From a virus, in IMG/VR virus record IMGVR_UViG_3300046804_001915, positions 1 through 32,339 of that record: a stretch of DNA of 32,339 nucleotides; one strand, 5' to 3'. Numbering within the stretch: the first letter of the stretch is position 1; each line of letters opens with the position of its first letter. Positions 1 to 32,339 of this stretch are shown here, piece by piece. The notes beneath the pieces are model-generated. The model searched no databases and was not told the origin of the DNA. It saw only the letters and a program-made list of their open reading frames with translations. A program made the position numbers and the translations under genes.

Positions 1-2
1 TC

Positions 3-557
3 CCTATGGTAGGATTCAGTCCTATCTCACATATGGGTCATGCAGCCGATCTTGGTGGTGCACTTAGTAAACTACCAGGTACAAAGCATGTAGGTATTTC
101 TAATAAAGCAGATGCATTTACCCCAGAAGAAAGAAAAGGTATACTTGAACGTCAATGGGGTAAGAATAAAGTCACAGTACATCCTATCTCAGGTGCAGGT
201 GAATCTATTAGAAAAGCACATGATAGTCTAAAAGGTCCTGGTAAGAAAGTACTACATATATTAGTAGGTCATGATAGAAAATCATTTGCAGAAGGCTTGA
301 AGAAGTCACTTGAAGATGGTAAAGTTAAAGAGATGGAAGGCCGTAAGTTCGATGAGATTCACATTCACCATCCAGAAGATACAGAACGTTCACATGGTAT
401 GAGTGGAACTAAAATGAGAGCTGCTGCAAATACTGGTGATAAAGAAGAGTTTCATAAACATCTTGGTAGCATGTTCTCTAAACCAGAATCAAATAAGATT
501 ATGAATAGAGTAAAAGCAGGAATAGCTTCTGGTAAAATTGCTTTAAAAAGAAAATGA
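3..557 (+). CDS. HxGH-type nucleotidyltransferase (cytidylyltransferase-like), possibly 5'-truncated
   Basis: The protein carries the two signatures of the HIGH nucleotidyltransferase superfamily (NadM/NadD, CoaD, FMN adenylyltransferase-like). One is a first-strand motif with HMGH (His9 and His12 counted from the Met at base 6). The other is MSGTKMR near residue 135, the equivalent of the ISSTKVR phosphate-binding motif. Such enzymes transfer a nucleotide from NTP to a phosphorylated cofactor precursor; the substrate cannot be read from the sequence. The frame is open to the window edge, and strand 1 would be unusually short if the Met at base 6 were the true start, so a few N-terminal residues may lie upstream. 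The C-terminus is Lys-rich. It is followed after 6 nt by a fibre gene. A role in NAD or other cofactor metabolism is inference. Confidence 0.72.
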   Translation, partial: PMVGFSPISHMGHAADLGGALSKLPGTKHVGISNKADAFTPEERKGILERQWGKNKVTVHPISGAGESIRKAHDSLKGPGKKVLHILVGHDRKSFAEGLKKSLEDGKVKEMEGRKFDEIHIHHPEDTERSHGMSGTKMRAAANTGDKEEFHKHLGSMFSKPESNKIMNRVKAGIASGKIALKRK

Positions 558-563
558 TGATAC

Positions 564-2558
564 ATGAATGAGAATGACCTGCTTAAAAACTTCGCCAAGT
601 TGCTTGGCCCTGGAGCAGAAGAAGCTCTAAAAGCGACAGAAGAAAAGCAAGAGAAAGAAAAAAAACTCTTAGAATCTATAGCTACTTCTCTTGGCCCAGA
701 AGCAAAAGCAAAGTTACAAGCTATTGAAGAAGAACAGCAAAGAAAGCAAAGAGCAAAAGAAGAGAAGAAAGAACGTGAAAGAAAACTTTTAGAAACTCTA
801 AATGCTTCTCTTCTAAATCTTATAAGTGATAATCCAGATAAAATTGAAATTATAGAACAGGAAGTTGTTGAAGCAGCAGCTGAAATTCCTATAGAAGTTC
901 CTGTAGAAGTTATCACAGAAGAAATACCACAAACAATAGTAGAAGAATTACCTCCTGTTGCTCAGACACCTGTAGAGGCAACAGCAGCTAATCCAGTTGT
1001 TTTACCACCAGTTCCAGAATATGTGCCTGCAGGGTTTAGAAAAGAACTTGATATTGTTAAAAAGACTATTCAAGATCTTCATAGATTAATTGCACGTCAA
1101 TCTAGTCTACTTGCTGGTGCATCACACGGTGGTGGTGAAGTTAATTTAAGATATCTAGATGACGTTGATCGTACTACAATAGCTGACGGTCTCTTCCTAA
1201 TGTATGATGCAGCTTCTAAGAAGTTTGTGTTTACAGAAGGTGGGGGTGGAAGTGGTGGAGGACCAAGAGGTTATACTGGTTCACAAGGACCTATTGGATA
1301 TTCAGGTTCTATAGGTGGTACAGGCTATACTGGTAGCAGCGGTTATACAGGTTCAATTGGTGGTACAGGCTATACTGGATCAGAAGGCGGAATAGGGTTT
1401 ACTGGCTCACAAGGAGATCAAGGACCTACAGGTTATGATGGCTCACAAGGTTTAACTGGATATACAGGCTCGGGTGGTTTAGGTTATACTGGTTCTTCTG
1501 GTGTTGGTTATACTGGTAGTGCAGGTACTGATGGAATAGTAGGTTACAATGGATCTGTAGGTTTTACAGGTTCTGCAGGTATTGATGGGTATACAGGGTC
1601 TGCTGGTGCAGGTTATACAGGATCAACTGGCTATACAGGAAGTATAGGGTCATCAGGTTACACAGGTAGTCAAGGTTCAACAGGCCCTCTAGGACCTCAA
1701 GGTAGTACAGGTTATACAGGATCTAGAGGTTATACAGGTAGTGTTGGTAGTACTGGATTTACAGGATCATTTGGTTATTCTGGATCTCAAGGTGATTTAG
1801 GATATACAGGATCATTTGGTAATACAGGGTATACCGGAAGTATAGGTTATACTGGTTCTCAAGGTATACAGGGAACAACTGGTTATACTGGATCGTTTGG
1901 TAATATAGGTTATACTGGATCTACAGGTGTAGGATATACTGGTTCTATAGGCTATACTGGATCAGCTGCTACAATATCAGCTACAATAAATCAAACATTC
2001 ACTGGTGATGGTACATCTAACTCGTTTAATATCACTGGTGGTTATATTCCTAATTCACTAGTAGTATTCCTAAACGGTGTCAAACAGGTTGATAACGTTG
2101 ACGTATCAATTACATCTGGTTCTTCCGTAACATTTACAGTACCGCCTGCAAATAACTACATTGTGGATGTATTTGGATATCAAGCAAACAATATTACATA
2201 TCAACAAGCACAGGTTGATTGGAATCAATCAAATACATCAGCTGTAGATTATATTAAGAATAAACCAACAATAAATGGTATTGTACACCCTACATATACA
2301 GTAACGGCTAGTACATATGCTATTTCAAATGCAGATTACTATGTTGGTGTTAATTATGCTGCAAACGTAACATTATCTTTACCAGGAACTGCTATTAGTG
2401 GTAAAGGTATTATAATTAAAGATGAGTCTGGTAATTGTGTAAATAATCCAATTACAGTCTCAGGTACAGTAGATAATGATCCTACTGGATTTATTTTAAC
2501 AATTAATAACGGCGGAATACATATGTTATATAACAATGGAAGCTGGAGAATAATCTAA
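564..2558 (+). CDS. Collagen-like tail fibre / virion protein with GYTGS repeats
   Basis: 664 residues in four parts. Residues 1-90 are a Lys/Glu-rich coiled coil. A Pro/Val/Glu linker follows, then a short globular segment ending in a Gly/Ser run near 225-235. About 240 residues of Gly-X-Y collagen-like repeats come next, with more than twenty GYTGS-type units broken by GSQG and GSAG variants. The C-terminal beta-rich domain contains the DWNQSNTSAVDYIKNKP segment that recurs in marine myovirus fibre proteins. The repeats should form a rigid trimeric shaft and the C-terminus a tip or joining domain. It overlaps the next gene by one base (TAATG), so the two are probably co-translated. Function as a fibre or whisker is inferred from architecture; which fibre it is cannot be told. 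Confidence 0.82.
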   Translation: MNENDLLKNFAKLLGPGAEEALKATEEKQEKEKKLLESIATSLGPEAKAKLQAIEEEQQRKQRAKEEKKERERKLLETLNASLLNLISDNPDKIEIIEQEVVEAAAEIPIEVPVEVITEEIPQTIVEELPPVAQTPVEATAANPVVLPPVPEYVPAGFRKELDIVKKTIQDLHRLIARQSSLLAGASHGGGEVNLRYLDDVDRTTIADGLFLMYDAASKKFVFTEGGGGSGGGPRGYTGSQGPIGYSGSIGGTGYTGSSGYTGSIGGTGYTGSEGGIGFTGSQGDQGPTGYDGSQGLTGYTGSGGLGYTGSSGVGYTGSAGTDGIVGYNGSVGFTGSAGIDGYTGSAGAGYTGSTGYTGSIGSSGYTGSQGSTGPLGPQGSTGYTGSRGYTGSVGSTGFTGSFGYSGSQGDLGYTGSFGNTGYTGSIGYTGSQGIQGTTGYTGSFGNIGYTGSTGVGYTGSIGYTGSAATISATINQTFTGDGTSNSFNITGGYIPNSLVVFLNGVKQVDNVDVSITSGSSVTFTVPPANNYIVDVFGYQANNITYQQAQVDWNQSNTSAVDYIKNKPTINGIVHPTYTVTASTYAISNADYYVGVNYAANVTLSLPGTAISGKGIIIKDESGNCVNNPITVSGTVDNDPTGFILTINNGGIHMLYNNGSWRII

Positions 2559-4219
2559 TGACATTTCTGTTTAGTAATAATGTAAACATTTATAACAGTA
2601 ATGGCCATGCTATTGATAGCACCCATCGTCTCCCTGTTGAGATGACAACGTCTGCTAATACTCCAGCTCTTGTTAAATTTATAGATGCAACAAACGTTCA
2701 GTTAGATGCTACTCAAAGACTTCGTGTTGCAATGCAAGGTCAGCAATGGTGGTATAGACCAACAGTTGATAAAGATGGTGATCTAAGATATACTGAAAAT
2801 TTTGTTGGTCCTGATGCAAATAGCTGGTTTGTTCAAAACCTAGGTGCTGTTCGTTTTACAAGTGGTAATACTTATAACTCAAATACATCCTTGACTGGTC
2901 AAGCAATCAGAGGTTCTAGAAGACGTCATAAGGTTCGTCCTGGTGCATCACATCAATGGTTCTCTATTCATAACTGGATGGGAATAACACCTAACGTTAC
3001 TAAACGTAGAGGTATGTTTACTGCTTATAATGGCATGTTCTTTGAAGTAACAGATGATCTTTATTGTGTGGTACGCAGACGTCTTGTTGACGGTACACTT
3101 GTTGAAAAACGTATTCCGAGAGAATCATTTTCTGAAGATATATTAAACGGTTCAGGTTTATCTACATTTGATTTTAGACCAACATCTAATACAACATTAA
3201 GTCTTACTAGTTGGGCAAACACGTTAACAGGAAATGTTTCTTCTACTGAAGCATATTATAATGTAAGATATAATGCAACATCAAACGGTTATCCATTTAC
3301 TACAGGTTCATATGTCACTGTTTCTGGTATGACACCTAATACCTATAACGGTATTGCAATGGTAAAAACTGCTAACACAACTACAGTCACTCTTACCTAT
3401 CATGATAATCCAGGAACATTTACATCAATGAGTTCTGGTTTACTTACTCATACTGCATATCATGAGATGAATAACTGGTATTTTGATTTCTCTGGTGGTG
3501 CAACATCAAAGGTTAGATTTGGTGTTCATACTGTAGAAGGACCACAGATCGTTCATATTGAAGATTTTGCAGGTCAGCAGCTAGGTACACATTTTGAAAA
3601 TGCACCAGCTCTTATGGATAGAACAGAGATAATTAATACCGGTATTCCACCTTATCTACCACAGTTTATGACTGCAGGAACATCAGTTAACGTTGAAGCT
3701 GAACTTGAATTAAATCCAGGTTTCGGTACTGCAGATAATCCAAATTATATCACATATACTAAAACACAAAATCAAGAATTTGCATTAATAGGTGTAGGGT
3801 TAAGAATAGGTGAACCATATCAAAGAGCTGACTTACAGTTACAGTCATTTACATTAATTGATATTGCAAACGTCAATCCACAAAACTCTGGTGTTCTTTA
3901 TTGGAGATTGTTACTTAATCCAACATTAGGTGGTGATTATACCGATCCTGGTACATCAACACAAATACTATCTGGTAAAGCATCAAGACATTGGCACTTT
4001 ACTGCAAGTACTACATTTTCTGGTGGAATAGAACTGTTATCTGGCTATGCAACAACTACTACTGTTATGGATGTGAGAACAGCTCTAAACTTCTTAAATA
4101 TGGGATCTAATCTTTCTTATACTGATGCAGATAAATTAGTATTGGTTGCTAAGTTAATTGCAGGTGGTTCATCTGACTCACGTATTGTTGCAAATATGAA
4201 CTTTATTGAGGCTCTATAA
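2558..4219 (+). CDS. Virion structural protein, probably baseplate- or fibre-associated
   Basis: 553 residues, beta-rich, with many Asn/Thr/Ser and aromatic residues and no signal peptide or membrane segment. The N-terminus (NGHAIDSTHRLPVEM and a second DATQRLRVAM block) resembles tandem short repeats at the start of marine T4-like structural proteins. The central part is rich in Arg and Trp (RRRHKVRPGASHQWFSIHNW), and the C-terminal 200 residues look like a globular beta domain. It lies between two collagen-repeat fibre genes, overlapping the first by one base and sitting 3 nt before the second, so it probably belongs to the same tail or fibre assembly. No enzymatic motif was seen. A tailspike or adaptor role is possible. 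Confidence 0.65.
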   Translation: MTFLFSNNVNIYNSNGHAIDSTHRLPVEMTTSANTPALVKFIDATNVQLDATQRLRVAMQGQQWWYRPTVDKDGDLRYTENFVGPDANSWFVQNLGAVRFTSGNTYNSNTSLTGQAIRGSRRRHKVRPGASHQWFSIHNWMGITPNVTKRRGMFTAYNGMFFEVTDDLYCVVRRRLVDGTLVEKRIPRESFSEDILNGSGLSTFDFRPTSNTTLSLTSWANTLTGNVSSTEAYYNVRYNATSNGYPFTTGSYVTVSGMTPNTYNGIAMVKTANTTTVTLTYHDNPGTFTSMSSGLLTHTAYHEMNNWYFDFSGGATSKVRFGVHTVEGPQIVHIEDFAGQQLGTHFENAPALMDRTEIINTGIPPYLPQFMTAGTSVNVEAELELNPGFGTADNPNYITYTKTQNQEFALIGVGLRIGEPYQRADLQLQSFTLIDIANVNPQNSGVLYWRLLLNPTLGGDYTDPGTSTQILSGKASRHWHFTASTTFSGGIELLSGYATTTTVMDVRTALNFLNMGSNLSYTDADKLVLVAKLIAGGSSDSRIVANMNFIEAL

Positions 4220-4222
4220 TAA

Positions 4223-6067
4223 ATGACGATTACTAATAGCCTTTCCAATTTAGCTTCTGTTGCCAATGCTGTATTTAATACATTTGCAGCTAACTCTACT
4301 GGTATTACTGCAATAAGTGCTAACGGTTCTTTTGGTACAGACGGTCAAGTACTTACCTCAAATGGTTCTACTATGTACTGGTCTTCAGTTGCAGGTTCAG
4401 GAGGTTATACTGGATCAACAGGATCACAAGGTACTACAGGCTATACTGGATCAACAGGTAACCAGGGTAATTTAGGATATACAGGTTCCACCGGGGTTAC
4501 AGGATCATTAGGTTATACAGGATCAACAGGTAGTCAAGGAACTACTGGATACACTGGGTCAACAGGCAGTCAAGGAACAACTGGTTATACTGGGTCTACA
4601 GGATCGCAGGGTACAAGCGGTTATACGGGTTCACAGGGATCGCAAGGTACTACTGGCTATACAGGGTCAACTGGTAACCAAGGTAATTTAGGTTATACTG
4701 GATCAACAGGATCACAGGGTAATTTAGGTTATACAGGCTCTACTGGTTTTACAGGATCGTTGGGTTATACGGGTTCTACAGGTAGTCAAGGGACAACAGG
4801 GTATACAGGCTCGTTTGGTAGTACTGGCTTTGTAGGATCATTTGGTTACACAGGTTCTATTGGTTACACAGGTTCGATCGGTTATACTGGATCATCTGCA
4901 GCATCAACTATTATTGCCAATACTGGTATAATTTCAAATAACACAGGTCTCTATGTAAACTCTACTTATATTGCAACAATATCTGCAAACAATGCTTCAT
5001 ATCTTGGGGGTGTGTTGGCAGCTAACTATGTACAAAATACAGACACAAGAACACTATCAGGTAGCCTTACACTATCTAACATCACTTATTACACATATTC
5101 TGGTGGTGCTGATGCTACTATAATAGTATCAGGTCGTAATGATAAGGGTGGTGGTGGAGCTGGTGCATACTATAATGATTTCTTAAAAGCTACTGGTGGC
5201 AATGGAACCAGTAACGTTTGGTTCCGTGTAGCCTACGGTGGCGACTTACAAATTATTAATTCTGGTTATACTTCATCATTATTAAACTTAACACAAGGTG
5301 GTATATTAGATATAGGTGGTCTTAACGCATCTAGTTCAAACTCACAAGCAGATGCAACATCAAACTACATCAGATTAAACAATAATAACAGTCAAATATA
5401 TGATGACGGTAACTTCCACTTACATACCAGAGGTTCTGGTTCTAATATGTGGATTAATACTAATGGTGGATTTATTGCATTAGGCAATCAAGCCGTTGGT
5501 GGAGGTTCTGCTGCTACCGGTATTACTATGGGATCATCAACTACCGTTAAAGCATATCTAAGTGTTTACGGTAGTAAGTCATACACAATCGGTTCTTATG
5601 GTTATCTTGCTACAATAGGTGCAGGTACAGGCTCTAGCACTACTGCTTCTTATAGTATCTATTCAGATAACCGTATGCAAGCAGCCGAATTTGATGCTAC
5701 ATCTGATGAACGTGCTAAGATAATTGAAGGTACTATTCCTTTAAATACTGCAATTGACTTTGTTAAGAAAGTTGATGGTATTCACTATAGATGGGATACT
5801 GATGCAGTAGAACATGATGATAATGGATTAAAAGCAGGTTTTGGTGCACAGTCAGTACATAAAGCTGGTTTTGATCATATGATTGGTGCTATACGCAATG
5901 ATCAGATGAAAGAAATGAAAGATGAAGATGGTTGGATACACCCTGAAGGTTATCAATTAACTATAGGATATAACCAGGCAATTCCATATCATCACGAAGT
6001 ATTAAAGCATCTTCTTGATAAGATTGAAAAGCTAGAAGCAGAGATTACTGAGTTAAAAAAGAAATAA
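4223..6067 (+). CDS. Collagen-like tail fibre with C-terminal peptidase S74 chaperone domain
   Basis: 614 residues. After about 70 N-terminal residues comes a collagen-like shaft (about residues 72-230) of [10 protein letters not shown]-type repeats. A beta-rich body follows, then a C-terminal S74 intramolecular chaperone. The self-cleavage signature S-D-E-R-A-K is at residues 494-499, with Ser494 and Lys499 matching the catalytic dyad of the family, followed by an FGAQSV segment and a terminal coiled coil ([18 protein letters not shown]). In known S74 proteins the chaperone drives trimer folding and then cuts itself off. This is therefore most likely a receptor-binding or side fibre that is processed during assembly. 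The DNA of the repeats is close to that of the first fibre gene. Confidence 0.9.
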
Positions 6068-6070
6068 ATA
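6063..6070 (+). promoter_or_regulatory. Possible late promoter box AATAAATA
   Basis: AATAAATA fits the T4-like late consensus (NATAAATA) read by the gp55-type sigma factor. It overlaps the stop codon of the S74 fibre and lies 23 nt before the next ATG, leaving room for a start site and the AGGAACC ribosome site. The motif is short and AT-rich, so chance is possible. Confidence 0.35.
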
Positions 6071-6093
6071 TAAAATAAACAGTAGGAACCCAA

Positions 6094-7632
6094 ATGCCAG
6101 AGTATAACGATCCTCAGCAAAATACACTAAGACCAGATAATGCTCCTAAAAAGAAAGCAAAAACAGAAGTAGTAAAGGATGCTATTTCTAAAGGTAAAAC
6201 TGCAACTGGAAAGAAACCAGATCAGATTGAATTTAACCCAGTCTTAGAAGTTAAAGTAGATGATGTTTTCTCTAATTTTGTTTTAAAAACAGCTGTAAAT
6301 GAAATTGGTGCTATCTATGATCAGGTAGTAAGTGAAGCATATGATGAAGATAAAGAAAATGCTAAAATTAAAAAACTTAACCATGCAAACACGCATTTTA
6401 GAGATGATGCTACATCTACACGCACAATGTTATACAAGCAAGATACACCAGGTGAACCCAAATCATCTAAAATAAAAGAAGATGTTAACTTAGCATTTGA
6501 GGCATGGGTAGATGATGAGAACCCAGATCCAAAACATAGAGAAGTAGTTAACCGTCACGGTCAAAATCGTAAGAAAATTCAATTAGTTCCTAGAGATAAA
6601 AAAGATCGTAAAGAAGATGATAGACCTTACCGTCAACAGTCTACCGTAAAAAAAGTTATAGATGAGAAATATGGTAAAGGTTATAAGTCACCTTGGCAGA
6701 AAATAATGGCTGCTGCTCCTAAAGGAACAGAAGAGCGTATTAATAAAGCAGTAGAAGGTCTTAAACAAAATGCAGCTGATTATCAAAAAATATTAGACAA
6801 AGAAAAGAAAAAAACTAATGAATCAGTTAATACTGCAGGTTCTGGTGGTGTAAGAGGTTTTGGTAATGTAACTGGTAACCCAGATGGTAGTGATATTGGT
6901 AGTAGTTATGTAAATGCAAATATTGCAGATGCTGATACTAAAGATAACCTACTTAAAGCACAAGTGAAAGCACATGTTAGTATGCATACTGTCACTAATA
7001 GTGATAAAAAAGTTGCTAAAGAAGAAAAAGAAGTTTGGAATAAACCAGCACCTAAAGGTAAACATGGTCATATGACTCCTGCACAGAAAGCAAGAGCTAA
7101 AGCTCGTGCAAAAGCAGCTGGTCGTCCTTATCCTAATTTAGTTGATAATATGGCTGTAATGAAAGAGGAAAATGATCCTCTTGCTCATCTAGAAGACAAG
7201 TTAAATAAAGCAACTGATACATCTCATAACGGTATCGATAAGATTATGAGAACTGTTGCTAGTGATCATAGTATGGATGTTAATGACTTACATGATCAAT
7301 GGGTTAAGAAATATAAGATTACACCAGATCAGTATTGCAAAGAAGAAAATATAAACGAAATTTCTTCTGATCTTTTACATAGAGCAAGTGATATAGCACA
7401 AAGACAATCAACTGTACATCGTAGTAAAGCAAATGATTTAATAAGAAAATCATATCAATATCACGATGGTAATAAAGTAATACAAGGTAAAGAAAAACAA
7501 CATGATGATTTAATTAAACAATCAGAAACTGAGCGTGAAAAACAACAAAAAAGACAAGCACAAGCTGATAAGTTTTTTAAAGTGGGTAATGTAAGAAAAA
7601 GAAAAGAAACAAATAAGGTAAAAACACAATGA
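6094..7632 (+). CDS. Highly charged conserved phage protein, possibly virion-internal
   Basis: 512 residues, hydrophilic and rich in Lys, Asp, Glu and Gln; most of it is probably disordered or coiled. Visible blocks are an N-terminal Lys-rich stretch and a segment near residues 325-352 containing GHMTPAQKARAKARAKAAG followed by RPYPNLVDN. That block recurs, as I recall, in marine myovirus proteins near the capsid genes. The C-terminus is a basic Gln/Lys coiled coil. No enzymatic motif or membrane segment is seen. The stop overlaps the start of the next gene (ATGA), whose N-terminus looks like a capsid-targeting peptide. A virion-internal or scaffold-like role is inferred from context and composition only. 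Confidence 0.5.
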   Translation: MPEYNDPQQNTLRPDNAPKKKAKTEVVKDAISKGKTATGKKPDQIEFNPVLEVKVDDVFSNFVLKTAVNEIGAIYDQVVSEAYDEDKENAKIKKLNHANTHFRDDATSTRTMLYKQDTPGEPKSSKIKEDVNLAFEAWVDDENPDPKHREVVNRHGQNRKKIQLVPRDKKDRKEDDRPYRQQSTVKKVIDEKYGKGYKSPWQKIMAAAPKGTEERINKAVEGLKQNAADYQKILDKEKKKTNESVNTAGSGGVRGFGNVTGNPDGSDIGSSYVNANIADADTKDNLLKAQVKAHVSMHTVTNSDKKVAKEEKEVWNKPAPKGKHGHMTPAQKARAKARAKAAGRPYPNLVDNMAVMKEENDPLAHLEDKLNKATDTSHNGIDKIMRTVASDHSMDVNDLHDQWVKKYKITPDQYCKEENINEISSDLLHRASDIAQRQSTVHRSKANDLIRKSYQYHDGNKVIQGKEKQHDDLIKQSETEREKQQKRQAQADKFFKVGNVRKRKETNKVKTQ

Positions 7633-8306
7633 AAACCTTTTTACAGTTCTTAGAAGAAATATCAGAAGCACTTACAGTAAAACAGAAAGCTGCTGATTTA
7701 CGTAGTAAAAGAAAAAATGTTTTAGTTAAAGGTACTTCTAATTTTGAACAACCTACCCATAAAGTACATATTAGTGTAACTAAAGATGGTAAGACTGAAG
7801 TTATTAAAGATACTATCCAGGCTAAAGATAAACACGAAGCTTTATTTAATGCTCAGATGAAATATCATAAAATGGGATATAAAGTCAATGACGTATCTCA
7901 TAAAGGTATTTTTAAAGAAGAAGTTGAAGAAGAGGGTTGTTTACTAGAAGAAGACATGGAGATCCATGAGCTTATTGAAGAAATATTTGTTGTATCTGGT
8001 GATGAATTATATGAAGACTGGGGTGAACCAGAAGAAGAAGATACTATCTACTACCATTATAATTCTATTGTAGAAGAGCATAAAGTAAAACTTGGCAAAC
8101 CTTTCTTAACTCCAGGTGGTCCAAAAAAGAGAGCCGTATACGTTAGAAATGAAAAAGGTAACGTTGTTAAAGTTAACTTTGGTGATCCTAATATGAGAAT
8201 TAAAAAGAATATTCCTGCACGTAGAAGATCATTCCGTGCAAGACACCATTGCGAAAATCCAGGTCCTAGAACAAAGGCTAGATATTGGAGTTGTAAAGCA
8301 TGGTAA
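7629..8306 (+). CDS. Candidate internal head protein with T4-type capsid-targeting N-terminus
   Basis: 225 residues. The N-terminus MKTFLQFLEE is very close to the ten-residue capsid-targeting sequence of T4 internal proteins (MKTYQEFIAE). It offers gp21-type L/I-x-E cleavage points after Glu10 (LEE) and Glu13 (ISE followed by Ala). Two acidic segments follow near 95-145. The C-terminal 60 residues hold a conserved basic His/Cys block (VKVNFGDPNMRIKK, then RRSFRARHHCENPGP and YWSC) that could bind metal or nucleic acid. It overlaps the gene before it by 4 nt and the gene after it by 7 nt. Known: in T4 such proteins are packaged with DNA and injected. Inferred: the same fate here. The C-terminal block may equally be an unrelated structural domain. 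Confidence 0.6.
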   Translation: MKTFLQFLEEISEALTVKQKAADLRSKRKNVLVKGTSNFEQPTHKVHISVTKDGKTEVIKDTIQAKDKHEALFNAQMKYHKMGYKVNDVSHKGIFKEEVEEEGCLLEEDMEIHELIEEIFVVSGDELYEDWGEPEEEDTIYYHYNSIVEEHKVKLGKPFLTPGGPKKRAVYVRNEKGNVVKVNFGDPNMRIKKNIPARRRSFRARHHCENPGPRTKARYWSCKAW

Positions 8307-8485
8307 AGACATTTAAACAATTTCTTGATGAGCTCTATATTAGAGATACATCAGGTAAAATTATAGGAATTAAAAAACAAAAATACCGTGGTGCTGATAT
8401 GAAAATGCATAAAGCATATCCAGGCAAAAGTGCTAGCTCTGGTGGTGGAAGCGGTGGTGGAGCATCAGGAAGCGGAGACGAATAA
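8300..8485 (+). CDS. Small basic protein with capsid-targeting-like N-terminus and Gly/Ser tail
   Basis: 61 residues beginning MVKTFKQFLDE, a second copy of the capsid-targeting-like peptide, with an L-D-E cleavage site after Glu11. Cutting there would leave a peptide of about 50 residues: a Lys/Arg-rich middle (KIIGIKKQKYRG) and a flexible Gly/Ser tail ending in Asp-Glu. A GGAG ribosome site lies 9 nt before the ATG. The stop codon overlaps the start of the Dps gene (TAATG), so the two are translationally coupled. A DNA-binding packaged peptide is the simplest reading; this is inference from the N-terminus and charge. Confidence 0.6.
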   Translation: MVKTFKQFLDELYIRDTSGKIIGIKKQKYRGADMKMHKAYPGKSASSGGGSGGGASGSGDE

Positions 8486-8919
8486 TGGAACAACTATTAG
8501 AAAAACTTAAAGTATTACACGCTACTAATTTCTCATTCTATCTAAAATTGCATTTCTTTCACTGGAATGTAACAGGTCCTAATTTCCCACAATATCATGA
8601 ATTCTTTGAAGAACTCTACACTGATGTGTGGGGTGCAGTGGATGGTATTGCTGAGCACATTAGAGCAGTAAAAGGTTTTGCACCCGGGTCGTTATCACGT
8701 TTTATGGATCAGACTATGATCAAAGATCAGCTTGATGTAGTTCCTGCAGAACAAATGCTTTCTATTGCACTACAAGATAATGATAAAGTAATTGATGCAT
8801 TAACTCAAGCTTATCTCTCAGCTGAACAAAGCGCAGAGCATGGATTAGCTAATTTTCTCCAAGATCGTATCGATATCCATAAAAAACATGGCTGGATGCT
8901 AAGATCAACACTTGGTTGA
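8485..8919 (+). CDS. dps: Dps-family ferritin (DNA/iron protection protein)
   Basis: 144 residues, slightly shorter than bacterial Dps (about 155-170) because the N-terminal tail is missing. The ferroxidase residues align with E. coli Dps without gaps at a constant offset of 25: His26, His38, Glu42 (Asp in E. coli), Asp53 and Glu57, within HWNVTGPNFPQYHEFFEE and DGIAEHIRAVKG. Known Dps proteins form 12-subunit shells that oxidise Fe(II) with peroxide, and many bind DNA. The Lys-rich N-terminal tail used by E. coli Dps for DNA binding is absent. It is coupled to the capsid-targeting-like gene upstream and sits just before a late promoter, which places it among virion genes. Protection of DNA from oxidative damage in the cell or in the capsid is inference. 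Confidence 0.9.
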   Translation: MEQLLEKLKVLHATNFSFYLKLHFFHWNVTGPNFPQYHEFFEELYTDVWGAVDGIAEHIRAVKGFAPGSLSRFMDQTMIKDQLDVVPAEQMLSIALQDNDKVIDALTQAYLSAEQSAEHGLANFLQDRIDIHKKHGWMLRSTLG

Positions 8920-8940
8920 TATATACGTAACTTAGAAATC

Positions 8941-8948
8941 TATAAATA
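8941..8948 (+). promoter_or_regulatory. T4-type late promoter box TATAAATA
   Basis: An exact match to the T4 late promoter consensus TATAAATA, in the context CTATAAATACT. It lies in the only sizeable intergenic gap of this region, 40 nt before the ATG of the next virion gene. No sigma70 -35 element is needed at such promoters. Confidence 0.7.
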
Positions 8949-8952
8949 CTGG

Positions 8953-8972
8953 GTAGAAGTCTGTAATTCTAC
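8953..8972 (+). promoter_or_regulatory. Stem-loop at the expected 5' end of the late transcript
   Basis: GTAGAA (8953-8958) and TTCTAC (8967-8972) form a 6-bp stem with an 8-nt loop. Initiation 5-7 nt after the TATAAATA box would put this hairpin at or near the first transcribed base. The AAAGGAG ribosome site follows at once. Hairpins at mRNA 5' ends are known to slow decay; that role here is inferred. Confidence 0.4.
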
Positions 8973-8988
8973 TTAAAGGAGAAAAACA

Positions 8989-9879
8989 ATGGCAGAACGT
9001 CAATGGGGTAATACGGATGTTGCAAGTAACTCCGTATTCTGGGGAGCAGTATTAGGAAAAGTAACTCCAAATACTGACAACCAAACATCTTTTTATAACA
9101 ATACTACAAAAAGCGCATATATCACTAACCAAATTATTGGTCAGTTCGGTGTAGATAACGTAGAAATTGCAGTTAATGCAGGCCCTCTAGTTCACATTAC
9201 TGTAACAAGTGCAGGTTCTGGTTATACTGCAAACACTGGTAACGGCACATTTACAGCCGTTCAAGGTGGTGCAAATACAGGACAAGCACTTAGTGCAAAC
9301 GCATTTGGTGTTGCAAATAGTACTGGTAGAATTGCTTCAATTTCTATCGGTAACTATGGTAACAATTACATCAGCAATCCAACATTTGTTGTACCAGCAC
9401 CTTCTGCAGTTACATTTAATGCTAACACAGCAGTAACAGGTGGAACTGGTGGTGGTGCAAATAGCACTATTGCAATTACATCTGCACCTTTCTTACAAGC
9501 TGGTGATCTTGTAACATATACTGTTGCATCAGGTAATACTGCTCTTAGCGGTTTAACTAGTGGTTCTTCATACTATGTTAACTTTGCTAACGCAACTGTA
9601 GTAGCTCTTTCAGCAGTAAATTCATCAGCTGTAGCTGATAGAATAACACTAACTAAAGGTCTATCTGAATCAGGCCATTCACTACAAGGTCAAACTGCAA
9701 CTGCAGTAGCTGTAGTTGGTGGTGCGAAGAATAAAGGTGTTGCACATGCTGGTTGGGTAGTTCGTAGAGTAGGTACTGGTGGTCGTGCTGGTCGTGTTCA
9801 CTACGAAACTTTAGTAGCTATGGGATCACTAGGTGGTGATGGTAACGCAGCTGAAGATAGAATTCTTCCTGATTCTTGA
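8989..9879 (+). CDS. Gly/Ser/Thr-rich virion protein (decoration or neck type)
   Basis: 296 residues, almost all beta-prone, with no Cys and many Gly, Ala, Asn, Thr and Ser. The start MAERQWGNTDVASNSVFWG and the end (AGWVVRRVGTGGRAGRVHYETLV, then ED) are conserved-looking ends of a structural protein family of marine myoviruses, as I recall it. Between them lie repeat-like blocks of the GSGYTANTG / GNNYISNPTF type. It has its own late promoter, 5' hairpin and strong AAAGGAG ribosome site, so high late expression and a role as an abundant virion protein are likely. The exact place in the particle cannot be read from sequence. Confidence 0.6.
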   Translation: MAERQWGNTDVASNSVFWGAVLGKVTPNTDNQTSFYNNTTKSAYITNQIIGQFGVDNVEIAVNAGPLVHITVTSAGSGYTANTGNGTFTAVQGGANTGQALSANAFGVANSTGRIASISIGNYGNNYISNPTFVVPAPSAVTFNANTAVTGGTGGGANSTIAITSAPFLQAGDLVTYTVASGNTALSGLTSGSSYYVNFANATVVALSAVNSSAVADRITLTKGLSESGHSLQGQTATAVAVVGGAKNKGVAHAGWVVRRVGTGGRAGRVHYETLVAMGSLGGDGNAAEDRILPDS

Positions 9880-9906
9880 TACTAATTAATATTATAGAGG
9901 GTAACT

Positions 9907-12123
9907 ATGCCTAAGATTTCTGAGTTAAATGCCATTACTTCGGTTGCTAATAATGACCTATTAATGGTTGTTCATGATCCAAGCGGGTTACCCTCTACTA
10001 ATAAAATAACAGTCAATAATTTTATAACATCTGTAAGTACTCAATTAAGAGGTTATACAGGTTCTACAGGTGTAGGGTTTACGGGTTCTGCAGGTACAGG
10101 TGGTGGTAGCAGTCTCCCTGTAACCGGGCAATCTAACGGGTATGTCCTCTCATCCAACTCAACTAATGGTGCAGAATGGACTCCAAACCCAGACGTAGTT
10201 AGAATTGCATATGTAGATCAATTTGGTCAAAACGCTTACACTGCTAATCCATACGATTCCGTTATATTAGTAGATCCAACTGCAGTAGGTAATAATGTTA
10301 CAGTTTCGTTGCCTCTTGCAAGTGCAATAGCAGGTCATAGAGTAACAGTAAAAAATATTAATACTGGTGGACCAGGACCATCATCACCTTATGGTTATAC
10401 TGTTACTGTTACTACTACCAATCCTGGTTCAAACTATATTGAACATCCTGTTACAGGTAATTTTGTAACATCATACGAACTAAGAAGTCGTGCAGATGGT
10501 CTTACATGGATTCATGACGGTGACATTTATAGACACGTTGCTTCTGAATCTACAGAACCTGTTTTCTATACTGATGCTGATACTTACGCACAAGTAGTAT
10601 TTAAGAATGCGAGTTCAGCTAATAATGCATCTTCAGATTTAGTTGGTTATAATGATGCAGGTGACGAAGAAGCCGGTACAGGTCCATTCATTGATATGGG
10701 TATTAATAGCAGTAATTATACTAACACATATTTTGGCAATGTATGGGGTCCTAATGACTCCTATCTTTACAATTATGGTGGTAATTTAATAATTGGCCCT
10801 CAAACTAGCAACACTATAAAGTTTATTGCTGGTGGTACTGATGATGAAAATGTTAGAATGGTTATAAGTCCTTCTGCTGACTTAATAGTCAATAGTAGCA
10901 TTAGAGGCACAAGTAATTTTAACATCCACACTCCTTATGTTTTAGATGCAAATGTAAAATACTCTGAAACTTATTTTGGAGCTGAGGGATACTGGGGTGG
11001 ATATGTTGAATTAGATGCAATTACAGGTAATAACTCTTGGTCATGGATTGAGACTAATCTCACTGATGCTAATGATCCTTACGTTTTAATTGAAAATAAA
11101 TCAGATGATGGTAGATCTAAAACTTGGAGATTTAACATAGATGGTTCTTTATCTTTACCTGGTGGTTTTAGATTACCTAGCGAGAGTCATGTAGGCTACA
11201 GATACAATTCTACAATAACAGGTCGAACACTAAGACTATCAAACGATTTAACAGGCGAAGTGATTGTTACTGGTCCATCAGCTAACTCTAGTTACCCTGA
11301 CACACAACGTATTATAATTCAAGGCCAACGTGGTTATGGTACTTGGGGACAAAATACTGCAGGTGAAGGTGGAGACATCTATATCTGGGCAGGTGTTGGT
11401 GGCGAGAGTGATACTGGTGTAGGTGGTACTGGTGGTGATATCAAAGTTCGTGGTGGTCAAGGACAAGATGCTGAAGGTGGTTATTTAAGAATTGAAGCGG
11501 GTGATGCTGCTCATTGGGGATCATCGCCAGGTAATGGTGGTTTTATTGAAATCACAGCTGGTAGTGTTATTGAAGGTGGTGGTGATGCTAACAATGTTGG
11601 TGGTGATGTAACTATCTCTGCTGGTAAGGGTAGATACTATGCAGATAAATCTGGTGCTGTTAGAATACGTGCAGGTGGTAGTATAAGCTCTCCTGCTCAA
11701 CATGAGTGGATATTTAATGCTAATAATGTTTTAACACTCCCAGCTGATAGTGATATTAAGAACTCAGATGGTTATTCAGTAATCAAATCTATCCCACAAA
11801 ATCAACAATCTGGCTTTAACAATTATACACTACAATTATCTGATGCAGGTAAACACATCTATAAAGATGACGGTGATGGTTATGGAGTTGAAATACCTAC
11901 AGACGCTACAACCACTTTTGAAATAGGTACTGTTATAACAATTGTTAGTGGTAATGGTTGGACTTACATTTACCCAGCAGATGGTATGACTACTGAATTA
12001 TGGGGCGCTGGATTTAACCAGACAAGTACTAGCTTCTATATCCCTAACAACTCTATGGCAACTCTATTAAAGATTGGTGCAGATAAGTGGATGTTATCTG
12101 GTGCTGGTTTGGCAATTGACTAA
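9907..12123 (+). CDS. Fibre / structural protein with short GYTGS segment and Gly-rich beta repeats
   Basis: 738 residues. The N-terminal 50 residues (MPKISELNAITSVANNDLL onward) are a typical attachment segment of marine phage fibres. Only a few collagen-like units follow ([16 protein letters not shown], residues 48-63). A long beta-rich body ends in a run of GGD-I-x-I-x-AG repeats (about 475-590), suggesting a beta-helix or stacked-sheet fold. A small C-terminal domain follows, ending in a conserved-looking WMLSGAGLAID. A GAGGG ribosome site precedes the ATG. It overlaps the LamG-like gene by one base. Role: fibre or receptor-contact protein, inferred. Confidence 0.7.
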   Translation: MPKISELNAITSVANNDLLMVVHDPSGLPSTNKITVNNFITSVSTQLRGYTGSTGVGFTGSAGTGGGSSLPVTGQSNGYVLSSNSTNGAEWTPNPDVVRIAYVDQFGQNAYTANPYDSVILVDPTAVGNNVTVSLPLASAIAGHRVTVKNINTGGPGPSSPYGYTVTVTTTNPGSNYIEHPVTGNFVTSYELRSRADGLTWIHDGDIYRHVASESTEPVFYTDADTYAQVVFKNASSANNASSDLVGYNDAGDEEAGTGPFIDMGINSSNYTNTYFGNVWGPNDSYLYNYGGNLIIGPQTSNTIKFIAGGTDDENVRMVISPSADLIVNSSIRGTSNFNIHTPYVLDANVKYSETYFGAEGYWGGYVELDAITGNNSWSWIETNLTDANDPYVLIENKSDDGRSKTWRFNIDGSLSLPGGFRLPSESHVGYRYNSTITGRTLRLSNDLTGEVIVTGPSANSSYPDTQRIIIQGQRGYGTWGQNTAGEGGDIYIWAGVGGESDTGVGGTGGDIKVRGGQGQDAEGGYLRIEAGDAAHWGSSPGNGGFIEITAGSVIEGGGDANNVGGDVTISAGKGRYYADKSGAVRIRAGGSISSPAQHEWIFNANNVLTLPADSDIKNSDGYSVIKSIPQNQQSGFNNYTLQLSDAGKHIYKDDGDGYGVEIPTDATTTFEIGTVITIVSGNGWTYIYPADGMTTELWGAGFNQTSTSFYIPNNSMATLLKIGADKWMLSGAGLAID

Positions 12124-13442
12124 TGGTATTGGCTCAATCTATAATTGGAACATCAATTGTAAGTGGATCGGCTAGCTCTTACCCAGTTGGTACTTATTTA
12201 TTAGACGGTTCTACATACTCTTATACATATGCATTTGGTTCTAATCCAACATATCCTAAGAGTAAATCATATAAATTTCCAAATGAAACTACCTCTAATG
12301 TGATAGAATTAAAATATGGAAGTTGGCAGACTACAAACAATCTAGGAAGTCTTAGCAACTTTTTTGTTAATATTTGGTTTTTTCCTACATCATATAATAG
12401 AGAGATAATGTCAGAACTTGACGGTCCGTCTCCTGGTTACTATTATAATATGTTAGAGGTTGACAGTAGTGGTTATGTAAATGCTGGTGTTTGGAATGGT
12501 GGTAGTATATCGTCTATTACATCTACTAATAAAGTAATTTTAGATGCATGGAATCATGTTTATTTTTACTTTAATTCTGGCACATTAAGTGTACAAGTAA
12601 ATGGTGGTACAGCTACTACTGCTACAGGTATTACCAGATCAGGTCCTGCTAATAGTTTCTTTGCATTTGGATATGAAACAATATCTAGTATGGGATCTTC
12701 AGCAGCATATTTGGGATATCTAGACGGACTTGAAGTCTATTCTAGTTCTCATAGTTCCAATTATAGTTCTACCAAATCAAAGTATCAAGCACAACAAGTA
12801 TTTGCATTATACGCCAATACATATACAAGTAATGGTACTTGGACTGATACAATAGCCAGTAAAGCATTTATACTCTTTAACAACCCAACATATAGTGCAA
12901 CTAACGGGGGTCAAATTAGATTCCATGCTGCAAATGCTGAATTTGGTTCTACTGGTGTAGGCAACAGTCTTTCATCATTGTCCAGTTATACATTACAAGG
13001 TGTATTTCAAGTTCAAACAGCCTCACAATCAACGGCACAATGTTTGATTACAGAAGGTTGGCCTGGTACTTCAAAAATTAACTATGCATTAGGTTATATA
13101 AACAGTCCAAGTCGAATAGAAGCTGGATTCTTTGATTTGACTGGTGGTTATTGGAATACAGCGAATGTAATAAATTCACCAGCAACAAACACATGGTATG
13201 ATGTAGTTTATTCCTTCTACGGTCTAACCAAAGAACTTAGAGTATATCTAGATGGTACATTAATTGCTAATTCTATAGTGACTGGAACAGCAGCGTCTGA
13301 AAACTTAGGTATATTAATTGCTCGTAGATGGGATAATGCAGATTATTTTGATGGTACTATTAAGGATATTAGTATTTGGAATGGTGTGTTGACTCCATCA
13401 GAAATAGCAGACAAGCACACACCTTATACTAGTTTAGTATAA
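12123..13442 (+). CDS. LamG / concanavalin A-like two-domain protein, likely carbohydrate-binding fibre component
   Basis: 439 residues with two similar beta-sandwich halves. The first (about 75-210) has the features of a LamG jelly-roll: an FFVNIWFFPTS strand, LDAWNHVYFYF and SVQVNGG. The second (about 280-435) repeats the plan with YTLQGVFQVQ, TWYDVVYSF, ELRVYLDGTLIA and a final SIWNGVLTPSEI helix, the classic end of a LamG domain. Such domains bind glycans, so it may help recognise host surface sugars together with the fibre encoded just upstream. It ends one base before the convergent QueC-like gene, and no strong terminator is visible between them. Two LamG-like domains and no anchor domain suggest it binds a partner fibre. 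Confidence 0.7.
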   Translation: MVLAQSIIGTSIVSGSASSYPVGTYLLDGSTYSYTYAFGSNPTYPKSKSYKFPNETTSNVIELKYGSWQTTNNLGSLSNFFVNIWFFPTSYNREIMSELDGPSPGYYYNMLEVDSSGYVNAGVWNGGSISSITSTNKVILDAWNHVYFYFNSGTLSVQVNGGTATTATGITRSGPANSFFAFGYETISSMGSSAAYLGYLDGLEVYSSSHSSNYSSTKSKYQAQQVFALYANTYTSNGTWTDTIASKAFILFNNPTYSATNGGQIRFHAANAEFGSTGVGNSLSSLSSYTLQGVFQVQTASQSTAQCLITEGWPGTSKINYALGYINSPSRIEAGFFDLTGGYWNTANVINSPATNTWYDVVYSFYGLTKELRVYLDGTLIANSIVTGTAASENLGILIARRWDNADYFDGTIKDISIWNGVLTPSEIADKHTPYTSLV

Positions 13443-14033
13443 CTACCTTATATCTTGCTTCTTTAATTCAACACAAGTACCACATACACCGCAAGGTATA
13501 ATTTTATCCTCTTCATAGATTGGTCTACGACAACTCCAGAACATATTGCGTATTGATTCTGGTAACATCTCATAAATCTCACGTTTACTCATATTCATTA
13601 CTGGGTATATCTTTTCTATATCAGTAAATGCTGATAGTATCTTATTAGCTCTTATTCGTCTTTCTTCTAGACTATGATTAGCATCATTAGCCTGCATACC
13701 CATTGCAATCTTTTTTATATCCGGATTGACACTTGCAATATAACCAGCAAAATAATTCATAGTATCAGTGTCATGCATGAAATACTTTCCGTATGATTGT
13801 GAGCCTATTTCACTTTCACTATATTCAAAAGTAAATCCTAGATTACGCAATTGTTTAAGAGCAATATCAACTGCAATTGCTTCTGCTCTATCTCTGTTTT
13901 CAATATTTCTATTGTGAACATGATGTATGTGTAGAGTATAATCTTTATATTCTAGATCTGTTAATAGTTTGTAGATCATTCCCAGGCTATCAAGACCACC
14001 TGAGTACATGGCTAGGATTGTTTTCTTTTCCAT
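13443..14033 (-). CDS. QueC-like PP-loop enzyme (7-cyano-7-deazaguanine synthase family)
   Basis: 196 residues. The N-terminus has the PP-loop ATP-pyrophosphatase motif SGGLDS (residues 11-16). The C-terminus has four cysteines in a QueC-like zinc arrangement (FWSC, about ten residues, then CGVCGTC). QueC makes preQ0 from carboxy-deazaguanine, ammonia and ATP. Length is near that of bacterial QueC (about 220). No QueD, QueE, FolE or DpdA partner lies in the window, so preQ0 would need host or distant phage enzymes, or the protein uses another substrate. It overlaps the upstream methyltransferase-like gene by 22 nt and faces the virion genes head-on, as an inserted two-gene unit would. Confidence 0.75.
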   Translation of the reverse strand: MEKKTILAMYSGGLDSLGMIYKLLTDLEYKDYTLHIHHVHNRNIENRDRAEAIAVDIALKQLRNLGFTFEYSESEIGSQSYGKYFMHDTDTMNYFAGYIASVNPDIKKIAMGMQANDANHSLEERRIRANKILSAFTDIEKIYPVMNMSKREIYEMLPESIRNMFWSCRRPIYEEDKIIPCGVCGTCVELKKQDIR

Positions 14034-14470
14034 ATGTAAAACGTATAAACCTCACTGATAGGATGTTCAAAAGGTGTTGGATTTAATTCATGAGCCTTAG
14101 GAAAGTAGATAGCATACTTAGTAGGCCAATTAGGATTAAGAAATGCTCTGGTGATAAACGTATCACAGTTTGCAAGAACTATAGGTAAAAGTCTATCTGT
14201 AAATTCTTTACCATAGCTAAGACCTCCATCTAGAATAATGGTATCAAAATGCTGATCTAAACTAAACCAATCTTTTTTGATTATTTTAGGATCATCATAG
14301 ACAGGAGCAAGATCCCAGGCCTCATCACAAATCGGTAATAGTAATTTAGTGCTGCCTAAAAGTAACGTCTTTCCATGCTGATAAGATCTAAAGATCTCGC
14401 GATCATCTTCGTTAGGAGCAGCAGGCCACTTTAAATTTGTCCAAAAATCTTTATCTTCACGCATATTCAT
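14012..14470 (-). CDS. Small class I SAM-methyltransferase-fold protein
   Basis: 152 residues. The order of short motifs fits a Rossmann methyltransferase: TLLLGSTKLLLP (motif I, with Gly-Ser-Thr in place of the usual Gly-x-Gly), an acidic DLAPVYDD after strand 2, KKDWFSL (motif III) and FDTIILDGGLSYG (motif IV). The strand-4 loop DGG lacks the NPPY/DPPY signature of amino-methylating DNA enzymes, so its target is unknown. It is first in a minus-strand pair with the QueC-like gene. The start may be the ATG at 14470 or the second at 14464; neither has a clear ribosome site. An AATAAATA sequence lies just upstream on this strand. Confidence 0.6.
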   Translation of the reverse strand: MNMREDKDFWTNLKWPAAPNEDDREIFRSYQHGKTLLLGSTKLLLPICDEAWDLAPVYDDPKIIKKDWFSLDQHFDTIILDGGLSYGKEFTDRLLPIVLANCDTFITRAFLNPNWPTKYAIYFPKAHELNPTPFEHPISEVYTFYIWKRKQS

Positions 14471-14536
14471 ATATTATTTATTACGGCTAAATATATTAAG
14501 AAATTAACAAGGTTTCATTTAATATTAGTAGATAAT

Positions 14537-14926
14537 ATGGACAAAGTTGACGAATTTAATTTTTTATTATACGCTGCCAAACACTATGATAACCCTCAAT
14601 GTTACGATACTATTGAGTTCTATGATGATTTAAAAAGAATCAAATACATTAAAAGACTTATCAATAGGTATATTGAAGAGGGTGATCTCAAAGAGCGTTT
14701 AATATTAAATCATATTATTATTCTCAATAATGTATTTGGACCACAGGCGACCGTTAAAATGCTATTTCTTAAGTGTAAAGGTCTAGAATCTCAACTTAAA
14801 TCTTTTCTTATGTTTTTAAATGTTCTCCCGGATAAAGTAGAGAATATTGGTGTAGAAAATAGAACTATAAATACTAAAGAGATATCTCACGACGAAAAGA
14901 TATTAGAAGAACTTAGGAAAATCTAA
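14537..14926 (+). CDS. Conserved small helical phage protein of unknown function
   Basis: 129 residues, mostly alpha-helical, with hydrophobic heptads around LKERLILNHIIILNNVFGP (about residues 51-69) and a Lys/Glu-rich C-terminus. I recall similar proteins in marine T4-like phages at the same position, before the gene for the tail-associated nucleotidyltransferase protein, but know no function. It has no cysteine pairs for a zinc site and no clear membrane segment. The stop codon and the next start overlap (TAATG). A late promoter box for the next gene lies inside its 3' end. Confidence 0.65.
   Translation: MDKVDEFNFLLYAAKHYDNPQCYDTIEFYDDLKRIKYIKRLINRYIEEGDLKERLILNHIIILNNVFGPQATVKMLFLKCKGLESQLKSFLMFLNVLPDKVENIGVENRTINTKEISHDEKILEELRKI
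14866..14873 (+). promoter_or_regulatory. T4-type late promoter box TATAAATA inside the upstream gene
   Basis: TATAAATA in the context CTATAAATACT, the same ten-base context as the box at 8941. It lies 52 nt before the ATG at 14926 and would drive the nucleotidyltransferase-domain gene and the spanin pair late in infection. Confidence 0.55.
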
Positions 14927-16251
14927 TGGCTGGCATTTTCGATACAGTACTTACATATCAGTTTATTAAGAAACTGACAACACCGTTTAATCAAATGCCA
15001 GCGTATCATCTTAACCTAATAGATGATAAAGGCAATTTTTTAAAAGACCGTAATAACTTCACACCACAAGAGAAAAGAATTCTTGGTCTTTTTGATGTAA
15101 TGATTATTAATCTTAAAAAACTCATTGCAAAAGTACCTGGTGGTGCTTCTAGATTAGGCACTATCGCTGCTACAGTTCTACTTCTAAGATCAAAACCTAT
15201 GAATGAAGAAATGTCTTATGAAAATTTAGAAGAAGAATTTAATAAGATTTATAATCAAATTAGTGAAGATGGTACTGCTGCTGTTAATATAGTTGGAACT
15301 GGTGATATTGCAGGCACAAGTACAGGTTCAAAAGGTGAGCCTGGTATTTCACCAACAGTTCAGAAAAGATATAAAAAAAAAGCTCAAATAACAGCTGACC
15401 CTATTCTAGCTCAATTACGTAGAGCTAAAGTCATGTCACAACTAGAATCAGTTGTACAAGGTTCACAAAATACATCAGGTCTTTCATCAAAAAAAACTAG
15501 CAAACCTTCTAAGACTGAAATTATAACAGTTCAAAATAAGGTTGTAGAAGATACAACACTACAATATCATAAAGAATTAAATCCTAAGATATGGAATGAA
15601 GATGGTTCTCTTAAATTTGAAGTGAGAAATACTCTTAGCCAAATTGCAGATACCTGGATAAACTTTACAAAAATACCATATAACTTAGTGCAAGAGATTG
15701 TAATCACCGGTGGAAATGTTAATTATAATTATACACCAAACTCAGATATAGATCTACATATAATTATACCTCGTGATAGATTAAATCCAGATAGAGCCTT
15801 TGTAGATGAGTATTTACAAGATAAAAAGATTCTCTGGACTTTACAACACCAGAACATTTCTATCTACGGACATCCGGTAGAACTTTATGCACAAGATATA
15901 AGTGAACAGCCTCATTATGGTCAAGGTGTTTATTCTATTACTCAGGATAAATGGCTTGCAAGACCTCAATATTTAAGTTTAGATTTTGAAAATGACTATC
16001 ACTTGCAGAAAAAAGTTCAATTTTATAAAGATATGATTGATAAGATGATTGTAAGTAATGCTAGTGACGAGTCTATAGATGTGCTTAAAGATAAGATTAA
16101 GCATATGAGAGGCGACTCTATTGCCAAGCATGGTGAGTTTGCTTTTGGTAATCTTGTATTTAAAGAACTTCGCAATGCCGGTTATCTCGATAAATTAAAT
16201 GACTATAAAAAAGAAAAAATAGATAGATCTTTATCATTAGGAAAACCATAA
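14926..16251 (+). CDS. Two-domain phage protein with C-terminal pol-beta-like nucleotidyltransferase domain
   Basis: 441 residues. Residues 1-90 form a compact helical domain ending in PGGASRLGTIAATVLLL. Residues 95-215 are a low-complexity linker with a GTGDIAGTSTGSKGEPG segment and a Lys-rich patch, a type of linker I associate with marine phage virion proteins. Residues 220-440 form a nucleotidyltransferase domain: Gly262-Gly263, then NYNYTPNSDIDL with Asp274 and Asp276, the GG/GS...DxD metal site of the superfamily. Such domains add nucleotides to RNA, protein or small molecules, as in MNT/MenA/AbiEii-type enzymes. The target is unknown. It overlaps both neighbours by one base and precedes the spanins, so late expression is likely. 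Confidence 0.7.
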   Translation: MAGIFDTVLTYQFIKKLTTPFNQMPAYHLNLIDDKGNFLKDRNNFTPQEKRILGLFDVMIINLKKLIAKVPGGASRLGTIAATVLLLRSKPMNEEMSYENLEEEFNKIYNQISEDGTAAVNIVGTGDIAGTSTGSKGEPGISPTVQKRYKKKAQITADPILAQLRRAKVMSQLESVVQGSQNTSGLSSKKTSKPSKTEIITVQNKVVEDTTLQYHKELNPKIWNEDGSLKFEVRNTLSQIADTWINFTKIPYNLVQEIVITGGNVNYNYTPNSDIDLHIIIPRDRLNPDRAFVDEYLQDKKILWTLQHQNISIYGHPVELYAQDISEQPHYGQGVYSITQDKWLARPQYLSLDFENDYHLQKKVQFYKDMIDKMIVSNASDESIDVLKDKIKHMRGDSIAKHGEFAFGNLVFKELRNAGYLDKLNDYKKEKIDRSLSLGKP

Positions 16252-16643
16252 TGCCTTTTATTGGATTCTTTTTAAATAATAGAATAGGTCAGTTTATTGG
16301 AATTGCTATTCTATTTTCTAGTGCTTTCTTTGGTTGGTTAGCCGTTCATGATCATAACTTATGGAATGAAGCTACTGAAAAATTTAACACTATGCAACAG
16401 GAACTTCTTGGTAAAAAAGAAGAAGAGTTTAAACAAAAGACTAATGTAATTAACGAGAATGCAGATAAAATAGCAGAAGAAACAAAGAAGCGTGAAGAAG
16501 AAGCCAAGAAGCAATTAGAAGAGATAGAAAGAAAAGCTGCAGAAGAAACTAGTACAGAAAAACCAGTTACAGACGATGCATCTCCTTATCTAAAAAGTAT
16601 TGTAAAACAATTAGATACAACTTATGGTGAGAAAAAGAAATGA
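16251..16643 (+). CDS. Candidate i-spanin (Rz-like inner-membrane spanin)
   Basis: 130 residues with one N-terminal membrane segment (about residues 13-31, FIGIAILFSSAFFGWLAV), then a long Lys/Glu coiled coil (about 38-100) and a short polar tail. This is the plan of Rz-type i-spanins, which sit in the inner membrane and span the periplasm. Its last 4 bases overlap a gene for a small lipoprotein, the expected partner. Together they would fuse inner and outer membranes at the end of lysis. No amidase or transglycosylase domain is present. The call rests on topology and gene pair, not on recognised homology. Confidence 0.75.
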   Translation: MPFIGFFLNNRIGQFIGIAILFSSAFFGWLAVHDHNLWNEATEKFNTMQQELLGKKEEEFKQKTNVINENADKIAEETKKREEEAKKQLEEIERKAAEETSTEKPVTDDASPYLKSIVKQLDTTYGEKKK

Positions 16644-16918
16644 AAAGACTAGTTTTATTATTACCACTTTTACTTACTGGTTGTTCACAGACTGCAGTGC
16701 AACTTCTTGCACCAGAATATAAGATTGTTAAAGCACCAGATACAATGTATGATTGTCCGGTAGAAACAAAGTTTCCAAAGGCAGATACTTTGACTAATAA
16801 ACAAGTTGGTGCTCTTATCCTAAAACTACAAAAGAATAACGTTACTTGTAAGCAACGCATGGAAGCAGTAAAGCAATTCTATGACGACGCAGAAAAAACA
16901 GTAAACGAAAAAAAATAA
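16640..16918 (+). CDS. Candidate o-spanin (Rz1-like outer-membrane lipoprotein)
   Basis: 92 residues. A signal peptide (MKRLVLLLPLLL) is followed by lipobox L-T-G-C with Cys15 as the acylated residue; Ser16 at +2 predicts transfer to the outer membrane. The mature part is about 78 residues with two more cysteines (YDCPVE and VTCKQR) that could form a disulfide, and a C-terminal helix. Size, lipobox and the 4-nt overlap with the i-spanin candidate fit a separate Rz/Rz1-type pair. It ends the late block, and an early-type promoter follows at once. Confidence 0.8.
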   Translation: MKRLVLLLPLLLTGCSQTAVQLLAPEYKIVKAPDTMYDCPVETKFPKADTLTNKQVGALILKLQKNNVTCKQRMEAVKQFYDDAEKTVNEKK

Positions 16919-16921
16919 CGG

Positions 16922-16949
16922 TTGCATTTTTCTCTAACTATACTATAAT
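16922..16949 (+). promoter_or_regulatory. Sigma70-type early promoter before primase
   Basis: TTGCAT (16922-16927), a 16-bp spacer, and a perfect TATAAT (16944-16949). It sits in the 59-nt gap after the lipoprotein gene and belongs to the TTGCAT promoter family seen at 25064-26498 and 28282. An AAAGGA ribosome site follows before the ATG at 16978. Confidence 0.75.
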
Positions 16950-16977
16950 AACTCTGTTCCAATAAAGGATTAGAGTT

Positions 16978-18024
16978 ATGAGTACAATGTGGTTAGAACA
17001 GAAATATGCATCATTAGTTGGTACACAACTAGAGCAGTTTAAGGTAGTAAAGACTAAACCTTATATTGCTAAGTTCAGATGTCCAGTATGTGGTGATTCT
17101 CAAAGAAACAGATTTAAAACACGTGGCCATTTCTATGAATACGATGGTCATATTAATTTTAAGTGTTTTAATTGTAGCGCTTCAACATCCCTCTCTAAAT
17201 TCATAAAGACTCATAATCCTACTCTATACACCGAATATCGGTTGGAATTTTTAAAAGAGTCAGGTGGTGCAAATACCAACATAGATGAATTCTTTGTACC
17301 TGCTATCGAGAAATTCTCTAGCAGACGTATAGATTCTTTTGATCCTTTTAAAGAACTACGTAAGATCTCACAGTTAAAACCAAATCACCCAGCAAAAATC
17401 TATGTACAAGAGAGAAAAATTCCTTCAAACTCTCATTATCGAATTTACTATTCGCCTACATACTATCACTGGGTTAACTCGATACTGCCAGGCAAGTTTA
17501 GCGAGAAAGCAGTCGCACTTGATGAGCCACGTATAGTTTTCCCGTTTATTGATTCTAAAGGCTATGTTTTTGGTTTTACTGGGCGTTCTCTTAGTAAAAC
17601 CTCGACTATGCGCTATTCTACAATTATTTTAGACGATACAAAAGAAAAGGTATTTGGACTAGATTCTATAGATAAGACTAAAAAAGTCTATGTAGTAGAA
17701 GGTCCAATCGATAGTCTTTTCTTGGATAATTGTATTGCAATGGCAGGATCAGATATTAACTTGAATAATATAACAGATAGAGATAAAATAGTAGTAGTAT
17801 ATGATAATGAGCCACGAAACAAAGAAATTGTTAAGAAAATTAACAAAGCCGTGGAACAAAACTACAACGTCTGTATCTGGCCAGATTTTATTGAATACAA
17901 AGATATAAATGATATGGTTATAAAGCAGGATCTTTCCGGTCCTGCTATTCAATCTATTATTGATCAAAATACGTATAATGGTCTTGCTGCTAAAATGAGA
18001 CTACAACAGTGGAGTAAAGTGTAA
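16978..18024 (+). CDS. DNA primase, T4 gp61-like
   Basis: 348 residues, close to T4 gp61 (342). An N-terminal zinc finger has Cys35, Cys38, Cys63 and Cys66 (CPVCGDS and CFNC). A TOPRIM domain lies near 233-280: VYVVEGPIDSLFLDN holds the catalytic Glu and VVVYDNEP the acidic metal-binding loop, with Asn where many TOPRIM loops have Asp. The enzyme makes RNA primers for lagging-strand synthesis with the phage helicase, which is not in this window. It has its own early-type promoter. The start overlaps no other gene, and its stop overlaps the AbrB-like gene by one base (TAATG). Confidence 0.9.
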   Translation: MSTMWLEQKYASLVGTQLEQFKVVKTKPYIAKFRCPVCGDSQRNRFKTRGHFYEYDGHINFKCFNCSASTSLSKFIKTHNPTLYTEYRLEFLKESGGANTNIDEFFVPAIEKFSSRRIDSFDPFKELRKISQLKPNHPAKIYVQERKIPSNSHYRIYYSPTYYHWVNSILPGKFSEKAVALDEPRIVFPFIDSKGYVFGFTGRSLSKTSTMRYSTIILDDTKEKVFGLDSIDKTKKVYVVEGPIDSLFLDNCIAMAGSDINLNNITDRDKIVVVYDNEPRNKEIVKKINKAVEQNYNVCIWPDFIEYKDINDMVIKQDLSGPAIQSIIDQNTYNGLAAKMRLQQWSKV

Positions 18025-18188
18025 TGCATATTGTAGAAATAAAGCAAGACATTGATAATGAATTGTATATCGAGATACCAGAAGAATTAATTAACGAGCT
18101 TGGTTGGACGACTGAGACTGAGCTTGAATGGATTATTGAAGAAGGTAAAGTTATTTTAAAGAAAAAAGAAGAACAAAAAGAGGTCTAA
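18024..18188 (+). CDS. Small AbrB/MazE-like swapped-hairpin protein
   Basis: 54 residues. The segment LYIEIPEELINELGW followed by a short acidic stretch and GKVILKKK is the pattern of AbrB/MazE/SpoVT beta-hairpin domains, which bind DNA as dimers. It is shorter than most AbrB proteins and has an acidic start and a basic tail. It lies between primase (1-nt overlap) and ribonucleotide reductase (1-nt gap), so it is in the same transcript. No toxin gene is adjacent, so it is not an obvious antitoxin. It could be a phage transcription regulator; that is inference. Confidence 0.6.
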   Translation: MHIVEIKQDIDNELYIEIPEELINELGWTTETELEWIIEEGKVILKKKEEQKEV

Positions 18189-18189
18189 A

Positions 18190-20403
18190 ATGGTTGCAGT
18201 ATATAAAGATACAAAAAAATTACTTTCTGATGCTAAGTTTTATGAAGGTTATGCACGCTTTAAGGAAGATGAAGGTCGTTATGAAACTTGGTCAGAAGCT
18301 GTTGACCGTGTAATGAAAATGCATTCTGGTTTTTATGCAGATAAGATGTCATCTAAATTAATGGCATATATGGATGAAGCTGCAGCCGCATATAAACAAA
18401 AATTAGTTCTTGGTGCACAGCGTGCACTTCAGTTTGGTGGTGAACAGCTTATTCGTCATCAAATGAAAATGTATAACTGTACTTCTTCTTATGCAGATCG
18501 TCCTGAGTTCTTCGGTGAAGTATTTTATATTCTTCTTTGTGGTGCAGGTGCTGGTTTCTCAGTACAGGCTCATCACGTTGGTAAACTACCAAAGATTATT
18601 AACAGAACAAAAGCACCTAAACTACATGTAGTAGAAGATAGTATTGAAGGTTGGGCAACTGCACTTGACGTTCTTATGTCTTCCTTCTTTGAAAACGGTG
18701 GTAAGTATCCTGATTATGCCGGACGTAAAGTAGCATTTGATCTTTCTGGTATACGTCCAAAGGGTGCAAAGATTTCTGGTGGGTTCAAGGCACCAGGTTC
18801 AGAACCTCTTCGTCGTTCATTAGACCGTATTGAATATATTTTAACCGGACTTACTCTACATGAGAAGTCAACATCATTGAGACCTATCCATGTATATGAT
18901 ATTGTTATGCACGCTGCTGACGCTGTACTTTCTGGTGGTGTTCGTCGCTCAGCTACTATTTGTTTATTCTCAGCTGATGACGAAGAGATGGCAGGAGCTA
19001 AAACTGGAAATTGGTATATTGATAATCCACAACGTGGTCGCAGTAATAATAGTGCTGTTATTGTTCGCAATGAAATAACAAAAGAACAATTTGCTAACCT
19101 AATGACATCAATTAAGCAGTTTGGTGAACCAGGCTTCTTTTTTGTTGATGATAAAGATATTACAACTAACCCATGCGTTGAAATTGGAATGTATCCTCAG
19201 ATTGACGGCAAGTCAGGTTGGCAGGGATGTAACCTAACTGAGATCAATGGTGGTATGTGTGATAATGAAGAAACGTTTTATAAAGCATGCCGTGCTGGTG
19301 CAATTTTAGGAACACTACAAGCTGGTTATACAGACTTTAAATTTCTCTCACCAACATCAAAGGCTATCTTTGATCGTGAAGCACTTTTAGGTGTTTCTGT
19401 TACAGGTTGGATGAACAATCCTAAGACATTATTTGATGAAAAGATTCTTTCTAAAGGAGCAGAAATTGTTAAACAAACCAATGCAGAAGTTGCCGCCCTC
19501 TTGGGTATTAATCCTGCTGCCCGTACTACTTGTGTCAAGCCATCAGGTAATGCTTCAGTTCTTCTCATGACTGCATCAGGTATTCATGCCGATCATTCAC
19601 CAATGTATATTCGTAACATTCAGTTAAACAAAGATACTGAAGTTGCAAAACTCATCAAGAGAATCAATCCTAACATGGTAGAAGAGTCTGCATGGTCAGC
19701 AGGTAAAACAGACTATGTTGTTTCTTTCCCAGTAGTGGCTAAAGAAGGTTCTATCTTTAAGGATGATTTGATTGGTATTAAGCATCTTGATCTTATCAAG
19801 AAGGCTCAGGAGTATTGGGTAAATGCTGGAACAAATATTGAAAGATGCGCTCATCCCGGAATACGTCATAATGTTTCTAATACTGTCATTGTTGACGACT
19901 GGGATTCAATTGAGGATTACGTATATAATAATCGCAATTACTTTGCTGGCATTTCATTTCTACCGATGACAGGTGATAAGGATTACTTCCAAGCACCAAA
20001 CACTCAGGTATTGAATGCAGCCCAGCTTACTGAAAAGTACGGTGCAGGTGCAATCATGGCATCCGGTCTTATTGTTGAAGCATTAAAGTCATTTGATAAT
20101 TTATGGCTTGCATGTATGACTGCAAACGGTTGGGGTGAAGATCTTTCTGCAGACAATCATCAAAATACACTCAAGAAAGATTGGATTCGCAGATTTAAAA
20201 AGTTTGCTACTAATTACTTTAATGGTGATATTAAGAAGGCAGAATACTGCTTTAAGGATGTTTATCTTCTCCATAAGTGGGAAAAGATTCAACAGACTAT
20301 TACTGATATAAAGTGGGAAGATGAATTAAAAGAAGTTAAGTATATTGATGTTGATACTATTGGATCTGCTGCTTGTGTGGGTGGCGGATGCGAACTGTTT
20401 TAA
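18190..20403 (+). CDS. nrdJ: Adenosylcobalamin-dependent (class II) ribonucleotide reductase, monomeric type
   Basis: 737 residues, almost the length of Lactobacillus leichmannii RTPR (739). Seen: an early cysteine in MYNCTSS (Cys97), the active-site region with NPCVEIGMYPQ and GWQGCNLTEINGGMC, SGGVRRSA and PGNASVL-type phosphate loops, and a C-terminal CVGGGCELF. The two tail cysteines, Cys729 and Cys734, have the same spacing as the redox pair of RTPR. The enzyme reduces ribonucleotides for phage DNA synthesis and needs cobalamin but no oxygen and no separate radical subunit. A glutaredoxin gene about 1.6 kb downstream may supply electrons. An RNA hairpin lies 31 nt after the stop. Confidence 0.92.
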   Translation: MVAVYKDTKKLLSDAKFYEGYARFKEDEGRYETWSEAVDRVMKMHSGFYADKMSSKLMAYMDEAAAAYKQKLVLGAQRALQFGGEQLIRHQMKMYNCTSSYADRPEFFGEVFYILLCGAGAGFSVQAHHVGKLPKIINRTKAPKLHVVEDSIEGWATALDVLMSSFFENGGKYPDYAGRKVAFDLSGIRPKGAKISGGFKAPGSEPLRRSLDRIEYILTGLTLHEKSTSLRPIHVYDIVMHAADAVLSGGVRRSATICLFSADDEEMAGAKTGNWYIDNPQRGRSNNSAVIVRNEITKEQFANLMTSIKQFGEPGFFFVDDKDITTNPCVEIGMYPQIDGKSGWQGCNLTEINGGMCDNEETFYKACRAGAILGTLQAGYTDFKFLSPTSKAIFDREALLGVSVTGWMNNPKTLFDEKILSKGAEIVKQTNAEVAALLGINPAARTTCVKPSGNASVLLMTASGIHADHSPMYIRNIQLNKDTEVAKLIKRINPNMVEESAWSAGKTDYVVSFPVVAKEGSIFKDDLIGIKHLDLIKKAQEYWVNAGTNIERCAHPGIRHNVSNTVIVDDWDSIEDYVYNNRNYFAGISFLPMTGDKDYFQAPNTQVLNAAQLTEKYGAGAIMASGLIVEALKSFDNLWLACMTANGWGEDLSADNHQNTLKKDWIRRFKKFATNYFNGDIKKAEYCFKDVYLLHKWEKIQQTITDIKWEDELKEVKYIDVDTIGSAACVGGGCELF

Positions 20404-20567
20404 CACCCTGTATTAAAATTTGCAAATTAGACTCTACCGCATCTATCTGTATTGGATGCGGTAGGACTGTTCAACAGATAAAAGAATGGCGTATATATAC
20501 TAATGAACAGCGTAAATTAATTATGGATAATTTAAAGGGAATAAAAGAATGGACTGGGACGCGTTAA
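20388..20567 (+). CDS. DUF1289-type small cysteine protein
   Basis: 59 residues from the ATG at 20388, inside the 3' end of the reductase gene in another frame; an in-frame TTG at 20373 is a less likely start. Four cysteines at 8, 12, 21 and 24 (TPCIKICKLD and CIGCGRT), then IKEWRIYTNEQRKLIM, match the DUF1289 family (PF06945), described as predicted Fe-S or metal proteins in bacteria. Function is unknown. The coding sequence contains a perfect 10-bp inverted repeat. It overlaps the next gene by 19 nt. Confidence 0.75.
   Translation: MRTVLTPCIKICKLDSTASICIGCGRTVQQIKEWRIYTNEQRKLIMDNLKGIKEWTGTR
20434..20464 (+). other. Perfect 10-bp hairpin within a coding sequence
   Basis: CTACCGCATC (20434-20443) and GATGCGGTAG (20455-20464) pair perfectly around an 11-nt loop, 31 nt after the reductase stop codon. 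There is no T-run, so it is not a standard terminator. It may protect or process the reductase mRNA. Confidence 0.6.
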
Positions 20568-20779
20568 TAGAAGTACTATTAGAATCAGTTAAAGATGATA
20601 TGACTAGATCTGATATCTATAAAAAATTGTTTGACCTCGTAGGAACACATGATGCTTCTGAAAGTGAAGGTCAAGATGATGTATTTGACGGGGTTCTAGA
20701 AAACTACATTCATGATGATGAAGATGAAGAATATTACGAAGATGATGGAGATGGCTTCGACTACGACGAAGACGAATAA
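20549..20779 (+). CDS. Small acidic protein of unknown function
   Basis: 76 residues. The first 45 form a probable helical domain (MDWDALIEVLLESVKDDM onward), and the C-terminal third is almost all Asp, Glu and Tyr. An AAAGGGA ribosome site precedes the ATG. Such acidic tails can mimic DNA or bind basic proteins, but nothing else supports this. It lies 5 nt before the RuvC-like gene. Confidence 0.6.
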   Translation: MDWDALIEVLLESVKDDMTRSDIYKKLFDLVGTHDASESEGQDDVFDGVLENYIHDDEDEEYYEDDGDGFDYDEDE

Positions 20780-20784
20780 TTTTT

Positions 20785-21342
20785 ATGATATTTGTTGGTA
20801 TTGATTATAGTTTAACTTCACCATGTGTTTGTGTTTGCGATTCTAAAGATTTTGGATTCTCAAAATGTAAATTTTATTATTTAACTGATAATAAGAAGCT
20901 AGCAGTAGATTTTGATAATATACATGGTGACTTACACGATGAATATCATAATGACGAGCAAAGATATTATAATATTACTCGTTGGGCACTATCTAAGATT
21001 CCTGAAGATGCTAAAGTATACATGGAAGGATACTCAATGGGATCAACAGGTAGGGTGTTTAGTATAGCAGAAAATGCAGGATTACTTAAACACTTTCTAT
21101 TCAGGAGATGTTACGATTATTATATAATACCTCCTACTGTAATAAAGAAGTTTGCAACTGGTAAAGGAAACGCCAATAAACAACTTCTACAAGACGTGTT
21201 TGAAGAAAACACTGGATATAATATTAAAAAGAAGTTAGCATTGACAGATAAACAATGGAACCCTTCTTCAGATATTATCGATAGTTATTTCATTTGTAAA
21301 TATGGATATGAACAGGAGACTAAAAATGTGGACTTTTATTAA
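20785..21342 (+). CDS. RuvC-like Holliday-junction resolvase / RNase H-fold nuclease
   Basis: 185 residues. The RNase H-fold acidic residues are in the RuvC order: Asp7 in GIDYSLTS, Glu81 in VYMEGYSMG, and Asp163/Asp166 in SSDIIDSYFICKYG. PPTVIKKFATGKGNANKQ (about 116-133) matches the RuvC segment before the last acidic pair. It would cut branched recombination intermediates before packaging, a job done by endonuclease VII (gp49) in T4. It overlaps the next gene by 17 nt. A role in replication fork processing instead is possible. Confidence 0.8.
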   Translation: MIFVGIDYSLTSPCVCVCDSKDFGFSKCKFYYLTDNKKLAVDFDNIHGDLHDEYHNDEQRYYNITRWALSKIPEDAKVYMEGYSMGSTGRVFSIAENAGLLKHFLFRRCYDYYIIPPTVIKKFATGKGNANKQLLQDVFEENTGYNIKKKLALTDKQWNPSSDIIDSYFICKYGYEQETKNVDFY

Positions 21343-21568
21343 AGAATTCTTTGGTATTGGATTGAATCAAGTCAGAGAAGAAGTTAAACAAGTTGAAGTT
21401 AAAGTTAAGGAAGCTGCTTCAGTAGCAGTTCAAACAGCAACAGCTGAACTTAAAGACGTAGAAGTAAAGATTGCTGAAGCAATTAAGGCTGAAACTAAGT
21501 CAGCTAAAAAAGCAAAAGCATCAGCACCTAAAGCAAAGGCAAAAGCAAAGAAGAATGCAAAAAAGTGA
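21326..21568 (+). CDS. Ala/Lys-rich coiled-coil protein with basic tail
   Basis: 80 residues from the ATG at 21326, chosen because a GGAG ribosome site lies just before it (an upstream ATG at 21302 lacks one). A short amphipathic start (MWTFIKEFFGIGLNQV) is followed by an Ala/Glu/Val/Lys coiled coil and a C-terminal tail of Lys, Ala and Pro resembling histone H1-like tails. The tail suggests DNA binding. It overlaps both neighbours. Confidence 0.6.
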   Translation: MWTFIKEFFGIGLNQVREEVKQVEVKVKEAASVAVQTATAELKDVEVKIAEAIKAETKSAKKAKASAPKAKAKAKKNAKK

Positions 21569-21776
21569 TGAACATATAAGAGTCTGTGCTGAAGTTGGTA
21601 GTAGTGTACCTGTAGTAATAGGTAATTGCCCTAAATGTGGTTCAGGTAACAGATCTCTAGTTCTTACTAATTTTGCATTAAACGGAAGAAACCCTCAGGC
21701 AAGTATGATATATTTTAAATGTATTGCTTGCCTGAGTGTAATTGAAAAATTATTAATTGAAGTTGCAGAGGATTGA
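21555..21776 (+). CDS. Small zinc-ribbon-like protein
   Basis: 73 residues from the ATG at 21555. CPKCG and, about 37 residues later, CIAC form a four-cysteine zinc-ribbon pattern. The start is inferred from the position of the first ATG that keeps the cysteine domain and overlaps the previous stop by only 14 nt; the frame is open further upstream. Function unknown. Its stop (TGA) is followed after 2 nt by the next start. Confidence 0.6.
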   Translation: MQKSDEHIRVCAEVGSSVPVVIGNCPKCGSGNRSLVLTNFALNGRNPQASMIYFKCIACLSVIEKLLIEVAED

Positions 21777-21778
21777 TT

Positions 21779-22060
21779 ATGGCTGTAAGTAAGAGAACAA
21801 AATATATTTCAAAAGGTGGTACTCCTAGCGTAACAAGAGATATTCTAAAAGCTATGAGTAAAGATCGTTCTTATGCAGATAGGTTGTTATCACAACTTAA
21901 GCATTGGGGTAAAGGTAAAAAGACAATGGTTACTATACCTAACCCAAATAAAAATGAAACTAACAAACCTTTTATTAAAGTAGAAGGTAATCATCCTGCT
22001 GCATTTGGTCCATGGAAAAGATCAGATAAAGATACTGGGATAAGGACATCAAATGATTGA
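21779..22060 (+). CDS. Small basic conserved phage protein
   Basis: 93 residues from the ATG at 21779, which has a GAGGA ribosome site; an in-frame ATG at 21773 is closer to that site. The sequence is basic (MAVSKRTKYISKGG onward) with a Pro/Asn/Lys block TIPNPNKNETNKPFIKV that recurs in T4-like marine phages as I recall. No known domain. It overlaps glutaredoxin by 8 nt. Confidence 0.6.
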   Translation: MAVSKRTKYISKGGTPSVTRDILKAMSKDRSYADRLLSQLKHWGKGKKTMVTIPNPNKNETNKPFIKVEGNHPAAFGPWKRSDKDTGIRTSND

Positions 22061-22304
22061 GGTATATGGACGTCCAAATTGTAATTGGTGTGTGAAAGCA
22101 AAAGAATTGCTTAATAGTAAAGGTATTAATTATAGATACTCTACTGTTGGTGAGGATATAGGTATTAATGAAATTACAGAAATGTTTCCGGGTGTAAGAA
22201 CAGTTCCTATTGTAGCTGTTGATGGTAAACGTATTGGTGGTTATGAAGAATTGAAGGTGTATCTTGAGGAGACAGCTGGTGGGTTTGGTGATGGAGCTTT
22301 CTAA
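22053..22304 (+). CDS. Glutaredoxin
   Basis: 83 residues, a single thioredoxin fold. The active site is Cys-Asn-Trp-Cys (Cys10 and Cys13). TVPIVAV holds the cis-proline, and GGYEEL the glutathione-binding Gly-Gly. T4 carries a comparable glutaredoxin (NrdC) that reduces ribonucleotide reductase; here it is likely to serve the class II reductase encoded upstream, though those enzymes can also use thioredoxin. The last residues (GGFGDGAF) overlap the next gene by 14 nt. Confidence 0.9.
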   Translation: MIEVYGRPNCNWCVKAKELLNSKGINYRYSTVGEDIGINEITEMFPGVRTVPIVAVDGKRIGGYEELKVYLEETAGGFGDGAF

Positions 22305-22536
22305 AACAAATATCATGAATATGCTACACAAAGGTATTGTAAATGTAAAGTTTACAAAAACTGATGGTACTGAACGTGATATGAAATGCACTCTTATGAG
22401 TGAAATAGTTAAACCTCACGAAAAGAAAACTGAACGTGAGAAGAAGGTAAATGAAGATATTATTTCAGTATGGGATATTGAAAAAGAAGGCTGGCGTTCG
22501 TTTAGATACGACTCAATAATTAGTATTCATAAATAA
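22291..22536 (+). CDS. SH3-barrel-type small phage protein (DUF2693-like)
   Basis: 81 residues from the ATG at 22291, giving the conserved-looking start MELSKTNIMNMLHKGIVNV. The pattern FTKTDGTERDMKCTL, then an acidic/basic stretch and ISVWDIEKEGWRSFRYDSI is that of a small SH3-like barrel family common in T4-like phages. No enzymatic residues. These proteins have no settled function; nucleic-acid or protein binding is possible. A late-promoter-like box overlaps its 3' end. Confidence 0.65.
   Translation: MELSKTNIMNMLHKGIVNVKFTKTDGTERDMKCTLMSEIVKPHEKKTEREKKVNEDIISVWDIEKEGWRSFRYDSIISIHK
22528..22535 (+). promoter_or_regulatory. Late-type promoter box CATAAATA before the holin-like gene
   Basis: CATAAATA fits the NATAAATA late consensus and lies 43 nt before the ATG of a holin-like gene that is otherwise surrounded by replication genes. 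Late firing of a lysis gene would be expected. Single motif, so moderate. Confidence 0.45.
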
Positions 22537-22578
22537 TATTATAAGCATTTTCTAGAATTGCTAATAATAGGAATAACG

Positions 22579-22917
22579 ATGTCAGATCCAATATCTACAC
22601 CGCTAATGGCTAAATTTATGTCTGGTCTCGGCGGTCTCGCTGGTGGAGTATCATTCATGGCTTTTTATAGACCTTGTAATGTATGGGACGCTGCAGTAAG
22701 ATCAGGTTTAAGCACTCTTGCAGCTGTTGTATTTGCACCAATTTTATTAGAATGGATGAAGTGGAATATTACTAGTGATAATTTACTTGCTGCTTCAGTT
22801 ATATTAGGTTTTAGTGCATGGAGCATTTTATCATTTACTGCTCATACACTAATTGGTTTGCAAGACGAAAAAGTTAATTTGAAATTACCTAAAGAGATCT
22901 TTAAACAAAAAGATTGA
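22579..22917 (+). CDS. Holin-like small membrane protein (three membrane segments)
   Basis: 112 residues from the ATG at 22579 (TAGGA ribosome site; a TTG further upstream in frame is less likely). Three hydrophobic segments are visible at about 14-31, 42-60 and 70-92, with a charged C-terminal tail (LQDEKVNLKLPKE, then KQKD). Size, three segments and charged tail match class I holins, which open the inner membrane to release endolysin. No endolysin lies in the window and the spanins are 6 kb away, but a late-type promoter box sits upstream. Another role for a small membrane protein is possible. Confidence 0.55.
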   Translation: MSDPISTPLMAKFMSGLGGLAGGVSFMAFYRPCNVWDAAVRSGLSTLAAVVFAPILLEWMKWNITSDNLLAASVILGFSAWSILSFTAHTLIGLQDEKVNLKLPKEIFKQKD

Positions 22918-22941
22918 TTTTTTATTATATGGGTTTTTGTT

Positions 22942-23871
22942 ATGGAAAAAAATGAATTGAGTAAGAATGCTCGGGGTGGTACCGAGCTGATGCAAGAGCG
23001 TCTTTATAATTCTTTACCTAAAGAGCTACTTGATCAATTTCAAATTATTCCTTCTCGTGTAAGAGATTTAGATCCTAACAAAAAGAAAATATTATGGCTT
23101 CATGATCTTCCTGGTGATCCAGAATCAGAACATTTAAAAGATCCTAACAGCCGTAAACGTTTCGATAAGATCGTATGTGTATCAGATTGGCAATTGCAAT
23201 TATATAATGTCTCGTCTGGATTACCGTATTCAGAATCTATCGTTATTAAAAATGCTATCTACCCTATAGAGGTAGGATCAAAACCATTTGATGGTAAAAT
23301 TAATCTTATTTACCATACTACTCCTCATCGCGGTTTAGAGATTTTAGTTCCAGTCTTTGAAGAGTTAGCTCAAAGATATAATGATATTCATCTAGATGTT
23401 TACTCATCATTTAGTATCTATGGATGGGAACAAAGGGATGAACCATATAAACAGCTTTTTAACCGTTGTAAAAATCATCCACATATTACATATCACGGTG
23501 CAGTATCAAACGAAGAAGTTAGAGAAGCACTTAAAAAATCTCACATCTATGCATACCCTAACATCTGGCCGGAGACAAGCTGTCTATCTGTTATAGAAGC
23601 TATGTCAGCAATGAACTTAGTTGTATGTCCTAATTATGCAGCACTACCAGAAACATGTGCTAACTTTGCAATGATGTATCCGTGGAATGAAAATAAAAAC
23701 GTGCACGCAGTTCAATTTGCACACACATTAGAACATGCTATTAATACAATAAGAAAAACTCAAGGTCAGCCTGATGCATACCTTGAGTTTCAAAAGCAAT
23801 ATTTTGATTATTTTTACGGTTGGGATAAAAGAAAAGGAGAGTGGTTAGCTCTCCTTCAATCACTAGTATAG
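22942..23871 (+). CDS. GT4-type glycosyltransferase
   Basis: 309 residues in two Rossmann-like halves (GT-B fold). The N-terminal GGTEL (13-17) fits the donor-side glycine loop. LIYHTTPHRGLEILVPVFEEL opens the C-terminal half, and WPETSCLSVIEAM gives the E-x7-E motif of family GT4 retaining enzymes. It transfers a sugar from an activated donor. The acceptor is unknown: modified phage DNA bases, virion glycoprotein or host surface sugars are all possible. The first 60 residues are short compared with typical GT4 enzymes. It is the last plus-strand gene before the minus-strand early cluster, and its 3' end holds a terminator for that cluster. Confidence 0.8.
   Translation: MEKNELSKNARGGTELMQERLYNSLPKELLDQFQIIPSRVRDLDPNKKKILWLHDLPGDPESEHLKDPNSRKRFDKIVCVSDWQLQLYNVSSGLPYSESIVIKNAIYPIEVGSKPFDGKINLIYHTTPHRGLEILVPVFEELAQRYNDIHLDVYSSFSIYGWEQRDEPYKQLFNRCKNHPHITYHGAVSNEEVREALKKSHIYAYPNIWPETSCLSVIEAMSAMNLVVCPNYAALPETCANFAMMYPWNENKNVHAVQFAHTLEHAINTIRKTQGQPDAYLEFQKQYFDYFYGWDKRKGEWLALLQSLV
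23826..23856 (-). terminator. Rho-independent terminator for the minus-strand early operon
   Basis: On the minus strand AAGGAGAG (23856-23849), a 7-nt loop and CTCTCCTT (23841-23834) form a perfect 8-bp stem, followed by a T-rich run (TTTTCTTTT overlapping the stem end). It lies 19 nt after the last minus-strand gene, inside the 3' end of the convergent glycosyltransferase gene. Confidence 0.65.
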
Positions 23872-23874
23872 AGA

Positions 23875-24072
23875 TTAACTAAGTTTCTCTAACCTATCAA
23901 GTATCTCTAGAATAAGATCTATTTGACTTTGTGCAGAAGATTTTCGCCCGTAATAAAATCCGGATGAATAATCATGCATATTGTACCAATCTGGCATAGG
24001 TTCATCTGCAAGATTGCTAACGGCTTCCATACGCTGAAGTAAAACTTCTCTTAATTGCTCTAAATCACTCAT
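23875..24072 (-). CDS. Small unrecognised early-type protein
   Basis: 65 residues: two helical segments flanking an aromatic patch (DWYNMHDYSSGFYYGRK). No known motif. It is the last gene of the minus-strand early cluster, just before its terminator. The upstream gene ends 9 nt before its start, with a GAGGAT ribosome site on this strand. Confidence 0.6.
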   Translation of the reverse strand: MSDLEQLREVLLQRMEAVSNLADEPMPDWYNMHDYSSGFYYGRKSSAQSQIDLILEILDRLEKLS

Positions 24073-24081
24073 ATCATATCC

Positions 24082-24324
24082 TCAATCACAAGATGTCCAA
24101 CGAGTACATGCAGCATAATGCTTACCATCAATGTATGATAAACTGGCACGACCATTATAACCCATACGCCAGGCATCAGTATATTCATCACAATACTGTT
24201 TACATTCTTCTATGGTATTAAATGGACCTACGAAATAATCCATAATACCTGTAGAAACCTTTTCGTTATAGACACCAAGAACTTTACCAGTCTTGGTATC
24301 TGTCATACTGTAATTAAGTTTCAT
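24082..24324 (-). CDS. Small unrecognised early-type protein with three cysteines near the ends
   Basis: 80 residues with a beta-rich start (MKLNYSMTDTKTGKVLGVYN), an IEECKQYCDEY helix and a C-terminal ACTRWTSCD. Four cysteines in all could bind metal or form disulfides. No recognised family. Start and the previous stop overlap by one base (TAATG). Confidence 0.6.
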   Translation of the reverse strand: MKLNYSMTDTKTGKVLGVYNEKVSTGIMDYFVGPFNTIEECKQYCDEYTDAWRMGYNGRASLSYIDGKHYAACTRWTSCD

Positions 24325-24512
24325 TACTTCACCATTACAGTTCGAATAAAACCGTCTTTATCAACATTCTGAGACTTTACTTTCCAACCTTCTTTGACAA
24401 GAAGGTCAATACGCTTCCTAGAATAAGTTCTACTCTGACTGGTAACTATATACTGATCGATATAGTTCTGTTGCATTCTAAAATAATCTTCAGACAAAGC
24501 TAACATAGTCAT
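24324..24512 (-). CDS. Small unrecognised basic early-type protein
   Basis: 62 residues from the ATG at 24512, preferred to the more distant ATG at 24563 because an AAGGAAG ribosome site lies just before it and overlap with the upstream gene disappears. Basic, mostly helical (RTYSRKRIDLLVKEGWKV), no recognised motif. A small effector that binds a host protein is a possibility only by analogy with T4 early genes. Confidence 0.55.
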   Translation of the reverse strand: MTMLALSEDYFRMQQNYIDQYIVTSQSRTYSRKRIDLLVKEGWKVKSQNVDKDGFIRTVMVK

Positions 24513-24513
24513 A

Positions 24514-24801
24514 TCATACTTCCTTCTTACGAATTTCAAAAGTGTGGACCCAATATGAGCCACCCCAACCTACATGCTCACCCTTAGCGCTATACTGAGG
24601 GCCGATACGATTACCATAACGATATACAGGTTGACCCGTCAGGTGATCGGACTTCTTCACTATGTAGTACTTACTAGAGTTCTTACGAACCCATGAACGA
24701 TGAAAACGAGAAAGCTTTTCGTCATACCAAACATCATGAGTAGCGAAATGCTCATCAAGATCTTTGTGTACAGACTGTTCAGTAGGTTTACCATACCACA
24801 T
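24514..24801 (-). CDS. Unrecognised Trp/Tyr/His-rich early-type protein
   Basis: 95 residues, rich in Trp, Tyr, His, Lys and Arg, with many aromatic residues in YRYGNRIGPQYSAKG and the SYWVHTFEIRKKE end. Possibly a small nucleic-acid- or protein-binding fold; none is recognised. An AGGGGAA ribosome site precedes the ATG on this strand, which lies just after the upstream stop. Confidence 0.6.
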   Translation of the reverse strand: MWYGKPTEQSVHKDLDEHFATHDVWYDEKLSRFHRSWVRKNSSKYYIVKKSDHLTGQPVYRYGNRIGPQYSAKGEHVGWGGSYWVHTFEIRKKEV

Positions 24802-24802
24802 A

Positions 24803-25036
24803 TTACAGTTCCCCTGCGGCTTTCATCCAACCTTTTGCCCAAGCATATGCCAGTTCAATACCAGCAAACACTTCATCGTTTCTTACATTAGTATCTTCTC
24901 TTGGTTGAAGATGAGGATTATCAAGCATAGTCTTACCTTCAGCATATGCTTCTGAACCTAACTGCTCACAGATGATCATAAACTCATCTTCCAGACCATG
25001 AAAGTATTCAGCGATAGCTTGTGCTTGTGTTGACAT
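24803..25036 (-). CDS. Small acidic unrecognised early-type protein, first gene after a strong promoter
   Basis: 77 residues from the ATG at 25036, which has the GGAG ribosome site at 25048-25045; the earlier in-frame ATG lies within the promoter transcript start region. Acidic and helical (AQAIAEYFHGLEDEF), ending in AYAWAKGWMKAAGEL. It follows the repeated TTGCAT promoter at 25064-25092 and leads five minus-strand genes. Function unknown. Confidence 0.65.
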   Translation of the reverse strand: MSTQAQAIAEYFHGLEDEFMIICEQLGSEAYAEGKTMLDNPHLQPREDTNVRNDEVFAGIELAYAWAKGWMKAAGEL

Positions 25037-25041
25037 TTTTA

Positions 25042-25100
25042 TATCTCCATTTTTCATATTACTAATGTAACGGTATTTGGAAATTAATGCAACTTATTTT
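25042..25100 (-). repeat. 59-nt promoter repeat, minus-oriented copy
   Basis: Matches the sequence at 25733-25791 in reverse complement at 57 of 59 positions. It carries a whole promoter, from the AATAAG block before TTGCAT to the GGAG ribosome site. The two copies face outwards around a segment of 632 nt holding one gene on each strand. Confidence 0.85.
25064..25092 (-). promoter_or_regulatory. Early promoter, TTGCAT-N17-TACATT, minus strand
   Basis: On the minus strand TTGCAT is at 25092-25087 and TACATT at 25069-25064, 17 bp apart. The predicted start site is close to 25057, 20 nt before the first ATG of the minus-strand cluster. Confidence 0.7.
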
Positions 25101-25333
25101 CTCTTAGCAACCATCATTTCGCTCAGGATATACTTTGCAACGTTGAGTTGCTTACGAACATCATCTTCACGAGTATATGAAGAATGTGTACTTGCAAGCA
25201 TTTCCTGACAATCTGAAAGGATCGACATAACGACCATTTCCTGACCAGAAAGTAAACCGGTCACAGAATTCATATAATTCTTTTCGATATCAGCCCGAGT
25301 CATACCGTACATTGCAATTTCGCGGTTATCCAT
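25094..25333 (-). CDS. Small unrecognised early-type protein
   Basis: 79 residues from the ATG at 25333, since a longer reading back to 25489 would run through the promoter at 25361-25389. A GGAG lies 8 nt before the ATG. The protein has a Met-rich helical middle (SGQEMVVMSILSDCQEML) and a basic end (AKYILSEMMVAKRK). No known motif. It is the first gene transcribed leftwards from the repeat region, and its stop lies 1-2 nt from the -35 box of the next minus-strand promoter. Confidence 0.65.
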   Translation of the reverse strand: MDNREIAMYGMTRADIEKNYMNSVTGLLSGQEMVVMSILSDCQEMLASTHSSYTREDDVRKQLNVAKYILSEMMVAKRK

Positions 25334-25360
25334 CACATCATCTCCATTCATCATATTATT

Positions 25361-25389
25361 ATAGTAGTCTAATACGGTAATTAATGCAA
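25361..25389 (-). promoter_or_regulatory. Early promoter, TTGCAT-N17-TACTAT, minus strand
   Basis: On the minus strand TTGCAT is at 25389-25384 and TACTAT at 25366-25361, 17 bp apart; a TATAAT overlaps slightly downstream (25363-25358). It points towards the gene starting at 25333. Confidence 0.65.
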
Positions 25390-25400
25390 CTTGTTTTTTC

Positions 25401-25533
25401 CTCAATGATTTCAATGAGTTAGCAGTATTCTTATTATTATCGTTGAAATCATTGGATTTTTCTGGTTCTAAAAAACTCAATGATTTCAATAAGTTAGGTT
25501 TTTTTATAAGTCTTTGAAAACATTGAGTTTTTT
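25401..25533. repeat. AT-rich repeat region between divergent promoters
   Basis: The element CTCAATGATTTCAA occurs at 25401-25414 and 25476-25489. Inverted, imperfect copies lie near 25443-25456 and 25514-25527. The last two arms, with their A and T tracts (25470-25489 and 25514-25533), form an imperfect 20-bp inverted repeat with one mismatch around a loop of 24 nt. Repeats of this spacing could be operator sites for a repressor of the two flanking promoters, or an origin-like element. No gene is seen in the gap 25390-25547. Confidence 0.6.
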
Positions 25534-25547
25534 TAGGAAAAAACCAG

Positions 25548-25576
25548 TTGATTTAATTTACGTGTTTTCATATTAT
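25548..25576 (+). promoter_or_regulatory. Early promoter, TTGATT-N17-TATTAT
   Basis: TTGATT (25548-25553), 17 bp, TATTAT (25571-25576). It lies 22 nt before the ATG of the plus-strand gene at 25599, which has an AAGGAG ribosome site, and runs divergently from the promoter at 25361-25389. Confidence 0.6.
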
Positions 25577-25598
25577 AATAATATAAGGAGATAAGGAA

Positions 25599-25739
25599 AT
25601 GGTAGTTTTCACCGGCCAAAAGGCCTACGTTACTAAGAAACTTCGTAATCTGCATGGTCGCGGATACGTTATTATTCGTTCTCATAAGCATCCTGATGGA
25701 TCTGAGACTTATGTTATGGAATATGTCGGGAAAAAATAA
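25599..25739 (+). CDS. Tiny basic early-type protein
   Basis: 46 residues, basic, probably beta-rich (KAYVTKKLRNLHGRGYVIIR, ending in YVMEYVGKK). It is preceded by a promoter and an AAGGAG ribosome site 8 nt before the ATG. The stop codon abuts the -35 box of the next promoter. No recognised family. Composition and codon use match the neighbouring genes, and the strong ribosome site supports it as a real gene. Confidence 0.6.
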   Translation: MVVFTGQKAYVTKKLRNLHGRGYVIIRSHKHPDGSETYVMEYVGKK

Positions 25740-25791
25740 GTTGCATTAATTTCCAAATACCGTTACATTAGTAATATGATGAATGGAGATA
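25733..25791 (+). repeat. 59-nt promoter repeat, plus-oriented copy
   Basis: Reverse-complement partner of 25042-25100 (57 of 59 identical). It includes TTGCAT, TACATT, the AGTAATATG segment and the GGAG ribosome site. Confidence 0.85.
25741..25769 (+). promoter_or_regulatory. Early promoter, TTGCAT-N17-TACATT, plus strand
   Basis: TTGCAT (25741-25746), 17 bp, TACATT (25764-25769); the same spacing and almost the same bases as the minus-strand copy. It serves the gene starting at 25797. Confidence 0.7.
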
Positions 25792-25796
25792 AACAA

Positions 25797-26015
25797 ATGA
25801 ACCCGATTTTTGAAGACGAAGTCTCTAAGATGATCAGCAACTTTGAGCTAATGGATCACGTGTGGTTCAACGGTAAACTTTTTTACAAGTGTGAGACTGA
25901 AGATCAGGCTCGTACAATTTGGAATCATCTGCGTGATCACTTTGAAAGTGGCAGTGTGCAGTTGAGTCGGTATGAAGATCAATATGCATATGTCTATGCA
26001 GTAGATTTTGTCTAA
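25797..26015 (+). CDS. Small acidic early-type protein
   Basis: 72 residues from the ATG at 25797 (GGAG 12 nt upstream); an ATG at 25776 is in frame but lies before the ribosome site. Acidic, mixed alpha/beta with HVWFNGKLFYKCETED and YEDQYAYVYAVDFV, a shape seen in small single-domain anti-host proteins. No motif found and no family recognised. Confidence 0.6.
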   Translation: MNPIFEDEVSKMISNFELMDHVWFNGKLFYKCETEDQARTIWNHLRDHFESGSVQLSRYEDQYAYVYAVDFV

Positions 26016-26023
26016 AAAATAAG

Positions 26024-26052
26024 TTGCAATTATTTTCGTATAAGACTAGATT
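26024..26052 (+). promoter_or_regulatory. Early promoter, TTGCAA-N17-TAGATT
   Basis: TTGCAA (26024-26029), 17 bp, TAGATT (26047-26052), followed by the family's TTAGTAATATG and GGAG. The start at 26073 is 21 nt away. The upstream AATAAG block is shared with the 59-nt repeat. Confidence 0.6.
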
Positions 26053-26072
26053 AGTAATATGGAGAATGTGAT

Positions 26073-26270
26073 ATGACAAACGTTGAACTTGCAAAAGTTA
26101 TCCGGCAAGATTTGTTTGCTGATAAGAATTCTATTAAAGAAGCATATGACTATGCTTTTAGTCTTATCAACTCAATTCGTGCTTCTGATAGGACAGCTGC
26201 ATTAACTGCTTTGATGGTTGTAGCTAATACTATCGCAAAAGAAATTCTTAAGAACGAAGAAAGTAAATAA
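26073..26270 (+). CDS. Small helical early-type protein
   Basis: 65 residues, nearly all alpha-helical, with a hydrophobic face (ALTALMVVANTIAKEIL). It may be a dimerising helical bundle; no DNA-binding or membrane signature is clear. GGAG lies 9 nt before the ATG. It ends 1 nt before the next start. No recognised family. Confidence 0.6.
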   Translation: MTNVELAKVIRQDLFADKNSIKEAYDYAFSLINSIRASDRTAALTALMVVANTIAKEILKNEESK

Positions 26271-26271
26271 T

Positions 26272-26439
26272 ATGTCTAAGTATCGTATAACATACTGTCC
26301 TCCGGTACAGTTTAAGATCTTAGAAGAAAAGGAATGGCAAGTTCCTGTAGTAATCTATCATAATACGAAAATTGATGGAGCTACATGTAGTTCGTGCTTT
26401 CAAATGTTTTTTGCACCTAACTCTTGGGATATGGTGTAA
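26272..26439 (+). CDS. Tiny cysteine-containing early-type protein
   Basis: 55 residues (MSKYRITYCPPVQFKILEE onward) with Cys9, Cys39 and Cys42; the last two form a CSSC pair, so a metal site or disulfide is possible. It is coupled to the gene before it (1-nt gap) and followed by a hairpin 8 nt after the stop. No known family; real gene by position and composition. Confidence 0.55.
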   Translation: MSKYRITYCPPVQFKILEEKEWQVPVVIYHNTKIDGATCSSCFQMFFAPNSWDMV

Positions 26440-26446
26440 TCGTGAG

Positions 26447-26464
26447 CTTTGCCAGGTGGCAAAG
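26447..26464 (+). terminator. Short hairpin after the small-gene pair
   Basis: CTTTGCC (26447-26453), loop AGGT, GGCAAAG (26458-26464): a perfect 7-bp stem. There is no real T-run, so it may stabilise a 3' end rather than terminate. The next promoter starts 6 nt later. Confidence 0.4.
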
Positions 26465-26469
26465 ATTAG

Positions 26470-26498
26470 TTGCATTAATAAGGAAAAGATGCGACTAT
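26470..26498 (+). promoter_or_regulatory. Early promoter, TTGCAT with TATAAC or GACTAT
   Basis: TTGCAT (26470-26475) followed after 17 bp by GACTAT (26493-26498) or after 20 bp by TATAAC. It has the TTGCATTAAT block of the family. The gene starts at 26539 with an AAAGGAG ribosome site. Confidence 0.5.
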
Positions 26499-26538
26499 AA
26501 CAATGTAGTGAGAAACGCATAACAAAGGAGAAATTGAC

Positions 26539-26763
26539 ATGCGTACAGTTCGTAATGCTAAGGGTTCAGTTCGTGCATTTATTCTTGAAGCTCTTAAGTC
26601 TGGTGTAGATGAGCAGGGTATCCTCGCTTCTCTCACCGGCGGTATGGGTTTGAAGTCTGGTAATGCTAAGCTTCATATCAAGAAGGCTAAGGCTCAGTTT
26701 GCAATGCAAGTTGTAACTGCTGCTTCTGCACGTAAGACTAAGACTGCACAGGTTGCAGCTTAA
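26539..26763 (+). CDS. Small basic Ala-rich protein
   Basis: 74 residues, strongly basic (MRTVRNAKGSVRAFILEAL, then KSGNAKLHIKKAKAQF) with a C-terminal Ala/Thr/Lys tail. The two helices around GILASLTGGMGL could form a helix-turn-helix-like unit, but this is not certain. It has its own promoter and ribosome site and is closed by a GC-rich terminator, so it is expressed as a single gene, perhaps at high level. A DNA-binding role is inferred from charge. Confidence 0.6.
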   Translation: MRTVRNAKGSVRAFILEALKSGVDEQGILASLTGGMGLKSGNAKLHIKKAKAQFAMQVVTAASARKTKTAQVAA

Positions 26764-26785
26764 GATTACATAAATGGAGTAAGAT

Positions 26786-26808
26786 GGGGCCGGACTTCCG
26801 GCCCCTTT
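26786..26808 (+). terminator. GC-rich hairpin terminator
   Basis: A perfect stem of 8-9 bp (GGGGCCGG with CCGGCCCC, loop ACTT) followed by TTT. By far the most GC-rich short element here; it ends the early region. It lies 16 nt before the start codon of the next gene, with AGGAGG between, so it may also act as an attenuator. Confidence 0.7.
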
Positions 26809-26824
26809 CATATCAGGAGGTTTT

Positions 26825-27943
26825 ATGGCTAAGTCACTACTCAGTACTAAAGGTAAGAAGAAAACTGTTCGTAAAACGAAGAGTGAGAACTATCTTGTTA
26901 ACTGGAAGTATCTTGGCGATGAACCTAAAGTAGGTATTAATGCAAGTACGATCGAACTTGTTCGAGCATTTACATGGTATAATACTATGTGCGAGAATGA
27001 GGAAGCACGTACATATCTTAAAGACTACTTTAAGAACGATAACAATAAGGATATAATTAAACTTATTGATCGTATTCCAGAAAAACGTTTACCATTAACA
27101 TCTGCATGGATGTGTCGTATTGCTTCTAACAATAAAGCACATCTTAAGGATAATGAATGGAAACGTGTAACGGAAGACATTAAGACTACTTCTGGTTATG
27201 GTGAAGAGGTTGTAGATAAACCTACTGAACCTAAAGTTAAACCTTCTATTCAAGAACGAATCAAAGAAAGAGTTTCTGATATCATTGGTGATGTAGAAGC
27301 TATTCTTGATTCAGGTGAACAGGTCAACATTTATGAGTGGTTACAGAAAAATGAAATTCCAGCCCAACATGCCAATCGAATTGCTGAGTTTTATAGGCCT
27401 CTTCGTGCTGAGTATTCTAGTGCTATTACCGAGGATGATGAGGGCTACACTCACTATTCGAAATCTGAACTAAAAGCTAAACTAGCTTATGTTACTAAAC
27501 TTATCGAGGACTGCGAGCGCTTTGCAGGTAATGTGAAGAAGGCTCGTGCTCCTCGTAAGAAGAAAGCTCCTACTACCGAAAAACTCTTGAAACATTTCCA
27601 GTATCAGAAAGAAAGCAATGAGTATAAATTACAATCGTGTGACCCCGCAACGATTATCGGCGCTCAAGAACTCTGGGTTTTTAACACTAAGTATAAAACT
27701 CTTGGTGTTTTCAGGGCTCGTGGCCCTTCTGGTCTCAATATACGGCGCACTAGCATTGATGGCTATGATAGCGATGCTTCCCTGATTAAACGTGTTGGTC
27801 GTAAACCAGAAGAGTATGTTAAGAAAGTGCTTACTGGTGGTAAGATTATTCTTCGTAAACTCATGGATGAAATAAAATCTGAACCTATCACATTCTCAGA
27901 CAGGATAAATAATAATGTAATCCTCCTGAAAGTGGTGAGGTAA
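26825..27943 (+). CDS. Conserved phage protein of unknown function
   Basis: 372 residues, basic start (KGKKKTVRKTK), helical middle with a KARAPRKKKAPTTEKLLKHF segment (about 240-259), and a mixed C-terminal half (TIIGAQELWVFNTKYKTLGV). I recall similar proteins in T4-like marine phages without known function. It begins with an AGGAGG ribosome site and ends overlapping the next gene by one base. The charged linker and compact C-terminal domain suggest a nucleic-acid-related role; no catalytic motif could be seen. Confidence 0.65.
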   Translation: MAKSLLSTKGKKKTVRKTKSENYLVNWKYLGDEPKVGINASTIELVRAFTWYNTMCENEEARTYLKDYFKNDNNKDIIKLIDRIPEKRLPLTSAWMCRIASNNKAHLKDNEWKRVTEDIKTTSGYGEEVVDKPTEPKVKPSIQERIKERVSDIIGDVEAILDSGEQVNIYEWLQKNEIPAQHANRIAEFYRPLRAEYSSAITEDDEGYTHYSKSELKAKLAYVTKLIEDCERFAGNVKKARAPRKKKAPTTEKLLKHFQYQKESNEYKLQSCDPATIIGAQELWVFNTKYKTLGVFRARGPSGLNIRRTSIDGYDSDASLIKRVGRKPEEYVKKVLTGGKIILRKLMDEIKSEPITFSDRINNNVILLKVVR

Positions 27944-28293
27944 TGGACAACATTATACAATTCCCAAGCAAACCTAAAAGTCCTTTTCCAAATAGTCTTG
28001 AACAAACATTAGATCATGTTGAACAAGTAAGACGTAATTATTGTGATGAAGTAACTGCAGATGCTTTTGAAGCAGTATTTGCAGTACTAACATCATACGG
28101 TCTTACTATTAAAGCGGACGAACATGTAGTAAAATCAGTAGTCTTCTTAGAAGAAGCTATTCGTGCAATGGTTTATACTACTAAGGATATAGAACATTCG
28201 TTTCAAGATTTAGCAGATGCTGCTATTACACTAGAAGCAGACGCTAAGAAAGAATTGGATAGAATAATTGAAGAAAATCAGTTGCATACATAA
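27943..28293 (+). CDS. Small conserved-looking phage protein of unknown function
   Basis: 116 residues, mostly helical and acidic (ADAAITLEADAKKELDRIIEE near the end), with a Pro/Lys-rich start (FPSKPKSPFPNS). It overlaps the previous stop by one base. Its last codons contain the -35 box of a perfect early promoter for RNase H. I recognise no family and see no catalytic or metal motif. Confidence 0.6.
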   Translation: MDNIIQFPSKPKSPFPNSLEQTLDHVEQVRRNYCDEVTADAFEAVFAVLTSYGLTIKADEHVVKSVVFLEEAIRAMVYTTKDIEHSFQDLADAAITLEADAKKELDRIIEENQLHT

Positions 28294-28310
28294 ATTAATA
28301 ACTATATAAT
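28282..28310 (+). promoter_or_regulatory. Early promoter, TTGCAT-N17-TATAAT
   Basis: TTGCAT (28282-28287), exactly 17 bp, TATAAT (28305-28310): the best sigma70-type promoter in the window, placed in the gap before RNase H. Its -35 lies inside the previous coding sequence. Confidence 0.75.
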
Positions 28311-28345
28311 ATATTATAGTACAGATTTATGTGGAAACCTATAAC

Positions 28346-29203
28346 ATGATTTTGGTAGATTTTAATCAAGTAATGATATCTAATCTCATGATGCAGATTG
28401 GAAATCATACGAACATCCCTATTGAAGAAGGGTTGTTTCGTCACATGGTAATTAATTCACTTCGTTCTTACAAACAGAAGTTTGGAGACGAGTATGGTGA
28501 AATGACTATTGCATGTGATGATAAGAACTATTGGCGTAAGCAAGTCTTCCCTTATTACAAAGCTAATCGTAAAAAGAATAGAGAAGAATCTGAGATTAAC
28601 TGGACTCAGGTATTCGAGATCTTTAATAAAATTAAATCAGAAATTAAAGAATATTTTCCTTACAGAGTTGTGCAAGTTGAATCTGCAGAAGCAGATGATA
28701 TTATTGCATCACTAGTAAAAGAACATGGTACTGATCTAAACGGACCTGTTAAAATTCTTATTCTTTCTGGTGATAAAGATTTTGTACAACTTCAAACATA
28801 TGGTAATGTAAAACAATATGATCCTGTTCGTAAGAAATGGATCAATCACGATAATCCACAGCGATATCTTGTAGAGCATATTCTTAAAGGTGATGCAGGT
28901 GATGGTGTACCTAATGTGCTTTCTGATGACGATACATTTGTTGCTGATAAGCGTCAGCGACCATTGACTCAAAAAAAGATCAATAAAATATATAATGACG
29001 GAGCAGTTATTTTAGACAGCGCTACCGATAGAAACTTTATGCGTAATAAACATATGGTTGACCTATCAATGGTTCCAGAAAGTATTCGAACTGAAGTTCT
29101 TAATAAATATCAAAACGAATCTGGTAAGGATAAAAGTAAACTGTTTAATTATTTTATTACTCATAAATTAAAACTCATGATGGAAAACGTAGGTGATTTC
29201 TAA
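28346..29203 (+). CDS. RNase H / 5'-3' exonuclease, T4 Rnh-like (FEN-1 family)
   Basis: 285 residues from the ATG at 28346 (MILVDFNQVM); a GTG at 28331 is possible but adds only five residues. The acid residues of the flap endonuclease family are in order: Asp5, an ACDDKNYWRKQVFPYYKANR segment, ESAEADDIIASL, LSGDKDFVQL and GDAGDGVPN. T4 Rnh (305 residues) removes RNA primers and flaps from Okazaki fragments. It has its own early promoter. It overlaps the next gene by one base. Confidence 0.88.
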   Translation: MILVDFNQVMISNLMMQIGNHTNIPIEEGLFRHMVINSLRSYKQKFGDEYGEMTIACDDKNYWRKQVFPYYKANRKKNREESEINWTQVFEIFNKIKSEIKEYFPYRVVQVESAEADDIIASLVKEHGTDLNGPVKILILSGDKDFVQLQTYGNVKQYDPVRKKWINHDNPQRYLVEHILKGDAGDGVPNVLSDDDTFVADKRQRPLTQKKINKIYNDGAVILDSATDRNFMRNKHMVDLSMVPESIRTEVLNKYQNESGKDKSKLFNYFITHKLKLMMENVGDF

Positions 29204-29631
29204 TGTCATTTCAATATAAGATGGATTCAGTAGCAAATACATTTGCTAAAATAAGCGAACTTAAAAAGAAAGAAGAGAGAGTTGAAGCGCTTAAACAAAA
29301 TAACAACCTAGCTATTAGGTCTGTTATTGCAGGTTGGTTTGATCCTAGAGTTCAATTTGCTCTACCTGAAGGTACCCCTCCTTATGTGCCTAATAAATTT
29401 GATGAACCAAAAGCTCTTCTTCAAGAAATTCCTAGATTTTATCTCTTAACTGCTGATGGTAATCCTAACCTAAAACCGATTAAGAGAGAACAAATTTTTA
29501 TCCGAATGCTCGAAAGTGTTAATGCTGAAGATGCAATTATGCTTTTAAGTATGAAAGATAAAAAGTGCCCCTATAAGGGCATCACAAAAGATGTAGTACA
29601 AGCAGCTTTTCCGGGACTTATTCCAGAATGA
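29203..29631 (+). CDS. Conserved phage protein of unknown function (marine T4-like family)
   Basis: 142 residues, basic start (KISELKKKEERVEAL), then AGWFDPRVQFALPEGTPPY and a Lys-rich C-terminus. I recall the family in marine myoviruses, often annotated as a domain of unknown function, next to RNase H. A short hairpin (TGCCC/GGGCA at 29566-29581) lies in its 3' part. It overlaps the next gene by 4 nt. No catalytic motif seen. Confidence 0.65.
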   Translation: MSFQYKMDSVANTFAKISELKKKEERVEALKQNNNLAIRSVIAGWFDPRVQFALPEGTPPYVPNKFDEPKALLQEIPRFYLLTADGNPNLKPIKREQIFIRMLESVNAEDAIMLLSMKDKKCPYKGITKDVVQAAFPGLIPE

Positions 29632-29822
29632 CTAACACGTCTAAATTTGTTAAAATAGAACCTCGTAATAAAAAGAAAAACTATAATAATCAATATATCG
29701 AAGAAGAAAATCTCTCTTTTAGAGAAGTAAAAAGAGAGAAAATGCAAAAACATTATCGCAATTATGATAATGCTTTACGATCAAAAAACCTCGATAGATT
29801 ACTCTCATACGAAGACGACTAA
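29628..29822 (+). CDS. Small basic phage protein
   Basis: 64 residues, Lys/Arg/Asn/Glu-rich, likely disordered or helical (KIEPRNKKKNYNNQY, then LSFREVKREKMQKHYRN). ATGA overlap with the previous stop and TAATG overlap with the next start make it part of a coupled series. No known family. Confidence 0.55.
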   Translation: MTNTSKFVKIEPRNKKKNYNNQYIEEENLSFREVKREKMQKHYRNYDNALRSKNLDRLLSYEDD

Positions 29823-30007
29823 TGGATAATTTAACTAGCGCAGTACTATATACGATGCTTACAGGTATCGTAGCAACATATTATTGGTTTGAAGGCCGTA
29901 AAAAAGGTGTTCAAGAGACACTTACGGTTTTTAAGGAACATGAACCAGAAGCACTAAAGAGACTTCAGCTCAAATTAAAGGAGATGTTAGGTGTCGCAAA
30001 TTCTTAA
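29822..30007 (+). CDS. Small single-pass membrane protein
   Basis: 61 residues with one membrane segment near the N-terminus (about residues 6-23, SAVLYTMLTGIVATYYWF) and a Lys/Glu cytoplasmic tail. No lipobox. Function unknown; it could anchor a complex to the inner membrane. It overlaps the next gene by 17 nt. Confidence 0.6.
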   Translation: MDNLTSAVLYTMLTGIVATYYWFEGRKKGVQETLTVFKEHEPEALKRLQLKLKEMLGVANS

Positions 30008-30188
30008 CAGTAATAAAGAAGTAGTTAATAAAGTTATAGACGAATATTATAATCCTCGTAACATTAATGAAAAAGCTTATCTTAGTGATTTAGTTGAAGA
30101 AGAGATGCGTTCTAAAGGGCTAGACCCCCTAAATAAAGATGACATTCAGTTCTACTGGAAGTCTAAGGGTGTCGTAGTTAATGGCTAA
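29991..30188 (+). CDS. Small phage protein, GTG start
   Basis: 65 residues from the GTG at 29991, preceded by AAAGGAG 10 nt upstream. Helical (VVNKVIDEYYNPRNINEKAY) with an acidic/basic alternation and a final WKSKGVVVNG. No known motif. It overlaps both neighbours. Confidence 0.55.
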   Translation: MSQILNSNKEVVNKVIDEYYNPRNINEKAYLSDLVEEEMRSKGLDPLNKDDIQFYWKSKGVVVNG

Positions 30189-30417
30189 TTATACTTTTAT
30201 AGATACTAAGACTAATAAAGAGTTCGACATCTCAATGCCGATCTCTGAATACGATGCCTACGTAGAAAATAATCCACATCTTCAACAAGTATTAACCGCT
30301 CCTAATATAGTTGACCCAACCAGGTTAGGCCTTAGAAAGCCTGACTCTGGTTTTCGTGATGTTCTAAAGCGTGTAAAGAAGGCTAGTGGGAGGAATAATA
30401 CTATCAACACATGGTAA
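30181..30417 (+). CDS. Small FmdB-like-start phage protein
   Basis: 78 residues beginning MANYTFIDTKTNKEFDISMP, resembling the first strand of FmdB-type regulators but without their zinc cysteines, then LTAPNIVDPTRLG and a basic end (DSGFRDVLKRVKKASG). I recall such proteins in marine T4-like phages, where the function is unknown. It overlaps the previous gene by 8 nt. Confidence 0.6.
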   Translation: MANYTFIDTKTNKEFDISMPISEYDAYVENNPHLQQVLTAPNIVDPTRLGLRKPDSGFRDVLKRVKKASGRNNTINTW

Positions 30418-30427
30418 GAGGTACCGC

Positions 30428-31231
30428 ATGGAAAGACTATCTCGCGCTGAAAAGAGACTATTAAAACAACAAAAGCGTCAGGAGCAAAAACAAACAAAGA
30501 ATAACCTCGAACTAAAAACAATATCACCTAAGACACTAAACCAGGAAAAAGTATTCAAAGAATTTATTAACGGTAAAAATCTCCTCATTCACGGTCTTCC
30601 AGGTACAGGTAAATCATTCATTTCACTTTACCTAGCATTATCTGATATAGAAGAGTTTAGAGATTATAATAGTGTCACAATAATACGCTCCGTAGTCCCT
30701 TCCCGAGATATGGGCTTTCTTCCAGGCTCAATAAAAGAAAAATCTAAAGTATATGAAGCACCTTATCAAGCCATCTGTACAGAACTTTATAACAGAGGTG
30801 ATGCTTACGAGATCCTAAAACAAAAAGGGATCATAAATTTTGAGACATCATCTTTCTTAAGAGGTCTCACTCTCGATAATACAATTATTATTGTCGATGA
30901 ATGTCAAAACATGACATACCAGGAACTTAACACAATCATCACACGTGTAGGTCATAATTCAAAGATTATTTTCTGTGGAGATTATAGACAAACTGATCTA
31001 AAATGGGATGATGAAAGAGAAGGTATACACAAGTTTATGAAGATACTTTCTAAGATGCCTAAGTATTTTTCATGCATAGAGTTTAATGAGAATGATATTG
31101 TAAGGTCTGGTCTCGTAAAAGATTTTATAATTAAGAAGAATTTAATTGAAAACGGAACTATAATACGTAATGCTTCAGCAAATTTTAGCCCAGCGCAAGC
31201 ACTTCACGCACCACCTCCCAAAGATCCTTAA
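30428..31231 (+). CDS. phoH: PhoH-like ATPase
   Basis: 267 residues from the ATG at 30428 (AAGAGGT ribosome site). A basic N-terminal helix (MERLSRAEKRLLKQQK) precedes the ATPase domain: Walker A GLPGTGKS at 56-63, IRSVVPSRDMGFLPGS, Walker B IIIVDECQN, and IFCGDYRQTD sensor region. PhoH proteins are common in marine phages; biochemical roles suggested for the family include RNA helicase or RNase-linked activity. The last 62 bases overlap the nuclease gene in another frame, and the residues there (SANFSPAQALHAPPPKDP) look unlike the rest. Confidence 0.88.
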   Translation: MERLSRAEKRLLKQQKRQEQKQTKNNLELKTISPKTLNQEKVFKEFINGKNLLIHGLPGTGKSFISLYLALSDIEEFRDYNSVTIIRSVVPSRDMGFLPGSIKEKSKVYEAPYQAICTELYNRGDAYEILKQKGIINFETSSFLRGLTLDNTIIIVDECQNMTYQELNTIITRVGHNSKIIFCGDYRQTDLKWDDEREGIHKFMKILSKMPKYFSCIEFNENDIVRSGLVKDFIIKKNLIENGTIIRNASANFSPAQALHAPPPKDP

Positions 31232-31874
31232 TTCAACAGAAGTGCTTGAACAAGTCAATACAGACACCGGTAGGTACTATAAAACACCTACCGGTGAACT
31301 CTATCCATCAGTGACAACTGTTACAGGATTGTTTGGTGAAGAAGGAATTAAATTGTGGCGTGCTAAAGTAGGTGAAGAAGAAGCAAATAAAATTAGTAGC
31401 CTAGCAGCTACCAGAGGTACACGCATACATCAACTATGCGAAGACTATCTTAATAATGCTGACATCGATCTTACTAAATATAATTTCAAAGATGCTTTGA
31501 ATTTTGAGCAACTAAAATTAGAATTAGATAGAAATATTGACAATATTCATTTACAGGAAGTACGTCTCTATTCTGATTATATAAAGATGGCTGGCACAGT
31601 AGATTGTGTTGCTGAGTGGAAAGGTAAACTAGCTATTATCGATTTTAAAACAGCTAAAAAACCAAAGAACAGAGATTACATATTAAATTACTTCTGTCAA
31701 GCTACCGCATATGCTATTATGTACGAAGAGAGATACAATATACCAGTTTCAAGAATTGTAATTTTAATATCAGTTGATGATGAACCACCTCAGGTGTTTG
31801 AGGATTATAGAGATCGTTATGTTAAACCACTAATGGAAGTTAGAGAAAAATATAAAGAAAGATATGGTATCTAA
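31170..31874 (+). CDS. PD-(D/E)XK nuclease (RecB/Cas4-like exonuclease)
   Basis: 234 residues. His87 in RIHQLCEDYL fits the RecB-family motif I. Glu130, Asp145, Asp158 and Lys160 (EVRLYSDYIKMAGTVD and IIDFKTAKK) form the PD-(D/E)XK catalytic set. YPSVTTVTG near residue 45 is typical of this phage exonuclease group. It probably trims or repairs DNA ends during recombination or degrades host DNA. The start at 31170 overlaps PhoH by 62 nt and has no clear ribosome site, so its first 20 residues are uncertain. A perfect 11-bp inverted repeat lies at codons 32-43. Confidence 0.82.
   Translation: MLQQILAQRKHFTHHLPKILNSTEVLEQVNTDTGRYYKTPTGELYPSVTTVTGLFGEEGIKLWRAKVGEEEANKISSLAATRGTRIHQLCEDYLNNADIDLTKYNFKDALNFEQLKLELDRNIDNIHLQEVRLYSDYIKMAGTVDCVAEWKGKLAIIDFKTAKKPKNRDYILNYFCQATAYAIMYEERYNIPVSRIVILISVDDEPPQVFEDYRDRYVKPLMEVREKYKERYGI
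31265..31296 (+). other. Perfect 11-bp hairpin within the nuclease gene
   Basis: CACCGGTAGGT (31265-31275) and ACCTACCGGTG (31286-31296) pair perfectly around a 10-nt loop. It begins 34 nt after the PhoH stop, the same offset as the hairpin after the reductase gene. Coding for TGRYYKTPTGE is kept. No T-run follows. Confidence 0.7.
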
Positions 31875-31875
31875 A

Positions 31876-32043
31876 ATGTTTGGACTAGGTAAAATACTAT
31901 CAAAAACAAGAAATACTAAAGTCGTTAAGACTAAATCAGGCTCTTCTACTTTTACTAAGATTAAAAAACAAAATGGTAAAACATCTTGGTATAAATCTGG
32001 TGGTACTGGTAGCTTTAAAAAGCGTGGACGTAAAGCAAAGTAA
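31876..32043 (+). CDS. Tiny Lys-rich basic protein
   Basis: 55 residues, about one third Lys/Arg (MFGLGKILSKTRNTKVVKTK, ending FKKRGRKAK) with Ser/Thr/Gly between. It starts 1-2 nt after the nuclease stop with no strong ribosome site, probably by re-initiation. Charge suggests nucleic-acid binding. Codon use matches neighbours. No family recognised. Confidence 0.5.
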   Translation: MFGLGKILSKTRNTKVVKTKSGSSTFTKIKKQNGKTSWYKSGGTGSFKKRGRKAK

Positions 32044-32069
32044 CAGTTGACTTTATATTAAATATATAC

Positions 32070-32077
32070 TATAAATA
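32070..32077 (+). promoter_or_regulatory. Late promoter box TATAAATA for the tmRNA, overlapping a sigma70-type promoter
   Basis: TATAAATA (32070-32077) matches the T4 late consensus. TTGACT (32047-32052) lies exactly 17 bp before its first base, so TTGACT-N17-TATAAA also reads as a host sigma70 promoter. Either would start RNA close to 32084-32088, just before the tmRNA acceptor piece. Confidence 0.6.
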
Positions 32078-32149
32078 AAGAGCTGATGTTGTTGACATCT
32101 AGTAGAATAGACATACTGGACGAGGGTGCGATACCCTCCGCCTCCACCA

Positions 32150-32227
32150 AAGGTACATCGCGATAACTCGTTATACCCACATGAAGTACTGCATGACGCT
32201 AAAGGGTGAACTCGGTGTATCTTTGAT
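32150..32227 (+). other. tmRNA intervening (processed) segment
   Basis: 78 nt between the encoded CCA and the mature 5' end of the coding piece. Its ends (AAAGGTACATC and GGTGTATCTTT) pair over 11 positions with two G-U pairs, extending the acceptor stem into a hairpin. This is the expected shape of a precursor cut on both sides to give two RNA pieces. Confidence 0.7.
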
Positions 32228-32291
32228 GGGGGCGAAATAGGATCGACAGGTGTAGTAAAGACAAGATCGAGACTGAAGCAAACTCGTAAAT

Positions 32292-32333
32292 GCAAACGAT
32301 AACTTTGCACCTAGCTTAGCACTCGCTGCCTGA
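32292..32333 (+). other. tmRNA proteolysis-tag reading frame
   Basis: Thirteen codons from the resume codon GCA to TGA give ANDNFAPSLALAA, preceded in the product by the Ala carried on the tmRNA. The ANDNFA start is usual in alphaproteobacterial tags, and the final LAA is the ClpXP/ClpAP-type recognition end. Confidence 0.88.
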
Positions 32334-32339
32334 GCATGA

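Follow-up and report, generated by a model that had tools for sequence, protein, structure and literature searches.

The window analysed here is the complete 32,339-base virus record of an uncultured, T4-like phage from water, and approximately its last 300 bases are taken up by a circularly permuted tmRNA gene. The best explanation, which we hold with good though not full confidence, is that this is a working (as predicted) ssrA gene of alphaproteobacterial type, belonging to a T4-like aquatic phage lineage and acting through the steps proposed below. Searches with the Rfam 15 models returned RF04321 (tmRNA_permuted) over the full model at positions 32087-32333 with 115.4 bits (E 4e-22) and RF01849 (alpha_tmRNA) at 32043-32339 with 112.1 bits (E 5e-30), the gathering scores being 47 and 50 bits, respectively. 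ARAGORN also reported a permuted tmRNA with the tag ANDNFAPSLALAA at the same gene; the end coordinate it gave, 32424, exceeds the last base of the record and is to be disregarded. A chance origin of the match can be excluded because of these E-values and the covariation found in relatives. The results confirm the claim of the initial annotation that the phage encodes a permuted tmRNA with a tag, and the alpha_tmRNA search proposed there as a check gave a clear match.

The gene shows a permuted order, with the CCA end first, followed by a spacer and then by the 5' end and the tag, all on the plus strand. The acceptor (3') piece covers positions 32080-32149 according to both Rfam models and the fold, its 5' end at 32080 being guessed from the promoter. 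It contains a T-arm (GAGGG-TGCGATA-CCCTC, 32122-32138), read directly from the sequence, and the 3' strand of the acceptor stem (CGCCTCC, 32139-32145), followed by ACCA up to 32149. This strand pairs at all seven positions with the 5' strand GGGGGCG (32228-32234) and the third pair is a G-U (G3-U70), exactly as had been noted earlier. The 78-nt length given for the spacer (32150-32227) also held; in the predicted minimum-energy fold of the precursor the spacer ends pair and lengthen the acceptor stem. The spacer ends are complementary in relatives as well, while its middle is not conserved, and the spacer was rejected as a separate feature because it is unconserved apart from these pairing ends. 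The coding (5') piece begins at 32228 and includes the tag reading frame (32292-32333), detected by ARAGORN, which encodes ANDNFAPSLALAA with its ALAA-type end followed by a TGA stop; the same tag is found in the related loci L002, L003 and L004. The 3' end of this piece is lost at the contig end (32339), where the RF01849 match stops at model position 276 of 355. The pseudoknot and the end of the coding piece would lie beyond this point; they are present in the full-length model matches of relatives, but because of the cut the window's own copy could be damaged downstream.

Whole permuted tmRNA genes, some of them with the same tag, were found in IMG/VR relatives with scores of up to 138 bits over the full RF01849 model. 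In an alignment of 17 phage tmRNAs, acceptor pairs 4, 5 and 6 vary by compensatory Watson-Crick changes, giving stems such as GGGCCGG/CCGGTCC (L018), GGGGACG/CGTCTCC (L004) and GGGGGTG/CACCTCC (three loci). The G3-U70 pair is kept in all 17, a constancy that arises partly by construction since the stem-locating script demanded this pair, whereas the compensatory changes do not. No alternative stem arrangement had to be forced by the script, and the stem positions agree with Rfam. Among the fetched DNA of the 80 closest exonuclease relatives, a permuted tmRNA lies near 58, usually about 2.5 kb or less downstream, a count in which many loci are near-duplicates and some of those without a tmRNA end shortly past the exonuclease. 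The compensatory stem changes, the intact tags on 54 viral contigs described below and the conserved place together indicate that the gene is maintained. As some close relatives have no detectable tmRNA, the gene is not essential to the phage group.

The tag was searched for with a degenerate DNA pattern for ANDNFAPx[LF]A[LF]AA in viral contigs and in 84,980 bacterial and archaeal species genomes. This pattern matched 54 viral contigs and none of the bacterial and archaeal genomes; the scan itself works, because a shorter ANDNFAP pattern proved to be common in alphaproteobacteria. A stop codon directly follows the pattern in all 54 viral tags, with the frame and the ALAA end kept. The tRNA-like motif GATCGAC was present upstream in 42 of these loci, and in 38 the script also located an acceptor stem, fully paired and with G3-U70; the remaining loci are apparently cut by a contig end or fall outside the script's pattern. 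Relatives of PhoH, the exonuclease, gp33, gp59 or gp32 accompany the tag in 46 of the 54. By this distribution the tag type is best regarded as a property of the phage lineage, even though it begins and ends with elements usual in alphaproteobacterial tags, and as far as the searched genomes go the earlier description of the tag as the phage's own is borne out. The occurrence of ANDNFAPx[LF]ALAA tags in viruses but in none of the sampled bacterial and archaeal genomes appears to be a new detail.

This virus-only tag family raises a testable question, namely whether such phages only add to the tmRNA supply or alter the tag as well. It could be supposed that the main task of the phage tmRNA is to mark proteins with the phage's own tag, altering the choice of protease or adaptor, rather than to add rescue capacity. 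The restriction of the tag type to viruses speaks for this, as do the quite different tags of related phages, e.g. ASNDNVPYSAMKVAA. Against it, the ALAA end is the usual signal for proteolysis in bacteria, and many alphaproteobacterial tags begin with ANDNFAP. We consider this reading improbable, and give an equally small chance to the related proposal that the lineage keeps a tag unlike every sequenced host tag so that tagged proteins would meet a different fate.

The tmRNA gene is preceded by two conserved neighbours, a PhoH-like gene (30386-31231, plus strand; phrog_170, E 2e-79) and a PD-(D/E)XK exonuclease gene (31170-31874, plus strand; phrog_298, E 9e-72, PF12705). A 55-aa basic reading frame lies between the exonuclease and the tmRNA (31876-32043), and in L018 a sequence resembling it is fused to the exonuclease frame. 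In related contigs the order is exonuclease, tmRNA and then gp33, gp59 and gp32. The window also encodes a T4 RNase H-like exonuclease, with the T4 RNase H C-terminal domain, a DNA primase, a ribonucleotide reductase and tail fibre genes; the RNase H domain, the primase and PhoH place it in a T4-like genome context. Of seven related records that were searched, three carry Gp23, the T4 capsid family. No integrase was matched in these seven records, an absence that is weak evidence as the records may be fragments. These data are in line with the lytic T4-like setting proposed initially. No match was obtained by megablast of window positions 1-24000 against phage records. Two further genes of the window are a QueC-like gene (13443-14033, minus strand), which could belong to a 7-deazaguanine DNA modification or a queuosine pathway, and a gene for a Ferritin/Dps-like protein (8485-8919).

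Directly upstream of the gene a box TATAAATA (32070-32077, plus strand) was read, both in the window and in relatives, which fits the T4 late promoter TATAAAT (PMC3037559) as well as a sigma-70 -10 element. A -35-like box, TTGACT (32047-32052, plus strand; five of six matches to TTGACA), is situated 17 nt upstream of it. TATAAATA precedes all 17 aligned phage tmRNA genes, and a TTGA box is found at 17-nt spacing in 13 of these loci and at 20-nt spacing in two more. The motif alone is not significant, as the window has three copies where chance would give 5.8; its conserved position is. At other NATAAATA sites of the same loci a good -35 box is rare. Since the site fits both promoter types, early sigma-70 and late readings are both possible. 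The conserved TTGAC-17-TATAAATA arrangement, a candidate promoter at phage tmRNA genes, appears to be a new detail.

These features bear on the possibility that the gene is a passenger, or what is left of a host ssrA gene after, for example, integration at ssrA. The ssrA gene is a known integration site (PMC9004378) and the window's copy stops at the contig end. In relatives, however, the gene is complete, its changes are compensatory, a conserved promoter stands before it and its place among T4 core genes is fixed; with no integrase match in the seven related records either, a remnant is very unlikely. Slightly less likely still is a decoy that blocks the host tmRNA. The tag-less tmRNA of mycobacteriophage DS6A is on record as inhibiting the endogenous tmRNA when expressed in E. 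coli (PMC11915505), but that RNA has no tag frame, whereas the frame, stop and LAA end are kept in the related viral copies here. That the gene closes the record would also suit a chimaera of phage DNA with a host ssrA gene, a negligible prospect that is refuted in general because the gene order recurs in other contigs, which match the window across the upstream genes as far as the tmRNA and go on to gp33, gp59 and gp32.

For the preferred reading, a functional phage ssrA gene, the following course can be proposed. Transcription would start from the gene's own promoter (32047-32077), using the sigma-70 polymerase of the host and perhaps also the late machinery of the phage. As in other members of the family, the precursor would fold with the spacer lengthening the acceptor stem, host tRNA-processing enzymes would excise the spacer, and the mature RNA would then consist of two pieces joined by base pairing. 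The G3-U70 pair observed in the stem should allow charging with alanine by the host alanyl-tRNA synthetase. SmpB was found in none of 14 related viral records, including records of 157 and 164 kb, and host SmpB is probably used; it would deliver the tmRNA to ribosomes stalled on cut mRNAs, where the tag ANDNFAPSLALAA would be added. The LAA end of this tag would suit proteolysis of the ClpXP type. The presumed benefit for the phage is the recycling of ribosomes during mRNA destruction. If the gene functions as predicted, a widespread group of T4-like aquatic phages would have tmRNA-based ribosome rescue as a permanent component, encoded at a fixed place next to the genes for late transcription and served by a promoter of its own.

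Aquatic phages were already known to carry such genes, which are common in this phage group. In 2022 Buchholz and colleagues reported a two-piece ssrA from Melnitz, a T4-like methylophage; of the 133 distinct phage tmRNAs in their count, 53 were two-piece, and 50 of these came from marine or aquatic phages (PMC9004378). With these numbers, the frequency among exonuclease relatives given above and the case of phage Mosig, the suggestion that a permuted tmRNA is unusual in a T4-like phage could not be upheld. Mosig (Pelagibacter phage Mosig EXVC030M, MT647606, Kyanoviridae) is a cultured, T4-like pelagiphage; an SsrA, recognised by Rfam as a permuted tmRNA, is annotated there in the corresponding slot, between a PD-(D/E)XK nuclease gene and a gp33-like late transcription gene. 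It differs in its tag, GEDNFALAA (ARAGORN) versus ANDNFAPSLALAA, and in DNA sequence, similarity to the window extending over 44 nt only. Mosig also has a manA RNA motif (L097:7383-7590), which follows the tmRNA at a distance of about 3 kb downstream. Methylophilales phage Melnitz EXVC044M, which was not reached by blastn of the Mosig ssrA against the phage collection and was compared from its paper, is also a T4-like aquatic phage with a two-piece alpha-type tmRNA, situated directly upstream of a transcription coactivator gene (PMC9004378). It differs by a glutamine riboswitch reported by its authors in the 3' domain of the tmRNA (PMC9004378); the window gave no match to this riboswitch at Rfam gathering scores, the record ending inside the coding piece. 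With the Caulobacter-type two-piece tmRNA of alphaproteobacteria (RF01849) the gene shares its order, the G3-U70 acceptor stem, the tag type and the model match, while differing in being phage-encoded and in a tag body that was found in none of the searched bacterial genomes.

An alphaproteobacterial host, which had been deduced from the permutation, is plausible. It does not follow from the permutation itself, because Melnitz carries an alpha-type ssrA that mismatches its gammaproteobacterial host of the OM43 clade (PMC9004378). The host cannot be named from the tag either, as the exact tag-type search of bacterial genomes gave none. Recent capture of a host gene, also proposed initially, is unsupported: when plasmids and 385 genomes from the class of an alphaproteobacterium were searched by blastn, the alignments were confined to short conserved tRNA-like and tag-start stretches, so that no ssrA donor was identified.

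Several minor observations were made on the related loci. The permuted tmRNAs of L003, L004, L005, L007, L012-L016 and L018 are missed by ARAGORN and detected by Infernal; in most of these loci the T-loop reads GGCAGTA or GGCGGTA, as it often does in the alphaproteobacterial genes examined. Counts of phage tmRNAs based on ARAGORN only are probably too low. A second kind of coding piece, with a tag ...ASNDNVPYSAMK(V/I)AA and a different 3' end, occurs in L008, L009, L010, L015, L019 and L020, joined to acceptor pieces that resemble those of the first kind. In L007 and L009 the 95-nt spacers are 99% identical while the acceptor and 5' pieces are 75% identical, which suggests that recombination takes place inside phage tmRNA genes.
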